NCBI GenBank assembly: GCA_001603905.1
Contig: LVAE01000030.1
Location: forward strand, 1 to 64,000
Length of the DNA: 64,000 nucleotides
From: Fibrobacterales bacterium Fibro_02
GTDB lineage: Bacteria > Fibrobacterota > Fibrobacteria > Fibrobacterales > Fibrobacteraceae
Direction of reading: 5' to 3'
The notes below the pieces were generated by a model. The model saw nothing but the letters and a program-made list of their open reading frames with translations, was not told where the DNA came from and made no database searches. Shown one piece after another: positions 1-64,000 of the stretch; positions within the stretch are counted from its first letter, which is position 1, and each line of letters starts with the position of its first letter. The translations under genes and the position numbers were made by a program.

Positions 1-40
1 AAGAGGCCTATGTACCAAATTTTTGTACAAAAGCCTCTTG
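1..40. terminator. Hairpin at the left edge, probably a terminator
   Basis: AAGAGGC (1-7) pairs with GCCTCTT (33-39), and an inner TGTAC (11-15) pairs with GTACA (25-29). It probably ends transcription of a gene outside the window. No long T-run follows, so the role is uncertain. Confidence 0.4.
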
Positions 41-137
41 ACATTTAATACAGTATGTCATAGTCGTGCAAGCACGGCTGCGACTCTCGCCTTGCGGGCA
101 GTCGAACGTTCCGTTCTCATCGAAATTAAGAATAAAT
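41..137. other. Gap with no recognised gene
   Basis: This holds an imperfect hairpin (CGACT/AGTCG around GCC/GGGC, about 80-105) and a short TGACAT/ATGTCA inverted repeat near 40-61. I see no credible coding sequence or RNA family. Confidence 0.3.
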
Positions 138-170
138 AAAAGGACATCCCTTTTGGGGTGTCCTTTTATT
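138..170 (-). terminator. Terminator of the tRNA-Arg gene
   Basis: A 12-bp stem (139-150 with 155-166, one G-T pair) has a TTTT loop and lies just downstream of the minus-strand tRNA. The A residues at 131-141 give a U-rich tail on the transcribed strand. Confidence 0.8.
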
Positions 171-172
171 CA

Positions 173-246
173 TACCCTTGATGCGATTCGAACGCATGAC
201 CTTCAACTTCGGAGGCTGACACTCTATCCAACTGAGCTACAAGGGC
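173..246 (-). tRNA. tRNA-Arg, anticodon CCG
   Basis: The complement strand folds as a full cloverleaf. The acceptor is GCCCTTG/CAAGGGT (G-U at 1-72), the D stem is GCTC/GAGT, the anticodon stem is TCAGC/GTTGA with loop CTCCGAA, and the T arm is ATGCG-TTCGAAT-CGCAT. The anticodon CCG reads CGG (Arg). The discriminator is A73 and no CCA is encoded, so CCA must be added after transcription. A -10-like TACTAT lies about 14 nt upstream, at the 3' end of rimO, and a terminator follows. Confidence 0.96.
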
Positions 247-267
247 GTGTGGTGCAAAGATAGTAAA

Positions 268-1578
268 TTACACCAGCTTCACAATCAGTTCGTGCGGCTC
301 GGCGTCCACCACCAGCGCATCGCGGAATTCGCCTACATCGGCGTCGCCTTCGAGAACCTTCACGATGTCGTCGTTCTCCATCGAGTTGCCTTCGGTGCGT
401 CCGTAGAAATGGTATTCGCTTTCTTCGGCAACCTGGTCGATGATAATGCGGACGGTCTTTCCGATCATCGCCTCGGCATGCTCTGCGTCGAGTTCTTCTT
501 GCAAGTCGTTTACGGCATCGAGTCTTGCGCGTGCTTCGCTTTCGTCTACCGCAGGCAGGTCCATCTCCATGACGGGCGTACCTTCTTCGGGGCTGAAAAC
601 GAATCCGCCCAGATGGTCGAACTGGATGTCTTCCAGCAGTTCCATCAGCTCTTCAAAATCTTCGTGCGTTTCGCCAGGGAAGCCTACCAGGACGGTCGTA
701 CGGAGCGTGACTCCGGGAATGCGCTCGCGGATCTTGTGCAGGATGTCCACGAGTTCCTTCTTGCGGTAATTGCGCTTCATGTTCTTGAGCACGTTGTCGC
801 TCGCGTGTTGGATCGGCATGTCCACGTACTTTACGAGGCGCGGCTCGTTTGCCATCAGGTCCAAAAGTTCATCGTCCACGAACATCGGGTACCAGTAAAG
901 TGTACGGATCCAGGGAATGTTCGTGTTGTCGAGAATTGCGCGTAAAAGCTGCGCGAGCGTTCCGCCCTTCTTGCCCTTTTCGCGGCCGAAGTAGGTCGTG
1001 TCCTGTGCGATAAGCGTGATTTCCTGGACGCCTTGCGCTTCGAGTTCCTTGGCTTCGGCGACGATGTCGTCGATACTGCGCGAAACCTGTTTCCCGCGGA
1101 TGAGCGGAATGGCGCAGTAGGCGCAGCGGCGGTTGCAGCCTTCGGCAATTTTCAGATAGGCGTGGTGCTTGAATCCGCCGAGGTTCATGCGCGGCAGATT
1201 TTCGGCGTCGCAGGTTTGCGGTGCCACGATGCCCATTTTCTTTAAAAGTTCGCCAGGCTTGTAGGTGCCTACCCAGTAATCGACTTCGGGAAGTTCCTTT
1301 ATGAGTTCATCGCCGTAGCGGCCCGAAAGGCAACCCGAAACGATCAGCTTCTGCTTGGGCTTCTTGCCGTTAATTTGTGCGAGAATCGCGTTGATGGATT
1401 CCTCTTTCGCGGCTTCGATAAATCCGCAGGTGTTCACCAGGATGTAGTCCGCCTTGGCGGCGGAGTCGCAGGTGGCAAAACCGGCGTGCAGCATTTCGCC
1501 GACCAGGTTTTCCGCATCGACCTGGTTCTTGGCGCATCCAAGATGAACGACAAAAACTTTGGGCTTCTTTGTAGGCAT
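268..1578 (-). CDS. rimO: Ribosomal protein S12 methylthiotransferase RimO
   Basis: Radical-SAM enzyme that adds a methylthio group to the conserved aspartate of ribosomal protein S12 in the cytoplasm. The N-terminal MTTase domain has the three auxiliary-cluster cysteines (C15 in LGCAKN, C51 in NTCGF, C83 in SGCLS). The SAM cluster is C148, C152 and C155 in GCNRRCAYCAIP. A TRAM-type domain closes the 436-residue protein, which is normal family length. The LGCAKN motif favours RimO over MiaB. An upstream in-frame ATG at 1656 is rejected because the extension would cross the terminator of the previous gene (1609-1636). GAGG just before the chosen ATG supports 1578. Confidence 0.96.
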   Translation of the reverse strand: MPTKKPKVFVVHLGCAKNQVDAENLVGEMLHAGFATCDSAAKADYILVNTCGFIEAAKEESINAILAQINGKKPKQKLIVSGCLSGRYGDELIKELPEVDYWVGTYKPGELLKKMGIVAPQTCDAENLPRMNLGGFKHHAYLKIAEGCNRRCAYCAIPLIRGKQVSRSIDDIVAEAKELEAQGVQEITLIAQDTTYFGREKGKKGGTLAQLLRAILDNTNIPWIRTLYWYPMFVDDELLDLMANEPRLVKYVDMPIQHASDNVLKNMKRNYRKKELVDILHKIRERIPGVTLRTTVLVGFPGETHEDFEELMELLEDIQFDHLGGFVFSPEEGTPVMEMDLPAVDESEARARLDAVNDLQEELDAEHAEAMIGKTVRIIIDQVAEESEYHFYGRTEGNSMENDDIVKVLEGDADVGEFRDALVVDAEPHELIVKLV

Positions 1579-1608
1579 AGCCTCAAATTTAGAAAATGAA
1601 ACTCCTAT

Positions 1609-1636
1609 AAAAAAAGAAACACCGACAGGGTCGGTG
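1609..1636 (-). terminator. Terminator after the SPOR lipoprotein gene
   Basis: CACCGAC (1620-1626) and GTCGGTG (1630-1636) form a 7-bp stem. The A-run at 1609-1617 is a U-tract on the minus strand. It separates the SPOR gene from rimO and sets the rimO start. Confidence 0.85.
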
Positions 1637-1665
1637 CTTCCTGGAATTTTGAACAAATTCTTCTA

Positions 1666-2517
1666 TTATTCCCAGTCGTCGAAGTTGTCGGCCGGTGCGG
1701 GTGCTGCAGGAGCCTGCTGTGCGGGCTCGGGTGCAGGTTCCGGTGCGGGAGCCGGTTCAGGCTCGGGTGCAGGTTCCGGTGCGGGGGCCGGTTCAGGCTC
1801 AGGTGCAGGAGCGGGTTCCGGTGCGGGGGCCGGTTCAGGCTCAGGTGCGGGAGCGGGCTCCGGTGCGGGGGCCGGTTCAGGCTCGGGTGCGGGAGCGGGT
1901 TCAGGCTCGGGTGCAGGAGCCGGTTCGGGTTCGGAATAGGTCGAATTGGAATAGGAGTTGTTGGAGTAGGAATCGGAATCTCCGCCGGGGTTACCCACGT
2001 CGTCGTTCTTGCTCATGTCCACCCACCAGGCGTAGTTGAGCGGAGAAAGAACCTGCTTGCCGTATTCCTGGGCGTTGGCGCTCGATTCGAAATAGCCGAC
2101 GCGGATGCGGTAGTAGGTGCCTTCGAGTTCGCCCGGGTTTTCCACTTCGGCGATGTAAGCCTTCACGTTGCTTTCGGCGAGCTTCTTCACGATGCCGTCG
2201 GCGGCCTTCTTGGAAGACTGGATACTGACCTGGATGACGAAGTCGCCCTTGTCAAGCTGCTGCACGCTGCCTGCAGGAGCGGGAGCCTTTTTCTGGGCGT
2301 CTTCGGCCGGAGCTTCGGCCTTGGTTGCGGAGAGGGACTGGAGGGGCACGAGTTCCGGTTCTTCGGCCTTGGGCTGTTCCTCGACCTTGGGAGCGGGTGC
2401 CTGGGCGGCCGGCTTGGCCGGTTCCATCTGCGGAACGAGTTCTTCTTCGTCATTGCATGCGACCAGCATAGAGCTGGCGAGCGCGATGGCGGCGAGCGAA
2501 ATGATAGACTTTTTCAT
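1666..2517 (-). CDS. SPOR-domain lipoprotein with a Pro-Glu-Ala repeat tail
   Basis: 283 residues. A lipobox (LVAC, Cys21) marks a lipoprotein anchored in the envelope. A Pro/Ala/Glu linker is followed by a SPOR domain at about 91-168 (starts GDFVIQVSIQ). SPOR domains bind denuded peptidoglycan glycan strands at division sites, so a role at the septum or in cell-wall remodelling is likely. After a Ser/Tyr/Asn-rich spacer, residues about 196-268 are an unusual repeat of PEPAPA units, with the sequence ending DNFDDWE. The start is placed at 2517 because GGAG lies 6 nt upstream. The ATG 12 nt earlier would put that Shine-Dalgarno inside the gene. The family is clear; the exact role is not. Confidence 0.85.
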   Translation of the reverse strand: MKKSIISLAAIALASSMLVACNDEEELVPQMEPAKPAAQAPAPKVEEQPKAEEPELVPLQSLSATKAEAPAEDAQKKAPAPAGSVQQLDKGDFVIQVSIQSSKKAADGIVKKLAESNVKAYIAEVENPGELEGTYYRIRVGYFESSANAQEYGKQVLSPLNYAWWVDMSKNDDVGNPGGDSDSYSNNSYSNSTYSEPEPAPAPEPEPAPAPEPEPAPAPEPAPAPEPEPAPAPEPAPAPEPEPAPAPEPAPEPEPAPAPEPAPEPAQQAPAAPAPADNFDDWE

Positions 2518-2655
2518 CCAATTCTCCATTTTTTTTCGAAAAATCCGGGGATTTAAACTTTTGTACTAAAAATATACATAAGTCTTTGACAGTCCGCAAG
2601 TTATGAACGAAAAAATGCCCCAAAAATGCCTAAAAAATGTCAAATTTTTATACCC

Positions 2656-2684
2656 TTGACGAAATCCGTACAATTAGATATATT
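2656..2684 (+). promoter_or_regulatory. Promoter of rpsU
   Basis: TTGACG (2656-2661), a 17-bp spacer and TATATT (2679-2684) make the clearest sigma70-type promoter in the window. It lies about 45 bp before the rpsU start. Confidence 0.8.
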
Positions 2685-2727
2685 TGGCTATCCAAAAACG
2701 AATTTCTAATTTAACCAAAGGATAATC

Positions 2728-2937
2728 GTGATCGGCGTAATTGTTAAGTCCAACGAACCTTTCGAACGCGCTCTCAAGCGTTTCACCAAGTCTTGCGAAA
2801 AGAACGGCATCATTTCCGATGTCAAGAAGCGTCAGCGCTTCGAAAAGCCTTCTGAAGAAAAGAAGCGCATCGAAACGGCTGCCCGTCGCAAGCGCCTGAA
2901 GGAAATCGCTGACCAGAACCGCAAGCGTCTCTACTAG
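2728..2937 (+). CDS. rpsU: 30S ribosomal protein S21
   Basis: 69-residue basic protein of the small ribosomal subunit, needed for initiation on natural mRNAs. It begins MIGVIVKSNEPFERALKRF and ends in a Lys/Arg-rich helix, typical of bS21. The start codon is GTG at 2728, with AAAGGA a few bases upstream. It stands alone behind a strong promoter (2656-2684). Confidence 0.95.
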   Translation: MIGVIVKSNEPFERALKRFTKSCEKNGIISDVKKRQRFEKPSEEKKRIETAARRKRLKEIADQNRKRLY

Positions 2938-3111
2938 TCGTCGACTGGCTGTGCCAGTTCGCCGTAGTGGAATCGCCAAGGCTTTCTAGGACATCGTTTC
3001 TAGCCTTGTTTCTTGTAATGAGTCGTCGGTCTATGACCGGTGGCTCGTTGCGTGTTTCTAGAGTTCAAACCTTATTGCCAGGAGCGGGGCGTAATCCGCC
3101 AAGGGTAAAAC
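2938..3111 (+). other. rpsU-yqeY gap with possible leader hairpins
   Basis: There is no gene here. ACTGGC-tgt-GCCAGT (about 2944-2958) and a GGTC/GACC hairpin near 3029-3040 could act as a weak terminator or leader for yqeY. No T-tract follows either of them. Confidence 0.3.
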
Positions 3112-3582
3112 ATGAGCAGTGCATTGCTGACTAAGATTAAAGACGATATCAAGGCCGCCATGAAGGCGCACGATTCCGAAACTCTCGGAACGCTCCGTAC
3201 CCTCCATTCCGACATCAAGAACGAAGCCATGAAGAACGGAGCCACTCCGGCCCAGATCGAAGAGACGATCACCGACGAAATGTGCGTCGACGTTCTTGCC
3301 CGTAGCGTGAAACAGAAACAGGAAGCAATCGACATCCTCACGAAGGGTGGCTTCATGGACAAGATTCCTGCCGAAGAAGCGACCATCGCCCTGTACCGCA
3401 AGTACATGCCCGCCGAGATGACCGAAGACGAAGTCAAGGCGCTCATTGCAGAAATCAAGGCCGCGACTGGCGCTTCTAGCCCCAAGGACATGGGCAAGAT
3501 CATGAAGGAACTTTCCCCGAAGGTCAAGGGCCGTTTCGACGCCAAGCGCGCATCTGCCCTGGTGCAGGAAGCTCTTAAGTAG
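3112..3582 (+). CDS. yqeY: YqeY/GatB-like domain protein
   Basis: 156-residue all-helical protein of the YqeY family, which resembles the C-terminal tRNA-binding tail of GatB. It may interact with tRNA or an aminoacyl-tRNA amidotransferase, but its cellular role is not settled. Sequence signs are the opening LLTKIKDDIKAAMKAHD, the central ARSVKQKQEAIDIL segment and the ending KGRFDAKRASALVQEAL, all conserved in the family. Full length. The acyltransferase gene starts 4 nt after its stop, so the two may be co-transcribed. Confidence 0.9.
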   Translation: MSSALLTKIKDDIKAAMKAHDSETLGTLRTLHSDIKNEAMKNGATPAQIEETITDEMCVDVLARSVKQKQEAIDILTKGGFMDKIPAEEATIALYRKYMPAEMTEDEVKALIAEIKAATGASSPKDMGKIMKELSPKVKGRFDAKRASALVQEALK

Positions 3583-3586
3583 TCTC

Positions 3587-4627
3587 GTGGAAGCGCGGAA
3601 GTCGACTGACTATATCACGTTCGTTATCGTGGTATCCGCAATCGCGGTGTTGACTCTGCATACGAACAACTGCTTCTGGTTTTATTCCGGGAAAGAAGAT
3701 TATTGGTTCTCGGCAAATATCATTGAATGCGTATTCTATTTTGCGGTCCCGCTGTTCTTTATGGTCAGCGGGATTACGCTTATGGATTTTTTTGACAGGT
3801 ATTCTATGAAACGTTTCTTTGCGAGGCGTTTCATGAAGACTATGTTGCCTTTCTTGGTCTGGAGCCTGGTCGCGCTGGCGATAGATCTTTATACCGGAAA
3901 ACGCTTGTGGTCGAATGTCTCGATCAAGTCGGTGTACCAGGGGCTAACGGGCAACGGTTTCGTCAGCATCTACTGGTTCTTTTATTCTTTGTTCATTTTG
4001 TACCTGTGTATGCCTCTCTATGCGGCCGTAGAAAAAAGCAAGAGGAGGCTTGTGTTCTCCTACCTGGTCATTGCGGCTTTTGTATTCAATATCTTTCTAC
4101 CCTTCTTGAAAAAAGTTTTCAATTCAGATTTGAACGTTATGTTCAGCATTTCTGCATTGGCCGGATTTTTGATATGGCCGCTGTTAGGATGGTTGTTGCA
4201 CAACTATGAATTCAAAAGGTGGCACAAGGCGCTAATCCATACCGCGGGTTTGATTGGCCTTGCGTTGCATGTTGTCGGAACTTATCATTTGTCGCATAAA
4301 GCGGGCTATGTTGTCGGGACGTTCAAGGGATACGAAAATGTTCCGTCGGTGTTGTATGCGACAAGCGTATTCGTTTTCTTGAAGGATGCCGGTCGTTGGG
4401 TGATGGAACAGGAACGTCTTGCGAGTTTTGTCAAGGTCGTTGGACGGTACGCTTTCGAGATATACCTCTTGCAGTTTATCTTGCTCGATGCAGCGACAAG
4501 GATTCCCGAAATCGACAGGAACTCGCTCGTGTATCGCCTGGGTGCTCCGCTTGTGATGATTCCGGTGATTATTGCATTTACATGGTGCCTCAGGAAAATT
4601 CCTGTTGTAAGAAGGATCGTTCCATAA
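3587..4627 (+). CDS. Acyltransferase family 3 membrane protein
   Basis: 346-residue integral membrane protein with about ten hydrophobic helices, matching the acyltransferase-3 (OafA/WecH-like) family. These proteins O-acetylate or otherwise acylate sugars of the cell surface at the inner membrane. An early TLHTNN segment follows the first helix, and VFYFAVPLFFMVSG is the typical second helix. The start is GTG at 3587. Translation is probably coupled to yqeY. No glycan-assembly gene adjoins it, so the substrate cannot be guessed. Confidence 0.8.
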   Translation: MEARKSTDYITFVIVVSAIAVLTLHTNNCFWFYSGKEDYWFSANIIECVFYFAVPLFFMVSGITLMDFFDRYSMKRFFARRFMKTMLPFLVWSLVALAIDLYTGKRLWSNVSIKSVYQGLTGNGFVSIYWFFYSLFILYLCMPLYAAVEKSKRRLVFSYLVIAAFVFNIFLPFLKKVFNSDLNVMFSISALAGFLIWPLLGWLLHNYEFKRWHKALIHTAGLIGLALHVVGTYHLSHKAGYVVGTFKGYENVPSVLYATSVFVFLKDAGRWVMEQERLASFVKVVGRYAFEIYLLQFILLDAATRIPEIDRNSLVYRLGAPLVMIPVIIAFTWCLRKIPVVRRIVP

Positions 4628-4805
4628 TTTTTTTTTGCTCATACAGGTCAAATACCGAATATGCGTATTTCTGCTATGGTAAGGAATGTCGATCAGCTGC
4701 GTCAAGGACTCCGGTTAGTCTGTAACACCGAAATGTTCGTATATTTCAATATGGCACGCCAACATTTGTGTTGACATGCCTTTTTTTGAAACTGTCGCTT
4801 GACGC

Positions 4806-5795
4806 TTAGAGCTTGCGGATTTCGTCTTCGGTGAGCTTGGAAATCTGCATAACCTTTTCGATAGGGTCACCGAGGTCGAGCATCGCTTTCGCCATTTCCC
4901 GAGCCTTGTTCATTTCGCCTTCTGCACGTCCTTCTGCACGCCCTTCTGCACGGGCACGGACCTTGAGGGTCGCCAGATAGTCCAGTTCTTCTTCCGTCAT
5001 CACCATGTTTCTTGCCTGCTGTTTAAGGATGCTGTCTGGAGCAGTCTTTACAAGAAGGCGCTTGATCGCCTGGGCGATTACATCGTCGTTAAAGTCGGGG
5101 AGCGAGTCGGATTCGCCAGCGTGCTTCAAAAGCCAGAGCCAGCGGTCCTCGTCGGTCTCTACCTGTTCCATCGTCTTGTTGAACTGCGTCAGGTCGTAAA
5201 GAATATACTTAACCTTGTCGGTCAGCGTCAACCCCTTTTCGTTACAGATGCCCCAGGTGCCGCAGTAATCGTCCTGCTGTTCCAAGTGAAAATCGCAGAC
5301 CCAGATGGCGTAAGTGGGAGGAATTTCGTACCGGGAGACTTCACGCAGAGCGCGCTGCTCATCGGAGAGGTTCATTGCGGATTCCTTAAAGAATTCCTGG
5401 TCCCATTCGTACTTGCTCTGAAGCATGAAGGCGCTGTGCTGCAAAAGGATGCGCTCGATAAAGCGGCTGTGCTTTGCCTTCTGCATCTCTACATTGATGC
5501 TGTACCCGTTGGACGTTGTCGCGCGGATATCAAGGCGGAAGCTCTTGGATTGCGGGAAAAGGATGTTCACCTCAGTGTTCTTCACCGTAACGGAGACGAT
5601 ACGGTTCTCGCCCTTCAGGTGGAATACTCCGTTCAAGAAACTGACAAGAGCCTTGGGGTCGTTCAGGAAAACTTTGAACGCCACATCGTAGCGCGGATCC
5701 AGGTAGGTACGGGTCTTGATTATTTCGTAGGTTACCTGCTCCCAATATTCGCGGGACGCTTCCGCAAAATCGGGAAAAATGGGATTGATAGACAT
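4806..5795 (-). CDS. Rpn/YhgA-like PD-(D/E)XK nuclease family protein
   Basis: 329 residues with the PDDEXK_2 fold of the Rpn/YhgA family (transposase-like putative nucleases that promote DNA exchange). The opening DPRYDVAFKVFLND is diagnostic. D89 (in RLDIRA) and E103-x-Q105 (in VEMQ) fit the active-site D...ExQ pattern. The C-terminus is a charged helix with three RAEG repeats and a final KLTEDEIRKL helix. The start at 5795 follows AAAGGACATCT. An upstream extension of 41 residues is rejected because it crosses a perfect palindrome (5806-5821) and lacks family similarity. These genes are usually multicopy in Fibrobacter-like genomes. Confidence 0.85.
   Translation of the reverse strand: MSINPIFPDFAEASREYWEQVTYEIIKTRTYLDPRYDVAFKVFLNDPKALVSFLNGVFHLKGENRIVSVTVKNTEVNILFPQSKSFRLDIRATTSNGYSINVEMQKAKHSRFIERILLQHSAFMLQSKYEWDQEFFKESAMNLSDEQRALREVSRYEIPPTYAIWVCDFHLEQQDDYCGTWGICNEKGLTLTDKVKYILYDLTQFNKTMEQVETDEDRWLWLLKHAGESDSLPDFNDDVIAQAIKRLLVKTAPDSILKQQARNMVMTEEELDYLATLKVRARAEGRAEGRAEGEMNKAREMAKAMLDLGDPIEKVMQISKLTEDEIRKL
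4918..4953 (-). repeat. Three 12-bp tandem repeats inside the Rpn-like gene
   Basis: CCTTCTGCACG plus one variable base occurs three times in a row (4918, 4930, 4942). It encodes RAEG units in frame, so copy-number change would alter length without a frameshift. Confidence 0.8.
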
Positions 5796-5805
5796 AGATG
5801 TCCTT

Positions 5806-5821
5806 TGTCGCGTACGCGACA
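5806..5821. promoter_or_regulatory. Perfect 16-bp palindrome before the Rpn-like gene
   Basis: TGTCGCGTACGCGACA is self-complementary and ends 10 nt before the start codon, next to the ribosome-binding site. It could be an operator or an mRNA hairpin that limits translation. Confidence 0.5.
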
Positions 5822-6120
5822 GAAAAGGGGTGTAGCCCCCAAATGGGTTTATGAGTGATTGTGTGTGCGCCAAACCACTGTTTGGCGGAAGTCTGTCACC
5901 TTGCAGGAGGAGGCCCACTCCCGTGGTCGGCTGCGTCGCTTGCCGACTTTATACCTGCTTTCTTTAAACGCTAGGCGCAGATGGTGTAACATCCGGGCCG
6001 GGAACTCGCTTGCCTTGATATGTTTGGCATGTTTACCGCCGTCGTCCGGGTTGTCCAAATACAATTGGGAATATATAAAAATGCAAGACGAAAAGCAAGA
6101 GTGAGGTTATATTTACTCCC
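5822..6120. other. Intergenic stretch between the Rpn-like and PLD-like genes
   Basis: About 300 bp between divergent genes. No credible coding sequence is seen. A CCAAAC-cact-GTTTGG hairpin (about 5870-5885) and a second AT-rich TATATAAAA patch (about 6072) are present. The only clear signal is the -10 box at 6108-6113. Confidence 0.4.
6108..6113 (+). promoter_or_regulatory. -10 box abutting the PLD-like start codon
   Basis: TATATT ends 7 nt before ATG 6121, so transcription should begin at or next to the start codon, giving a leaderless mRNA. No Shine-Dalgarno sequence is seen. Confidence 0.55.
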
Positions 6121-6642
6121 ATGCCCACATTCACCAAGTACATCCAGAACGAGGAACATTATTCCGAGGTCATCGCGCGGATTGCGAAAGTCCGCGAGAC
6201 GTTGTGGATTGGCACTGCCGACATCAAGGATGTCTACGTGAAGCAGGATGGCGAATCGATGCCCTTGCTCGGGCAGCTGGCCGCACTCCTGAAGCGCGGC
6301 GTGGGCGTGCGGCTTGTTCACGCGAAAGAACCCGGCCCGAACTTTCGCGAAGATTTCGACCGCTTCAAAATTTTGGCGACCGACCTCGAACGCGTTATGT
6401 GCCCGCGGGTGCATTTCAAGATGATGATTTTCGACTTGGAGACCGCCTACATCGGTTCCGCGAACTTGACGGGTGCGGGTATCGGCATGAAGAGTAGCTT
6501 GCGCCGAAACTTCGAAGCGGGTATTCTCACCAACGACCCCGCGCTTGTGCAGCCCGCCATTGAACAGTTCGACACGCTCTGGATGGGCTCGCACTGCAAA
6601 AATTGTGGTCGCCAGGAATTCTGCAGCGACCGGATTAAGTAG
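6121..6642 (+). CDS. Single-motif phospholipase D-like protein, putative nuclease
   Basis: 173 residues with one HKD-type motif: H98-x-K100, D105 and G-S-A-N at 112-115 (HFKMMIFDLETAYIGSANLTG). Proteins with a single motif usually dimerise to build the active site and act on phosphodiester bonds, often DNA (Nuc-like). The C-terminus HCKNCGRQEFC (158-168) looks like a small zinc-binding knuckle. There is no signal peptide, so it is probably cytoplasmic. It sits in an accessory-looking stretch between an Rpn-like protein and an orphan TerD-like protein. Substrate unknown. Confidence 0.75.
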   Translation: MPTFTKYIQNEEHYSEVIARIAKVRETLWIGTADIKDVYVKQDGESMPLLGQLAALLKRGVGVRLVHAKEPGPNFREDFDRFKILATDLERVMCPRVHFKMMIFDLETAYIGSANLTGAGIGMKSSLRRNFEAGILTNDPALVQPAIEQFDTLWMGSHCKNCGRQEFCSDRIK

Positions 6643-6884
6643 AATAATTTGTAAAATGTCATCTTTTGACATTGGACTGAATGTATATTTGAAATACGAA
6701 AAAAAAGTTGGAAATCAATTTACTTTTTTTGATAAAAGCGCGATATATAAAGTAGAAGGCTTTTATTTGACAATGTAAACGGATTTCAGCGGATTTTAGC
6801 GAGTCATAGGCTGTTCCTATTTGCGCCCTCGCGGGCACGTCCTAAATTTTTACAGCTCGACTCGCAACTTTTTGAGGATGCATT
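6643..6884 (+). other. AT-rich gap before the TerD-like orphan
   Basis: About 240 bp, AT-rich near 6690-6780. No gene is evident. GAGGA lies 6 nt before the next start. Confidence 0.3.
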
Positions 6885-8801
6885 ATGAATCTTGAGCTCA
6901 TTTCGTATTTCAATGTTGCCTTGAGCAATATCGAGGGTGACGCGAAAGCTCTCTCCTTCGAAGAAGTGAACGCCGAGGCCGCCCAATATGGGTGGTTGGT
7001 GCATCCTGATTGCTGCAACTCCGATACCTTGCAGTGGGTCCGAGAAATTGCCAAGACAAAATACAACAAGACATTCTACAAGGAATGGGCGGATATCGTA
7101 TCCAAGACTCGGTTTGAACTCTTGGTGGATCAGCTGTGCCATTACGCATCGACCTACGGAACGGGTTTTACGGAGGGGGAAGGCTATATGCCGAACCATG
7201 ACGATATCGTCATCCCCTTCAAAAAGTTCAAGGTCATTTTGCCGTGCACTAAAAGGGAACTGTTCGACAAGTGCGCGGGGCTTATCAAGTCGGGTATCGC
7301 CATGAACGAGCAAACCCAGAAGACTTGCTCGGAATATGTCGTAAACGCTCTTGATGATTGGGGCGAATTCGGTTTTTCGATTGACGATGTGAAGAACAAG
7401 GAAGCGCAAGCGACAATTGCCGCCTTGACGGGTGTGTATCCGCAAGATGAATTTGCGTTGCTCCGTTGCCTGGTCTATCGTGCGACCGGTTCTACCATGC
7501 TTATCAAGAGCAAGGACGTCATTGCCTGCGTAAAGAAAAACGCGAGCAAGATTCCTCTTGGCGTTCTTTCCGATGCACAGCTTATGAAACTCTCCAGGAT
7601 TTTCCTTCGCTTTAAGCCGCTCTTTTTAGCCATGAAGGCGAGCGCAGACAAATCTCCGATTTTGAATCCAGATTTTATTGCTGCTGCTCGAAAAATCGGC
7701 GTTGAAGTTCCAGCTGAAACAGGAAAAAGAGTTTCGAATGCCTCCGTGGTGAATAAACTCCGTAAGCTTGCCGAAAAGAACCATACCCCTCTTGAAAAGG
7801 GCTTCTGGGAGACCGTTCTTGTCGAGAAGAAAAGCCTTGACGATATCAAGAAAAATGTTGCCAATATTTCGAATTTCAAAAAGGCGACGCTCATGCAGGG
7901 CGTCAAGATGCGGCTTTCGGGGCAGTCGGGGCAGTGCTACGTCATCCGCAATGGTAAATTGTTTGTGCGTGAGGGCTATGCCCCCAAAAATGACGATGCG
8001 TACTTGATGCAAATCTATACGATTCTCCATGATTCGCTAGTTGAAAGTCTCAAGCCGAAGGCCTGCACGGTTCGCTATCCGAAGGGTTTGAACATAGCAG
8101 TCCCTTCCAGCGAAAAGAATTTCATTGGCAATTACCCCATGGGAACTAGTGTGGATATGGGCGACGACCACAACGTTGTTGGAATCTATTGGCATAATGA
8201 TTGGGGTACGAACGATTTTGATCTCCATTACATGTCGCTTGACGGAGCGTCCTATGGTTGGAATGCACGTTATAGTTCCCAAAACAGCAAAAAAGAAAAC
8301 GTCATTTACTCTGGCGATATAACCAATGCTCCCAAAGGTGCGACGGAATTGATGTATATCGGCGGAAAGGCACCCGAAGGAAAGTTCGAGGTTTGCAGAT
8401 TTAGCGGAACAACGAATGATTCTCAGTTCAAGTTCTTTGTAGCCCGATGCGACCGTGCTTCGTTGGACTTGGATAAGAGCGAATGCGGCCCGATGGTGGA
8501 TCCCAATGATGTTGTGGCGGAATTCATTATTCCTGTAGAAGGGTATGAAAGGAAGAATATCGCGATGACAATCGATAATCGCTTTGTGCTGATGGACTTG
8601 AATATCGGCAGCGGAAGGGTTCCCACGCATGAATTGGAGAAAATTGTAATAGACAAGTTTCGCGTAAAAGTAAGATCTTTTCTAAATTTGAAGGAGGTTC
8701 TGGAAGCTGCTGGCTTTACAGAAGCCAAAAGCGACGATGACGAAGTCGGGCTGGACTTGACGCAACCGAGCAAGGACTCCCTCATCGAATTGTTTGCGTA
8801 A
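6885..8801 (+). CDS. Large orphan protein with a TerD-like segment
   Basis: 638 residues with no signal peptide or membrane helix. I do not recognise the N-terminal 400 residues, which are mostly helical and charged. Residues about 405-490 resemble the TerD beta-sandwich: a hydrophobic strand VVGIYWHN, an acidic DFDLHY, then IYSGDIT about 45 residues later, matching the W..DLD..H.GDN.T pattern of calcium-binding TerD domains. TerD-like domains occur in tellurite/stress and phage-response systems. A similar TerD-like tail exists in MXAN_6230/SCO0854-type proteins. The start has GAGGA 6 nt upstream. The match is by eye and needs a profile search. Confidence 0.6.
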   Translation: MNLELISYFNVALSNIEGDAKALSFEEVNAEAAQYGWLVHPDCCNSDTLQWVREIAKTKYNKTFYKEWADIVSKTRFELLVDQLCHYASTYGTGFTEGEGYMPNHDDIVIPFKKFKVILPCTKRELFDKCAGLIKSGIAMNEQTQKTCSEYVVNALDDWGEFGFSIDDVKNKEAQATIAALTGVYPQDEFALLRCLVYRATGSTMLIKSKDVIACVKKNASKIPLGVLSDAQLMKLSRIFLRFKPLFLAMKASADKSPILNPDFIAAARKIGVEVPAETGKRVSNASVVNKLRKLAEKNHTPLEKGFWETVLVEKKSLDDIKKNVANISNFKKATLMQGVKMRLSGQSGQCYVIRNGKLFVREGYAPKNDDAYLMQIYTILHDSLVESLKPKACTVRYPKGLNIAVPSSEKNFIGNYPMGTSVDMGDDHNVVGIYWHNDWGTNDFDLHYMSLDGASYGWNARYSSQNSKKENVIYSGDITNAPKGATELMYIGGKAPEGKFEVCRFSGTTNDSQFKFFVARCDRASLDLDKSECGPMVDPNDVVAEFIIPVEGYERKNIAMTIDNRFVLMDLNIGSGRVPTHELEKIVIDKFRVKVRSFLNLKEVLEAAGFTEAKSDDDEVGLDLTQPSKDSLIELFA

Positions 8802-8806
8802 GATTT

Positions 8807-8835
8807 TTAAGACAGGCATAGAATGTTCCTATATT
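8807..8835 (+). promoter_or_regulatory. Promoter in front of the permuted tRNA-like gene
   Basis: TATATT at 8830-8835 is identical to the -10 box of rpsU. A weak -35-like TTAAGA lies 17 bp upstream at 8807-8812. The predicted start of transcription (about 8841-8844) falls where the 3' half of the tRNA begins. Confidence 0.55.
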
Positions 8836-8837
8836 AG

Positions 8838-8930
8838 TTCCCATTTGTTGCCGGTTCGAGTCCGGCCAGGGGTACGTGCCCCTGTAGCTCAAGTGGTAGA
8901 GCGATGGTTTTACATTCCGCCTGTTTTTTC
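8838..8930 (+). ncRNA. Circularly permuted tRNA-like RNA (3' half precedes 5' half)
   Basis: The first part is a tRNA 3' half. The anticodon-stem 3' strand CCCAT is at 8840-8844, the variable loop at 8845-8849, and the T arm GCCGG-TTCGAGT-CCGGC at 8850-8866. The acceptor 3' strand CAGGGGT is at 8867-8873 and A73 at 8874. After a CGT linker comes a 5' half: acceptor GCCCCTG (8878-8884), TA, and D arm GCTC-AAGTGGTA-GAGC (8887-8902). G26 and ATGGT (8904-8908) follow, then an anticodon-like TTTACAT loop (8909-8915). The acceptor strands pair over 7 bp, the D and T stems are perfect, and ATGG pairs with CCAT. Invariant U8, G18-G19 and TTCRA are present, and A15-U48 can pair. A GCGATG/CAT-tc-CGC hairpin plus T6 (8901-8929) may end it. 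It may be a functional two-piece tRNA-like RNA or a remnant of two tandem tRNA genes. Confidence 0.7.
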
Positions 8931-8936
8931 TAAATT
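8931..8936 (+). promoter_or_regulatory. -10-like box abutting the GAF/AAA+ start
   Basis: TAAATT ends 7 nt before ATG 8944. No ribosome-binding site is visible, so a leaderless mRNA is possible. Confidence 0.4.
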
Positions 8937-8943
8937 CTGTTGT

Positions 8944-10473
8944 ATGCCCACCTCGCAATCCAAAATCCTTGAACTGGAGCTGCTCTACAAGATCAGCTCC
9001 ATTTTGAACCTGACACTCGATTTCGAGAGTGTCGCGCATCCGATTTTGGAAGTGGTGGAATCCACGATGGGCGTGGAGCATGCGACCCTCACCTTGTACA
9101 ATCGCCATACTGGCGAAATCTCCATTGAAATTGCAGAAGGCCTTTCGAGCCGTCAGGCGCGCAAGGGCCGTTATAAGGTGGGTGAAGGCATTACCGGCCG
9201 CGTCGTGGAAACCGGTAAGCCGGTTATCATTCCGTCGGTGGGCAAGGACCCGAACTTCCTCGACCGTACGGGCCGTGGTAAGGACGAAAACAAGGCGTTC
9301 CTCTGCGTGCCTGTCATCATGGAACATCAGGTGATTGGCGCCTTCAGTGCCGACGTCCAGAATCCCGTCGAAGACGAACTTCCCGAAAAACTTCGTTTGT
9401 TAGAAATTATCGCGCAGATGCTTGCGGCTGCAGTAAAGCTCCGTCGCGAAGCCCGCGAAGAGAACGAACTTTTAAAGGCCGAAAACGAACGCCTTACCTT
9501 GGAACTCAAGGACCGTTTCCAGCCTGATAACATCATCGGCCGTTCCAGCGAAATGCAGCGCGTTTATGCGCAGATTGACCAGGTGTCGAAAAGCCCCCTG
9601 CCTGCGCTTATCGTGGGCGAAGTCGGTACGGGCAAGGGACTCGTTGCGGAAGCCATCCATTACCGTTCCGACCGCAACATGGGCCCGTTCGTCCGCGTCC
9701 ATTGTGCCTCGATGCCAGAATCGGTGCTGGACCGTGAACTGTTCGGCAGCGTGCGCGGAGCGCTTGTCGGCGTGTTTGCCGAAACTCCCGGCCGCGTAGA
9801 ACAGGCCGAAGGCGGAACGCTCTTCCTCGATGAAGTCGGCGAACTTTCTCCGAACCTTCAGGTGAAACTTTTGCGCCTGTTGCAGAACGGCGAAGTCGAA
9901 CGCATTGGCGCCCGCATTTCCAAGAAGGTGAATGTCCGCGTGATTGCGGCCACCACCAAGAATTTGCAGCAGATGGTCGAAGAGGGCGCTTTCCGCGAAG
10001 ACCTCTACTATCAGCTGCACATTTTCCCGATCTACGTGCCACCGCTTCGTAACCGCAAGACGGACATCGTTCTTCTGGCGGACCATTTTGTCGAACATTA
10101 TTGCCGCATCGTGGGCAAAAATGTCCGCCGCCTCGCGCGTACGACCATCAACATGCTCATGAGTTACCCGTGGCCCGGAAATGTCCGTGAACTCGAAAAC
10201 GGAATCGAGCGTGCGGTACTCGTTGCCGACGAGGACGTCATCTACCCGCACCATTTCCCGACCACGCTGCAGACCGCCGAAACCAGCGGCACTCCCGTGA
10301 ACGGCAACTTGAAGCGTATGGTGGAAGCCTACGAAAAGGACATCATCTGCGACGCCCTCAAGAGTAGCAAGGGTAAAGTTGCCGCCGCTGCGCGCAGTCT
10401 TTCGACGACTCCGCGCATTCTTACATATAAAATAAATCAGCTCGGGATAGACTTGTCCGCTTTTGGCAAGTAG
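8944..10473 (+). CDS. GAF-AAA+ transcriptional regulator with degenerate GAFTGA loop
   Basis: 509 residues with NifA-like architecture: a GAF sensor domain (about 20-165), a coiled linker, an AAA+ domain of the sigma54-activator class (about 195-430) and a Fis-type helix-turn-helix (about 465-505). Walker A is GEVGTGKG (225-232) and Walker B is GGTLFLDE (290-297). The loop that contacts sigma54, normally GAFTGA, reads GALVGV (272-277). The second arginine of FRxDLYYRL is replaced by glutamine (Q357). It may therefore not activate sigma54 in the usual way. The start at 8944 is chosen because an upstream extension would translate the tRNA-like element. Confidence 0.85.
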   Translation: MPTSQSKILELELLYKISSILNLTLDFESVAHPILEVVESTMGVEHATLTLYNRHTGEISIEIAEGLSSRQARKGRYKVGEGITGRVVETGKPVIIPSVGKDPNFLDRTGRGKDENKAFLCVPVIMEHQVIGAFSADVQNPVEDELPEKLRLLEIIAQMLAAAVKLRREAREENELLKAENERLTLELKDRFQPDNIIGRSSEMQRVYAQIDQVSKSPLPALIVGEVGTGKGLVAEAIHYRSDRNMGPFVRVHCASMPESVLDRELFGSVRGALVGVFAETPGRVEQAEGGTLFLDEVGELSPNLQVKLLRLLQNGEVERIGARISKKVNVRVIAATTKNLQQMVEEGAFREDLYYQLHIFPIYVPPLRNRKTDIVLLADHFVEHYCRIVGKNVRRLARTTINMLMSYPWPGNVRELENGIERAVLVADEDVIYPHHFPTTLQTAETSGTPVNGNLKRMVEAYEKDIICDALKSSKGKVAAAARSLSTTPRILTYKINQLGIDLSAFGK

Positions 10474-10476
10474 CCC

Positions 10477-10490
10477 TGCCACTTTTGTGG
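10477..10490. terminator. Hairpin between convergent genes
   Basis: GCCAC-tttt-GTGGC lies 4 nt after the stop of the GAF/AAA+ gene. It has no strong T-run, so it is at best a weak terminator. Confidence 0.4.
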
Positions 10491-10525
10491 CGTGCGCTCA
10501 ACCTGTTTGGCGTAGGTTCTGTATA

Positions 10526-10933
10526 TTAGTTCGCTTTTTTCTCGGCGCTTTCAATGGCGGCTTCCGCCTTCTCGACCGCCTTTTCCGCAGCGACTTCTGC
10601 GGCCTTGATTTCGGCCTTCCACGGGGTAAGGCCTACCACGTTGTCTACAGGGAGCGAAAAGGCGATACCCTGACCCATGGTGTCAAGGCCAGCCTTCTGG
10701 TAAAGGGCGTGCAACACGGCATCCTTGATTTTCGCGTCGACCAGGATCATCACGATTTCCTTTTCGGGCTGGACCGCGATATGGAAAAACGATTCGGCTT
10801 CCTTGTTCGCCGTACCGCGGGCGTTCAGGATGGTGCCGCCGCGGGCGCCGGCGTCCTTCGCCGCTTCCATCACGGTTTCAGAGAATCCGGTATTCACAAT
10901 ACAAAAGATGACTTCGTGATTGAATCCGCTCAT
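10526..10933 (-). CDS. PII-family regulatory protein, second copy
   Basis: 135 residues with the ferredoxin-like PII fold. The core (VIFCIVNTGFSETVMEAAKDAGARGGTI) matches P-II-type proteins that lie next to DUF1538 membrane proteins. PII proteins bind nucleotides and small effectors and gate transporters or enzymes by direct contact. No classical uridylylation tyrosine is apparent. The C-terminus is an Ala/Glu/Lys-rich helix (about 105-135), an addition to the usual length. Its start overlaps the stop of the preceding PII-like gene by 4 nt, so translation is coupled. Confidence 0.8.
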   Translation of the reverse strand: MSGFNHEVIFCIVNTGFSETVMEAAKDAGARGGTILNARGTANKEAESFFHIAVQPEKEIVMILVDAKIKDAVLHALYQKAGLDTMGQGIAFSLPVDNVVGLTPWKAEIKAAEVAAEKAVEKAEAAIESAEKKAN

Positions 10934-11346
10934 TTTTCATTTCTCCGTACCGCATCGCGGTTGTCGCTTAAAAAATTGAAGATGGACTTGCCGATAATGC
11001 TTGCCATGGGAATCGTGTAGGCGATCCCCTTGCCGCCTACGATGGTGTTGAACTTTTCGGCGAGGCTGTCGAGCGCCGCTGCAAGCTGGTTTTCTCCGAT
11101 GACACTGATGATGACGGCTCGGTCGGAATCGGCAAGGCCCATGGCCGTCGCTATTTCGCGGGGGGCGGTCCCTTGTCCGAACAGCACCATCTGCATATTT
11201 ACGCCAAAGGACTGGATGTGGTCCATATAGAAGTCCGCCTTCGCACGGCCTACCACCGTAATCAGAATCTTGAGGCGGTTCATGGAAACCTTGGCGCGCG
11301 AGTTGGTGCGTAAGACCTTGTTTCGTATTTTCTTTTCGATTTCCAC
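10930..11346 (-). CDS. PII-family regulatory protein, first copy
   Basis: 138 residues. A basic N-terminal extension (about 20 residues) precedes a PII-like core, RLKILITVVGRAKADFY... through GGKGIAYTIPMASI. It is divergent from the downstream copy, so the two may form a heteromeric sensor or respond to different effectors. It lies 8 nt after the DUF1538 gene and overlaps the next PII-like gene, forming a three-gene operon. The partner transporter and the ligand are unknown. Confidence 0.78.
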   Translation of the reverse strand: MEIEKKIRNKVLRTNSRAKVSMNRLKILITVVGRAKADFYMDHIQSFGVNMQMVLFGQGTAPREIATAMGLADSDRAVIISVIGENQLAAALDSLAEKFNTIVGGKGIAYTIPMASIIGKSIFNFLSDNRDAVRRNEK

Positions 11347-11354
11347 AGTGCCCC

Positions 11355-12887
11355 CTACATAAAGTCGATAATCTGTTCGTCGTCGGCATCTTGGATGCGA
11401 CGCATCATCATACGGTTACGGAGTGCCGTCGAGACGGTCGCCCTGAAACCGAGCACCTGGATGGTAATCAAGGGCGTCATCGCGACCATCGCGACAATGC
11501 CGAAGGCATAGTTCAAAATGGAGTCACCGCCGTCGCGAAGTCCTGCGCAGGCTCCGATAGCAAGCGGCAAGATAAAGCTGGAGGTCAACGGGCCGCTCGC
11601 CACACCACCGGAGTCAAATGCAATCGCCGTATAAAGTTTCGGCACAAAGAAAGAAAGGCCGAGAGAAATAAAGTAGCCGGGAATTAGGTAGTAGATAATG
11701 GGGAAGCCGACAATGATGCGGATCATCGAGAGCCCGATAGAAAGTCCTACACCGACCGAGAGGGCGATTAGCATCGAACGCTTGGTCACGAGGCCTCCCG
11801 TAATCTCTTCGACCTGCTTGTTGAGCACGTGCACGGCCGGTTCCGCGAGCACCACCACCATTCCAAGGACAAATCCTGCTATTACAAGAGCCTTTGGCAT
11901 GGCGCCTAGTTGTTTGCCCAGTTCGAAACCGATCGGCATGAATCCGACGGCGACGGCCGTCAAGAAAACCACCAACCCCACGAACGTGTAAACGATGCCG
12001 AATGCCATCGGGATGAGCTTGCTCCACGAAAGCCGAAGAACGGTCAATTGCAGGAGCATAAAGAAAATCACGATAAGACCGAGGGCGATGACAACTTCCT
12101 TGGCGACTCCGAGGATGGTGGGCAGGAAATTCGGACCGAGGCTTGCGTCGATGGAGTAGGCCGATTCCGTAAGTTGGTAACTCAGGTCGCCTTTCGAAAA
12201 AATCACGAGTCCCATGAGGGCGATAATTGGACCCACCGAACAGAGTGCAATCAGGCCGAAGCTGTTCTCGTTTGCGTTCTTGCCGCCAATGGCTCCCGCC
12301 ACACCGACGCCGAGCGCCATGATGAAGGGAACCGTAATCGGTCCTGTTGTTACGCCACCTGAATCGAATGCGAGCGGAACGAACATGTCCTTGCCGAAGG
12401 ACAGCATCAGCATGCCGAACATGAACAGCATCAGGTAAAAGAAGATGATAATCGTCGATAGGTCGCGCTTGAAAACGATCTTGATAATGGAAAGGGCGAG
12501 GAATCCGCCTACGCCTACGCCGATGGTCGCTATCAGGAGAGTCGGTTCCACGGCAGCGCGCACCTGCTCGGCAAGCACCGACAGGTCGGGCTCCGCGACG
12601 GTAATGAGTACGCCCATCACGAAACACACCGAGACGAGTAACTGCAGGCGCCGGGATTTTGCAAGACCGGAACCCACGTGTTCGCCCATCGGGGTCATGG
12701 CGAGGTCCGCTCCCAGGTTGAAAAGCCCGATACCCCCGATCAGGAACACGGCGCAAATGCCGAAAACGATCAGCTGCTTGGGGGAAAAATGGACAAGCGG
12801 CGTAAAGGACACCGCGAGCACAATCAGTGTCACGGGCAAAACCGAGGCAAAAGCCTCTCGCAACTTGTCCCAGAGAATCTTAAACAT
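11355..12887 (-). CDS. DUF1538 membrane protein, putative transporter
   Basis: 510-residue protein of about 12-14 hydrophobic helices. Two halves repeat the same motifs. AEPDLSVLAEQV (first half) matches AEPAVHVLNKQV (second half). FDSGGVTTGPIT matches FDSGGVASGPLT. Internal duplication of this kind is typical of secondary transporters, and the acidic FDSGG motifs could bind an ion or substrate. The family is DUF1538, whose substrate is not established as far as I know. It is first in an operon with two PII-like proteins, which suggests direct allosteric control of transport. Confidence 0.82.
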   Translation of the reverse strand: MFKILWDKLREAFASVLPVTLIVLAVSFTPLVHFSPKQLIVFGICAVFLIGGIGLFNLGADLAMTPMGEHVGSGLAKSRRLQLLVSVCFVMGVLITVAEPDLSVLAEQVRAAVEPTLLIATIGVGVGGFLALSIIKIVFKRDLSTIIIFFYLMLFMFGMLMLSFGKDMFVPLAFDSGGVTTGPITVPFIMALGVGVAGAIGGKNANENSFGLIALCSVGPIIALMGLVIFSKGDLSYQLTESAYSIDASLGPNFLPTILGVAKEVVIALGLIVIFFMLLQLTVLRLSWSKLIPMAFGIVYTFVGLVVFLTAVAVGFMPIGFELGKQLGAMPKALVIAGFVLGMVVVLAEPAVHVLNKQVEEITGGLVTKRSMLIALSVGVGLSIGLSMIRIIVGFPIIYYLIPGYFISLGLSFFVPKLYTAIAFDSGGVASGPLTSSFILPLAIGACAGLRDGGDSILNYAFGIVAMVAMTPLITIQVLGFRATVSTALRNRMMMRRIQDADDEQIIDFM

Positions 12888-12987
12888 CCTCGGGAAATAT
12901 AGAAAAACGCAAGAAAATGCACTTTTTTATAATTATTTTTCGTAAAAGATGCAACCGACGGACATTTTGGGGCATCTAAAGGGTACA

Positions 12988-13545
12988 ATGGACGAAAAAG
13001 TGATATTTCAACATCTGCGGGAAGGTAGCCGCGAAGCGCTCGCCATGCTGTGGGAAGCCCACAGCGGAAATGTGCTGAACCTCGCCTTCCGTATGTTGAA
13101 GAACCGCGACGAGGCCGAAGATGTCCTGATGGATATCTTTGTGCAGGTCCCGAAGGCCATCCAGGGCTTTCGTGGACAGTCCGCCATTGCAACATGGCTT
13201 TACAGGCTTACGGTTAATGCCTGCCTCATGAAATTGCGTGGCGACAAGCGGCATCGTGAACTTGAAGAGGAACACCTCGATGTTATTGTGGAATCGGCCC
13301 TTGGCAAAGAGGAAAGTTCCGATAAGAATTTCGATCCGGAGCTTTTGGAAATGGGGCTGAACGCGCTCCAGGCTGAAACGCGAAGCATGCTTTGGCTCAA
13401 GGACGCCGAAGATTTGGACGTGAAGGACCTCGCCGAAATCTACGGGATGCCCGAAGGAACCATCAAGGCGCGTCTCAGCCGCGCAAGAACTTTTGTTCGC
13501 AACTACTTGAACGAACGCAAGACGAACTTTAAAAAAGGAGCTTAA
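12988..13545 (+). CDS. ECF-type RNA polymerase sigma factor
   Basis: 185 residues with only regions 2 and 4, as in extracytoplasmic-function sigma factors. Region 2 is NLAFRMLKNRDEAEDVLMDI and onward to FRGQSAIATWLYRL. Region 4 holds the helix-turn-helix DLAEIYGMPEGTIKARLSRA. The start at 12988 has AAAGGG 4 nt upstream. An ATG 39 nt earlier is less likely. It is followed after 2 nt by a one-helix membrane protein and then a Cys/His-rich envelope protein. That order suggests sigma, anti-sigma and signal sensor. Confidence 0.92.
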   Translation: MDEKVIFQHLREGSREALAMLWEAHSGNVLNLAFRMLKNRDEAEDVLMDIFVQVPKAIQGFRGQSAIATWLYRLTVNACLMKLRGDKRHRELEEEHLDVIVESALGKEESSDKNFDPELLEMGLNALQAETRSMLWLKDAEDLDVKDLAEIYGMPEGTIKARLSRARTFVRNYLNERKTNFKKGA

Positions 13546-13547
13546 CC

Positions 13548-13907
13548 ATGTCTACTAAAATTGACTTCTCGAAAATGGAGCGGCTCACTCCACGGGCTGA
13601 CTCGTGGGACAAGGTCTGTGCCCGCCTCGATGCCGAAAAGGCAAAGGGCAAGATCGTCTCTATCAAGAGCTGGTACAGCGCGATTCCGCTGGCCGCAAGC
13701 TTTGTACTTGTGAGCCTGACTGCGGTTTTGCCGTCTTTTACCAGTGACATTGAACAGGAAAATTCCGCTTCTACCGAATACGTTTCGATCAACAATTCCG
13801 CGCCGTCCGAAGTCCTGAGCTGGTATGAAAACCTCGGGAATTCTACCAGCGACGAGTTCGAAACATTGGAAGAAACGGTGGGCTTTAATTATTTAACCAA
13901 GGAGTAA
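13548..13907 (+). CDS. Single-pass membrane protein, probable anti-sigma factor
   Basis: 119 residues. A cytoplasmic N-terminus of about 42 residues comes first, then one membrane helix (about 43-64, SAIPLAASFVLVSLTAVLP), then an acidic exported tail. The size and topology suit a minimal anti-sigma factor such as CnrY, although I recognise no sequence motif. The gene begins 2 nt after the sigma gene with AAAGGAG upstream, and ends 3 nt before the sensor-like gene. Function is inferred from position and topology. Confidence 0.65.
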   Translation: MSTKIDFSKMERLTPRADSWDKVCARLDAEKAKGKIVSIKSWYSAIPLAASFVLVSLTAVLPSFTSDIEQENSASTEYVSINNSAPSEVLSWYENLGNSTSDEFETLEETVGFNYLTKE

Positions 13908-13910
13908 ACC

Positions 13911-14573
13911 ATGAAAGGATCACAGCTCTTTATTGCAAGCATTATAGTGCTTGCTCTGGCCTTAGGCTTTTTCGCCGGCAGGTTCTGCAATTTCAATTGC
14001 TGCTCTAGTACCGCAACCTGTTGCCAAAAGGGAGGTCCTTGCGCATGCTCGCAAGGTCTACCGTGCTCTTGCGAAAAGAACGGACAGCCTTGCCACTGCC
14101 CGAACTGCGCCAAGCATGAAAATGGCGAACACAAGCACACGGGCCCGCATGGTGATTTTGAAAAGGGGCCGAAATTCAAAGGCCCGAACTTTGCGGCAAT
14201 TGATTCCTTGCTGCAGGTAACGCCGGAACAGAAGGCAGCCATCGAGGCTAGCCGCGTGAAAGGCGATTCCATTTTCAAGGCCCTCCGTCAGCAGAAACAT
14301 GATGCCGAAAGGGCTCTGGGCGAGGCTCTCGAAAGCAAGGACGCTGCAGGTGTCGATGCCGCTAAGGCGAAGGTGCTTGAAGCGGACAAGGCCTTGCTTG
14401 AACACCGTATTAACGGAATGCAGGCCCTTGCCGGTATCTTGACTGCCGAACAGCTCGAAAAGTTCAACAACTTTCACAAGGAGCAGATGAAGCATTTTAA
14501 GGAACGCATGAAGAATGGCCCTAAAGGTCCTGGTCCGCATCCTGGCATGGGACACGGTCCCCATCACAATTAA
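13911..14573 (+). CDS. Cys/His-rich Spy/CnrX-like periplasmic metal sensor candidate
   Basis: 220 residues. An N-terminal hydrophobic anchor (about 5-22) is followed by twelve cysteines between residues 26 and 66. These include three GxPCxC repeats (GGPCAC, GLPCSC, GQPCHC). A His/Gly patch then leads to a helical region (about 105-205) with two LTxxQ-type motifs (VTPEQ and LTAEQ) as in Spy, CpxP, ZraP and CnrX. The C-terminus is rich in His, Gly and Pro. Spy/CnrX relatives bind metals or unfolded protein in the periplasm. With the upstream sigma and anti-sigma genes it resembles a metal-responsive signalling operon. The metal cannot be told from sequence. Confidence 0.75.
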   Translation: MKGSQLFIASIIVLALALGFFAGRFCNFNCCSSTATCCQKGGPCACSQGLPCSCEKNGQPCHCPNCAKHENGEHKHTGPHGDFEKGPKFKGPNFAAIDSLLQVTPEQKAAIEASRVKGDSIFKALRQQKHDAERALGEALESKDAAGVDAAKAKVLEADKALLEHRINGMQALAGILTAEQLEKFNNFHKEQMKHFKERMKNGPKGPGPHPGMGHGPHHN

Positions 14574-14591
14574 CTTTCCTTGATAAGCAAC

Positions 14592-14626
14592 AAGTCCTCG
14601 GCAGAAATGCCGGGGACTTTCCGTTT
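14592..14626 (+). terminator. Terminator of the ECF sigma operon
   Basis: A 12-bp stem (14592-14603 with 14608-14619, one G-T pair) has loop GAAA and is followed by a T-rich stretch. Confidence 0.8.
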
Positions 14627-14642
14627 ATGGTAACACTGCAGA

Positions 14643-14726
14643 TGTCATCCTCGACCGAAGGGAGGGGATCCATAGGAACTTTCCTCTCTGGATCCCGTCG
14701 GTCACTTTGTTCCCTCCAGGATGACC
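14643..14726. repeat. TGTCATCC dispersed palindromic repeat
   Basis: It starts TGTCATCC and ends GGATGAC, with internal GGATCC units. Related copies lie near 18655, 28171, 52999 and 53037, with a reduced form at 61158. This is a dispersed intergenic repeat family, not a gene. Confidence 0.7.
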
Positions 14727-14743
14727 TTTCTATGTTCCTCTAG

Positions 14744-15853
14744 TTACTTTTTCATGAACGACAGGTTCTGCGCGACGCGGAACAAGCCTTCGGCGCGGTG
14801 CTTGTTGTTCGCGGAAACGCCGTTGAGCATTTCCAGGAAACGGGTCAGCTCCAGTACGCCTCCGCCTTGCTTGAGCACATGGACGGAGCAAAGCGAGATG
14901 ACGCCGAGCGACGAGTTGATGATGTCGAGGTCGGTGTTCGCTAACTGGAAGGCGGCAAGCTGGTACGCGTCATCGGAATCTCTCTTGATGAGTCTGTCGA
15001 TGTCGCCTAGCGTCTTGAATCCGAAGGAGACGAATACACTCAAGAAACGAGAGAGGGATGTCTCGTGGATTTCGGCCTGGTTGATGGAGGCAATTCGTTT
15101 GTTCAGCGTGTCGAACGGGCGCAGCTCCAGATAGTTGCTAAAGGAGTCTCCGTTCAGTTCGACCTCGTCGAAACTTCCCGAACTCACCAGGGACTGAACC
15201 TGGCGTCGGTAATCGTTGATGCCCGAACGGATGAGGCAGAACTGTTCATCGACTAGTTCCAACATTCCCGCAAGTCGGTTCAGGTTACGTAGGTATTCCC
15301 TGGGAACTTCGAAACCCGACTTGTAACCCGTATCGTGATCGAGTACCGACCACACATGCTGCAGGGCGGTTCGCATCTGCACTTCGAAACGGATTTCGTT
15401 TAGTTGGGGGTAGTTGGGGTCAAAGTATTTTTCCCTGGGAAGCTTGCAAATGTAATGTAGTGAATTGTAGCCGAAACTGTGTATTTCGTGCATCTTGCGT
15501 TTGTCGATACTGTTCGCCCAGTCGATTGCAAAAATGCGTCCGACGAGAGCGGCAATCTTGTCCACCTCGTCGCTGTAGAATGTGATGACGCGGACACCCA
15601 AAATATCCGTTAAGTCCGAAAGGGAATTGTACTTACCCGACTTACGTTCGAGTTTTCCTGCAAGGCTATCTTCTGCCTTGACGCGGCCCTCTATCGCGTT
15701 GATGTAGATCTTGTTTTCTTCGATGCTTTCGCGGAGAATCCGCTTGACGATGCGCAGCAGCTTTTCGAAAAGGATTCTTTGCTCGCGGTATTCCTCCAGG
15801 ATAAGCGTTTCCTTGGGGGGCAGGCCGTAGTCCTTATTGTTTACCTGTTCCAT
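14744..15853 (-). CDS. RelA/SpoT-domain nucleotide pyrophosphokinase
   Basis: 369 residues. The synthetase domain is at about 45-170. It includes DLTDILGVRVITFYSDEVDK, the HSFGYNSLHYI segment and FEVQMRTALQHVWSVLDHD, the core of (p)ppGpp synthetases and of toxic small alarmone synthetases. There is no HD domain and no TGS/ACT regulatory part. The C-terminal 190 residues are helical and unrecognised. Such enzymes transfer pyrophosphate from ATP to GTP/GDP, or in some toxins to the CCA end of tRNA. It lies 7 nt downstream of an alarmone hydrolase gene, giving a split synthetase/hydrolase pair. Toxin-antitoxin function is possible but unproven. Confidence 0.82.
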   Translation of the reverse strand: MEQVNNKDYGLPPKETLILEEYREQRILFEKLLRIVKRILRESIEENKIYINAIEGRVKAEDSLAGKLERKSGKYNSLSDLTDILGVRVITFYSDEVDKIAALVGRIFAIDWANSIDKRKMHEIHSFGYNSLHYICKLPREKYFDPNYPQLNEIRFEVQMRTALQHVWSVLDHDTGYKSGFEVPREYLRNLNRLAGMLELVDEQFCLIRSGINDYRRQVQSLVSSGSFDEVELNGDSFSNYLELRPFDTLNKRIASINQAEIHETSLSRFLSVFVSFGFKTLGDIDRLIKRDSDDAYQLAAFQLANTDLDIINSSLGVISLCSVHVLKQGGGVLELTRFLEMLNGVSANNKHRAEGLFRVAQNLSFMKK

Positions 15854-15860
15854 GTCGTAT

Positions 15861-16424
15861 CTATTTCCCGAAGACCTTGTCGATTGTTTCTGCGAATTCG
15901 TCGTATGCGAATGTTCCCTTGAGGCTTGAGAGAGCACGGGCGAGCCCGCGGAAATGCCATTCGTGAGAGGCGGCGTCCTTGACGCAGAACAAATCCCACA
16001 CCTTGTCGCCAATCGCCTGGTAGTCGCGGTAGATGGCTCGGATATTGCTTAATTTGTCTGAAAGCGCTACAATTTTGACTTCGTTTGTAGCTGAAGACAA
16101 TCGCTCAATGGCTTCTTCCTTGCGAAGCCTCCAACTTTCCTGACGGCTCTTGCCCTCGAACTCGATGTCGGATTCCGCTTCAACAAGTTCTGCCACCCTC
16201 TTGCCGAACTCGCGTTCGACATCCTTCAGGGTGATTTCGGTGTCTTCGACCGTGTCGTGAAGTGCTGCCGCGGCCAAAAGTTCCTGGTCGTTCGTCATGG
16301 TGGCTGCGATTGCGACTGCCTCCATCGGGTGGACTATGTAGGGGAATCCCTTCCCTTTGCGTTCGGCTCCCTTATGGGCCTTTACCGCAAAAACAATCGC
16401 CTTGTCAAGAATTGATGTATCCAT
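15861..16424 (-). CDS. Small alarmone hydrolase (MESH1-like HD protein)
   Basis: 187-residue HD-domain phosphohydrolase. Metal ligands are H32 (VHPMEAV), H56-D57 with E60-D61 (LHDTVEDTEIT) and D123 in LSDKLSNIRA, the pattern of SpoT and MESH1 hydrolases that remove the 3' pyrophosphate from (p)ppGpp. There is no synthetase domain. Small alarmone hydrolases act as antitoxins in some toxSAS pairs. Here the gene directly precedes a synthetase in the same operon. A TACATT box ends 7 nt before the ATG, suggesting a leaderless transcript. Confidence 0.88.
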   Translation of the reverse strand: MDTSILDKAIVFAVKAHKGAERKGKGFPYIVHPMEAVAIAATMTNDQELLAAAALHDTVEDTEITLKDVEREFGKRVAELVEAESDIEFEGKSRQESWRLRKEEAIERLSSATNEVKIVALSDKLSNIRAIYRDYQAIGDKVWDLFCVKDAASHEWHFRGLARALSSLKGTFAYDEFAETIDKVFGK

Positions 16425-16431
16425 ACTTTTG

Positions 16432-16437
16432 AATGTA
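16432..16437 (-). promoter_or_regulatory. -10 box abutting the hydrolase start
   Basis: On the minus strand TG-C-TACATT (extended -10) is followed by 7 nt and the ATG at 16424. No Shine-Dalgarno is visible. Confidence 0.5.
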
Positions 16438-16442
16438 GCATT

Positions 16443-16480
16443 TTCAATTCTGAATTCCGAATTCCGAACTCCGAATTTCC
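16443..16480. repeat. GAATTCCGAA-type short tandem repeat
   Basis: TTCTGAATTCCGAA and two further CCGAA(C/T)T units stand just before the pgi -10 box. The same motif recurs at 20059-20081. Confidence 0.6.
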
Positions 16481-16486
16481 TATATT
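16481..16486 (+). promoter_or_regulatory. -10 box of pgi
   Basis: TATATT lies 42 nt before the pgi ATG, which has AAAGGATT as its ribosome-binding site. Confidence 0.6.
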
Positions 16487-16528
16487 TGCACTCGAAACAA
16501 ACACCCGCGCAGCGGAAAGGATTAATCT

Positions 16529-18193
16529 ATGTCGAAACTGACTGATTCTCAGGAATGGAAGGCCCTCGAGGCCCACGCCGAAGTCGCAAAGACCTGGCAC
16601 ATGAAGGAACTCTTCGCAAAGGACCCGGCTCGTGCCGAAAAGTTCAGCGCCGAAGCCTGCGGCCTCTTCCTGGACTACTCCAAGAACATCATCACCGACG
16701 AAACCATGGCCAAGCTCCAGGACCTCCTGAAGTCTGCCGGTTTCGAAGACATGCGCCGTAAGTACTTTGCCGGCGAAAAGATTAACACCACCGAAAAGCG
16801 CGCCGTGCTCCACACCGCTCTCCGCTACAAGGGTAACGATCCGATCTGCGTCGATGGCAAGGATGTGATGCCTGAAGTTCGCCGCGTGCTCAAGCACATG
16901 GAAGAATTCACCAAGCTCGTCCGCACGGGCAAGTGGAAGGGCCACACCGGCAAGTCCATCAAGTACGTTGTGAACATCGGTATCGGCGGTTCTGACCTCG
17001 GTCCGGTGATGGTGACCGAAGCCTTGAAGCCGTATGCCGACAAGCCGGCTGCTGGCGAATACTCTCCGGAAGTCTACTTCGTTTCTAACATCGACGGCAC
17101 TCACATGGCCGAAACCCTCAAGAAGGTGAACATCGAAGAAACGCTCTTCATCGTTGCTTCCAAGACCTTCACCACTCTTGAAACCATGACGAACGCCGAA
17201 ACTGCAAAGGCCGCAGTTCTCAAGGCTTTCAATGGCGACGAAAAGTCCATCGCCAAGCACTTCGTGGCTCTGTCCACCAACACCGAAGCAGTGTCTGCCT
17301 TCGGTATCGACACCGCCAACATGTTCGAATTCTGGAACTGGGTGGGTGGTCGTTACTCCCTGTGGTCTGCAATCGGTCTTTCGATTGCGCTGCGCATCGG
17401 TTTCGACAACTACATGAAGCTCCACCAGGGCGCCTACGAAATGGATCAGCATTTCAAGACCGCTCCGGTCGACAAGAACCTGCCCGTGATCCTCGCCCTC
17501 ATCGGCGTGTGGTACAATAACTTCTTTGGCGCTTCTAGCTACGCCATGCTTCCGTATGACCAGTACCTGCACCGCCTCGCCGCCTACTTCCAGCAGGCTG
17601 ACATGGAATCCAACGGTAAGACCGTCGATCGCGATTCCAAGCGAGTGAACTACCAGACTGGTCCGATCCTTTGGGGCGAACCGGGTACGAACGGCCAGCA
17701 TGCCTTCTACCAGCTGATTCACCAGGGCACCAAGATGATTCCGTGCGACTTCATCGCCCCGGCCAACAGCCACAACAAGGTCGGCGACCATCACCAGAAG
17801 CTGCTCTCCAATTTCTTTGCACAGCCCGAAGCCTTGATGAACGGCAAGACGCTCGCCCAGGCTCAGGAAGAACTCCGCAAGGACGGCAAGAGCGAAGAAG
17901 AAATCGCATTCCTCGCCCCGCACAAGGTGTTCGAAGGCAACAAGCCGACCAACTCCATCATGATGGACTACGTTTCTCCGGAAACGCTCGGCGCCCTCAT
18001 CGCCATGTACGAACACAAGATCTTCACCCAGGGCGTTATCTGGAACATCAACAGCTACGACCAGTGGGGTGTTGAACTCGGTAAGCAGCTCGCCAAGAAG
18101 ATCCTCCCGGAACTTGCCAAGGCTGACGCTGAACTCAACCACGACAGTTCCACCAACGGTCTCATCAAGTGGTACAAGGCTCATCAGAAGTAA
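16529..18193 (+). CDS. pgi: Glucose-6-phosphate isomerase
   Basis: 554 residues, the normal length for the long bacterial/eukaryotic type. It interconverts glucose-6-phosphate and fructose-6-phosphate in the cytoplasm. Signatures are [13 protein letters not shown] (phosphate binding), the [13 protein letters not shown] box, and [15 protein letters not shown] near the C-terminus, which contains the conserved QWGVELGK. It is monocistronic, with its own promoter and a strong terminator. In this organism it would handle glucose-6-phosphate made from cellodextrins. Confidence 0.98.
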
Positions 18194-18216
18194 GCTTCAG
18201 AGAGTCTAGAATTTGA

Positions 18217-18252
18217 AAAGAGGCCGCATCGTAGTGATGCAGCCTCTTTCGT
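18217..18252. terminator. Terminator after pgi
   Basis: AAAGAGGC (18217-18224) pairs with GCCTCTTT (18242-18249), with inner GCATC/GATGC. The flanking T and A runs would allow it to act for both convergent genes. Confidence 0.8.
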
Positions 18253-18267
18253 TATGTTGTTGAAATT

Positions 18268-19968
18268 TTATTTCCCTTCTCTTAGTCTAAAGGCGACGCA
18301 GGCGATGTCGACGGGGCGGGGGAGACTCATCTCGCGACTCATGCCTTGGGGCAGGTTGCGGAAACCGACGTTCTTGATGTTTTCACAGAGCTTTTGTGCG
18401 ACTCCTGCGACGGATTGGGCTGCGTCGTTATTGCTTGCGGCATTCTGCAGCAGGTTCAATAAGATGAACCCTGCACCGAATCGTTGCTGCTTATCGACGA
18501 GCGTATTGAGCCTTGAGGTATCGGATACGAGAAAGCCGATTTGCAACAAAGTGTCGCCGGAGAGCTTCACCTTGACTTGGCGCTCGACCGCAGAGGTGGG
18601 GCGGACTGATTTCTGCAGGGGCTGCATGTAGGTGGCGAAGGCGCGCGGTTGCGTCACTTCGGCAGGCTCAGTGGATCCCGTCGGGGCTTCGCCCCTCCAG
18701 GATGACGTGGACGGTGCAGGTGTGAATTTCGCACATTCGGCCTTGTAATTTGCCATGACGATGATGTTGTCTGCAAGGTCGAGGTAATCGCCGCAGGCGC
18801 CCGCCACAAGAATAAAGCTGAAGCCTGCGGCGGCAAGTTCCTTGATGCGGTCCGTCAGCGGAATGAGCGGCTCACGATCGTCGCCCAGGAGCTTGCGCAC
18901 GCGTATGTCGCGGATCAAAAAGTTCACAGCTGAGGAATCCTCGTCGATGAGGAATGTCTGTGAACCCGCTTCCATGGCTTCGAGGAGGTTGGCGGCTTCG
19001 CTCGTGGAACCCGATGCCGAAAGCGTGTTGAAGTTCTTGGTGCTTACACCGCCCGGCAGGTCGCGCACGAACATCGAAAGGTCGGTGCTGCGGACGCTGC
19101 GTCCGTCTTCGACTCCGATACGCAGTGCAGTCTCGTCGATGACGATGCCCTCGCGGCCATCCCCTGGAATGTGCGGGTAGACGGAACGTGTCAATGCTTG
19201 CAACAAGGTGGATTTTCCGTGGAAAGCGCCGCCTGTAATCACGGAAATTCCCTTGGGGATACCCATGCCGCGAATTTCGCGACCGCATACATTCAAAGTC
19301 ACCGCCATCTCTTCGGGGGCTACAAAAGGAATCGCCTTTTCAAGCGGCATTTCGCTCAGGCCGGAGGCTCGCGGAAGTACCGCTCCGTCGGGAACGAATG
19401 CGCAAAGTCCGCAAGCGTCGAGCTGCGACAGGATTTCCTTGCGTTCGGCGAGTACGCGGTAATGTTCTTGCAAAGCGCCTTCGTCGGACTTGTCGTAATA
19501 AAGCCCGGCCGATACCAGGTCCGGCAAGACCATCGTCAAAATTTCGGCGGCGAGTTCCGCCTGGATTTTGCGACCTTCGCCGGGGAGCTTTACCTGTAGG
19601 CACGCACGGAGTTCTCCGTTGTCGATCCACAGCGAATTCCGCACCAGCATCTCGGGTCCAGCCACGTCGAAAATGACGGCCGCATCCTTGTCGGGGTATT
19701 TCTCCTGCACCAGGTGGGAAAGCTTGCGGTGCAAAAAATCGCTCAGGGCGAGCCTACGTTCGAAAGAACTGCCCCATTCTGCGGCGTAGCCTAGAATCTG
19801 TAGCTTGGCGCGAATCGTCACGCGCGAGGCGGGGGCGTACGGATCCCCCTGTACATGCAGGAATTCCAGGACGAAGTCGCCGAAGTCCCAGGGCTTTTCG
19901 GCGAGGCTCTTGTAGAGGCCGTAGTTCTTTCCGTTCAGGGTGCGGATTTTCTGGTAAAGCGCTTTCAT
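18268..19968 (-). CDS. ABC-class predicted ATPase (COG3044 family)
   Basis: 566-residue cytoplasmic P-loop protein of the ABC-ATPase-domain family represented by COG3044. It begins KIRTLNGKNYGLYKSL and has a Walker A GGAFHGKSTLL (about residue 245). A Walker-B-like TFLIDEDSSAVNFLIRD follows later, with an adjoining RELLGDDREPLIP-like segment. The biological role of the family is unknown. Codons spanning plus-strand 18655-18715 translate to SSWRGEAPTGSTEPAEV. This is a dispersed palindromic repeat inserted in frame between the ATPase core and the C-terminal domain. The frame stays open, so the protein is likely still made. Confidence 0.82.
   Translation of the reverse strand: MKALYQKIRTLNGKNYGLYKSLAEKPWDFGDFVLEFLHVQGDPYAPASRVTIRAKLQILGYAAEWGSSFERRLALSDFLHRKLSHLVQEKYPDKDAAVIFDVAGPEMLVRNSLWIDNGELRACLQVKLPGEGRKIQAELAAEILTMVLPDLVSAGLYYDKSDEGALQEHYRVLAERKEILSQLDACGLCAFVPDGAVLPRASGLSEMPLEKAIPFVAPEEMAVTLNVCGREIRGMGIPKGISVITGGAFHGKSTLLQALTRSVYPHIPGDGREGIVIDETALRIGVEDGRSVRSTDLSMFVRDLPGGVSTKNFNTLSASGSTSEAANLLEAMEAGSQTFLIDEDSSAVNFLIRDIRVRKLLGDDREPLIPLTDRIKELAAAGFSFILVAGACGDYLDLADNIIVMANYKAECAKFTPAPSTSSWRGEAPTGSTEPAEVTQPRAFATYMQPLQKSVRPTSAVERQVKVKLSGDTLLQIGFLVSDTSRLNTLVDKQQRFGAGFILLNLLQNAASNNDAAQSVAGVAQKLCENIKNVGFRNLPQGMSREMSLPRPVDIACVAFRLREGK
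18655..18715. repeat. Palindromic repeat inserted in frame in the ATPase gene
   Basis: It contains GGATCCCGTC, a GGGGC-ttc-GCCCC hairpin and CCAGGATGAC, matching the intergenic TGTCATCC family. The preceding TTCGGCAGGCTCAG also recurs near 52915 in reverse orientation. Confidence 0.75.
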
Positions 19969-19988
19969 ATGGTGAAAAGTAGATTTTA

Positions 19989-20018
19989 GACGAGAGACGA
20001 GAGACGAAAGACGAGAGA
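19989..20018. repeat. GACGAGA short tandem repeat
   Basis: Four units of GACGAGA/GACGAAA follow one another upstream of the ATPase start. Low-complexity tract, no known role. Confidence 0.7.
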
Positions 20019-20058
20019 AAGAATGACAATCTCTGGATTATTCAATCCACAAATCCAA

Positions 20059-20081
20059 ATTCTGAACTCCGAAATTCGAAT
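20059..20081. repeat. Second GAATTCCGAA-type repeat
   Basis: AATTCTGAACTCCGAA differs by one base from the copy at 16443-16480 and also lies in a promoter region. Confidence 0.55.
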
Positions 20082-20172
20082 TATTTTCCCCAGGTATCCA
20101 AACTTTTGCACAAAAAAAATTTAAATTCATCAAAAACTTTATATTTTTAGAATAAACAAATAGGAGTAATCC

Positions 20173-20709
20173 ATGAAGAAGCTGTATATCTTTGCGCTTA
20201 TGGTCGCATTCCTCGTCACTTCCGCCGTCGCAGACGACGATCCACCTCCGCGCGGCAAGGCTGCTACCATCACCATTATCACCAACCCGCCTAACAGCGA
20301 CGTGTTCCTCGGTGGCGAACCCCTCGGCAAGAGCCCCATCGAAAACATGAGCGTCAAGTCCGGCCGTCAGACCCTCGTGGTGATTGACCAGGGTTATGAA
20401 CTCGTGAACCAGCGCGTGAACATTTGGCCGGGCAACGACAAGCGTAACGTGTTTGACTTCGGTACCAAGATTCCGAAGGGCAACATCAAGGTGACGACGA
20501 TTCCGGGCAAGTGCATCATCTACATCGACGGAGACAATGCCGACAAGACCGATGGCGCCGCACTCACCATCAACAACCTCGATGCGGGCGACCACGTGGT
20601 CCGCGCCGAATGCTCCAACCGTAAGTCCGCCGAAGCTCTCGTGACCGTGAAGGGCGAAGAGACTGTCGAAGTGACTCTCGATGCATCGGGCAAGAAGAAG
20701 AAAAAGTAA
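20173..20709 (+). CDS. Exported protein with two PEGA domains
   Basis: 178 residues. An N-terminal signal peptide (about 1-20, ending SAVA) is followed by two PEGA beta-domains. The first is about 31-90 (TIITNPPNSDVFLGGEPLGK), the second about 100-165 (KVTTIPGKCIIYIDGDNADK). A Lys-rich tail ends the protein. PEGA domains are surface or periplasmic beta-sandwiches thought to bind proteins or sugars. The gene follows a TATATT-like box and is ended by a clear terminator. Specific role unknown. Confidence 0.8.
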   Translation: MKKLYIFALMVAFLVTSAVADDDPPPRGKAATITIITNPPNSDVFLGGEPLGKSPIENMSVKSGRQTLVVIDQGYELVNQRVNIWPGNDKRNVFDFGTKIPKGNIKVTTIPGKCIIYIDGDNADKTDGAALTINNLDAGDHVVRAECSNRKSAEALVTVKGEETVEVTLDASGKKKKK

Positions 20710-20735
20710 TTTTTCGCCTTCAAGTTTTTGAGAAG

Positions 20736-20762
20736 TCCTCCGGTTCCGCCGGAGGCTTTTTA
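20736..20762 (+). terminator. Terminator after the PEGA gene
   Basis: CCTCCGG (20737-20743) pairs with CCGGAGG (20749-20755) and is followed by CTTTTTAT. Confidence 0.88.
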
Positions 20763-20792
20763 TATTTCCACTACCGTCATCACGGAGTGCTC

Positions 20793-22190
20793 ATGAAACA
20801 TTTTATCCTGCTTGCCTTATCGGCTTTGTTGCTTTGTTCCTGCGCGAATAAGTCCCTGACCCGTTACGAGACTCTTGCCCCTGTCCTGGAAAAGGAAGGC
20901 TTCGAGGCGACCATCAAGAAAATCGAAGAAGAAAAGGAAGATATCTACGGGGACAACAGTGTCTTCCTCTACCATTTCGACCAGGGTGCGCTTCACCACT
21001 ACAACGGAAAGAACAAGGAAAGCATCAAGCACTTTGAGAAGGCGGAGCAGGTGTATGAAGACCTGTATACCAAGTCGGTGACCAACGAGACGGCGGCTAT
21101 TCTGACCAACGACAATGTCCGCCCGTACAGGGCCCGCCCCTTCGAAATTCTGCTGATGTACCAGTACCAGATTCTGAACTACCTTGCCATCGGAGACCTG
21201 GATGGCGCTTTGGTCGAAGTGCGTCGCGCACAGCTTGCCATGGAACGTCTGTACCAGAAAGACAAGGACAAGGTGAACGATAGCGGTTGGTTGCGTTACT
21301 TGAGTGCAATCGTCTACGAAATGTCCGGCGAACAGGACGATGCTGCCATCTCGTATGTGCAGGCGGCCAAGGCGTTCGAGGAAAGTGGCGGTCAGGTGCC
21401 GCGTGAAGTTTGGGAATTCATCACGGAAAGTTTAGTCCGTATGGATCGTGCCGACGAGCTGAAGAAATTCAAGACTCCGATTCCGCAGCAGACTCTGCAG
21501 GCAAGCGATGCCCGTGCCAAGGGACAGGAACTGATCGTGATCGGTTATGCGGGACACAGCCCCATTCTGGGGGAGATGTACCTGTCGGGAACTTTCGTGA
21601 GTGCAGGTGCGCTGAACCTTACCTATAAGGACGGAAAGACGGGGCGTATCAACACGTTTACCCTGGTCGCGCCTCCGGTTCCTGGAGCGGGCGGCAACAC
21701 GTTCCATGTCGGTTTTTCCTTGCCGCAGAAGAAACCCGTGCCCCAGCGGGCGAGCCTCTTCAGCGTGAACTTGGATAGCAAGCTGCGTCTTTCTCCGGAA
21801 AAGGTCTCCGATATCGATGCGGAACTGGACCGGAATATGAAGGACGAAAATGCGACGACGATGGTTCGTACGGCGACCCGTGTCGTGATTCGCACCGTGG
21901 CGGCGCAGAAGGCGAAATCGGCCACCAATACCGGTAACGGCCTTCTGGACCTGGTAAAGAATATTGCCGTAGATGTGGGCCAGAGCCAGCTGGAACAGGC
22001 CGACTTGCGTGTAGGGCTCTTTATGCCTAATTCCATCTGCGTGACGCGCATCCCGGTGGACGTAGGTAAACATCAGGTTACGGTTTCTGCCCTCGGAGCG
22101 CATGGCCAGATTGTCGGGGATTACCGCCTGGACCAGGTTTCGGTCGCAAAAGGCCAGAAAAAAATTATAATCATCCCTGCGATCCAGTGA
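20793..22190 (+). CDS. COG3014-family lipoprotein
   Basis: 465 residues. The N-terminus MKHFILLALSALLLCSCANK contains a lipobox with the lipid-anchored Cys at about 17. The body has helical, TPR-like segments (VFLYHFDQGALHHYNGKNKESIKHFEKAEQ) and a beta-rich C-terminal part, matching the uncharacterised COG3014 family. It is probably attached to the outer membrane. GGAG lies 5-6 nt before ATG 20793. A GTG 6 nt upstream overlaps that site and is rejected. Function unknown. Confidence 0.78.
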   Translation: MKHFILLALSALLLCSCANKSLTRYETLAPVLEKEGFEATIKKIEEEKEDIYGDNSVFLYHFDQGALHHYNGKNKESIKHFEKAEQVYEDLYTKSVTNETAAILTNDNVRPYRARPFEILLMYQYQILNYLAIGDLDGALVEVRRAQLAMERLYQKDKDKVNDSGWLRYLSAIVYEMSGEQDDAAISYVQAAKAFEESGGQVPREVWEFITESLVRMDRADELKKFKTPIPQQTLQASDARAKGQELIVIGYAGHSPILGEMYLSGTFVSAGALNLTYKDGKTGRINTFTLVAPPVPGAGGNTFHVGFSLPQKKPVPQRASLFSVNLDSKLRLSPEKVSDIDAELDRNMKDENATTMVRTATRVVIRTVAAQKAKSATNTGNGLLDLVKNIAVDVGQSQLEQADLRVGLFMPNSICVTRIPVDVGKHQVTVSALGAHGQIVGDYRLDQVSVAKGQKKIIIIPAIQ

Positions 22191-22270
22191 TTTTAAGTAT
22201 TTTATGAAAATAATAGTATCTTTTTTTGAAATTTTTATGTAATTTCAATGGCAAACGTTAAGGAGTCCTT

Positions 22271-23092
22271 ATGAACTTTAAAGCTTTAGTTGCCGCAGGC
22301 GCACTGCTTGCTACGCAATCCTTCGCTATCATAGGCATCGGTGGCCACTATGCCCCCGGCTTTGGCACCAAGATGACTGGAATGAACGAAAAGGCCGCCG
22401 TGACTTCAGATGGTTCTGTTTCGTTGCAGCATGGCGGTTTTGACGGCACGATGCAGGGCTTCGGTTTCAAGCTGTGGGTTGATCTGCTCCCGATTATCGA
22501 TATCGAAGCGACCATGAACTTCCAGCTGGGGTCCTATGACGCATCCCTTTATGTGAAGAACCTTGATGGTTCCGAAGTGGAAGTTCCGCTTGAAATTGAA
22601 CTGGGAGGCACCCCGTTCGGCAAGGCTACTCCGAAGTTCGTTGCCATGACCGGTGACCTTTCCATTACCTATCCGATAACGTCTTTGCCGATTATCCGTC
22701 CCTATATTGGTGGCGGTCTTTCTTATCACCTGAACAGCTTCGTCCTGAACCAGAAGTTCGTTGCTAGCGTGGTTGATGATGCGACTGCAGAAATGATTCG
22801 CGTGCTTGCAGAAACTCCTGTGGATCCTGCTGATCCCAATTCTATTGCCATTGCTCAGGATAAGGCAAAGCAGCTGGGCGAAAATATGAAGAAGAAGGTG
22901 CAGGACGCCGCTCTTGACGAAGGTCTGACCAAGAGTATCGGTGGCCACATCCTGGTGGGTCTCCGTGCCAAGCTCCCGATTATCCCGATTGCCGCATACG
23001 GCAACTTCAAGTACTACATCGGTGGCGATTATCCGAGCGAAATCGATGCCGGAAACATGACTGTTGAATTGGGCGTAGGCCTCGCTATTTAA
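22271..23092 (+). CDS. Outer-membrane beta-barrel-like protein
   Basis: 273 residues. A signal peptide (about 1-19) is followed by alternating hydrophobic and polar strands rich in Gly (GIGGHYAPGFGTKM, IRPYIGGGLSYHL). A charged helical insertion lies at about 160-215, and the chain ends in a strand (VELGVGLAI), all features of small outer-membrane barrels. AAGGAG lies upstream. It is followed after 20 nt by the response-regulator gene. Whether the three genes form one operon is uncertain. Confidence 0.65.
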   Translation: MNFKALVAAGALLATQSFAIIGIGGHYAPGFGTKMTGMNEKAAVTSDGSVSLQHGGFDGTMQGFGFKLWVDLLPIIDIEATMNFQLGSYDASLYVKNLDGSEVEVPLEIELGGTPFGKATPKFVAMTGDLSITYPITSLPIIRPYIGGGLSYHLNSFVLNQKFVASVVDDATAEMIRVLAETPVDPADPNSIAIAQDKAKQLGENMKKKVQDAALDEGLTKSIGGHILVGLRAKLPIIPIAAYGNFKYYIGGDYPSEIDAGNMTVELGVGLAI

Positions 23093-23112
23093 TTACACTC
23101 CTAGGTAGATCA

Positions 23113-23835
23113 ATGACTGAAAATACAAGCAGCACCAAAATCCTTATTATCGAAGATGAAATCGCTATTGCCGAAGGCCTCATCGACCTCTGCAATGTGA
23201 ACGGCTACGTGGTCAAGCACTGTGCCGACGGCGAGTCTGGCCTTGCCGAAGCCCTCACGGGTCAGTACAACCTGGTCCTGTTGGACCTGATGCTCCCGGG
23301 CATGGATGGCTTCACCGTTTGCGACAAGATCCGTGAGAAGGACCGTTCCCTCCCCATCATTATCTTGTCTGCAAAGAATGCGGATGACGATATCATCAAC
23401 GGTCTTAAGTTCGGTGCCGACGACTACATTCCGAAGCCGTTCTCGGTTCCCATGCTGCTCGCTCGTATTGATGCCGTGCTCCGTCGCAGCCGTCAGACCA
23501 TGGAGAACGAAGGTAAGCTTGTTGCCGGTAGCCTGCGCGTGAATTTCCGCGAATACACTGGTGTGCGCGGTACGGAAGAACTCGCCTTTACCCGTAAGGA
23601 AATCGAAATCCTTGAATACTTGTGGAACAACCGCGATCACGCCGTTCCGCGTTCCGAACTCCTGCGCAAGGTTTGGGGCTACGAAAACGCCGATTCCGTG
23701 GACACCCGTACGGTGGACATCCACATTACCAAGCTCCGCAAGAAGATCGAAGACGATCCGTCCCATCCGAAACTTCTGGTGACTTTCCGCGGTGAAGGCT
23801 ATCAGATGCGTTCTGCTCCGGAATGCGACAAGTAA
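23113..23835 (+). CDS. OmpR-family response regulator
   Basis: 240 residues. The receiver domain (about 8-120) has acidic residues E14-D15, the phospho-acceptor D58 (LLDLMLPGMDGF) and K108 (PKPF). The C-terminal winged helix (about 140-235) has the GYENADSVDTRTVDIHITKLRKKI signature. It would bind DNA after phosphorylation by the downstream kinase, whose gene overlaps the end of this one by 13 nt. Target genes are not evident. Confidence 0.95.
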   Translation: MTENTSSTKILIIEDEIAIAEGLIDLCNVNGYVVKHCADGESGLAEALTGQYNLVLLDLMLPGMDGFTVCDKIREKDRSLPIIILSAKNADDDIINGLKFGADDYIPKPFSVPMLLARIDAVLRRSRQTMENEGKLVAGSLRVNFREYTGVRGTEELAFTRKEIEILEYLWNNRDHAVPRSELLRKVWGYENADSVDTRTVDIHITKLRKKIEDDPSHPKLLVTFRGEGYQMRSAPECDK

Positions 23836-25694
23836 ACTTGAAATCTGTCGTAACTTACATTAAAAAGCACCAGGCCGTCCTGAAGGAACGCCTGGTCTTT
23901 ATTTCCATTTTCCTGGTCATCGCCATTCCGTTGACCATCCTTTTCATCAAGACGTACGAACAGTCTACGGCCCTTGAAGAGAAAAAGATTGAGGAGCGCA
24001 TCGATGCCGCTTACGAAAGCCTGCGTCTGCGCCTTTCTTCTGACTTCAATCTGGAAAACAGCCGTTCCTATAAGGATTACGGCATATTGAACTCCATTAC
24101 GGTGATTGGCGGCAACAGCCGTCTTTTCTCGGAGTTCTTCTCTTACCCAGATTCAAGCGGCCCTTATTGCGATTTTGACTCGCTGTACAGGCAGTGCCGC
24201 AAGGGACTCGTAGGGCATTTTCAGATTTCGCACAGTGGCGAACTCCTGACGCCTTTCTATCCGGACACCAGCACGGGTATCGGCAAGTCGATGTGGGATA
24301 ACTTCTCGTTCGACGACCAGGAACAGCGCAAGAAGACGCGCGACCTGATCCAGCACCTACTTGATGTGTTGGATATTAAGAACGGGCTCCCCAAACGCAC
24401 AGTCCAGACACTCGACTCCACCGAGGCGATTGACCAGCTGTACGACGAGATTCCCGATCTGCAAATTCCGACCCGCGTGGAACTGACTTCCGAAGAAGAA
24501 GCGCTGACCTATATGGCGGAAACGGCGAAGAACGACACGACCATTGCGCCGGACATTCCGATTTTTAACGGAAGCAATACCAACGTGAACATCACGGACC
24601 TGAAAATCCGGATGACTTCCGACTACATGGTGTTTTTCCGCACGATATACATTGGTATGTTGCCGATTGTGCAAGGTTTTGTGGTCGACAAGGGCATTTA
24701 CCTGAACTACATGACGCAAGAGGAGCAGATGGCTTACGCCGAGCTCCCATATGCCATTGAGCTTGTTTACGAAGACAAGGTGCTGCTGACCATTGGCAAG
24801 TATAACGAGCATTACAAGTTGCGTACCAACAGGCAGCTGGCGCCCCCATACGAGAAGATTTCGTTCAAGATGTATGCCGGCCCGACTGCCAATTCGGCGG
24901 GGCTCACGATGCTGTTCAGTGGCCTGATTCTTCTGGTAGTCGTTGCGGTGTGTCTGGTGACGATTTACCGGTTTACGCGCAGCAGGCTCGCGCTTGCGGC
25001 CAAGCGTCAGGACTTTGTGTCGGCCATTACGCATGAACTGAAGACTCCGCTGACGGCCATCAAGATGTATGCGGAACTGTTGCAGAATTCCTGGGTGGCA
25101 AACGAAGAAAAGAAACAGCGCTATTACGGACAAATTGCGAGCGAGGCGGACCGCCTTTCGCGCCTGATCCAGAATGTGTTGAACTTGTCGAAACTCGACG
25201 GAAACCGCTGGAACGTGCAGCTCCGCAAGGAACGTCCCAAGGCGGTGCTGGACGACTTCGTGGCGACCTACAGCAAGAATATTGAAAAGCAGGGCTTTGA
25301 ACTGACGGTGTCGATCGATACGGATGCGAACAATGTCGCGATCCTGATTGACCGCGATGCCGTGATGCAGATCCTGATGAACCTGGTGGACAACTCCCTC
25401 AAGTTCTCTAAGAACGCAAGCTACAAGATGATAAGCATCGAACTCCGTGTGAGCGGGGGCGATATGTACCTTGCCGTGCGTGACTACGGTCCGGGAATCC
25501 CTCCTGCCGAAATGAAGAAGGTGTTCCAGGAGTTTTATCGAGTCGAGAACGAGATGACGCGTTCCACGAGTGGAACGGGTATTGGTCTTTCGATGGTGAA
25601 GAAACTGTGCGCTCTTACCAATATGAAGATTGAAATCGAAAATACGAATCCGGGGCTTCGAACGAAAATCCATTTCCCGCCGCTGGATATCTAA
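23823..25694 (+). CDS. Membrane sensor histidine kinase
   Basis: 623 residues. One membrane helix near the N-terminus (about 22-42) and one at about 360-382 flank a roughly 310-residue exported sensor region that I do not recognise. The dimerisation domain carries H404 (AITHELKTPL). The catalytic domain has the N box (MNLVDNSLKFS), the G1 box (DYGPGIP) and the G2 region (GTGIGLSMVK). It partners the response regulator that precedes it with a 13-nt overlap. The signal is unknown. Confidence 0.93.
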   Translation: MRQVNLKSVVTYIKKHQAVLKERLVFISIFLVIAIPLTILFIKTYEQSTALEEKKIEERIDAAYESLRLRLSSDFNLENSRSYKDYGILNSITVIGGNSRLFSEFFSYPDSSGPYCDFDSLYRQCRKGLVGHFQISHSGELLTPFYPDTSTGIGKSMWDNFSFDDQEQRKKTRDLIQHLLDVLDIKNGLPKRTVQTLDSTEAIDQLYDEIPDLQIPTRVELTSEEEALTYMAETAKNDTTIAPDIPIFNGSNTNVNITDLKIRMTSDYMVFFRTIYIGMLPIVQGFVVDKGIYLNYMTQEEQMAYAELPYAIELVYEDKVLLTIGKYNEHYKLRTNRQLAPPYEKISFKMYAGPTANSAGLTMLFSGLILLVVVAVCLVTIYRFTRSRLALAAKRQDFVSAITHELKTPLTAIKMYAELLQNSWVANEEKKQRYYGQIASEADRLSRLIQNVLNLSKLDGNRWNVQLRKERPKAVLDDFVATYSKNIEKQGFELTVSIDTDANNVAILIDRDAVMQILMNLVDNSLKFSKNASYKMISIELRVSGGDMYLAVRDYGPGIPPAEMKKVFQEFYRVENEMTRSTSGTGIGLSMVKKLCALTNMKIEIENTNPGLRTKIHFPPLDI

Positions 25695-25778
25695 GCGTAT
25701 TTGGCGCACTGGCGACCTTATTTTTAGTATTTTTAGAGTGCCTAGATGTATTGCTGAAGGCAAAACGAGGAACAAACC

Positions 25779-27116
25779 ATGACTCAAGAAGATATCTTGA
25801 ATAATCCGGAAAAATACGATCTTTCTATCGAAACGGTTGGAAAGGGAACATTAAAATCCCCCATGAAGGGCGTCCCTTTTGTGTCGGAGTCTGAACGCGT
25901 AAGCCTTACGGCGGACGTTGGCCGTATTCAGGATTTCTGCAAGCGTGGCATCGAAATTCCGTCGCTCGAAGCGGCCGGTCCTCGTGAAACGATTTTCCAC
26001 GATCCCGCCTGGACGCGTGCGGGTATCGTGACCTGCGGCGGTCTTTGCCCGGGCCTTAACAACGTTATCAAGGGCCTTGTGCAGGTGCTGTGGTTCGACT
26101 ACGGTGTAAGGAACATTTTCGGTATCCCGTACGGCTATCGCGGCTTGAATCCCGCTTACGGTTATTCTCCTATCATCCTGAATCCCGATGTGGTGGACGC
26201 TATCCAGGAAGACGGCGGTACCATTCTCGGAAGCTCCCGCGGTAACCAGGACGCGAAGGTCATGGTTGACACCCTGATGCGCCTGAACATCAACGTGCTG
26301 TTCTGCATCGGCGGAGACGGCACGCTCCGTGGAGCGCACGATATCGCAAAGGAAGTCCAGAAGAGAAAGCAGCCGATTTCTGTCATCGGCATCCCGAAGA
26401 CGATCGACAACGACTTGAACCTGATTGACCGCACCTTCGGTTTCGAAACCGCCGTGCTTTCCGCTACCGATGTCATCACCAGCGCGCACAACGAAGCGAA
26501 TGGTGCCTTCAATGGTCTTGGCCTCGTGAAGCTGATGGGCCGCGACTCAGGCTTTATCGCCGCATACGCAGCTCTTGCGACGACGGTCGTGAACATCTGC
26601 CTTGTTCCCGAAGTGCCCTTTACGCTCGACGGGCTCTTCAAGGCTCTCGAAAGCCGCTACAGCAGCGGCAAGACGCACGCCGTGGTGGTCGTCGCTGAAG
26701 GCGCTGGTCAGGAACTATTCAAGGGGCAGCCCGAACGTAGGGATGCTAGCGGCAACATTTTGAAGAACGACATCGGCGAATTTCTGACCCGAAAGATCAA
26801 GGAACATTTCGACCAGGTCGGCAAGGAAATCAATATCAAGTATTTTGACCCGAGCTACATGGTTCGTAGTATTCCCGCCCAGGGCACCGACGCCATTTTC
26901 TGCTTCCAGCTCGCCGAAGCCGCCGTACACGCGGGCATGGCCGGCAAGACGGATATGGTCGTGGGTAGCATGAACAACGCTTTCTCGCATGTGCCTATCG
27001 AATACGCCGTCAACGAACGCAAGAAGATTAACCCGAACGGAGTCTTGTGGCACGCCGTGCTCGGAATTACCCGTCAGCAGGATTACTTCTCTGGCAAGGG
27101 TAAGGGAAAGAAGTAA
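25779..27116 (+). CDS. pfkA: 6-phosphofructokinase, group III-like
   Basis: 445 residues, longer than E. coli PfkA (320). It phosphorylates fructose-6-phosphate in glycolysis. The nucleotide-binding motif GGDGT (178-182) has Gly where pyrophosphate-dependent enzymes have Asp. PKTIDND has Lys207 where classical ATP enzymes have Gly. This Gly/Lys combination is known in long ATP-dependent PFKs of spirochaetes, trypanosomatids and Entamoeba. ATP is therefore the likelier phosphate donor, but the assignment is not certain. The N-terminal 75 residues form the extra domain of this group. Confidence 0.9.
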   Translation: MTQEDILNNPEKYDLSIETVGKGTLKSPMKGVPFVSESERVSLTADVGRIQDFCKRGIEIPSLEAAGPRETIFHDPAWTRAGIVTCGGLCPGLNNVIKGLVQVLWFDYGVRNIFGIPYGYRGLNPAYGYSPIILNPDVVDAIQEDGGTILGSSRGNQDAKVMVDTLMRLNINVLFCIGGDGTLRGAHDIAKEVQKRKQPISVIGIPKTIDNDLNLIDRTFGFETAVLSATDVITSAHNEANGAFNGLGLVKLMGRDSGFIAAYAALATTVVNICLVPEVPFTLDGLFKALESRYSSGKTHAVVVVAEGAGQELFKGQPERRDASGNILKNDIGEFLTRKIKEHFDQVGKEINIKYFDPSYMVRSIPAQGTDAIFCFQLAEAAVHAGMAGKTDMVVGSMNNAFSHVPIEYAVNERKKINPNGVLWHAVLGITRQQDYFSGKGKGKK

Positions 27117-27184
27117 TTCTTTTCTGGAATTAAATAGGAGGGGAGCTTTATTTTGAAGAAATTGTATTTAGGAGGATTATAGCT

Positions 27185-27328
27185 ATGCTAAAGCATGAAG
27201 ATAAGGTTTTAATTCGAACGGCCCTTATGGAATATCGTTATCTTTTGTTCAAGACCTATCACGGCACCGAAGACGAAAAGGAGCAGATTGCTCACGTGAA
27301 CAAGGTGCTGCAGGGTTGGAAAGTGTAG
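27185..27328 (+). CDS. Small conserved-looking protein, 47 residues
   Basis: The frame encodes MLKHEDKVLIRTALMEYR and onward to a C-terminal VNKVLQGWKV, a charged, probably helical protein. AGGAGG lies about 10 nt before the ATG, one of the strongest ribosome-binding sites in the window. The stop at 27326-27328 is 10 nt before the next gene. I recognise no family. The strong ribosome-binding site and tight spacing argue that it is real. Confidence 0.6.
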   Translation: MLKHEDKVLIRTALMEYRYLLFKTYHGTEDEKEQIAHVNKVLQGWKV

Positions 27329-27338
27329 CTCGCGAGGA

Positions 27339-28100
27339 ATGATGAAACGCTTTTTGGTTTTGTTTCTGCTTTTTGCCGTGTGCGGTATGGGGTTTGCCAA
27401 CGAGGATCTTCGTGTGGCGGATTCCTGCTATGCGGCTCGTGCAGAACGGGCCAAGGGCGACAAGGCGGATGCCAAGAATGCGAAGATGATGATAGAGCAT
27501 TACCTGAAGGCGATGGGAGATTCGTCTGTCTGGGAACGCGCTACTGAGGGTTATGTGAAGAGCCTGTTCTTCTCGTTCCGTTTCGTTCATTTCGAAAAGA
27601 ACCAGCGCAAGGCGAAACTCGATAGCCTGAAGGCGATTAGCGAGACGGCCTACCAGCAGTTCCCCAGGAACAAGGAAATTGCGCACGTGTACGCGAGCGC
27701 CCTTTCGATGTGGGGGAACGAACGCGGTGCGCTTACCTCGGTGAAGGACGGCGTTGCGGCGAAGGTTCGCGATGTGGCGACTGCCGCCGAGGACTATCAG
27801 GTGCTGGGCCGTGCGCATTTCGTGCTGCCTTACGTGCCGCTGATTCTTTCGTGGCCCGACAAGAAGTTGGCCGACAAGTACTTGAACATGGCCCTGCAAA
27901 AGAACCCGCGGGACCTCTACAACTATTTCTTCTTGGCGGAGCTGCGCTTTGACCAGAAGCGCTACGCCGATGCCCTCGACCTGATCGATCGTGGACTTTC
28001 GCGTGGAATCCGCACTAACTATTTCCTTGAAGACAAGCGTGGCCGTTGGGAGCTTAAGGAACTCCAGAAGAAGATTAACGCGAAACTCGACAAGAAATAA
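27339..28100 (+). CDS. Exported TPR-like protein
   Basis: 253 residues. A signal peptide (about 1-21, ending GMGFA) is followed by helical repeats. Examples are KNAKMMIEHYLKAMGDSSVWERA, a stretch on relay of conserved Ala and Tyr, and ADKYLNMALQKNPRDLYNYFFLAELRF near the end. The layout resembles the TatT-like soluble TPR protein of lipoprotein/TRAP-type systems, but that is only a similarity of shape. It follows the 47-residue gene at 10 nt and is ended by a strong terminator. Confidence 0.65.
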   Translation: MMKRFLVLFLLFAVCGMGFANEDLRVADSCYAARAERAKGDKADAKNAKMMIEHYLKAMGDSSVWERATEGYVKSLFFSFRFVHFEKNQRKAKLDSLKAISETAYQQFPRNKEIAHVYASALSMWGNERGALTSVKDGVAAKVRDVATAAEDYQVLGRAHFVLPYVPLILSWPDKKLADKYLNMALQKNPRDLYNYFFLAELRFDQKRYADALDLIDRGLSRGIRTNYFLEDKRGRWELKELQKKINAKLDKK

Positions 28101-28135
28101 AAGATGTCGGGCTGAACCCGGCTTTACAATAAAGG

Positions 28136-28160
28136 AAAGCACCGCCAAGGCGGTGCTTTT
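28136..28160 (+). terminator. Terminator after the TPR-like gene
   Basis: An 11-bp perfect stem (28136-28146 with 28149-28159) with a 2-nt turn and T-run. Confidence 0.85.
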
Positions 28161-28170
28161 AAAATGAGTG

Positions 28171-28330
28171 CCTGGATCCTCCACAGCGTGCTTCGCCCGC
28201 GTGTAGGATGACGGGGGTGGGCGCGCGAGCGGTCTTATTGTGAGCAAAAAGCGACCCGGTGTTAACGGGTCGCGATTGCGAGAGCGAGCGCTCGGGGGCC
28301 GTACTTAGTAGATTGGGCGCGAGCGGTCTT
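28171..28330. repeat. Repeat-rich gap between convergent genes
   Basis: This holds a TGTCATCC-family fragment (28171-28212, ending GGATGAC) and two copies of GCGCGAGCGGTCTT (28223-28236 and 28317-28330). Between these lies an 8-bp stem hairpin GCGACCCG/CGGGTCGC (28251-28273). No gene is present. Confidence 0.7.
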
Positions 28331-28337
28331 TATTCTA

Positions 28338-29726
28338 TTAACCAGCCTGTACTGCAGTCAAGGCAATCGTGTACACGATGTCTTCCACGAGGGCGCCACG
28401 GCTGAGGTCGTTCACCGGCTTGGCGAGACCCTGGAGCATCGGGCCGATGGCAATCGTGCCATGGGCACTGCGCTGCACAGCCTTGTAGCCGATGTTTCCG
28501 GCAGAAAGGCTCGGGAACACGAACACGGTGGCCTTGCCGGCGACGGTGCTGCCCGGGGCCTTCAGGGAACCTACGCTCGGCACGGTCGCGGCGTCGTACT
28601 GCAGCGGACCATCGACGAGCATTTCGGGGCGGGCTTCCTTCACGATCTTGGTGGCTTCGCGAACCAGGTCTGCATCCGGGCCCTTGCCGCTGTTCATGGT
28701 GCTGTAGCTGAGGAGTGCCACGCGGCTGGGGAGGCCGAAGGCCTTCGCGGTGTCGTCGCACTGCATGGCGATGCCGGCGAGTTCTTCGGCGGTCGGGTTC
28801 AGGTTGATGGCGCAGTCGCCGTAGATGTAGGTCTTGTCCGGCATGCACATGAAGAACACGGAGCTCACGGACTTCACGCCGGGGGCGCACTTGATGACCT
28901 GAAGGGCCGGGCGGAGCGTGTCGGCGGTGGAGTGGATGGCGCCGGAAACGAGGCCGTCCACTTCGCCCATCTTGAGCATCATGGTGCCGAGCATCACGTT
29001 GTCGGCGAGGGCTGCGCGGGCCTGTTCTTCGGTGAGACCCTTGGACTTGCGGAGTTCAACGAGGGTCGGCACGTACTTTTCGGCGAGTTCTGCAGACGGT
29101 TCGATGATTTCGATATCGGCGGGGAGGGTGACACCCTGTTCCTTGGCGACGGCGAAGATTTCGTCCTTCTTGCCGATGAGCACCGGCACGGCGATTTTGC
29201 GGTCGATTACGAGCTTTGCGGCCTGCACGGTACGCGGTTCGGAACCTTCGGGGAGTACGATGCGCTTCTTGGCCTTGGAGGCCTTCAGGAGGAGGCCTGC
29301 GCGGAACATGGCCTGCGAGGTCTTGCGTTCGGCGGGTTCTGCGGCGAGGTCCTTGGCGAGGCACTTGCTGCAGGCGAGCAGACGGTTGGGGCAGAACAGG
29401 TCTGCGTCTTCGCTGTCGGAATAAATCTTGGCGTCGAGGGCTGTTGCCAGGGAGTCGTTGTACTTCTGGGCAATCACGTCGCTCATGCCCTGGGCGCCTT
29501 CGACCACGACGGCGTCGACGGAATCAAAGTCCTGCGAGAGGAAGTCGGCGGCGATCTTTTCCATGAGCACGGCGGAATTGTGGGCCTTGAGTTCCTTGGC
29601 GGCTTCGGCTCCGTTCACGCAGGGCTTGTAGGCGGCGGCGATCAGGCCGGCGGCGGCTACGGCGTCCATGACTTCCTTGACTTTTGCTTCCATGTTGGCG
29701 GAGGCGACTAGATACACTCGATTCAT
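28338..29726 (-). CDS. pta: Phosphate acetyltransferase
   Basis: 462 residues. It converts acetyl-CoA and phosphate to acetyl phosphate, feeding acetate production. The C-terminal catalytic domain (about 140-460) has [36 protein letters not shown] and [13 protein letters not shown], all conserved in PTA_PTB enzymes. The N-terminal ~130 residues ([19 protein letters not shown]...) are a shortened relic of the P-loop-like domain of long Pta proteins (about 710 residues in E. coli). No intact Walker A is visible. AGGAG lies upstream of the ATG. No ackA gene is adjacent. Confidence 0.92.
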
Positions 29727-29859
29727 AGAAAACTCCTGTTGATTTTAAATTTCGCCTTTAAAATTAGGATTTTGAGGTGAGGTTTGCAGATGAAATTGCG
29801 AAAATAACCTATTTTTACACCTGGTTGAAATGTGTTTGGGCTTATTATGGAGAGCGCGG

Positions 29860-32800
29860 ATGAAGTGCAATAACTTTTTCCGGGGTTTGGTATTTTTCCT
29901 GGCCCTACTAGCAACGAACACGTTTGCACAGAGCTATGTTGCCATAGCTCATGTGATCTATGACGGCAATACCCTTTATTATGCCGACAACGAAAAGGAC
30001 GATGACCTTAAATTCAAGCCTCTCGCCAAGGGCGAAGACGGAACTTTCGACATCAAGTTTGCCGAAGAACGTCTTAAGGCGAGTGCCATTGGCAAGCGTC
30101 GGTTGCGCTTCGGTTTAAAGTGCACCGAGGGAACTCCCGACTGCGAAACCTACCTGAACCCGGAAACTGAAAACAAGCCGCTCCTTAAGGACCTGTTCCC
30201 CGAATACGAGGAGGGTAAAGAGGATCAGCCCATCTACGAAATCTGGATAGAGATTGGCGAAGACGGAACGGTGACCCTTTACGACGAAACCACCAAGCCA
30301 ACGATTGCTGTTCCCACGACGAAAACAATCAGGTTCCTTGCCCCGTGGACCAATACGGGTGTTTCGATTGTGTTGAGCGGCAAGAGCGACTATATGACTC
30401 CCATCACCGAAACTTATTGTGGATGGTTCGAGTTCCAGTCTATCCTTACTCCCAAGGAAGCCTATGTTTATTTCAAGCAGACGATCGGCGGCAACAATGT
30501 CGGCAAGAACGGCGTCACCAAGGAAGAAATTTCTGTAGAAGATGAAATCAAGCTAGATTCTGTTCTCGCCATTTCTGATACCGTATGGATTCTTGCGACC
30601 ATGTACGGCGACCCCGAACTGTATTCTGAATTCCCGGGTGAACTGGGCGACTGCCCTGTCAAGAAACTTCCGGTGATGATGTTCGACTGGCTGCATGGCA
30701 GCGAAAGCGACGAGAAGAATGCGGCGAGCCAGGCCGGCACGACCAGCCAGGACTTCGGTACCGGCGGATGCAAGAAGGATAACGGATACGGCATCATGAA
30801 GGGAATGGTCGAATCGCAGCTGGGCCCGAATGGCGTCCCTGTGCGTTCCGCCAATTTCCCGAGCGACTGTAAGCTGACGGACCATCTGGAAAACTGGTTC
30901 GTTCCCGAAGTGGTTGCCCAGGATGCCGCCGGCAATACCTACACCAACGCCACTTGCCGTGAGTTGGAACTCAACTTGACCGAAGACGGTTTCTGGCTCG
31001 GACAGAAGAATACCGATAGCCCCGAAAAGGGTCTGTTCTTCCTGGATGACTTCCAGTATCTGGATTCGGCGAAGACGGTTCCGAACCCGATGTACGACAA
31101 CATCAATTCCGAAAAGTACGGAACCCACAACTACGGCTTTACCATGGCACTCCAGGCCCAGTTCGAATATGTGAAGGGCCAGTACTTCGAATTCCTGGGC
31201 GACGACGATGTGTGGGTGTTTATTAACAATAAGCTTGTGGTGGATATCGGTGGCCAGCATGAGGCCAAGGAAGGAAAGGTCAAGCTGGATACTCTCGGAC
31301 TGACGGAAGGCGAGACTTATCCGTTCCGAATCTTCTATGCGGAACGCCACAAGAACCAGTCGAATTTTAAGATGCGCACCTCGATGGACCTGAAGGCCGA
31401 GGCGAGCATGTTCCTGGCAGACCTCTCGAACGATCCGAAGCTTATCCAGAAGGAAGTCTGGCAGATCGTGCGCAAGAAGGCGCTCTCTTGTGATTTCCTG
31501 AATACATCGACTGATACGACTTTGGAACGCGGCCCGTCGGACTTCGTCCTGTTTGGGCGCAGTCTCGGCAAGGGTGGCGTGGCGCTCAAGACTCTCGATT
31601 CGATTTACTATGCAGGCATTATCATCACGAACGATTTCACGATGGTGACGGTCGATGTCAGGGAAATTGCCAAGGCGCAGGCACTTCCGCCGGGAAACTA
31701 CTACATCCGCGTCCGCCTCAAGGAAAATCCGGATGAATACAAGGATGTCCCGTTCACGATCGATCCTTATGAACTGCCGAACCTCGCCTTTGCAAGTGTC
31801 AAGGATTCTTCCTACTTTGTTGTAAATTATGAAGATCCCGAAAATCCTGACACGACATTCTACGAACAGTTCTGGAGTCCCTTCGGAGATACGGTGAGCC
31901 GCGATGTCGTGAGCGATACCTTGCCCATTAGTCAGGTGAAGGGCGAAAAGATGTGGGCCGGCCGCTCTTATCCGGTGTACATCATGTATGCCGAAGAATG
32001 GGCTACGATTTATAGTGGCATTGCGGTGAAGATTACGGCTTCGACCCCGAACTTGGTTGTTTGCGATTCCATGGGGGAACCCATTGATGAAATCCTGCTC
32101 ACGGAAGGTCACGCGAATTTCTACGTGAAGGCAATTGACGAGGTGGTTGACGGAACGCTTACGATTTCTACCGCAGGTGCGAAGAACAAAACGGTAAGCT
32201 GGACCAAGATCAATATCAAGGTTCCGCCTGTTCCGCAGATTGAGTCCGCCTACATCTACGACCGTACCGGTGACGGCCGCGCCGACAGTATCTGGATCAA
32301 GTTCAACAAGCCGCTCGGCGGACAGAGCGTACTCGACTCGCTCAAGTTTATTTTCGGTGAAAGCTTTGATGACGCTTACCATGTGTCGTACAAGGATGGC
32401 GACATGGATGTGAGCCTTGTGGCCGTGGGCGACGGATTTGGTACGAGTATCTTTACGGGTGGCGACACCAAGGCCTACAACGGCAAGGTCAATATCTGGT
32501 ATACCTATACCGATCCCGAAGACGGCAAGACGGCGATATTCCCGGTCGATGGTGCGCTTACGGACAAGGTCGGCCCCGTGATCATTGCTGCCGAAGTCAA
32601 GTACCTCAAGGACGGCAACACGCAGCTGATGCTCAACTTTAGTGAAGGTCTCGATGAAAGCAATGCAGGCGTCGAATTATTCCGTTTCCACTGCTGGAAA
32701 AACGATGTGCTAGATTCCGCGGTGAAGGCTGCGGGCGACATCGGTACGATGCCTGCCAATGTCTGGAAGCTGATTTTCCCGAAGGGAAGCGATGCCGACA

Positions 32801-33732
32801 TTGTTCCTGCCGTGGGCGATTCCGTTCGTTTCAGGCCGCCTTCTCAGCTGGGTGAAGCGAAGGATCTGCAGGGAGTTCTCCCGCACGAGATGAACCCCTG
32901 GGTTCGCATTACGGGTGAGCAGAAGGTGACGGTGACTAGCCCGAAGGTCGTGACTCTGGAACCGGGAACGGAAATGTTCGATAGTGCCCGTGTGATTATC
33001 AAGAACCCGAACGCGACCGTGCCCAAGCTGGTGGGTGGCGACAAGGTGCTTTCGGCGGACCAGGTGGCTGAAATCTACGGCACGCAGGGTCATTACCTGG
33101 GCGACCTCGACATGGCTGAACTTGTTGAAAACGAAATTGCCGAAATCGTGAAGGCGGTGCAGTCGACCGCCCTCTACACCGACAAGAAGGATCCGGTGAA
33201 CGAGGACGGCTCTCCGACGAAGACCTACACGATCGAGGATATCATCGCGGCGGTGAGCAACGGGGACATGTCCATTGGCGATGCGAAGAAGCGTTTCGGC
33301 CTGAGTCCCGTGATTGTGGATGCTTACAAGAACGGCCTCCTGACGGCAGAGAACGTGCACAACTATGCGCGTGGGACCGATGCGGACGTGAAGAAAATTG
33401 TGAGTGCAGTCGCCGACAAGACGGAACTTCGCTACGAGGCGATTTACTACTCTAGCCTTGGTCACTACGTGAACAGCCACTCTGGGACGATCACCTGCAA
33501 TAGCGACATCTTCACGGAAAATGGCTCCAAGAACTGCCTGGAAAATGATGGTCGCCTGTTCCTGGCCTGGAATATGCGTGCAGAAAAAGGTCGTCTGGCC
33601 GCTACGGGAGTCTATATCGCCCGCCTGCAGGTCAAGATCAAGGTGAACACCAAGGTGATTATCGACCGCACCCAGGACTTCCTGTGGGGTGTTCGACGCG
33701 GCAAGGTGAACGCCATCGATCTGGGTCTTTAA
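29860..33732 (+). CDS. Giant fibro-slime domain surface protein, copy 1
   Basis: 1290 residues. A signal peptide (about 1-24) is followed by a beta-rich N-terminal region with an FLAPWTNTG...CGWF starch-binding-like motif. Next comes the fibro-slime/PA14-like domain (about 300-515). Its hallmark is FLGDDDVWVFINNKLVVDIG near residue 445. An EF-hand-like DRTGDGRADS near 801 may bind calcium. The last ~250 residues are strongly conserved with the next gene and end in DFLWGVRRGK. Fibro-slime proteins of F. succinogenes are linked to adhesion to cellulose. The start at 29860 has GGAG 7 nt upstream. Confidence 0.9.
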   Translation: MKCNNFFRGLVFFLALLATNTFAQSYVAIAHVIYDGNTLYYADNEKDDDLKFKPLAKGEDGTFDIKFAEERLKASAIGKRRLRFGLKCTEGTPDCETYLNPETENKPLLKDLFPEYEEGKEDQPIYEIWIEIGEDGTVTLYDETTKPTIAVPTTKTIRFLAPWTNTGVSIVLSGKSDYMTPITETYCGWFEFQSILTPKEAYVYFKQTIGGNNVGKNGVTKEEISVEDEIKLDSVLAISDTVWILATMYGDPELYSEFPGELGDCPVKKLPVMMFDWLHGSESDEKNAASQAGTTSQDFGTGGCKKDNGYGIMKGMVESQLGPNGVPVRSANFPSDCKLTDHLENWFVPEVVAQDAAGNTYTNATCRELELNLTEDGFWLGQKNTDSPEKGLFFLDDFQYLDSAKTVPNPMYDNINSEKYGTHNYGFTMALQAQFEYVKGQYFEFLGDDDVWVFINNKLVVDIGGQHEAKEGKVKLDTLGLTEGETYPFRIFYAERHKNQSNFKMRTSMDLKAEASMFLADLSNDPKLIQKEVWQIVRKKALSCDFLNTSTDTTLERGPSDFVLFGRSLGKGGVALKTLDSIYYAGIIITNDFTMVTVDVREIAKAQALPPGNYYIRVRLKENPDEYKDVPFTIDPYELPNLAFASVKDSSYFVVNYEDPENPDTTFYEQFWSPFGDTVSRDVVSDTLPISQVKGEKMWAGRSYPVYIMYAEEWATIYSGIAVKITASTPNLVVCDSMGEPIDEILLTEGHANFYVKAIDEVVDGTLTISTAGAKNKTVSWTKINIKVPPVPQIESAYIYDRTGDGRADSIWIKFNKPLGGQSVLDSLKFIFGESFDDAYHVSYKDGDMDVSLVAVGDGFGTSIFTGGDTKAYNGKVNIWYTYTDPEDGKTAIFPVDGALTDKVGPVIIAAEVKYLKDGNTQLMLNFSEGLDESNAGVELFRFHCWKNDVLDSAVKAAGDIGTMPANVWKLIFPKGSDADIVPAVGDSVRFRPPSQLGEAKDLQGVLPHEMNPWVRITGEQKVTVTSPKVVTLEPGTEMFDSARVIIKNPNATVPKLVGGDKVLSADQVAEIYGTQGHYLGDLDMAELVENEIAEIVKAVQSTALYTDKKDPVNEDGSPTKTYTIEDIIAAVSNGDMSIGDAKKRFGLSPVIVDAYKNGLLTAENVHNYARGTDADVKKIVSAVADKTELRYEAIYYSSLGHYVNSHSGTITCNSDIFTENGSKNCLENDGRLFLAWNMRAEKGRLAATGVYIARLQVKIKVNTKVIIDRTQDFLWGVRRGKVNAIDLGL

Positions 33733-33792
33733 GTTTTTTTGAGAACAAAAACCTCGAAAACACGACATTTACACGTTTGTTAACTAGAATTA

Positions 33793-33826
33793 ACGGCATT
33801 TTCCACATTGCCGTGTTGATTTTTTG
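33793..33826 (+). terminator. Hairpin between the fibro-slime genes
   Basis: ACGGCA (33793-33798) pairs with TGCCGT (33809-33814), followed by GTTGATTTTTT. A TATATT box at about 33844-33850 may start the next transcript. Confidence 0.6.
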
Positions 33827-33895
33827 AGAAAAAAAATTTATTTCTATATTAAAACGTTTTTAATGCGCATTGGGCATTTGCCCTAGGAGATGTGG

Positions 33896-36800
33896 ATGAG
33901 GTGCGGTTTTCTTAAGAGAGCAATCTGGTTGCTCGCTCTAGTTGTGCCTGCTGTATTTGCGGCAAAATATTCTGTTACGCTGACTTATGAAGGTGACGGC
34001 CTTTATTATGCCATTTACAATAGGGACAATGGTACTTGGTACACCGATAGGGAGGCTGATTGCTTTCAAGCCACCGATGTGTTCAGCTTTAACCTGAGTA
34101 GTAAAGATTTGGACAAGTATGAGCTGAATTTCTATACCGACGAAACCTGCTACACTCGTCTTTCTGATGGCGCCATTCCCTTGAAGGATTTGTTTCCGAC
34201 CTCACAGCAGGCGAAAATCACCGTTAATGAAGACGGTTCCTGGCAATTTACCAATGGACAAAAGCCTGCCGAAGAACCCAAGGATCCCGAGGGACCGGTT
34301 GGCCCCGGTCAGGATGATCCCAAGGATCCGGATGAACCCGGCAACGACAATCCTGCAAAGGGTGGGATGAAGATCGTGGCTTTCTTTACACCGTGGACCA
34401 ATACCAACGCCAAGATGTTCCTGGATGGTGATAGCGTCGCGATGATTCCGGTGGCGGAAAAGTATTGCGGCTGGTTTATCGCTGCGGTCGATGCTCCTGC
34501 CGAAGGTTTCAATGTCTATTTCAAGCAGACCATCGGCCCGAATTATGTGGGCTCCGAAGGTTTGACGACGACCGAGCCGACGACTGCAACTGAAATTTCG
34601 TTGGACTCCGTGGCCGCTTTGAGTGACACGATCTGGGTCCGTGGCAGCCAGGAAGGTGCTCCGATTGTCTATTCCAAGCATCCGAACGGTGTGTTGGGCG
34701 ACTGCCCTGTGAAGAAACTTCCGGTGATGATGTTCGACTGGTTGCATGGTGGCAAGGGCGACGGTGTCCGTGGTAACGGTAATCCCGAATATGGCGTCAG
34801 CGCGGACTTCGGTTCCGGTGGCTGTAGCGGAAGCCCGATGCGCGGCATGGTCGAAAAGGAACTCGGCGCCAATGGCGTTCCCGTGCCAGCCGATCCGTTC
34901 CCGGAAAACTGCAAGATTACTGAACACCTAGCTTACTGGTTCCTCCCGGAATCGCTCGCTGTCGATGCCCAGGGCAATACGCTTACCAACATGACCTGCC
35001 GCGACCTCTATGTCTCCATGGACGAGGAAGGCTTCTGGCTGGCCGAAGTCTCGAAGGACAACGTTTCTGCAGGTAATGAGGCCAGTAAGGGCAAGGGCGG
35101 TATGTTCCTGTTGGACGACTTCAAGTATCTTGATGACGACGAAACTGTCTTGAACCCCTACTACGATAATCTGCAGGGCCACAACTTCGGCTTTACTATG
35201 AAGATCCAGGCGACCTTCGAATATGTGCCGGGCCAGTACTTCGACTTCTACGGTGACGACGACGTGTGGGTGTTTATTGACAACAAGCTGGTGGTGGACA
35301 TCGGTGGTCAGCACGGTCAGGTGGCGGGAGCCGTCGACTTGGATACGCTCGGCCTTATTCCCGACAGCACCTACAACTTCCACATTTTCTATGCGGAACG
35401 CCATACGAGCCAGTCGAACTTCCGCATGCATACCTCGATTGACCTGAAGACCGAGGCGAGCCTGTTGCTGAAGAACATCTCCGACAATTCGGACGTTATC
35501 TCTAGGGAAGTCTGGCAGAAGGTTCGCAGGAACAAGCTGGCTTGCGACTTCTCCGAAGACGGCAAGGAACTATCGTTTGAACGTGGCGCATCGACCTACG
35601 TGCTGTATGGCGGAAACCTGCCTTCGGAAGGTATCGCGCTGGATACTGCCGGCAATTACTTTGGTGGCATTAAGATTTCCGCTAGCTTTGACGAGTTCAC
35701 GATCGACAAGGAAGCCATCAAGGATGCCCATGGCCTTGCTCCGGGAGTTTACTACCTGCGCGTGGCGCTTGTTTCGGACAACAGCCAGTTCAAGGACATT
35801 TACTTTGTCGTGGGCGCCTATAAGCTGCCTGACCTGACTTATACCGATTCTCTCGGAAACATCCTGGGCTCTACGATCTCGAGCGACACACTGCCGCTGA
35901 ACCTGAACAAGGATATCACCATGTGGGTGGGACAGTCCTACAAGGTTTATGTGCAGTATGCCGACGAATGGGCGAAGGGCAGCGACATTGTCTATCCGTC
36001 GACGGATGACGATGCCTTGGTTCCTTGCGACTCCTTGGGCAACCCCATTACCGAAATCAAGCTGGATTCGGGCCGTGCGGTATTCTATGTGAAGGCCGTC
36101 GGTGAAATCTGGGGCGCTAGCTTGTATGTGAAGGGCCAGGCTGCTGCAAATACGGCGACCTGGAAGGGCATCAACTTCGCCCTGCCTCCTGTTCCGCAAA
36201 TCGAGACCGCCTACATTTACGACCGCGACGGTGATGGCCGTGGCGATAGCGTGTGGATTCAGTTCAACGGTGAACTCGGCGTAAAGAGCACCTTGGATTC
36301 TTCCAGGATGACATTCGGTGTCCTTTTCAACGATACCTATAAGCCGACCTACAGGAAGGGTGACAATACGGCATCCATCATAGCGAAGGACGGCAGCTTC
36401 AGCTCGGGTATCTTTACCGGTGGACTCGACAAGCCTTATACTGGAAAGATTGTCGTCTGGTATACCTATACCGATAATGGCAAGACTTCCGTGTTCCCGG
36501 CAGAAGGCCAGTTGGTTGATATGATCGGTCCTGTCGTGACGGCTGCTGAAGTTTCGTACATGAGCGACGGTAATGCAGTGCTGCAGATGACCTTCAGTGA
36601 AGGCCTCAATGGCGACAATGCTTCTTCGGACCTGTTCCGTTTCCATTGCTGGAAAAACGGCCAGATGGATTCCCTGGTGAAGTCCGCAAGCGATATTTCG
36701 AAGACCTCCGCTTATCAGTGGAAGCTGATTTTCCCGAAGGGTAGCGATTCTGACGTAGTGCCTGCCGTGGGTGACTCGGTCCGCTTCGTTCCGCCTTCTC

Positions 36801-37678
36801 AGCTGGGCAAGGCGCTTGACCTTGCGAATGTGGGCCCGCATGAGTACAACCAGTGGGTGCGCGTGACCGGTGAACAGAAGGTGACGATTACGAGCCCTGG
36901 CGTGGTGACGCTGAATCCGAATTCGCCTGCGTTTGACAGTGCCAAGACGATTGTCCGTAGCGATAGCGCGACGGTGCCGAAGCTCGTGAGGGATGAATCG
37001 ATCCTGACCGCAGAACAGGCCGCAGCTGCCTATGGTACGCAGGGACATTTCCTTGGAGACCTCAACATGGCGGAACTGGTGGAGAACCAGATTGCGGATA
37101 TCATGAAGGCTGTTCAGGGTACGCCTAGCTACACCGACAAGAAGGCTGAAAAGGAAGGTGTCGCCCAGACCTACACGATCGAACAGATCATCTCGATGGT
37201 GGGGAATGGAGAGATGTCCATTGGCGATGCGAAGAAACGTTTCGGCCTGGATCCGGTCATTGTGGATGCCTACAAGAACGGAATGCTTACGGCGGAAAAT
37301 GTCAGCAAGTATGCCCGCGGCACAGAAGCCGACATCAGGCAGATTGTCGAGGCCGTTGCCGAAAATACGGAGCTGCGCTACGAGGCGACCTACTACTCCA
37401 GCCTGGGTGAATTTGTGAACAGCAATTCCGGTGTGATTACCTGCAATGGCGACATCTTCAAGGAAAACGGACAGGGAACTTGCCTTGACAATAACGGCAA
37501 GCTGTTCCTCGCCTGGAACATGCGCGCCAAGAACGGCCGCCTCGCCTCGACGGGTGTCTACATCGCAAGACTGGCATACCGCATCAAGGTCGGTAGCAAG
37601 ACCATGGTAGACCGTACGCAGGACTTCCTGTGGGGCGTGCGTCGCGGCAAGGCCAATGCGGTAGACTTCGGCTTCTAG
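33896..37678 (+). CDS. Giant fibro-slime domain surface protein, copy 2
   Basis: 1260 residues, paralogue of the preceding gene. It has the same order: signal peptide (ending AVFA), FFTPWTNTN...CGWF module, and fibro-slime domain with FYGDDDVWVFIDNKLVVDIG near 446. An EF-hand-like DRDGDGRGDS lies near 776, followed by the conserved C-terminal block ending DFLWGVRRGK. A Pro/Gly/Asp-rich linker (about 125-155, PEGPVGPGQDDPKDPDEPG) is unique to this copy. GGAG 6 nt before 33896 picks the second of two nearby ATGs. It is probably a surface adhesin. The two copies may differ in ligand. Confidence 0.9.
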   Translation: MRCGFLKRAIWLLALVVPAVFAAKYSVTLTYEGDGLYYAIYNRDNGTWYTDREADCFQATDVFSFNLSSKDLDKYELNFYTDETCYTRLSDGAIPLKDLFPTSQQAKITVNEDGSWQFTNGQKPAEEPKDPEGPVGPGQDDPKDPDEPGNDNPAKGGMKIVAFFTPWTNTNAKMFLDGDSVAMIPVAEKYCGWFIAAVDAPAEGFNVYFKQTIGPNYVGSEGLTTTEPTTATEISLDSVAALSDTIWVRGSQEGAPIVYSKHPNGVLGDCPVKKLPVMMFDWLHGGKGDGVRGNGNPEYGVSADFGSGGCSGSPMRGMVEKELGANGVPVPADPFPENCKITEHLAYWFLPESLAVDAQGNTLTNMTCRDLYVSMDEEGFWLAEVSKDNVSAGNEASKGKGGMFLLDDFKYLDDDETVLNPYYDNLQGHNFGFTMKIQATFEYVPGQYFDFYGDDDVWVFIDNKLVVDIGGQHGQVAGAVDLDTLGLIPDSTYNFHIFYAERHTSQSNFRMHTSIDLKTEASLLLKNISDNSDVISREVWQKVRRNKLACDFSEDGKELSFERGASTYVLYGGNLPSEGIALDTAGNYFGGIKISASFDEFTIDKEAIKDAHGLAPGVYYLRVALVSDNSQFKDIYFVVGAYKLPDLTYTDSLGNILGSTISSDTLPLNLNKDITMWVGQSYKVYVQYADEWAKGSDIVYPSTDDDALVPCDSLGNPITEIKLDSGRAVFYVKAVGEIWGASLYVKGQAAANTATWKGINFALPPVPQIETAYIYDRDGDGRGDSVWIQFNGELGVKSTLDSSRMTFGVLFNDTYKPTYRKGDNTASIIAKDGSFSSGIFTGGLDKPYTGKIVVWYTYTDNGKTSVFPAEGQLVDMIGPVVTAAEVSYMSDGNAVLQMTFSEGLNGDNASSDLFRFHCWKNGQMDSLVKSASDISKTSAYQWKLIFPKGSDSDVVPAVGDSVRFVPPSQLGKALDLANVGPHEYNQWVRVTGEQKVTITSPGVVTLNPNSPAFDSAKTIVRSDSATVPKLVRDESILTAEQAAAAYGTQGHFLGDLNMAELVENQIADIMKAVQGTPSYTDKKAEKEGVAQTYTIEQIISMVGNGEMSIGDAKKRFGLDPVIVDAYKNGMLTAENVSKYARGTEADIRQIVEAVAENTELRYEATYYSSLGEFVNSNSGVITCNGDIFKENGQGTCLDNNGKLFLAWNMRAKNGRLASTGVYIARLAYRIKVGSKTMVDRTQDFLWGVRRGKANAVDFGF

Positions 37679-37709
37679 TTTATTAGAATTTCTCTCTCTC
37701 GTTAAAAAG

Positions 37710-37738
37710 AAGGGCCGCACCTTGGGTGCGGCCTTCCT
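37710..37738. terminator. Shared terminator between fibro-slime and rng
   Basis: AAGGGCCGCAC pairs with GTGCGGCCTT around a 5-nt loop, flanked by A and T stretches, so it can serve both convergent genes. Confidence 0.8.
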
Positions 37739-37785
37739 TATATGCCTTGCAAGAATGTCTCGCGGGAATCCGCGAGTACGAAACA

Positions 37786-39321
37786 TTACACGAACTTGTA
37801 AAGGTCGGTAATGTCTTCGCCCATCTTGTCGTAGAACCAGAACTGGTTGATGTGCGCGTGCTCGTCTTCCACGAGGCTGATGCTCATGCCGTGCTTGTAT
37901 TCCAAGTAGTTGAACATACGGTTGTGGTCCTTGCAGAGCACGTCGATCACCTGCGGGCTTACCACGAGGGTCACTTCGCGAAGCTTGCCCTTCGCCTTTG
38001 CGCGGGCCATCCAGCGGTCGATCATGCCGAGCGTGGATTCGAGCGTCGCGATGCGTCCACCGCCGTCGCAAACCGGGCAGCGTTCGGTCTTTTCGGTCAT
38101 CAGGTTCACGCGGACGCGCTTACGGGTGACTTCCATGAGGCCGAACTGGCTGATGGGGGCGGGGCTGATCGGGGCCTTGTCGCGGCGGATTGCCTTGCGG
38201 AATTCCTGGTAGACCTTTTCGTTGTCTTCTTCGGATTCCATATCGATAAAGTCGATAATGATCAGGCCACCCACATCGCGGAGCCTAAGCTGCTTTGCGA
38301 TTTCGTAGCAGGCGTCGATGTTCGTTTCGAGGATGATCTTGCCCTGGTCCTTGCCGTGCACCTTCGGTCCGGTGTTCACGTCGATAGAGACGAGTGCTTC
38401 GGTCTGCTCGATCACGAGGTTGCCGCCACGCGGGAGCGGTACCTGACGCTGCAGGGAACGTGCGTAGTCGTTTTCGATCTTGAAGTATTCGAACAGGCTT
38501 TCGTTGCTGCTCCAGAGCTTCACCTTGTCGAGCTTGTCCGGCGAGAGTACCTTGAGGTATTCGCGCAGGGCGAAGTATTCGTCGCGGTTGTCGATATACA
38601 CGTAGTCGGTGTTATCGCTGAAGTATTCGCGGACGGTCTGTTCAATCGAATCGGATTCTTCGTAGATGCAGGTTTCGGCAGGCTGGTTTTCGAAGTTGTA
38701 CTTCGTCTGTTCCCACTTGCTTTCGAGTTCGCGCATCTGCTTGTTGATTTCGAATTCAGATTCGTTCAGACCGTTGGTACGGACGATGTAACCCACGTCG
38801 CGACCCTTCAGGCGGCGGACCACCTTCTTGAATTCGCGGCGCTTGGCCGGGTCGCGTTCACGCTTGGACACCCCAATGAAGTTGGTGCCCGGCATGCACA
38901 CGAGGAAACGACCTGCAAAGCTCAGGTGCGTCGTCAGACGGGCACCCTTGGTGCTGATCGGTTCCTTGACCACCTGAACCATGATTTCCTGGCCTTCCTG
39001 GAGGATTTCGTCGATGGAGACTTCCTTGGAAGATCCGTCCTCGTCATCGTCGTCGCCATATTCGCGACGGAGGAGTTCGTTTCTGTCCATGGCGTCTTCC
39101 TGGTGCAAAAATCCTGCCTTTTCGAGGCCGATATCAATGAACGCAGCCTTGAGTGCCGGAAGCACCTTCTGGACCACGCCCTTGTAAATATTGCCCAGAA
39201 CTCGGTTAGAAGAAACACCCTCGACGACAAGTTCAACGAGTTCGCCGTCTTCCATGATGGCGATACGTTTTTCGTAAGGGGTCTTACTAATCAAAATTCC
39301 ACGCTTGCACTTATTTGCCAT
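37786..39321 (-). CDS. rng: Ribonuclease G/E family endoribonuclease
   Basis: 511 residues, RNase G size. It makes single-strand endonucleolytic cuts in RNA, including rRNA precursors and mRNA. An S1-like domain (NIYKGVVQKVLPALKAAFID) is followed by the DNase I-like catalytic domain with SIDVNTG and IIIDFIDME acidic motifs. A zinc-link motif CPVCDGG follows. No long RNase E scaffold tail is present. The start at 39321 has TAGGAG 6 nt upstream. An ATG 57 nt earlier is not supported by a ribosome-binding site. Confidence 0.95.
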   Translation of the reverse strand: MANKCKRGILISKTPYEKRIAIMEDGELVELVVEGVSSNRVLGNIYKGVVQKVLPALKAAFIDIGLEKAGFLHQEDAMDRNELLRREYGDDDDEDGSSKEVSIDEILQEGQEIMVQVVKEPISTKGARLTTHLSFAGRFLVCMPGTNFIGVSKRERDPAKRREFKKVVRRLKGRDVGYIVRTNGLNESEFEINKQMRELESKWEQTKYNFENQPAETCIYEESDSIEQTVREYFSDNTDYVYIDNRDEYFALREYLKVLSPDKLDKVKLWSSNESLFEYFKIENDYARSLQRQVPLPRGGNLVIEQTEALVSIDVNTGPKVHGKDQGKIILETNIDACYEIAKQLRLRDVGGLIIIDFIDMESEEDNEKVYQEFRKAIRRDKAPISPAPISQFGLMEVTRKRVRVNLMTEKTERCPVCDGGGRIATLESTLGMIDRWMARAKAKGKLREVTLVVSPQVIDVLCKDHNRMFNYLEYKHGMSISLVEDEHAHINQFWFYDKMGEDITDLYKFV

Positions 39322-39579
39322 TAAAGCTCCTAAAAGGTAGACAAAACTTGATGGTTGATTCCCTAAGAAGCAGTCCAAAAGTATGGAACGCTTCCGAACC
39401 CTCGCGCTTCTTTTACGGAAAGTACCGCATTTCCACGGCGTAAAGTCTAGGGAGCCTAAAATATAATAAGTGGAAAGTAATAAGTTTGCGGGAAATGGGC
39501 GAAAAGTGGACTGAAATACAAAAAATAAGGATGGGCGGCATTTCTTTGATCTTTTTAAGGTCCATTTCTAACGAATTAA

Positions 39580-39585
39580 TATACA
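39580..39585 (+). promoter_or_regulatory. -10 box abutting the SIR2-like start
   Basis: TATACA ends 8 nt before ATG 39594. AGGGG lies between the two but is too close to act as a normal ribosome-binding site on a transcript starting there. Confidence 0.5.
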
Positions 39586-39593
39586 TTAGGGGT

Positions 39594-40574
39594 ATGGATA
39601 TCGCATCGAGTACATACCGGCGGATTTTTGTGTTGGGTTCCGGGTTCAGCAAGTCGTTTTGCCCGCAAATGCCCACGCTCCGCGACCTGAACGAGCTGAT
39701 TCCCTTCGGGATATCGGACGAGTTCCCGCACCTGCGTGACTACTGCAGGCGTTTCCTGGAACTTTGCAATAACCAGGCGGAATACCTGAATATCGAAACT
39801 CTCTCGACGTCGATTCTGTCGGCGCAGATTTTCCCCGGGGTGCGCGAGAGCCTTTATCATTCCAGCTTGCGTTTTGAACTGTTGCGATTTATTGCGGGCG
39901 CCATTCGCCATGATCATGCGGTGGATTCACAGTCGGCGGCCATTCTCCGCAAGTTCTTGACGGGTTGCGTGAATTGCCCGAGCGAGGGTGTTCGCGACAC
40001 CTTATTGCTGTCCTTTAATTATGACACGCTAATCGAGGACGTGATTACGGATGATGCCAAGATGAATGCGCGTGTAGCGGTGGATTACGGGGTGCGTATA
40101 GACCCGGCTGACCGCAGTGCTGTCCGTGCGCCGCGTACCCATTCGGTGGATTTGATCAAACTGCACGGTTCGCTGAACTGGTATCCGGTCAAGGGTGCGT
40201 CTGATCCGCTCGATTTGAAGAACGTGTGCCAGGTGGAACCTTGCGACCGCAGTTTCCCGATTTATCGCGAGGATACTCCGATTTATATTCCGATGGCGCA
40301 TACGAAGGAATCTTTCTTGCGCGGGAGTCTGTTTAATTTGTTGTGGAGTAAGGCCGATTACTACCTCAAGAATGCCCAAGAAATTTTCTTCTTGGGTTAT
40401 GGATTCCCTAAGAGCGACATGAACAATCTGGAATTCCTGCTTCGCCACCGGGACCGCTTCAAGAAGGTGGTGGTGTTTGAACGCGAAGGCCACCCAGATC
40501 TGGAACGCCTGCTGGAGTTGCTCGGCGAAATCGTCGTCAGTTGCGACGCGAAGGAATTCTTGGCGAAGTTCTAG
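39594..40574 (+). CDS. SIR2-like NAD-binding protein
   Basis: 326 residues. Rossmann-type signatures of the SIR2_2 family are FVLGSGFSKS (about 13-22), LSFNYDTLIED, LIKLHGSLNW (with the catalytic-type His) and IFFLGYGFPKSD. Related domains in bacterial defence systems degrade NAD+ on phage infection, while classical sirtuins deacylate proteins. There are no zinc cysteines of a classical sirtuin and no obvious partner domain. It stands alone between rng and a small exported protein. The leader-lacking promoter supports 39594 as the start over the upstream ATG. Confidence 0.8.
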   Translation: MDIASSTYRRIFVLGSGFSKSFCPQMPTLRDLNELIPFGISDEFPHLRDYCRRFLELCNNQAEYLNIETLSTSILSAQIFPGVRESLYHSSLRFELLRFIAGAIRHDHAVDSQSAAILRKFLTGCVNCPSEGVRDTLLLSFNYDTLIEDVITDDAKMNARVAVDYGVRIDPADRSAVRAPRTHSVDLIKLHGSLNWYPVKGASDPLDLKNVCQVEPCDRSFPIYREDTPIYIPMAHTKESFLRGSLFNLLWSKADYYLKNAQEIFFLGYGFPKSDMNNLEFLLRHRDRFKKVVVFEREGHPDLERLLELLGEIVVSCDAKEFLAKF

Positions 40575-40643
40575 TACACGCTGTTGGGAGAACCTGCTCG
40601 GCAGTCTTTTGTCTTGCTATATTTTGCACCGAAGGGTGTGAAA

Positions 40644-40967
40644 ATGAAATTTCTTGGATTGGCCATATTTATGCTTGCGGGTGTCGCTTGCGCCCAGCTC
40701 GTGCAGAAGAAGGCGCCTACGGCGGCCGATTCCGTTGATTTGGGCTACAAGAAAGGCCCGATAGTCTATGCGGACCCCAAGGAAAACGAAAAGTCGGCCA
40801 TAAAAGAAGCGACTGCCAGTATGGACAGTCGCGAGTATTCGAACGATTCTACCGTCGGGACGCTGATCGGGGTCGGCGCGGAATTTGTCGGCGATATGGT
40901 GAAAGGTATGCTTTCGCCGAATTCTCCCGAGACGGATGCCGTCGAACTGGAACGCACCAGGCGCTAG
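40644..40967 (+). CDS. Small exported protein of unknown function
   Basis: 107 residues. A signal peptide (about 1-18, ending GVACA) precedes a hydrophilic region. A short Gly/Val amphipathic stretch (TLIGVGAEFVGDMVKGML) near the C-terminus may contact membrane. The ATG at 40644 has GAAGGG 9 nt upstream, and a TATATTTT box lies at about 40617. No family is recognised. Confidence 0.6.
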   Translation: MKFLGLAIFMLAGVACAQLVQKKAPTAADSVDLGYKKGPIVYADPKENEKSAIKEATASMDSREYSNDSTVGTLIGVGAEFVGDMVKGMLSPNSPETDAVELERTRR

Positions 40968-40988
40968 TCAGCGCTTGGCGCTTTTAAA

Positions 40989-41828
40989 TTATCCCAAATA
41001 TTTTTCGCCGGATTCTACGCTCTGGTAGATGAGCGTGTTGATGGTCATGGGGCCCACGCCGCCCGGAACCGGAGTGTAGGCCGATGCCACGTCGTCGAGA
41101 CCCTTTTCGATATCGCCCACGCCACCCGGATGGTAGCCTGCGTCGACCACGACGGCGCCCTGCTTGATCCATTCCTTCTTGATGAATTCCGGCTTGCCCA
41201 CGGCACCCACGAGGATGTCGGCCTGCTTCACGAATTCGGGAAGGTTCTCGGTCTTGCTGTGGCAAATGGTCACGGTGCAGTCTGCATTTAAAAGCATTAG
41301 GGCCATCGGCTTTCCAAGGATGGCGCTACGGCCAACGACTACGGCGTGCTTACCTGCGAGAGGAATGTTGTAGGCCTTCAGAAGGCGCATGATGCCAGCC
41401 GGCGTTGCGCAACCGTAGGCGGGTTCGCCCATGGCCATGCGGCCAAAGCCGAGGCAGGTCACGCCGTCGACGTCCTTGCGGGCGTCAATGGCTTCGAATG
41501 CGGCGCGTTCGTCGATGTGGCGCGGAACCGGGTGCTGCAACAGGATGCCGTGCACGTCGCGGTTCTCGTTGAGTTCCTGAATCTTGTTGAGGAGTTCTTC
41601 GGTGGTGGTGTTCTTCGGGAGCACCACGCGGATGCTTTCCATGCCTACGCGGGCGCAGGCGTTGCCCTTCATCTTGACGTATGTGGCGCTGGCCGGGTCG
41701 TCGCCCACGAGAATCGTTGCAAGGATCGGGGTCTTGCCCGTCTTTTCCTTGAGCTTTGCCACGCGGGCGCTGAGTTCTTCTTCTGTGGTCTTGGCGAGAG
41801 CCTTGCCGTCTAGGATGAGTGCTGCCAT
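40989..41828 (-). CDS. folD: Bifunctional methylenetetrahydrofolate dehydrogenase/cyclohydrolase
   Basis: 279 residues. It interconverts 5,10-methylene- and 10-formyl-tetrahydrofolate for one-carbon metabolism. The catalytic Tyr and Lys are in [11 protein letters not shown]. The nucleotide-binding motif is [13 protein letters not shown]. The [12 protein letters not shown] signature is near the end. The start at 41828 has GGAG 8 nt upstream. An ATG 14 codons earlier is rejected. Confidence 0.97.
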
Positions 41829-41947
41829 AAGAGTCTCCGGTGCGCGGAATGCGCGTTTGTTATGGTACAAAGATAGAAAAAAGTGGGCTGGACGCGAGAG
41901 GTTAAATAGCTTACTACGAGCTCAATGTAACTAAATATTTACTTAAG

Positions 41948-41964
41948 TTTGACAATTTGTCAAA
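41948..41964. promoter_or_regulatory. Perfect TTGACAATTTGTCAA palindrome upstream of GH43
   Basis: The 15-bp core is extended by one more pair to 17 bp. It is the first of three perfect copies (also 53541-53555 and 55389-55403), each upstream of a glycoside hydrolase gene. Probable binding site for a dimeric regulator. Confidence 0.65.
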
Positions 41965-42006
41965 GGAACTTGCTCGCGCAGGGGGCCTATTTGGCCTTTT
42001 TAAGGG

Positions 42007-42014
42007 TAATTTTA
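42007..42014 (+). promoter_or_regulatory. TAATTTTA box of GH43
   Basis: TAATTTTA followed by AAGTT lies 52 bp before the GH43 ATG. The same box precedes five other genes of the cluster. Confidence 0.45.
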
Positions 42015-42065
42015 AGTTGAAAGATTATGTTCGGGCGGTGGTGCGCTCGACTAAAGGAGTAAAAA

Positions 42066-44393
42066 ATGGGATGCTTTAAGCTCTTGGCTTGCGTAGCCTT
42101 GGTTTCTGCCGGAATTGCTGGTGCCGTTACGGTCAATAACCCGATCATGTACGTCGATAGCCCGGACCCTTCCATTGTCCGCGTTGACGACGCTTACTAC
42201 ATGGTGACGACGACCATGCACTTTGCCCCGGGCGTGCCCGTTTTCAAGAGCACCGATTTGGCCCAGTGGCGCACGGTGGGCTATGCCTACCAGACGCTCA
42301 CCAACAACGACCAGCAGAACCTGAATGGCGGCAAGGATGCCTACGGCAAGGGCTCTTGGGCTTCGAGCATCCGTTACCACAAGGGATTCTTCTACGTGCT
42401 GACACCGTCTTACACGACGGGCAAGACGCATTTGTACAAAACCGCCGACGTGGAAAGCGGCCAGTGGAGCGAAGTGCAACTCCCGTTCTACCACGACCCT
42501 TCTCTGTTCTTCGATGACGATGGCACTGTGTGGGTGTTCTACGGCAGTGGCGACCAGATTAGCTACGTGCAGTTGAATGACGATGCTAGCGGTGTAAAGG
42601 CCGGCGGCAAGAGTGGCAAGCTCGGCGGCGTTAGCATCAACCAGGTAACCGGCACTAGCAACTACTACGTGCAGCAGGAAGGCTCGCACATGGAAAAGGT
42701 GAATGGCGAATACTACCTGTTTACGATTTCCTGGCCGGCTGGCAAGAGCCGTAGCGAAATCGTTTACCGTTCCAAGAGCCTGCTCTCCGGATTCAGCGGA
42801 AGGTATTTCCTCTCCGATAACGGTGTTGCGCAGGGCGGCATCTTTGATACTCCCGATGGCAAGTGGTATGCCCTCCTGTTCCGCGATTCCGGCCCGGTCG
42901 GCCGTATGTCGCACTTGGTCCCGATGGAATGGAAGGACGGCTGGCCGGTTCCGACCAGCGGAAGCAAGGCTCCCTCCACGATTGACCTGCCGGAATCTCC
43001 GCTGCCTGGCTACGGCATGGTGACTTCCGATGATTTTGAATCCAGCGAACTGGCTCTTGAATGGCAGTTCAACCATAACCCCGATAACAAGAACTGGAGC
43101 TTGTCTGCAAATCCGGGCTTTTACCGCATTACCACGAGCCGCACCGATAGCCGCGTGGTGACTGCGAAGAACACCTTGACACAGCGTTCCTTTGGCCCCA
43201 AGAGTTCTGGCCGTACCCTTGTGGATGGCACGGGCATGAAGGATGGCGACATGGCAGGCCTTGTTGCCCTGCAAGATGACAAGGGCTTTGTGGCGCTCGC
43301 TAAAGATGGCGGCAGCTACAAGGTGGTGATGTATACCGGAAACAAGGACGGTGAAAGCCTGAAGGATAGCAAGGCAATTTCGGGTTCCAAGGTTTATCTT
43401 CGTATTGATTTCGACTTGCCGATTGACCGCGGTACTGCATACTTCTACTACAGCACCGATGGCAATACCTGGACAAAGATCGGTAGCGACGTGAAACTCA
43501 ATTACGACCTCCACATGTTCGTGGGAGTGCGCTGGGGCCTCTTCAACTTTGCAACAAAGCAGGCGGGCGGCTATGCGGACTTTGACTGGTTCAAGGTCGG
43601 TGTTGATGCGAACGATGAAATTTACCTTGATGGTGCTGGCTCTGAACCTGTTCCGCAGACTCCGTTCTGCGCCGCAGGTGAAAACTGCCCCGCCGTTGCG
43701 CTCCCGGGCAAGATTGAGGCAGAAAATTTCGACGTGCCGGGCAAGGGCAAGGACGGTACCTCTTACTACGATGGCGATTCCGAAAACCATGGCGACAGCG
43801 ACTACCGCGCAGGTACCGGTGTTGACCTTTACAAGAAGGCAACTGGAATTATTGTGGGCTACAACAGCGAAGGTGACTGGCTTGAATACACCGTGAACGT
43901 GAAGGAAGCGGGGGACTACACCATGTTCGCGGCTGTCGCTGCAGCGGGTAACACTTCTAGCTTCAAGCTCTCCCTGGATGGCAAGGACATCACCGAAGAA
44001 ATCGCGGTGCCGGCGGCAAGTTCCGGCGAAGAAAATTACGACGACTATAACAAGGTAAAGGCTAATGTGACGCTCCCTGCGGGCGAACATGTGCTCCGCT
44101 TCACAGTGGTAGGCTCCTGGCTCGATATCGACTACTTCACGTTCGTGAAGGGCAAGGACGCTACGGATCCGGAACCGATTGATCCGACGGGGATTGCCAA
44201 CGCGGTTCGTTACGATGTGCAGGCTGAACAGGTTTACCGCGTGTACGGCTTGAACGGAAGCTTTGTGGGAACCGTGTTTGCAGCAAGTGCAAGCGAGGCT
44301 CAGTCCAAGGTGCGCTCCATGGTTTCGGAAAAGGGCGTGTACCTGATCAGTGCGAAGAATGGGATGGTTCGTCGCTTTATGGTAACGAAGTAA
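42066..44393 (+). CDS. Secreted GH43 glycosidase with CBM6
   Basis: 775 residues. A signal peptide (1-20) is followed by a GH43 five-blade propeller (about 24-300). D34 (DPS) is the probable base, an Asp in FYHDPSLFF tunes the site, and Glu near 205 in EGSHMEK is the likely acid. A beta-sandwich (about 315-530) follows, then CBM6 (about 547-695) and a C-terminal sorting-type tail (about 710-775). GH43 enzymes of this layout remove xylose or arabinose from arabinoxylan. The TIGR-like tail suggests secretion by a type IX-like route. The esterase gene follows at 23 nt. Confidence 0.9.
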   Translation: MGCFKLLACVALVSAGIAGAVTVNNPIMYVDSPDPSIVRVDDAYYMVTTTMHFAPGVPVFKSTDLAQWRTVGYAYQTLTNNDQQNLNGGKDAYGKGSWASSIRYHKGFFYVLTPSYTTGKTHLYKTADVESGQWSEVQLPFYHDPSLFFDDDGTVWVFYGSGDQISYVQLNDDASGVKAGGKSGKLGGVSINQVTGTSNYYVQQEGSHMEKVNGEYYLFTISWPAGKSRSEIVYRSKSLLSGFSGRYFLSDNGVAQGGIFDTPDGKWYALLFRDSGPVGRMSHLVPMEWKDGWPVPTSGSKAPSTIDLPESPLPGYGMVTSDDFESSELALEWQFNHNPDNKNWSLSANPGFYRITTSRTDSRVVTAKNTLTQRSFGPKSSGRTLVDGTGMKDGDMAGLVALQDDKGFVALAKDGGSYKVVMYTGNKDGESLKDSKAISGSKVYLRIDFDLPIDRGTAYFYYSTDGNTWTKIGSDVKLNYDLHMFVGVRWGLFNFATKQAGGYADFDWFKVGVDANDEIYLDGAGSEPVPQTPFCAAGENCPAVALPGKIEAENFDVPGKGKDGTSYYDGDSENHGDSDYRAGTGVDLYKKATGIIVGYNSEGDWLEYTVNVKEAGDYTMFAAVAAAGNTSSFKLSLDGKDITEEIAVPAASSGEENYDDYNKVKANVTLPAGEHVLRFTVVGSWLDIDYFTFVKGKDATDPEPIDPTGIANAVRYDVQAEQVYRVYGLNGSFVGTVFAASASEAQSKVRSMVSEKGVYLISAKNGMVRRFMVTK

Positions 44394-44416
44394 GGGCTGC
44401 AAAAAAGGAGCGAAGG

Positions 44417-45925
44417 ATGTTTGGTATGAAAAATTTGGGCAAGGTGGTGCTTGCCCTCGCCAGTGTTGCGCTGTTTACGGGTAATGCCTTTGCAGACAAC
44501 TTAACGGTAGATGGCAAGAACCGCAGCATGCTCGTGTATGCTCCGTCGGGAATCGAAAAGAATCGCCCGCTCATCATCCAGATGCATGGCATGAATCAGG
44601 ACGCCCCCTACCAGAAGAATGCGGCGAAGTGGGAGTCCATTGCCGATACGGCGCGCTTCGTGGTGGTGTTCCCCAATGGCGAAAACAAGGCCTGGGACAT
44701 TGGCGGCGATAAGGATGTCAATTTCTTGAAGGCAATCATCAACGAAATGTATCAAAAATACGGAATTGATAAAAACCGTGTATATGTTTCGGGATTTTCG
44801 ATGGGCGGCATGATGAGCTACCATGCGGCAAACAAGATGGGCGACATGATTGCGGCTATTGCGCCTGTTTCGGGTGGTGGCGGCGTGAATTCGCCCAAGC
44901 GTGCGATGCCGATTATGCATACGCACGGCACGAGCGACGATGTGGTGAATTATAACAGCACCGTGAATACCCTGAAGGGCTGGGTCAATGCGCAAAAGTG
45001 CTCCAGCAGTTCGCAGAAGATTAAGCCGTATCCGACGACTAAGTCGGGCTCTGCTGCGTCTCTGGAAATTTGGAGCGGTTGCACCGACAATGTAGAAGTG
45101 CGCCTGCTGACAATCGAAGGAAAGGGCCACTGGTATTCCATGGACGAGGCCGTGAGCGTGAACACGAGCGTGGAAATCTGGAACTTTGTGAAGAACTATT
45201 CGCTGGATGGATCCTCTCTTCCGCCGCCGACACCTGCGATTGTCGTGCCTACGAATCGCGATGAAATCTTTAACGGCGGCTTCGATTCGAGTGCCGTGGC
45301 TTGGGACTTGCAGCTACATGGCGATGCCGCTGCGACTGGTGATGCGAAAGATGGAAAGTACCAGCTTGATATTTCCGCTATCGGTACGCAGAATTACCAG
45401 GTGCAGCTGATTCAGCACGACTTGCATCTTGAAAAAGACCAATGGTACGAAATCACTTTTGACGCCAGTGCGGGGGCTGCCCGCACGCTCGAAGTGAATG
45501 TGGAACAGCACAATGACCCGTGGGCGAGCTACCTCAAGGAAAAGCAGAATTTTGATCTTGGCACGGATATGAAAACCTATTCGTTCAAGTTCCAGATGAC
45601 GGCTGTGACCGATACGAATAGCCGCCTGAGTTTCAATGCTGGTGCTGCGACGGGAACGCTTTCGCTCGACAACGTGAAAATTGCAAAACTCGATGCCGCG
45701 CAAATTCCCGAAGAAGATCCGTCGACTTTGCGTGGGGTACAGTACATGCGTGAGCAACCATCGGCGTACGCCGTGTTCGATATACACGGAAGCAGGCTCG
45801 GCTTGGTTGAAATTCATGGTGCGGGCATTGCCGAATCGCTTGAACAGGCTGGGTTCACTAAGGGTGTGTATCTTTTGCGGAGCTTGAAGGGCGAAAAGTC
45901 GCTCCTGGTGCCCGTTTCCCGTTAA
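44417..45925 (+). CDS. Secreted CE1-like esterase (feruloyl/acetyl) with C-terminal carbohydrate-binding domain
   Basis: 502 residues. A signal peptide (about 1-26) precedes an alpha/beta-hydrolase of the polyhydroxybutyrate-depolymerase/feruloyl-esterase type. The nucleophile is S128 in VSGFSMGG, the oxyanion region is IIQMHGMNQ, and the acid and His follow in GTSDD and GKGHWY. A Pro-rich linker leads to a CBM4/9-like beta-sandwich (about 275-430) and a sorting-type tail. It would cleave ferulate or acetate from arabinoxylan or pectin. It lies 23 nt after the GH43 gene with AAAGGAG upstream, so the two are probably co-transcribed. Confidence 0.82.
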   Translation: MFGMKNLGKVVLALASVALFTGNAFADNLTVDGKNRSMLVYAPSGIEKNRPLIIQMHGMNQDAPYQKNAAKWESIADTARFVVVFPNGENKAWDIGGDKDVNFLKAIINEMYQKYGIDKNRVYVSGFSMGGMMSYHAANKMGDMIAAIAPVSGGGGVNSPKRAMPIMHTHGTSDDVVNYNSTVNTLKGWVNAQKCSSSSQKIKPYPTTKSGSAASLEIWSGCTDNVEVRLLTIEGKGHWYSMDEAVSVNTSVEIWNFVKNYSLDGSSLPPPTPAIVVPTNRDEIFNGGFDSSAVAWDLQLHGDAAATGDAKDGKYQLDISAIGTQNYQVQLIQHDLHLEKDQWYEITFDASAGAARTLEVNVEQHNDPWASYLKEKQNFDLGTDMKTYSFKFQMTAVTDTNSRLSFNAGAATGTLSLDNVKIAKLDAAQIPEEDPSTLRGVQYMREQPSAYAVFDIHGSRLGLVEIHGAGIAESLEQAGFTKGVYLLRSLKGEKSLLVPVSR

Positions 45926-45947
45926 AAAACGCAATTTTTCCCATAGC

Positions 45948-45984
45948 GCTTCATTGATAAATAATCAATGAAGCCTTTCTTTTA
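45948..45984. terminator. Terminator after the esterase, containing a variant palindrome
   Basis: GCTTCATTGAT (45948-45958) pairs with ATCAATGAAGC (45964-45974), followed by a T-rich run. Its centre TTGATAAATAATCAA resembles the TTGACAANTTGTCAA motif. Confidence 0.75.
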
Positions 45985-46050
45985 GCTGGGTGTTTTTCCT
46001 TTTTTTAAGAATATTTTTTTAGGTGTAAATATCATCATGGAGTGATGAAG

Positions 46051-47874
46051 ATGTTTGGCTTAAAAAAATATTCGTTCGGCGGGGCTATCGCCCTTGCTTT
46101 TTGTGGTTTGGCCTCTCAGGCCTTTGCGCATCCTGATAGCTTGGTGCTTACGCCTCCGCTGGGGTGGAACAGCTGGAACGTGTTCCACGAAAACATCAAC
46201 GAAAAGCAGATTCAGGAAATCGCCGACGCGATGGTGTCTTCTGGCTTGAAGGACGCGGGCTATATTTACCTGAACCTCGACGACAACTGGATGGACACCA
46301 AGCGCGATGCGCAAGGCAACCTCCAGAATAATCCGAAAACCTTCCCGAGCGGTATGAAGGCCATTGCCGATTACGTGCATGCGAAGGGCCTTAAGTTCGG
46401 CCTTTACGGCGACCGCGGCAAACGTACTTGCCACCATTACAACAGCAAGTGGGATAGCCAGAGCGGTTCCAACGGTCACGAAGAACAGGATGCCAAGAAA
46501 CTCGCCGAATGGGGTGTCGACTACTGGAAGTACGACAACTGCGATTCTGACCCGAATACCCAGGAAAAAGATTACACCGCCATGTCCAAGGCCCTCCGCA
46601 ATTCCGGACGCGACATCGTGTTCAGCATTTGCATGTGGGAATACAAGGACTGGATGCCGAAAATCGCCAACCTGTGGCGCACCACTTTTGATATCGGCCC
46701 CGAATGGATTTCGACTTCATGGTACCGCGGCGTCTACGAAATTATCGATGCGAACAACAAGTACTGGCAGATTGCAAAGCCCGGCCACTGGAACGACCCG
46801 GACATGCTCGAAGTAGGTAACAGGGGCCTCTCTTACGAGGAACAGCGTTCCCAGATGACGATGTGGTCCATTATGGCCGCCCCCATTATGATTAGTTCCG
46901 ACGTACGCAACATGAGCAACGAGACCAAGGAACTCTACCTGAACAAGGACATGATTGCCATCAACCAGGACTCTCTTGGCGTTCAGGGACATCGCGTCTC
47001 CGACGTGAACGGCAAGCAGATTTGGACCAAGCCCTTGAAGAATGGCGACATTGCCGTGGCACTTCTGAATAACAACAATTCTACCCAGACTGTGGAATGT
47101 AACTTTGCAGACATTGGCGTAGAAGGTGAAGTGGAAGTTCGCGATGCCTGGAAAAAGAAGGACTTGGGCCCGGTTTCCCATGTTTCTATCGAACTTCCGG
47201 CACATGGCTCGGCACTTCTCCGTTTGGTTCTCAAGCCGGTTCCGCGCGCTCCGTTCAAGGGCGAAGCTCTCGCCATTCCGGGCAAGATCGAAGTGGAAGA
47301 TTTCGACATTAACGGTGTGGGCCAGGGCAACACCACCTACAACGAAAACGATACCGAAAACCATGGCGATTCTGACTACCGCCCGGGTACAGGCGTGGAT
47401 CTTTACAAGAAGGCAACTGGTGTTATCGTGGGTTACAATCAGGCGGGCGAATGGCTCGAATACACCGTGAAGGTGGCCTCGACGGGAACTTACACGATGA
47501 ACGCTTCTGTGGCTTCTGCCAACAACACGTCAAGCTTCAAGCTCTCTATGGATGGCAAGGACATTACCGAAGAAATCGCCGTGCCAGCTGCAACCGAGGG
47601 CGAAGACAACTACGACGAATACAACACGGTCGAAGCCAAGGTGAACCTGACCGAGGGCGAACACATTCTCCGCTTCACGGTTACCGGCGACTGGATGGAT
47701 ATCGACTGGATCGAGTTCTGCGCGGGTGAAAGCTGCGAAACGATGGGCCTGCATCAGGCAATCCCCGCGGCAGTGCGCCACACTAGTTCTCCGCGACTCC
47801 TCAAGAAGGGCAACACGCTGTTCATCGAGAAGAACGGCAAACGCTTCGACCTGACCGGACATAGGATAAAGTAG
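46051..47874 (+). CDS. Secreted GH27 alpha-galactosidase with CBM6
   Basis: 607 residues. A signal peptide (about 1-26) precedes a GH27 (alpha/beta)8 barrel beginning TPPLGWNSWNVF. The nucleophile is D162 in YWKYDNCD, and the acid/base Asp lies in WNDPDMLEVG. A C-terminal beta-domain, a CBM6 (about 408-557) and a short tail follow. The CBM6 is closely related to that of the GH43 protein. It would remove galactose from galactomannan or pectin side chains. GGAG 8 nt upstream favours the ATG at 46051 over two start codons 6-9 nt earlier. Confidence 0.92.
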   Translation: MFGLKKYSFGGAIALAFCGLASQAFAHPDSLVLTPPLGWNSWNVFHENINEKQIQEIADAMVSSGLKDAGYIYLNLDDNWMDTKRDAQGNLQNNPKTFPSGMKAIADYVHAKGLKFGLYGDRGKRTCHHYNSKWDSQSGSNGHEEQDAKKLAEWGVDYWKYDNCDSDPNTQEKDYTAMSKALRNSGRDIVFSICMWEYKDWMPKIANLWRTTFDIGPEWISTSWYRGVYEIIDANNKYWQIAKPGHWNDPDMLEVGNRGLSYEEQRSQMTMWSIMAAPIMISSDVRNMSNETKELYLNKDMIAINQDSLGVQGHRVSDVNGKQIWTKPLKNGDIAVALLNNNNSTQTVECNFADIGVEGEVEVRDAWKKKDLGPVSHVSIELPAHGSALLRLVLKPVPRAPFKGEALAIPGKIEVEDFDINGVGQGNTTYNENDTENHGDSDYRPGTGVDLYKKATGVIVGYNQAGEWLEYTVKVASTGTYTMNASVASANNTSSFKLSMDGKDITEEIAVPAATEGEDNYDEYNTVEAKVNLTEGEHILRFTVTGDWMDIDWIEFCAGESCETMGLHQAIPAAVRHTSSPRLLKKGNTLFIEKNGKRFDLTGHRIK

Positions 47875-47898
47875 TTTAAGGCCCTTTCTTATTGAGTT

Positions 47899-47929
47899 AA
47901 AGCCTTTGACATTTTTTCAAAGGCTTTTT
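47899..47929 (+). terminator. Terminator after GH27, containing a variant palindrome
   Basis: AAAGCCTTTGA pairs with TCAAAGGCTTT, then a T-run. TTGACATTTTTTCAA inside it is a weak relative of the cluster palindrome. Confidence 0.8.
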
Positions 47930-47961
47930 CGATATAGATGAGTTTTTAATGGCAGAACAGG

Positions 47962-47975
47962 TTATTTTATAGATT
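47962..47975 (+). promoter_or_regulatory. TTATTTTATAGATT box of the TIGR02147 gene
   Basis: It aligns with the TAATTTTA boxes of the enzyme genes and ends 27 bp before the ATG. Confidence 0.4.
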
Positions 47976-48001
47976 AGAGGGATTTTTTCGAGAATGCGCC
48001 T

Positions 48002-48865
48002 ATGCTGAACATCAACGAAATTAGCGATTACAGGGACCTGCTCAAGAATTACTATACCCAGCGCAAGCTGGATATGCCCCTGTATTCCTACAAGATGATG
48101 GGGCAGAAGCTGGGGCTCGATACGAGCCAAATTTTCCGTGTACTGAACAAGGAACTGCATCTGCCGAACCACAGCATTCCCCTGGCGAAGGACCTGTTGG
48201 ACTTGAAGGGGCGTAGCGGCGAAATTTTTGAAATCCTGGTGGCGGCAGCCAAGGCGAAGTCGCAGGCGAAAAAAGAAAAACTCTACAAGATGGCGCTTTC
48301 GCTGCAGGATGTGGACTTGCGCAAGTTCAGTGCGAGTGAATACTTGTTTTTAAGCAAGTGGTGGATTCCGGTGGTGCGGGCGCTGATCGAGATGAACGGG
48401 GGGCATGCCGAGGTTTCTCGCCTGGTGAAGCAGATTACGCCCGCTGTCTCGGAAGACCAGGTGCGCGAGGCCATCGCGGTTCTCAAGGATTTAAAGCTGA
48501 TTACGCCGCTTGCCTCGGAACGCTACGCCGCAACAACGGCTAACTTTACATCGGCGGGGTCGCCGACAAAGATCGCTGCCATTCGCAGCTACCAGAACCA
48601 GCTCTTGGCGCTTGCGCAGAATGCGCTGGTCGCCGTGGAGCCTGCGAAGCGGAATATCTCGTCGCTGCTGGTGGGTGTGGACGATGAATGCTTTGATGAC
48701 CTGAACGAGATGACTTTGGAATTTAGACGACAGGTGCAGAAGAGGGTGGCCGAGGTGAAGGACGTGAATCGCGCGATGCAGTTCGTGTTCGCCTTTTACC
48801 CGGTCGCCGAAGTTGCCAAGGAATCCAGGGGTTCACAGGCTAAAAAAGTGGGGGCGAAAAGATGA
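48002..48865 (+). CDS. TIGR02147-family protein, probable DNA-binding regulator
   Basis: 287 residues of a family expanded in Fibrobacter (TIGR02147, DUF4423). The N-terminal ~60 residues look like an XRE-type helix-turn-helix (YKMMGQKLGLDTSQIFRVLN). Residues about 135-180 (SRLVKQITPAVSEDQVREAI...LKDLKLI) resemble a winged helix. The C-terminal third is helical. No membrane segment. Its stop overlaps the next gene, a lipoprotein, by 4 nt. This pairing suggests a cytoplasmic regulator with an envelope partner. Its place inside the enzyme cluster makes it a candidate to bind the TTGACAANTTGTCAA sites. Confidence 0.8.
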   Translation: MLNINEISDYRDLLKNYYTQRKLDMPLYSYKMMGQKLGLDTSQIFRVLNKELHLPNHSIPLAKDLLDLKGRSGEIFEILVAAAKAKSQAKKEKLYKMALSLQDVDLRKFSASEYLFLSKWWIPVVRALIEMNGGHAEVSRLVKQITPAVSEDQVREAIAVLKDLKLITPLASERYAATTANFTSAGSPTKIAAIRSYQNQLLALAQNALVAVEPAKRNISSLLVGVDDECFDDLNEMTLEFRRQVQKRVAEVKDVNRAMQFVFAFYPVAEVAKESRGSQAKKVGAKR

Positions 48866-50106
48866 AAAAGTTTCTTTTATTCCTCGCCGTTTTTGTGTCG
48901 CTTGCGTTTTGGGCGTGTTCCGGCGAAAAAGAGGTGGCCGGAATCAGCACGGTGGAGACGGAAAACGCTTACCTGATTCAGTTTGTCCGCGGAGATTCGT
49001 TGCCGGCGGCAAACGTGGTGGCGCGCATGCGTTCTGCGGAATATGTCCGGAGCGTCGAGGGGGCTGATGCGGGTGACGCGGCGGAAAAATCTGAAGAAGG
49101 TTCCGCTGTGGATTCCGCGGATACCGAATTTTTCAGCGAATTCGTGACGGATTCTTTGGGTCGCATCCGCATTGATAGACTCGCGGTAGATGTGGCGACG
49201 CTTGAAGTGGTGGATGCTGGCGAAGGCCTGTTCAAAAAGATTTCAGCCGAAGACATCAAGGACGGAGATTCCGTGCGGTTTGTCTTGGAAAAGACGGGAA
49301 ACCTGAAGGGAAGGGTTTACCTGCCCGAAGGTGTCGACCATGCCTGGGTTCAGGTGTACGGTTCGGATCGTCTTGTCAAGACGGACGCTCAGGGTTTCTA
49401 TGCAATGGATTCGTTGCCGCCATTTGAATATGAGTTGCGCTATATTGTAGGCGATAGCGTAGTGGAGGGGTCGGTTACGGTCGATGCCGCCGAAGAAACT
49501 TCGGCCTATGTTTACGCGTTCGAGCCGGATTCCGTCAAGATTCTTGATTTCGAGTCGGACAGCGAGGAATTTTTCATTACCGATTTGGGAATCTCGGTGG
49601 AAGGCTATATGCGCGTCACCGACACGAACGTGGTGACTACGCCGGATGTGGATGCCGGTGTCGCAAGCTTTATCGAAGATGCGGGCGCTGAACGCGAAGG
49701 CCGAGCGTTGCATTGGAAATCGTCGGCTGCAGTGGGCAAGTGGTCTTTCTTTGGTACCTGGATTTGCAAGGAGGAGTCTCCCTGCGATATTTCGGCGACG
49801 GATTCCATCGTGTTTTATGCTCGCGGAACTGGTGTCATCTCGATTGCCTTTGAAACTCTGGGAAGTTCAAATGTCGAAGGCAAAACCTTGGCGTACGACA
49901 CCCTTGCCACAGATGGTGAATGGAGCCGCCGCGTGATAAAGCCTTCGAACTTTAAGCCACGCGATGACCTTTACGGAAACCTCGGCTGGGATGTTATCAG
50001 CAAGGCGATGACGACGATTTCGATTGCCGCCTACGACGATACAGAATTCTGGATAGACGATGTGGTGCTCTACGGCGTCAAGCCCAGTAACTTTGTTGAG
50101 CGTTAG
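48862..50106 (+). CDS. Lipoprotein paired with the TIGR02147 protein
   Basis: 414 residues. The lipobox (FWAC, Cys at about 19) marks a lipoprotein. A beta-rich carboxypeptidase-regulatory-like segment (about 150-215, GNLKGRVYLPEGVDHAWVQVYG) is followed by a jelly-roll domain (about 235-410). That domain resembles carbohydrate-binding modules (ILDFESDSEEF to IDDVVLYGVKP). It could sense or bind polysaccharide at the cell surface. The gene overlaps the regulator gene by 4 nt (ATGA). A terminator follows. Confidence 0.72.
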   Translation: MKKFLLFLAVFVSLAFWACSGEKEVAGISTVETENAYLIQFVRGDSLPAANVVARMRSAEYVRSVEGADAGDAAEKSEEGSAVDSADTEFFSEFVTDSLGRIRIDRLAVDVATLEVVDAGEGLFKKISAEDIKDGDSVRFVLEKTGNLKGRVYLPEGVDHAWVQVYGSDRLVKTDAQGFYAMDSLPPFEYELRYIVGDSVVEGSVTVDAAEETSAYVYAFEPDSVKILDFESDSEEFFITDLGISVEGYMRVTDTNVVTTPDVDAGVASFIEDAGAEREGRALHWKSSAAVGKWSFFGTWICKEESPCDISATDSIVFYARGTGVISIAFETLGSSNVEGKTLAYDTLATDGEWSRRVIKPSNFKPRDDLYGNLGWDVISKAMTTISIAAYDDTEFWIDDVVLYGVKPSNFVER

Positions 50107-50140
50107 TTCCCGGACTCCCTTTTGAAATTTTGACAAAACT

Positions 50141-50164
50141 AAATCCCCGAATAGGGGATTTTTT
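50141..50164 (+). terminator. Terminator after the lipoprotein gene
   Basis: AAATCCCC pairs with GGGGATTT around GAATA, then a T-run. A TTGACAA half-site lies at 50130-50136 just before it. Confidence 0.85.
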
Positions 50165-50178
50165 CGTGCTACAGGATT

Positions 50179-50190
50179 TAATTTTAGATT
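50179..50190 (+). promoter_or_regulatory. TAATTTTAGATT promoter box of GH127
   Basis: TTTAATTTTA, 3 nt, then TGGTTGG, nearly identical to the region before GH95 (58143-58160). The box ends 34 bp before the ATG. Confidence 0.55.
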
Positions 50191-50223
50191 GGTTGGCTTG
50201 TGCTGGAAAAAGGATGGTACGAG

Positions 50224-52908
50224 ATGTTTGGAATCAAGATCAATCGCATGGCTTGCGTTGCCCTTGCTGCAATGGGATGTTGGTATGCTCAGGGGCATAC
50301 GCAAGACCTGCTTTACCCCGATATGTTCGCACTTGGCGATGTGCAACTGCTCGATGGTCCGCTGAAGGAGCGCCAAGACCTGAATGTTGAAACGCTGCTC
50401 GCCTACGATACGGATAAACTAATTGCGCCGTTTTACGAAGAGGCGGGGATGAAGCCGAAGGCCAGCAAGTTTTCAAACTGGGCGGGGCTTGATGGCCACG
50501 TGCTGGGGCATTACCTGAGTGCCTTGGCAATGCAGTATGCGGCAACCGGCGATGAACTCATCAAGGAACGGCTGGAGTATGTGCTGGGCGAACTCAAGAC
50601 GATTCAGGACTACAATTCCAGGGACAACAATTTCAAGGGTTACCTGAGCGGTGTTCCGAATGGAAAGCAAATGTGGCTCAAGTTCAAGAATGGAAACGCG
50701 GGCGCACAGAACGGCTATTGGGTGCCGTGGTACAACATTCACAAGACTTTTGCGGGCCTCCGCGATGCCTATATCTATGGAGGCTATGAACAGGCGAAGA
50801 CGATGTTCCTTGCCCTTTGCGACTGGGGTCTTACGATTACGGGCGGACTCAACGACAATGCCATGGAATCGATGCTCGGTACGGAACATGGCGGCATGGA
50901 CGAAGTGTACGCCGATGCCTACGCCTTGACGAAAAACGAGAAGTACCTGAAAGAGGCCAAGCGCTGGTCGCACAAGTGGCTCCTGAACGCGATGGCGGCT
51001 GGGAATGACAACTTGACGAACATCCACGCGAATACGCAGGTGCCGAAAGTCGTGGGTTTTGCACGTATCGCGGAACTCACGAACGATGCCTCGTATGTAA
51101 AGGGCTCCGAGTTCTTCTGGGACCGTGTGGTGAACAAGAGGAGCATTGCAATTGGCGGCAACAGCATCTCGGAACATTTCCCGGCGCTCGACAATCACAA
51201 GAAGTATGTAGAGGAACGCGAAGGACCGGAATCGTGCAACACCTATAATATGCTCAAGCTTACAGAACGCCTGTTCAATATGGATCACGACGCCAAACAG
51301 GCGGATTTCTACGAACGAGCCCTCTTTAATCATATCTTATCCACAATACATCCAAAACATGGCGGGTACGTGTACTTCACTCCTGCACGTCCCCGCCATT
51401 ACCGGGTGTATTCCAAGGTGAATGCGGCCATGTGGTGCTGCGTGGGTTCGGGCATGGAAAACCCGACGAAGTACAGCCAGTTTATTTATACGAAGGACGG
51501 CGACGACCTTTATGTAAATTTGTTTGCCGCATCGCTTCTGAACTGGAAAGACAAGAAGGTGAAAATCAAGCAGGAAACGGCTTTCCCGAAGGGCGAAAGT
51601 GCGAAATTTACGGTAACGGGTTCAGGTTCGTTTGACTTCAAGGTTCGCCATCCGTACTGGGTAAAGGAAGGCGAATTCAAGGTTGTCGTGAACGGCGATA
51701 CCGTTGTGAAAAAGTCAGAGCCCTCCAGCTATGTTTCTGCGGGAAAATCGTGGAAGTCGGGTGATGTAATCGAGGTGCTGTTCCCGATGTACACGCACAC
51801 TGAAGATTTGCCGGGCGTGAGCGACTATGTGGCGCTTTTGCACGGGCCGATTGTACTTTCTGCAAAGACCGGGACCGAAAATCTGAACGGCCTTGTTGCC
51901 GATGATGGCCGCTGGAGCCATATTGCGTCGGGAGCGTTGCAATCGCTGGATCAGGCGCCGATGCTTGCGAGCAAGAAGGAAGAAATCCCGTCGAAGGTGG
52001 AACCAGTGAAGGGCGAACCGATGCACTTTAAGGCTCCGTACCTGTTTGCAAACAAGAAGGATGCAAACCTGTTGCTAGAGCCGTTCTACGAAGTTCACGA
52101 TGCGCGTTACATGATGTATTGGATGGTGCTTACCGACCCCTCGATTCTGGAACGCCTGAAGAAGGAACAGGAAGAGGCCTTGGCGCTCGACGAGAAGACT
52201 GTAGATAAAGTGGCGCCCGGCGAGCAGCAGCCCGAAGTGGACCACAAGATGAAAACGGAAAATTCTTCGACGGGAACGCATCAGGGTGAATTCTACCGCG
52301 ACGCGGGCAAGTGCAGCGGTGGCGATGGTGGACTCATCAGCTATGAATTCGAGACGAATAGCGAAGATTCCCTGAGCCTTATGGTGCGCTACTGGGGCAA
52401 CGAGGGCTGCACTCGCGAATTCGACATCAAAATTGACGATGAAAAGCTCGTGACCGAAAACATCTCGGGCAAGTGGAACAAGGACGAATTCGTGAACGTG
52501 ACTTACCCGATTCCGGACAACATGGTGAAGGGCAAGAAGATTGTGCGCATCTCGTTTACGGCAAGTTCGGGAATGGTGGGCGGCATCTATAGCGTGCGTC
52601 TGCTGCGCAACAAGCCGAAGCCAGAGGAACCTCCGCAGGTAATTGCCGCGAAACCGGTCACTCGCCCTGATTTGAAGGCCCGCATCATGGGCGACGAATT
52701 GCAGATTGCCGCAGGCACTGCCCTTTCGCAGGGACTGACCGCCAAGATTTTCTCGATAAACGGTCGCCTCGTCAAGTCGCAAATGTTACCTGCGGGGCAA
52801 TCCGCCTTCAGCATCGGCATCGCCGATATGAAACGCGGAATGTACATCCTGAAAATCCAGCGCGACGGATTTAGTTATGCTAGCGCCATTTTCCGCAAGG
52901 ATCGCTGA
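50224..52908 (+). CDS. Secreted GH127 beta-L-arabinofuranosidase-like enzyme
   Basis: 894 residues. A signal peptide (about 1-24) precedes an (alpha/alpha)6 barrel of the GH127 (DUF1680) family. The catalytic/zinc set matches characterised GH127: E336-S-C338 in GPESCNTYNML, and C405-C406 in AAMWCCVGSG. A beta-domain and a jelly-roll (about 690-800) follow, then a sorting-type tail ending FRKDR. It would release beta-L-arabinofuranose, as found in plant hydroxyproline-linked glycans or rhamnogalacturonan II. Start at the ATG of MFGIKINRMA, with AAAGGA upstream. No CBM6 in this one. Confidence 0.88.
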   Translation: MFGIKINRMACVALAAMGCWYAQGHTQDLLYPDMFALGDVQLLDGPLKERQDLNVETLLAYDTDKLIAPFYEEAGMKPKASKFSNWAGLDGHVLGHYLSALAMQYAATGDELIKERLEYVLGELKTIQDYNSRDNNFKGYLSGVPNGKQMWLKFKNGNAGAQNGYWVPWYNIHKTFAGLRDAYIYGGYEQAKTMFLALCDWGLTITGGLNDNAMESMLGTEHGGMDEVYADAYALTKNEKYLKEAKRWSHKWLLNAMAAGNDNLTNIHANTQVPKVVGFARIAELTNDASYVKGSEFFWDRVVNKRSIAIGGNSISEHFPALDNHKKYVEEREGPESCNTYNMLKLTERLFNMDHDAKQADFYERALFNHILSTIHPKHGGYVYFTPARPRHYRVYSKVNAAMWCCVGSGMENPTKYSQFIYTKDGDDLYVNLFAASLLNWKDKKVKIKQETAFPKGESAKFTVTGSGSFDFKVRHPYWVKEGEFKVVVNGDTVVKKSEPSSYVSAGKSWKSGDVIEVLFPMYTHTEDLPGVSDYVALLHGPIVLSAKTGTENLNGLVADDGRWSHIASGALQSLDQAPMLASKKEEIPSKVEPVKGEPMHFKAPYLFANKKDANLLLEPFYEVHDARYMMYWMVLTDPSILERLKKEQEEALALDEKTVDKVAPGEQQPEVDHKMKTENSSTGTHQGEFYRDAGKCSGGDGGLISYEFETNSEDSLSLMVRYWGNEGCTREFDIKIDDEKLVTENISGKWNKDEFVNVTYPIPDNMVKGKKIVRISFTASSGMVGGIYSVRLLRNKPKPEEPPQVIAAKPVTRPDLKARIMGDELQIAAGTALSQGLTAKIFSINGRLVKSQMLPAGQSAFSIGIADMKRGMYILKIQRDGFSYASAIFRKDR

Positions 52909-53354
52909 TAAGGGCCCTGAGCCTGCCGATATACGAAACTTGAAACTTTAGTTTCTTAGTTGAGTTAGGTTCGTAGGAGCAGGGCCAAACCGCAGAAGTG
53001 TCATCCTGTGCAAAGTCGAAGGATTTCTAGTGGCATTGTCATCCTGGAACGTAGTGACGGGATCCATCCCCCTTGAAAAATTATACCATTTGGTATTATA
53101 CTAAATGGTATAATGCCAAGTAGTATAAAAAAACTTCTATAGAAAAATTGAATTCATGTTGAGAAGCCCGGCTAGATTGGGCTTTTCCTGTTTTTACGTT
53201 CGTACGGTTAAACTTGATTGAACAACACTTTTTCTTCTCAAAAAGGCCGAAAATCTCATAAACACTTGACTTTTTTTGGGGGGGGTACTTCTGGTGTAAG
53301 ATCAAATAAAAATTTCCGTTCTCGTTGGATATGTGGAAAAGGCTGTCGATGACT
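52909..53354. other. Repeat-rich non-coding stretch
   Basis: There are three TGTCATCC-family fragments: CCTGAGCCTGCCGA at about 52917, then TGTCATCC at 52999 and 53037. A nested inverted repeat lies at 53081-53130. GCCC-ggctagatt-GGGC (about 53167-53183) may be a terminator remnant, and a run of G follows T at 53270-53286. No convincing gene. Confidence 0.55.
53081..53113. repeat. 11-bp inverted repeat, TTATACCATTT
   Basis: Arms 53081-53091 and 53103-53113 are perfect inverted copies with an 11-nt spacer. Further GTATA/TATAC half-sites extend to 53126 with roughly regular spacing. Confidence 0.7.
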
Positions 53355-53522
53355 ATGAAAAATAATGTTCTTCTTGCGTCCTGTGGTCTACTTGCTGTTC
53401 CGTGTACGAGTAACACAATTGAAGCTGTTGTTCCGACAGCGGCTGTGGTTGGTGACGAGACTTTTAGTGATTATGCTGAATATTTAGTGGATGTCTGTAA
53501 GCAGGCTAATGAAAAATTATGA
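53355..53522 (+). CDS. Doubtful small exported protein
   Basis: 55 residues from ATG 53355 (MKNNVLLASCGLLAVPCTS...). The start is hydrophobic and could be a lipoprotein signal with Cys10, and the rest is acidic. There is no clear ribosome-binding site or family. It may be a remnant of an enzyme gene lost between GH127 and GH5. Confidence 0.3.
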   Translation: MKNNVLLASCGLLAVPCTSNTIEAVVPTAAVVGDETFSDYAEYLVDVCKQANEKL

Positions 53523-53531
53523 AAATATAAC

Positions 53532-53588
53532 GAACCCCCTTTGACAAGTTGTCAATAGAATCTCCTTTTAGGGGGTTCTTTTTTTTCG
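53532..53588 (+). terminator. Terminator whose loop holds the palindrome
   Basis: GAACCCCCT (53532-53540) pairs with AGGGGGTTC (53570-53578), followed by eight T. The TTGACAAGTTGTCAA palindrome forms the start of the loop. Confidence 0.75.
53541..53555. promoter_or_regulatory. Perfect TTGACAAGTTGTCAA palindrome upstream of GH5
   Basis: Second perfect copy, 90 bp before the GH5 start. Confidence 0.65.
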
Positions 53589-53597
53589 CCCAAAAGG

Positions 53598-53607
53598 TAA
53601 TTTATAG
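53598..53607 (+). promoter_or_regulatory. TAATTTATAG promoter box of GH5
   Basis: Variant of the cluster box, 38 bp before the ATG. Confidence 0.4.
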
Positions 53608-53644
53608 CTAGGTTAGTTTGGTGGGAGGAAAGGAAGGTGTCATG

Positions 53645-55384
53645 ATGTTTGGTTTTAAGGTCAGGCGTATTGCCTGCGGTGTTTTGGCCGCTATGGCCAT
53701 TTCGACGGTGAATTCTTTTGCCGTTACGAGTCAGTTCCGCGGTGTCAACTGGGCGGATAAACGCGACAATTTCGTGTCTGACGTGCTGGTGCTTTCGGGC
53801 TTAAGCCTTTCGGACAATTACCAGTCGGCGTCGGTGGCTGCCGAACGCGTCATAGGACAGTTCCAGGAGCTGTTCGGTACGAACAGCGTGCGCATGCCGG
53901 TGAACGAACCGACGGTTCTCAAAGCGTTTGACATGTATTCCGGAGCCTTGGATGTGGCTCTCAAGCATGGTCGCCTGGTGATGGGCTACTGGGGCCCTGC
54001 ACAGCCCTCTGGCCCGAAAAACATGGATGACTGGTGGAAAATGTGGGCGAAAATCGTCGAAAAGTATGGCGATCATCCGAACGCCTACTTTGAAATTTTC
54101 AACGAACCGCACATGTACAGCAAGGACGAACTGCGCAACTTGTATGCAACATGGCTTGAAAAGTTCCCAAATGTGCCTCGCGACCATATTCTGCTCGACG
54201 GTTCGGGCCTTGCCTGGAATGTGCCCGACATTGCCGACGACCCGCGTTTTGAAGGTTGCCTTTTTGCGGTGCACGAATACACCTTCTGGAACATGAGCAT
54301 TACCACCGAACAGGGCTGGAAAAACAGCTTCAAGGGCAAGGTGGGCAAGTACATAGACCGCACGGTGTGTACGGAATGGGGCGGTGCCATGAGCCCTGGC
54401 GACAAGGCTGGCGTGCATTACGACTACATGGACTATAATTCTACTCCGACGAACTACTTCATGGCCTACATCCGCGGTATGAGCGATCAGCTGCGCGAAT
54501 GGGAGATGGGCAGCTTCTACTGGCCGGGGCTTCGCGATGGCGACTGGTACAGCATGACCAAGCGCACCGGCGAAGGGGCGAACATCAAGCTTGAAATCGT
54601 GAATCAGTCGGGCGTGGACCGCATGAAGATGGCCTGGGCCGACACGGTCGAGACCGATCCGCCGGAACGCGAAGCTTATGAGGGAAAAATTGCCGTAATT
54701 CCGGGCAAGATCGAGGCGGAAAATTACGACGTAGGTGGAAACCGCTTTACCTTCTACGATAAGGACTCCGAAAATCAGGGCAAGGCCTACCGCGAAGATG
54801 CTGTAGATATCGAATCAATTGACGATGCGGCTTGCGGGACGGTCTCCTGCAAGGGCTATGCCTTGGGTTACACGCAGTCGGGCGAATGGCTGGAATACAG
54901 CGTGAATGTGGAATCTGATGCTGAACTTACGTTGACGGCGAACGTCGCGACAGCTTCCGAAACGGCGGGCTTCCAGCTGTTTATGGATGGCAAGGCAATT
55001 ACCGATTCGATCAAGGTGGCCAAAATCGATACGACTTGGAAAGTCTATAAGGAAATTGAAATCGGTACCGTCAAGCTGGAGAAGGGCGAACATGTTCTCC
55101 GCATCTTGATTACGGGTGCCTACGTGAACATCGATTGGCTGCAGTTTACGGATCCGAATACGACGCGTATTGAATCGCGCCCAATCTCTCGTGAAGTGCA
55201 TCTTTCTCGCCTAGGTTCCGAAACCCTCAAGGTGTTCAGTATGACGGGCAGGTTCCTGGGGAATGTGAACCCGCAAGGGCCGGCCGCTGCATCTATCGAA
55301 GCATCCCTCAAGGCGGCGGGCTTTGCAAACGGCGTATATCTGGTGCGCGCTGCGGGCGTTACCCGCCGAATCCAGGTGCGCTAA
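53645..55384 (+). CDS. Secreted GH5 glycosidase with CBM6
   Basis: 579 residues. A signal peptide (about 1-25) precedes a GH5 TIM barrel (about 27-330). The acid/base is E154 in EIFNEPH and the nucleophile is E244 in CTEWGG. A CBM6 (about 353-502) and a sorting-type tail follow. GH5 covers endoglucanases, mannanases and related activities. The sequence here does not settle which. The start is the second of two adjacent ATGs, chosen because GGAAGG lies 7 nt upstream and because related secreted enzymes here also begin MFG. The preceding ATG at 53642 is equally possible. Confidence 0.9.
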   Translation: MFGFKVRRIACGVLAAMAISTVNSFAVTSQFRGVNWADKRDNFVSDVLVLSGLSLSDNYQSASVAAERVIGQFQELFGTNSVRMPVNEPTVLKAFDMYSGALDVALKHGRLVMGYWGPAQPSGPKNMDDWWKMWAKIVEKYGDHPNAYFEIFNEPHMYSKDELRNLYATWLEKFPNVPRDHILLDGSGLAWNVPDIADDPRFEGCLFAVHEYTFWNMSITTEQGWKNSFKGKVGKYIDRTVCTEWGGAMSPGDKAGVHYDYMDYNSTPTNYFMAYIRGMSDQLREWEMGSFYWPGLRDGDWYSMTKRTGEGANIKLEIVNQSGVDRMKMAWADTVETDPPEREAYEGKIAVIPGKIEAENYDVGGNRFTFYDKDSENQGKAYREDAVDIESIDDAACGTVSCKGYALGYTQSGEWLEYSVNVESDAELTLTANVATASETAGFQLFMDGKAITDSIKVAKIDTTWKVYKEIEIGTVKLEKGEHVLRILITGAYVNIDWLQFTDPNTTRIESRPISREVHLSRLGSETLKVFSMTGRFLGNVNPQGPAAASIEASLKAAGFANGVYLVRAAGVTRRIQVR

Positions 55385-55388
55385 GCCA

Positions 55389-55403
55389 TTGACAACTTGT
55401 CAA
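55389..55403. promoter_or_regulatory. Perfect TTGACAACTTGTCAA palindrome upstream of the GH141-like gene
   Basis: Third perfect copy, 4 nt after the GH5 stop and 74 bp before the next start. Confidence 0.65.
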
Positions 55404-55406
55404 CAC

Positions 55407-55435
55407 GAACTCCCTTCCCGGGAGTTCCTTTTTTG
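55407..55435 (+). terminator. Terminator after GH5
   Basis: GAACTCCC (55407-55414) pairs with GGGAGTTC (55420-55427), followed by CTTTTTTT. Confidence 0.88.
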
Positions 55436-55446
55436 CTTTTAAAAGA

Positions 55447-55455
55447 TAATTTTGT
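55447..55455 (+). promoter_or_regulatory. TAATTTTGT box of the GH141-like gene
   Basis: Cluster box variant, 22 bp before ATG 55477. Confidence 0.35.
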
Positions 55456-55476
55456 AAACGGATGCGAGGTTTTTCT

Positions 55477-58083
55477 ATGGATACAAGGATTCTTTCAATT
55501 GCTTTTGGCTGCTCCCTGGCTTTTGCCGGGGCTGCTGTGGCTGCCCCCCAGGCGACTTTCTATGTGTCTCCGAGCGGAAGCGACTCTAACAAGGGTACAA
55601 AGGATGCTCCCTTCAAGACGATTACGCAGGCCCAGAAGGCCGTTCGCGCGATTAACGGTTCCATGACGGGCGACATCGAAGTGATTCTTCGCGAAGGAAC
55701 TTATGTGCTCCCTGCAACGATTGGCTTTGACGAACGCGATGGCGGTAAGGATGGCCACTACGTGCGCTATAAGGCGGCCGATGGCGAAAAGCCCCTGATT
55801 ACCGGTGGTATGGGCATTACCGGCTGGACCATTCATGACGAGGCGAACAACATCTGGAAAGCCGAAGGCGTAGAAGGCAGTTTCCGCCAGCTTTACGTGA
55901 ACAACCGTAAGGCTGTTCGCGCATGTTTTCCTAATGTAATTGCCGCGAATGAAAAAGGCAATGGCGGCTTTGACCACGACTTTGTGCGCCTTACGAAGGT
56001 GGACTCTACGGGTCGCGCCTTCGATGTCTCTGCCGACTACATCAAGAATATCAAGAACATCGAGGATGTCGAAATCCACCTGATGATTGCCTGGTCCGAA
56101 AACATCCTGCGTCTTGAAAAGGCTCAAGTAAACGGCGGTACGGCAAAACTCATTCCCAAGGATCCTGAACGTACCAAGCTGTTCCACCGCGCATACCCGA
56201 TGCTCGGAACCGCCTTCATGAGCAATCCGCCTAAACAGCAGGTCTTCTATCTCGAAAATTCCTACGACTTGATTGATGCTCCGGGTGAATGGTACTTGGA
56301 CGAAAAGGAACACGTACTTTACTATAAGCCTCGTTCCGGTGAAAGCATGTCGACGGCCCATGTGGTTGCTCCTCGACTCAATACCTTGTTCAGCGTCTTG
56401 GGTAAGGATACCAAGAACAAGGTGGGTTACATGTCTTTCGAAGGCTTGACCTTCGCCCATTCCAACTATACCCGCCCCAGCGAAGAAGGCTTCCTAGATT
56501 TGCAGGCAGCAAACTTCAATGTGGATGTCCTTGCGGATCCTGGCCGCGGAAACTGGGAAAAGCTGAACAGCAACAAGTATTTGCTGTGGCGTCCCGATGC
56601 GGCGTTCCGCGTCGAAAATGCGCATCATTTTTTGGTACAGGGTAACGTATTCTCGCAGATTGCGGCTACGGGCCTCGACTTTGTCTCGGGCACCAACGAC
56701 GACATGATCCAGGGCAATGCCTTCTTCGAAATCGGTGCTGCAGGCATTATGCTCGGCAAGTTCTATCAGGACTCCACGACCGAAATTCATATCGCCTACA
56801 ATCCGTCCGACAAGGAAGAAATCAGTACCCGCGATACGGTCAAGAACAACCTGATCACTAACGTGACTAATGAACATCAGGGTGCCGTGGGTATTGGCGC
56901 CGGTTACCCGCGCTATGTGGTGATCGAACATAACGAAGTTTCTTACACTTATTACTCCGGTATTTCCATTGGCTTTGGCTGGACAAAGGATCAGACTGCC
57001 ATGACCAATAACCATGTGAACTGGAACGAAATTCACCATATTGCCCGCTTGCTTTGCGACTCCGGCCCGATTTACACGCTCTCTAACCAGGGCACCGGTA
57101 GCGAAATTCAGCACAACTATATCCACGATAACGGAACATCCAAGTGGGCCGACTACTGGAACGTGCCTATTTACCTGGACGAAGGCTCCAGCGGCTTTAC
57201 CGTGAAAGAAAACGTGTTCAAGAATTCCCCTGCAGGCGTGGGTCAGAATCAGGCGGGGCAGAATACTTTGCAGCAGTCCAATAACTATTACAGCGATGAC
57301 GTCGTGAACAACGCCGGTATCGAAAAGGCTTTCCGGTATATTCGTGACATTAAGGAAATTCCGCTCGCCGACTTTAACGGCGCCATGGAACAGACTCCGT
57401 ACAAGGTTCAGCTCACCCTCCCGGGAATCGTGCAGCTCGAAGATTACGATGAAGGCGGCCAGAGCGTTTCGTTCTACGACAAGGACTTTGTGAACGAAGG
57501 TGGCTCCTATCGCGAAGATGGTGTCGACATTGTGCAGGTGGATTCTGCCGACGCTAGCAAGGGTTACGCCATCGGTTATACCCAGGCCGGCGAATGGCTC
57601 GAATACTCCGTGAACGTAGTGACTGCAAGTAAGTTCGTGTTCCGCGCGAACGTGGCAGACGGCCTCGAAGGCGGTAGCATTCGCCTGTTTATCGATGGCA
57701 AGGCCGTGACCGATACCATTGCGGTGCCGCAAACCGAAGATTGGAACACTTATACGCTCATGGACGGCGAAACCTCCGAAATTGAAAAAGGCGACCATGT
57801 ATTGCGCGTGCAGTTTACTGGCAGCTACGTGAATATCGACTGGATCCAGTTCGCGCTCACCAAGGAAGAACTCGCGACCAACTCAATTCGCACCTACAGT
57901 ATGAACTTTTTGCCGAATGCGGAACGCTCCCTGAAGGTGTTCAACGCAAGCGGCCGCCTTGTGGCAACCCTCGTTAACTGCGCGGGGCTCTCCCTTTCCG
58001 AAACCTTGAAACAGGCTGGCCTTGCCAAGGGAATCTACCTGGTGCGTGGCGCGGGCAAGACCCTCCGCGTACAGGTGAAATAG
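55477..58083 (+). CDS. Secreted parallel beta-helix enzyme, GH141-like, with CBM6
   Basis: 868 residues. A signal peptide (about 1-22) is followed by ATFYVSPSGSDSNKGTKDAPF, the usual opening of right-handed beta-helix glycosidases. The helix runs to about 630, with repeated xxNxI/V turns such as NVFSQIA, NAFFEIG, NLITNV and NEVSYTYYSG. The segment LYVNNRKAVRACFPN resembles GH141 enzymes (alpha-L-fucosidase and xylanase activities). A CBM6 (about 648-795) and a sorting-type tail follow. Start at 55477 because GAGG lies 8 nt upstream. GH141 is a best guess from sequence layout. Confidence 0.7.
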   Translation: MDTRILSIAFGCSLAFAGAAVAAPQATFYVSPSGSDSNKGTKDAPFKTITQAQKAVRAINGSMTGDIEVILREGTYVLPATIGFDERDGGKDGHYVRYKAADGEKPLITGGMGITGWTIHDEANNIWKAEGVEGSFRQLYVNNRKAVRACFPNVIAANEKGNGGFDHDFVRLTKVDSTGRAFDVSADYIKNIKNIEDVEIHLMIAWSENILRLEKAQVNGGTAKLIPKDPERTKLFHRAYPMLGTAFMSNPPKQQVFYLENSYDLIDAPGEWYLDEKEHVLYYKPRSGESMSTAHVVAPRLNTLFSVLGKDTKNKVGYMSFEGLTFAHSNYTRPSEEGFLDLQAANFNVDVLADPGRGNWEKLNSNKYLLWRPDAAFRVENAHHFLVQGNVFSQIAATGLDFVSGTNDDMIQGNAFFEIGAAGIMLGKFYQDSTTEIHIAYNPSDKEEISTRDTVKNNLITNVTNEHQGAVGIGAGYPRYVVIEHNEVSYTYYSGISIGFGWTKDQTAMTNNHVNWNEIHHIARLLCDSGPIYTLSNQGTGSEIQHNYIHDNGTSKWADYWNVPIYLDEGSSGFTVKENVFKNSPAGVGQNQAGQNTLQQSNNYYSDDVVNNAGIEKAFRYIRDIKEIPLADFNGAMEQTPYKVQLTLPGIVQLEDYDEGGQSVSFYDKDFVNEGGSYREDGVDIVQVDSADASKGYAIGYTQAGEWLEYSVNVVTASKFVFRANVADGLEGGSIRLFIDGKAVTDTIAVPQTEDWNTYTLMDGETSEIEKGDHVLRVQFTGSYVNIDWIQFALTKEELATNSIRTYSMNFLPNAERSLKVFNASGRLVATLVNCAGLSLSETLKQAGLAKGIYLVRGAGKTLRVQVK

Positions 58084-58086
58084 TTC

Positions 58087-58101
58087 TTGATAAAATGTCA
58101 A
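58087..58101. promoter_or_regulatory. Weak copy of the palindrome upstream of GH95
   Basis: TTGATAAAATGTCAA matches each consensus arm at 6 of 7 positions and lies 3 nt after the previous stop, like the copy at 55389. Confidence 0.5.
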
Positions 58102-58104
58102 TGC

Positions 58105-58132
58105 AAAGTGGCCGCAAATGCGGTCACTTTTG
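58105..58132 (+). terminator. Terminator after the GH141-like gene
   Basis: AAAGTGGCCGCA pairs with TGCGGTCACTTT (one G-T), then TTTTG. Confidence 0.8.
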
Positions 58133-58144
58133 CGTATATGGGTT

Positions 58145-58156
58145 TAATTTTATAAT
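58145..58156 (+). promoter_or_regulatory. TAATTTTATAAT promoter box of GH95
   Basis: It contains a perfect TATAAT and ends 28 bp before the ATG. Flanking TGGTTGG is shared with the GH127 promoter. Confidence 0.6.
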
Positions 58157-58184
58157 GGTTGGTTGCAAATTTTTAGGAGTCCTT

Positions 58185-61151
58185 ATGAAGACGCTGGGCT
58201 TAGTGTTTTGTACTTTGGCGTGTGTTGCTGTGTTTACGGCCGCGGCCGAAAATCCCTTGAAATTGTGGTACAATAGCGATGCTGGTACCGAATTCACAAA
58301 TGCCTTGCCCATTGGCAACGGTTATATGGGAGGCATTGTCTACGGTGGTGTTACAAAAGACATTATCGGCCTGAACGAAGGTACTGTGTGGTCGGGCGGC
58401 CCGGGTGACAACAACAAGCAGGGGGCGGCAAGCCACCTGAAAGAAGCCCGCGATGCCCTGTGGCGCGGAGATTACAGGACTGCCGAATCCATCGTGTCGA
58501 ACTACATGATTGGCCCCGGTCCGGCAAGTTTCCAGCCGGTGGGCGACTTGGTGATTACGACATCGCATAGCGGCGCTACCAATTACCGCCGCGAACTGGA
58601 CCTCAAGACGGCTATTGCAAAGACGACTTATACGGCAGGCGGCGTTAATTATACCCGCGAATATTTTGCGAGTTTCCCGGACCATGTAATCGTGGTGCAC
58701 CTCACGGCAAGCGAAAAGGGCAAGGTGAGTTTCGGTGCCACGATGACGACTCCGCACCGTAGCAACAGCATGTCCAGCAATGGCAACACGCTCGTTTACG
58801 ATGTGACGGTGAATTCCATCAAGTTCCAGAATCGCTTGAATGTGGTGGCAGACGGCGGTACGGTATCGGTTGCGAACGGGAACATCTCTGTGCAGGGCGC
58901 AAACTCGGCAATGCTCGTGCTCACCACGGCTACGAATTTCAAGTCGTACAACGATGTCTCGGGCAACCCGGGCGCGATCGCCTCTGATATTATGTCGAAG
59001 GTGGCCAAAAAATCTTACGACGACTTGCTCGCGGATCACCTCAAGGATTACCAGGCAATTTTCAACCGTGTTACGCTGAACCTGGGCACAGCCGACGCAA
59101 GCGCGAGCGACATCACCTCTACCCGCGTGAAGAACTTCAATTCCACCAACGACCCTTCTCTTGTGGAACTTCATTATCAGTATGGCCGTTACTTGCTCAT
59201 CGCAAGCTCCCGTAAGGGTGGCCAGCCCGCGAACTTGCAGGGTATCTGGAACAAGGACACGAGCCCGATTTGGGGAAGTAAGTACACCACCAACATCAAC
59301 CTCGAAATGAACTACTGGCTGGCCGAATCGGCGAACCTCGGCGAATGTGCATGGCCGCTGATTGACAAGGTAAAGTCCATGGTCAAGCAGGGCGAAAAGA
59401 CCGCCAAGGTGCATTGGGGTGTTGACGAAGGCTGGGTGGAACACCACAATACCGACCTTTGGAATCGTTCTGCTCCGATCGATGGCACCTGGGGCATGTG
59501 GCCGACAGGTTCGGGCTGGCTCACGACGCACCTCTGGGAACATTACCTTTATAATCCCGATAAGGAATACCTCAAGGATGTTTACCCGACCATGAAGGGT
59601 GCCGCGTTATTTTATCTGAACAGCCTCGTCGAAGAACCGGTGAGCGGCAATAAGTACCTGGTGACAGCCCCGAGCGATTCTCCTGAAAATGACCACAGCG
59701 GCTATCATGTGTGCTTTGGTCCGACGATGGACAACCAGATTATCCGCGACGTGTTCAACTACACGACCGAGGCCGCGAAGGTTCTTGGCGTCGATGCCGA
59801 TTTGCAGGCGCAGATGCAGACTGCAGTCAAGCGCCTTCCGCCGACAAGGACGGGTAAGTACGGACAAATTATGGAATGGTTCGATGACTGGGACGATCCG
59901 ACCAACCACAACCGCCATATTTCTCACCTGTACGGTCTTTTCCCGAGCGCCCAGATTAACCACGAAGATACTCCTGATCTGATCAAGGGGGCGGGGGTTA
60001 CATTGGAACAGCGCGGCGACGATGCGACCGGTTGGTCCCTTGCCTGGAAAATCAACTTCTGGGCTCGTATGAACGATGGCAATCATGCCTACAAGATGAT
60101 CCGTATGCTCCTGACTCCGAGTAAGACCTATAATAACCTTTTCGATGCGCATCCGCCGTTCCAGATTGACGGTAACTTCGGTGCAGTTTCTGGCGTGAAT
60201 GAAATGCTCATGCAGAGCCACAACGGAAAGATCCGCATTCTCCCGGCGCTTCCGTCGCAGTGGAAGGACGGCTCCATTACGGGCATCCGCGCCCGTGGCG
60301 GCTTCACTATCGATTCCATGGCGTGGAAGGGTGGCGCACTCACTTACCTTGCTATTAGCGCAACGAACAAGGAACTCCTGAACGTGGAATACAAGGGCAA
60401 CACTGCAAGCTTTGTTTCTGCAGCGGGAGTCAAGTATGAATTCGATGCAAACCTGAAAATCACGAACCAGCCGTTCGAAGCGGTGACGCTTCCTGCAAAG
60501 ATCGAAGCCGAAGACTATTCTGGAATGGACGGCGTGCAGGTGGAACCCGACGAAAACGGCATTCCGAATGTGGGCTGGATTAACGACGGTGACTTCACCG
60601 AATACCGCGTGAAGGTTCCTGCGGCGGGCACCTATACGCTCACGGCACGCGTCGCTTCCGAAGCAGAAGAGAAGTCGACGATTACGGTGGTTGATTCTAC
60701 GGGCAAGGCGCTTGCGACCCTTACGGTGGATCCTGCCAAGACGAACGGCTGGAACGACTGGTACGAAACCTCTACGACGATCAAGCTTGACAAGGGCGAA
60801 CAGACGCTCCGCTTCAAATACTCCGGCGAAAGCGACTTCCTCATGAACGTGGACTGGTTCGATTTCGAAGGCGACCCGTCGGATATTCCGACTGCGGTTC
60901 CGGTGGTAAGCCGTGCGCTCGATGTTCACGCCGTGTCGATGTCCCGCGCCTCGGTCGCTCTCATGGTTCACGCCGAAAGCGATTTCGAAGCACGCCTCTA
61001 CAATGCGAACGGTCACCTAGTCGATATTCGCCGCGGTTCGGGCAACGCCCTCGTGGAATTCGGCCGTAACGGAAACCTCCCGCAGGGTAACTACATTGCG
61101 GTGGTCATGAGCGGCAAGCAGCAGAAGACACTCCGCCTCCGCGCGTTCTAG
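58185..61151 (+). CDS. Secreted GH95 alpha-L-fucosidase/galactosidase with CBM6
   Basis: 988 residues. A signal peptide (about 1-21) precedes a GH95 domain (about 22-760) with LWYNSDAGTEFTNALPIGNG and SGGPGDNN at the start. Catalytic candidates are N370 and N372 (TTNINLEMNYW), E501 (SPEN) and D662 (FQIDGNFG). CBM6 (about 770-897) and a sorting-type tail follow. GH95 enzymes remove alpha-1,2-linked L-fucose or L-galactose from xyloglucan and pectin. TAGGAG lies 6 nt before ATG 58185. In-frame upstream starts lie before or inside the terminator and are rejected. Confidence 0.92.
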   Translation: MKTLGLVFCTLACVAVFTAAAENPLKLWYNSDAGTEFTNALPIGNGYMGGIVYGGVTKDIIGLNEGTVWSGGPGDNNKQGAASHLKEARDALWRGDYRTAESIVSNYMIGPGPASFQPVGDLVITTSHSGATNYRRELDLKTAIAKTTYTAGGVNYTREYFASFPDHVIVVHLTASEKGKVSFGATMTTPHRSNSMSSNGNTLVYDVTVNSIKFQNRLNVVADGGTVSVANGNISVQGANSAMLVLTTATNFKSYNDVSGNPGAIASDIMSKVAKKSYDDLLADHLKDYQAIFNRVTLNLGTADASASDITSTRVKNFNSTNDPSLVELHYQYGRYLLIASSRKGGQPANLQGIWNKDTSPIWGSKYTTNINLEMNYWLAESANLGECAWPLIDKVKSMVKQGEKTAKVHWGVDEGWVEHHNTDLWNRSAPIDGTWGMWPTGSGWLTTHLWEHYLYNPDKEYLKDVYPTMKGAALFYLNSLVEEPVSGNKYLVTAPSDSPENDHSGYHVCFGPTMDNQIIRDVFNYTTEAAKVLGVDADLQAQMQTAVKRLPPTRTGKYGQIMEWFDDWDDPTNHNRHISHLYGLFPSAQINHEDTPDLIKGAGVTLEQRGDDATGWSLAWKINFWARMNDGNHAYKMIRMLLTPSKTYNNLFDAHPPFQIDGNFGAVSGVNEMLMQSHNGKIRILPALPSQWKDGSITGIRARGGFTIDSMAWKGGALTYLAISATNKELLNVEYKGNTASFVSAAGVKYEFDANLKITNQPFEAVTLPAKIEAEDYSGMDGVQVEPDENGIPNVGWINDGDFTEYRVKVPAAGTYTLTARVASEAEEKSTITVVDSTGKALATLTVDPAKTNGWNDWYETSTTIKLDKGEQTLRFKYSGESDFLMNVDWFDFEGDPSDIPTAVPVVSRALDVHAVSMSRASVALMVHAESDFEARLYNANGHLVDIRRGSGNALVEFGRNGNLPQGNYIAVVMSGKQQKTLRLRAF

Positions 61152-61157
61152 TATTCT

Positions 61158-61177
61158 ATCCCGGACTTGTCCGGGAT
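61158..61177. repeat. Reduced TGTCATCC-family hairpin
   Basis: ATCCCGGA (61158-61165) pairs with TCCGGGAT (61170-61177) and GAC follows. It is a short form of the dispersed repeat. Confidence 0.55.
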
Positions 61178-61183
61178 GACATT

Positions 61184-61214
61184 ATAAAAAAGGCGGCCAT
61201 TTCGGTCGCCTCTT
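61184..61214 (-). terminator. Terminator of the lipoprotein/OMP operon
   Basis: AGGCGGCC and GGTCGCCT form a stem around ATTTC. The A-run at 61185-61191 is the minus-strand U-tract. Confidence 0.75.
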
Positions 61215-61233
61215 CTTATGAAATTAGAACTTA

Positions 61234-62019
61234 TTACTTAATAGCGTATAAGTGCCATTTCCATTGGATGTCGGCACTTTCCAGGGAAGTCTTTTCGCTC
61301 TTGGATTTGTCTTCCTCGACCCATCCGAGGTTCTTGACTTCGATGCAGTTCTTTTCGTCCAGCAGGTCCTCGTCATCGTAGTATTCGTCCTGCGTGATCT
61401 TGTCGCGCAGCACGGGGCAAATCTTCATGCCGTCAATGCCGCGGGGCAGCTGGACGGCGATGTTCTTTTCTCCCTTCCATTCCTTGATGTCGGTCGTGTC
61501 GAGGGCGAGTGCCGAGAGCGGCTCATATTCCGAGGGCTCCTGCTCGATGAAGGTCTTGATCAAGAAACGGACTTCAGGCTCGATGGACTTGGCGGTACGC
61601 TTGTAGTTGGTCAACGTAACGGAAAGCATCTTGTTGGTCCGCAGGTAGTTGATCTTCGGATCGTCGCCATCGCCGATATAGGTGCCCTTGTCGTTGTAGT
61701 TGATGCTGTCACGGACCATCGTGATGATGGTTTTCATGCTGAGTGCGTCATCGCCGGCATTCTTGGCGTACTGGTTGATAAAGGTGTCGCAGCGTTCCTT
61801 GTTGTTCTGCACAAAACCACGGGTGTTGTCGTAACATTCGTAGTAGCTAGCATCGTCCACTCTCTGGGCGATGCTGTCGAGTGCAATCTTATAGTCCCAT
61901 TTAAACTTGGCGTCGGCCTTGTTCTCAATTTCGATGGGGTTCTCGCCGCATGCGCTAAAATAGAACGCAGCGGTCGCGGCTAACGGTAATACGATTTTTT
62001 TCAACATGTTCTGTGTCAT
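61234..62019 (-). CDS. Lipoprotein of unknown function
   Basis: 261 residues. The lipobox FSAC (Cys at about 24) marks a lipoprotein. The rest is a soluble, acidic domain without a motif I recognise. CNDxx-like cysteines (YYECYDN, ERCDTF) may form a disulfide in the periplasm. It lies 13 nt after a putative outer-membrane protein gene, on the same strand, and is probably co-transcribed with it. Confidence 0.65.
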   Translation of the reverse strand: MTQNMLKKIVLPLAATAAFYFSACGENPIEIENKADAKFKWDYKIALDSIAQRVDDASYYECYDNTRGFVQNNKERCDTFINQYAKNAGDDALSMKTIITMVRDSINYNDKGTYIGDGDDPKINYLRTNKMLSVTLTNYKRTAKSIEPEVRFLIKTFIEQEPSEYEPLSALALDTTDIKEWKGEKNIAVQLPRGIDGMKICPVLRDKITQDEYYDDEDLLDEKNCIEVKNLGWVEEDKSKSEKTSLESADIQWKWHLYAIK

Positions 62020-62032
62020 AAAAATACCCCGA

Positions 62033-63085
62033 TTACCTTATGCTAAAGTCGACGAACAGACGCCAGGTGAAGTTGGAGTCGTGACCAATATGATGATACC
62101 TGTGGTTGTCGCTAGTAGAAGTTCCGATTCCGTAGACCTGGAATTCCACCGAGACAAGGCGACTTTCGACGCCGAGACCGAGCCACCCGCTGGTTTCCCA
62201 GTCCTTGATGCCGAAGCTCTTGTTGGTCTGGTGGCTTTCGTACAGGGGGAACGGGTTGTCGCCGTACTTGGTGATTCTTTCCAGTTCCTCTTCGGAAGCG
62301 TCGCCGAACGATTCAAGATACAGGCGGTTCTCGGTATCGACCATTTCGTAGATAGGCTTGGTGATGTCGAGTGTTGCGCTCATGAAGATGAATGCGGTCG
62401 TCTTCTTGATATGGTGACCGAGCTTCAGGGTGAGCGGAAGGTCTGCGGCAAAGTTGTGGTACTTGCGGTCAATGTTGTGGACCATCTCGTAGGATACGCC
62501 GTCGGAGGTCTTCCCATCGATATGCTTCAGGTCAAAGTTCCAGCGGGAGTAGCGGTAGTTGACGCCGAGCCTTCCCTGGAATCCGAGATAGTGGCCGTAG
62601 TAGCGGCGGTAGAAATAGTACAGACCGATACCGGAACCCCATTCGGCGTCTTCCTTCATGTTGCCGTAACGGCTATCCTGGAAGTTTGCGTCCATGATGG
62701 TCAGACCGTGGTGGAGAGTCCTGGAACCCTTCTTGGCGGTTGCCTTGACTTTCGCCTGGTATTCGGCGTAGGTAATCTTGTTGCGGGGCTTGACCCAGGC
62801 CGTATCGGCTTCTTCGGTCGCGGTAGAATCGGCGACCTGTGCGCTATCGGTAGCGGCGCTGTCGGCTACGGCAGTCGTGTCGGTGGGCCATGCCTCTTCA
62901 GTGGAGTCCTGTGCAGGGGTGGCCGTGGCGTTCGGGTCGACCGTCGTCGGGGTAGAATCCCAGTCAAGTGCATCCGCGGTGGCCGAGTCCTGGGTCGCCG
63001 GCACAGATTCCGGTGCGGCTTGCTGTGCAAAACCGATGACCGCAATCAGGCTACAGGTTGTCAAAATCTTGCGAAAAATGCTCAT
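62033..63085 (-). CDS. Outer-membrane beta-barrel-like protein
   Basis: 350 residues. A signal peptide (about 1-20) is followed by a low-complexity Ala/Thr/Asp/Ser linker (about 22-98) and an amphipathic beta-strand region (about 110-350). The latter is rich in aromatic residues (GLYYFYRRYYGHYLGFQGRLGV) and ends WRLFVDFSIR, as expected of an outer-membrane barrel. Start at ATG 63085 with AGGAG 13 nt upstream. An ATG 33 nt earlier lacks a signal peptide start. Role unknown. Confidence 0.68.
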   Translation of the reverse strand: MSIFRKILTTCSLIAVIGFAQQAAPESVPATQDSATADALDWDSTPTTVDPNATATPAQDSTEEAWPTDTTAVADSAATDSAQVADSTATEEADTAWVKPRNKITYAEYQAKVKATAKKGSRTLHHGLTIMDANFQDSRYGNMKEDAEWGSGIGLYYFYRRYYGHYLGFQGRLGVNYRYSRWNFDLKHIDGKTSDGVSYEMVHNIDRKYHNFAADLPLTLKLGHHIKKTTAFIFMSATLDITKPIYEMVDTENRLYLESFGDASEEELERITKYGDNPFPLYESHQTNKSFGIKDWETSGWLGLGVESRLVSVEFQVYGIGTSTSDNHRYHHIGHDSNFTWRLFVDFSIR

Positions 63086-63118
63086 AATTGTATACCAACT
63101 CCTGTAAAAGAGTTCCAA

Positions 63119-63269
63119 TCACAAAAAATAAGTAAAAAATAGGCGTTGCGCAAAAAAAATTTAAAAAAAATGAACTTTGTGTAAAAAAATAGTTAGTTTT
63201 ATGCGAAGAAGGAGATTCTGTGTCTTCCTTGTTTTTGTTGAACGGAAAAATGAGTGCAAGAGGATGATT
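63119..63269 (+). promoter_or_regulatory. AT-rich divergent promoter region
   Basis: It holds A- and T-runs (63151-63192) and a TAGTTTTAT box at about 63191-63199, which may serve as the -10 of the right-hand gene. No structured element is seen. Confidence 0.4.
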
Positions 63270-64000
63270 ATGAAAACCGGCAAGATTTCTCTCGTTAGAG
63301 TACTTTCGCTGCTTGTCTTTTTATTGGGTTTTCAGTCCGTGTGGGCCGATGTCTGGGATGGTGTAACCAAGACTCCTGCAAAAAAGCAGACGATTGACGG
63401 TAAGGATTACTACCTCATTGAATCCGCCGCGAACCTCGCGTGGTTCTCGGACGAGGTGAATAATTCCTCTGCAGCCGAAGTGAATTTGAATGCCAAGGTT
63501 GTTGCAAACTTTATTGATATGAACCACAAGCAATTTGTTCCAATTGCTGCAGGCAAGGGCGACAAATTATATAGCGGTATATTTGATGGCAACCATGTGG
63601 TTATCAAGAACCTGAATGTTAGCAGCGACTATATTTCTGGAATCGAAAAAAAATATGGACAGAACATTGCGTTTATTGCGGCCTTACATAAAGGTACCGT
63701 AAGGAACGTCATTCTAGACAGTGTGTACATTAAGGCCACGACCGATATCGGATCCATTCTTAATGGCGATGCAAATAAAATTAGTGTGGGTACCGTTGTT
63801 GCGTGGATGAAGTCAGGAACGGTCGAAGGCTGTTACGCTTCGGGCATTGTCTATAATAGCGGTAAGGGACAGGCTGTTGGCGGCATTGTCGGTAACGCGG
63901 ATGCAGGCCTTGTCAGGGATAACTTGAGCATTATTTCGATTCAAATTTCAGGAAGCCAGGCCTATGTGGGTGGTATCATTGGCCAGGCGAAGGATAATGT
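63270..64000 (+). CDS. GLUG-like repeat surface protein, partial
   Basis: It is open from ATG 63270 to the window end (at least 243 residues). AGAGGA lies 5-6 nt upstream. A signal peptide (about 1-27, ending SVWA) is followed by a domain with an IFDGNHVVIKNLNV motif. GLUG-like repeats come next, such as VGTVVAWMKSGTVEGCYASG and VGGIVGNADAGLVRDN. This layout is typical of large adhesin-like extracellular proteins in Fibrobacter. The function and the full length are not visible. Confidence 0.75.
   Translation, partial: MKTGKISLVRVLSLLVFLLGFQSVWADVWDGVTKTPAKKQTIDGKDYYLIESAANLAWFSDEVNNSSAAEVNLNAKVVANFIDMNHKQFVPIAAGKGDKLYSGIFDGNHVVIKNLNVSSDYISGIEKKYGQNIAFIAALHKGTVRNVILDSVYIKATTDIGSILNGDANKISVGTVVAWMKSGTVEGCYASGIVYNSGKGQAVGGIVGNADAGLVRDNLSIISIQISGSQAYVGGIIGQAKDN

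What the first reader, a model, noticed from the sequence alone, without database searches (positions are those of the whole stretch)
8830..8930. A tRNA-like gene in permuted order, with its own promoter and a terminator-like end
The 3' half (from the anticodon stem through T arm, acceptor and A73) comes first, then a CGT linker, then the 5' half (acceptor, D arm, anticodon-arm start). The 7-bp acceptor, perfect D and T stems, U8, G18-G19, TTCRA and an A15-U48 match are all intact, which random decay would rarely leave. A TATATT box places the start of transcription at the first base of the 3' half. A hairpin with T6 follows the 5' half. RNase P and RNase Z could cut at the linker and leave a two-piece tRNA held by the acceptor and T/D contacts, as in two-piece tmRNA. 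Permuted tRNA genes are established in red and green algae and one archaeon; I know of none described in bacteria. The alternative is a deletion scar of two identical tandem tRNA genes.
Basis: partly seen in the sequence, partly recalled or inferred. Interest (0 to 1): 0.85.

Follow-up and report, generated by a model that had tools for sequence, protein, structure and literature searches.

The report
Permuted tRNA mimic beside its protein
The scrambled tRNA-like sequence is not a tRNA gene but the core of a small structured RNA that belongs with the protein gene next to it, one case of an apparently undescribed RNA-protein system found in large phages and Bacteroidota that resembles the Ro60/Y-RNA machinery but uses an unrelated protein.

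Summary
The permuted order is real: T arm, acceptor, CGT loop, D arm at 8850-8902, with perfect stems. Read as a two-piece tRNA or a deletion scar it is wrong. Rfam's YrlA model (bacterial Y RNA, a tRNA mimic) matches 8842-8906 at E 9e-10, but only over the tRNA module and below cut-off. The true element is 8810-8926: the mimic sits in a long stem (lower helix, AUA/C internal loop, 6-bp upper helix, UCCU) that YrlA lacks. A second RNA with the same stem lies at 6799-6865. Between them is a 638-aa gene with no Pfam, PDB or TROVE match. Its homologues (over 110 loci: Bacteroidota, tRNA-rich large phages, three Fibrobacter) carry 1-7 such RNAs, mostly just upstream: 197 strict matches sense, 3 antisense, 0 shuffled. 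The twelve permuted forms covary strongly. In Bacteroidota the same stem is inserted into a normal-order tRNA, giving the same join with the other end open. RtcB RNA ligase is a neighbour in 53 of 74 genome loci. Relatives without the island have no tRNA at the site. Most likely a Y-RNP-like system with a new protein, probably serving tRNA repair or surveillance. The RNA-protein link is well supported; binding and function are inferred.

The parts
8810..8926 (+). RNA 2: structured RNA with permuted tRNA mimic inside a protein-binding-type stem
8810..8817 (+). lower stem, 5' strand (AGACAGGC), pairs with 8919-8926 (GCCTGTTT)
8818..8820 (+). AUA internal loop, faces single C at 8918
8821..8826 (+). 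upper stem, 5' strand (GAATGT), pairs with 8912-8917 (ACATTC)
8850..8866 (+). T arm of the tRNA mimic
8867..8884 (+). acceptor stem closed by a loop (A73, CGT linker inside)
8887..8902 (+). D arm of the tRNA mimic
8912..8926 (+). 3' strands of upper stem, C bulge and lower stem, followed by T run
6799..6865 (+). RNA 1: 67-nt stem-loop with the same stem (GCGAGTC-ATA-GGCTGT-TCCTATT ... ACAGCT-C-GACTCGC), no tRNA part, 19 bases before the gene
6885..8801 (+). 638-aa protein of a family without Pfam, PDB, TROVE or NCBIfam match; proposed RNA partner
6121..6642 (+). PLD-like nuclease-type protein in the same island; kept in L075, absent in L074: optional
4806..5918 (-). PD-(D/E)XK family transposase-like protein at the left end of the island

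Best explanation
The locus encodes a ribonucleoprotein that works like the bacterial Ro60/Y RNA particle but with an unrelated protein. The 638-aa protein is proposed to bind the conserved stem (lower helix, AUA/C internal loop, six-pair upper helix, UCCU) shared by RNA 1 (6799-6865) and RNA 2 (8810-8926). RNA 2 then presents a tRNA-shaped module (T arm, closed acceptor, D arm) on the protein, as YrlA does on Rsr. Through that module it would dock, decoy or license an enzyme that handles tRNAs; the RtcB ligase next door in Bacteroidota, and a PNKP phosphatase domain next door in two phages, point to tRNA repair or surveillance. RNA 1, just before the gene, could let the protein control its own mRNA. 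The system was probably brought into Fibrobacter by a phage. Shown here: the structure, its covariation, the tie between RNAs and gene in over 100 loci, the RtcB neighbourhood. Inferred: physical binding, the docking role, repair, autoregulation and the phage origin.
For: YrlA match to the tRNA module. Same stem twice in the window, flanking the gene. Strict stem matches near family genes: 197 sense, 3 antisense, 3 reversed, 7 complement, 0 shuffled; 5' motif in 106 of 115 loci, 298 upstream sense against 14 upstream antisense. Elements picked by the 5' motif only: 173 of 273 have the complementary 3' strand, against 50 on average (maximum 69) after shuffling stems; 70 distinct stems. Twelve permuted RNAs: 19 of 26 pairs changed on both sides, 0 of 500 shuffles as good. 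Normal-order tRNA with the stem inverted into the middle in more than 40 Bacteroidota loci. At this locus RNA and gene occur together in 2 of 61 Fibrobacterota genomes, and the gene in no other of them. RtcB beside the gene in 53 of 74 genome loci and PNKP in two phage loci. Phage homologues lie in tRNA arrays.
Against: No binding or expression data. Window genome G000 has no RtcB match (89% complete) and G006 only broken frames, so repair by RtcB cannot be general. RtcB-linked loci are mostly one genus, Chryseobacterium. Nine of 115 loci lack the motif by the simple search. The protein has no recognised RNA-binding domain or known fold. Many RNAs lack a tRNA part, so the mimic is not the only function.
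Confidence: 0.72

Rival explanations
1. It is a permuted tRNA gene whose transcript is cut at the CGT linker to give a two-piece or re-ligated translating tRNA.
For: Intact acceptor, T, D arms, U8, G18-G19, A73; folds as a tRNA when re-ordered. Some phage forms keep an anticodon arm (L155, L156, L167).
Against: Enclosing conserved stem; G006 deletes the linker and changes G19 yet keeps the inner acceptor stem; some permuted forms have no anticodon arm; sister RNAs have only a T arm plus closed acceptor or no tRNA part; the own anticodon loop is broken and does not restore a clear anticodon.
Confidence: 0.05
2. Deletion scar of two tandem tRNA genes or an attachment-site remnant of the island.
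For: Sits at the right end of an island with a transposase-like gene.
Against: Relatives without the island go straight from YqeY (L004) or the acyltransferase (L005) to nifA with no tRNA; no parent tRNA in the genome; the permuted form recurs in unrelated phages with covariation.
Confidence: 0.01
3. A true YrlA bound by a Ro60/Rsr (TROVE) protein encoded elsewhere.
For: YrlA model match.
Against: No TROVE in 61 Fibrobacterota genomes, own included; match covers only model positions 23-85, not the Ro-binding stem, 47.2 bits against a cut-off of 69; the stem type tracks the new gene, not TROVE.
Confidence: 0.06
4. The stems are cis-regulatory elements only (autoregulatory 5' leaders or processing hairpins of a tRNA-array transcript), and the tRNA modules are decayed phage tRNAs caught in them.
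For: Elements lie mostly just upstream of the gene; phage copies lie in tRNA arrays.
Against: Up to seven copies per locus, RNA 2 lies downstream of the gene here, tRNA modules covary in acceptor and T stems, and both topologies give the same join between stem and tRNA core.
Confidence: 0.16

Closest known systems
YrlA bacterial Y RNA with Rsr/Ro60 (Rfam RF02553; rsr-yrlBA-rtcBA operon of Salmonella)
   Same: Permuted tRNA-like module on a protein-bound stem, several small RNAs beside the gene of an RNA-binding protein, link to RtcB.
   Different: Partner protein is not TROVE and has no vWA motif; stem has AUA/C loop, GU end and UCCU; many RNAs have other tops; a normal-order topology also exists.
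TROVE/Rsr-like proteins with putative Y RNAs in Listeria phages (CKA15_055, P100 gp165)
   Same: Phage gene near a tRNA array with abundant small RNAs upstream (PMC12282133).
   Different: gp165 carries the vWA-type DVSGSM motif; its RNA repeats have another consensus; no profile similarity to this family.
Permuted tRNA genes of algae and archaea
   Same: 3' half before 5' half.
   Different: Those are processed by splicing to functional tRNAs (PMC3978253); here the fold is enclosed in another stem and, by inference from G006, not cut.
Two-piece tmRNA
   Same: Permuted gene order with tRNA-like acceptor and T arm.
   Different: No tag reading frame, has a full D arm, acceptor closed.
MXAN_6230/SCO0854 family RING proteins (NF041916)
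   Same: Match to five family members; similarity probably in the C-terminal domain.
   Different: No such RNAs found beside the three actinobacterial loci examined (L144, L146, L147).

Membership tests
YrlA Y RNA (RF02553) | tRNA-like module in permuted order | tested here: met
   47.2 bits, E 9e-10, model positions 23-85
YrlA Y RNA (RF02553) | score over Rfam gathering cut-off, including the Ro-binding stem | tested here: not met
   47.2 against 69 bits; outer stem not aligned
Ro60/Rsr RNP | TROVE-domain partner protein | tested here: not met
   no PF05731 in 61 genomes; hhalign to TROVE profile probability 0.4%; no fold match of full length or N-terminal part in PDB
Ro60/Rsr RNP | protein binds RNA stem | not testable with these tools
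   needs biochemistry
Ro60/Rsr RNP | linkage to RNA repair genes | tested here: inconclusive
   RtcB in 53 of 74 genome loci of the family, but none found in G000 itself
permuted tRNA gene | conserved cleavage site at the linker and intact mature ends | tested here: not met
   linker lost in G006
permuted tRNA gene | aminoacylated mature product | not testable with these tools
   needs experiment
tandem-tRNA deletion scar | ancestral tRNA at the site or parent tRNA in genome | tested here: not met

The most novel reading that the evidence does not exclude
A second, independently evolved class of Y-RNA-type particle: a protein family of unknown fold with its own set of small RNAs, whose tRNA mimics come as circular permutants of one another (permuted tRNA in a stem, or stem in a normal tRNA) and which serves tRNA repair or protection in phages and Bacteroidota.
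Probability: 0.55. Interest if true: 0.9.

Novelty: new variant of a known kind. Interest (0 to 1): 0.8.

Why it matters
Ro60 with Y RNAs is, as far as I know, the only described particle of this kind, and what bacterial Y RNAs and their tRNA mimics do is still open. A second system with an unrelated protein, the same mimic and the same RtcB link would show that mounting a tRNA shape on an RNA-binding protein is a repeated solution, and gives many small, tractable RNAs for testing whether it guides repair, blocks anticodon nucleases or controls tRNA enzymes during phage infection.

Tried and rejected
ARAGORN and Rfam at gathering threshold miss the element. YrlA hits in other Fibrobacterota and inside phage arrays (S-CBWM1) look like tandem tRNAs read across their spacer, so YrlA score alone was not trusted. 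A single-protein scan of viral contigs found nothing; the profile found 53 loci. TROVE homology tested by profile and fold, rejected. A TerD-like C-terminal domain was suspected by eye and from one phage annotation but is not supported by Pfam or PDB hits, so not claimed. PDB matches of the full model are low-scoring immunoglobulin-type beta matches and were ignored. Listeria phage P100 was checked for the stem motif near its Rsr-like gene: absent. Papers: no description of this family found in the held library; the 2014 YrlA paper, the 2016 RNA-repair survey and the 2020 review are not held, so a mention there cannot be excluded.

Full report
Observation. The sequence at 8830-8930 is as described: T arm 8850-8866, acceptor 3' strand and A73 8867-8874, CGT, acceptor 5' strand 8878-8884, D arm 8887-8902. 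ARAGORN and Rfam at standard thresholds do not see it, but the permissive Rfam search finds YrlA, the tRNA-mimicking bacterial Y RNA, at 8842-8906 with E 9e-10 and 47.2 bits. That match covers only model positions 23-85, the tRNA module; the cut-off is 69 bits. So the permuted module is of the YrlA type, but the outer stem is not YrlA's.

The element is larger. Around the module lies an imperfect inverted repeat, AGACAGGC-ATA-GAATGT (8810-8826) and ACATTC-C-GCCTGTTT (8912-8926). The stretch 8805-8930 folds at -49.3 kcal/mol, z = -6.1. The TATATT box lies in the sequence TCCTATATT, whose UCCU(A/U)U part recurs in nearly all relatives of the RNA, so it need not be a promoter.

Not a scar. Relatives lacking the island run from YqeY (L004) or the acyltransferase (L005) directly into the nifA-like gene with no tRNA. 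The re-ordered sequence matches no tRNA of the genome better than 51 of 74 positions. Relative G006 keeps the stretch at 93% but has lost the linker and outer acceptor pair and changed G19 to A, while the inner six acceptor pairs remain. L075, a third Fibrobacter, keeps the linker and rebuilds the junction helix with other bases. This favours a closed structure over a cut tRNA.

The partner gene. The ORF 6885-8801 (638 aa) has no significant Pfam, NCBIfam, PHROG or PDB match. In 61 Fibrobacterota genomes the protein occurs only in the window's genome and G006, and the RNA lies beside it in both. tblastn found homologues in phages S-CRM01, S-CBWM1 and Phass-1 at about 26-29% identity; in the two cyanophages they lie in large tRNA arrays. 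In S-CRM01 a YrlA-type match lies just upstream of the homologue, outside any annotated tRNA. A profile of five members gave 74 loci in bacterial and archaeal genomes, mostly Bacteroidota with Chryseobacterium dominant, and 53 in viral contigs, some over 400 kb. The nearest homologues outside Fibrobacter are viral contigs at about 50% identity, so the gene probably entered Fibrobacter from a phage (inference).

The stem family. Reading the S-CRM01 intergenic region by eye showed several hairpins sharing one stem. A scan then found it beside nearly every family gene, and a second copy in the window at 6799-6865, 19 bases before the gene. With strict rules there are 197 on the sense strand of 131 loci, against 3 antisense, 3 in reversed, 7 in complemented and 0 in shuffled sequence (a few loci are near duplicates). 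The 5' motif alone occurs within 700 bases in 106 of 115 loci, 298 upstream sense against 14 upstream antisense. To avoid selecting for pairing, 273 elements were picked by the 5' motif only: 173 have the complementary 3' strand, against a mean of 50 and a maximum of 69 when stems are shuffled between elements; 70 distinct upper stems occur. Rfam has no family for these stems in the seven loci tested.

What the stems carry. Most of those found are plain loops of about 58 nt. Others carry a permuted tRNA as in the window, or a T arm plus a short closed acceptor, and one a near-complete tRNA in normal order. Several permuted phage forms keep an anticodon arm, so the break lies between D arm and anticodon arm. 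In over 40 Bacteroidota loci the topology is reversed: a normal-order tRNA, scored as tRNA by Rfam at 48.8 and 49.6 bits in the two shown, has the same stem inserted after the D arm and closed by its own small loop (60 sense against 12 antisense and 6 reversed). Both topologies join stem and tRNA core in the same way; they are circular permutants of each other. The twelve permuted elements were aligned; RNAalifold finds 26 pairs, 19 with changes on both sides, and all five covariation measures exceed all 500 shuffles and all slid versions.

Protein. AlphaFold on 54 sequences gives a confident model (pLDDT 85.6): a helical N-terminal part and a beta-rich C-terminal part. Foldseek finds no PDB match with E below 1e-3 for the whole or for the N-terminal part alone; BFVD gives other poorly characterised phage proteins. 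It is not detectably TROVE: no TROVE in Fibrobacterota, and profile comparison with TROVE proteins, mostly from genomes that also hold this family, gives probability 0.4%.

Function. RtcB, the RNA ligase, is encoded within the 4-kb flanks in 53 of 74 genome loci, upstream in Chryseobacterium and downstream in genera such as Winogradskyella and Kordia; two of the 53 are distant RtcBs. Two related phage loci have a PNKP phosphatase domain gene next door. The Salmonella rsr-yrlBA-rtcBA operon has the same association and responds to cleaved tRNAs, and its authors leave the role of the Y RNAs open (PMC7790460). Phage tRNA arrays and RNA repair are seen as counters to host anticodon nucleases (PMC7824862). 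I therefore propose a Y-RNP-like particle that serves tRNA repair, surveillance or protection. Against a strict RtcB dependence, G000 has no RtcB match and G006 only broken frames. In an even sample of 196 genomes of the order of one Chryseobacterium the full-length family occurs in 11, so it is an accessory system.

Status. Shown: structure, covariation, linkage of RNAs to gene, topology variants, RtcB neighbourhood, empty sites. Inferred: RNA binding by the protein, docking by the mimic, repair role, autoregulation by RNA 1, phage origin. No description of this family was found in the held papers, but key Y RNA papers are not held, so novelty is provisional.

Noticed in passing
window 39361-39462 (-): Rfam Fibrobacter-1 RNA, 91.3 bits.
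   Followed up: no
L213 (Listeria phage P100) 38091-38720, minus strand: Three repeated elements flanked by inverted repeats with consensus CAGCAA(U/A)UACUA upstream of the Rsr-like gp165; candidate Y RNAs of that phage, perhaps the highly transcribed regions reported for CKA15.
   Followed up: partly
L072 (Phage Phass-1) 6855-7899: Array of six stems of this family downstream of the homologue, followed directly by a phage-encoded tmRNA (77.9 bits).
   Followed up: no
L156 3097-3212: A near-complete normal-order tRNA, ending in ACCA, sits inside one of these stems.
   Followed up: no
L104 765-877: Normal-order tRNA with the stem inserted keeps a CAU anticodon arm; could be charged or modified.
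   Followed up: partly
L148 and L150, about 60-100 bases upstream of the gene: Stem present but with a conserved U.U mismatch in the upper helix, missed by the strict scan.
   Followed up: partly
L214-L216 (G006 contig C10): RtcB match split over three pieces with short open frames; gene may be broken.
   Followed up: no
G055, G060, G053, G040: Weak YrlA matches in other Fibrobacterota, possibly tandem tRNAs read across the spacer.
   Followed up: no
L144, L146, L147: Actinobacterial relatives of the C-terminal part only, without the RNAs; some family members match NCBIfam NF041916 RING_SCO0854.
   Followed up: no
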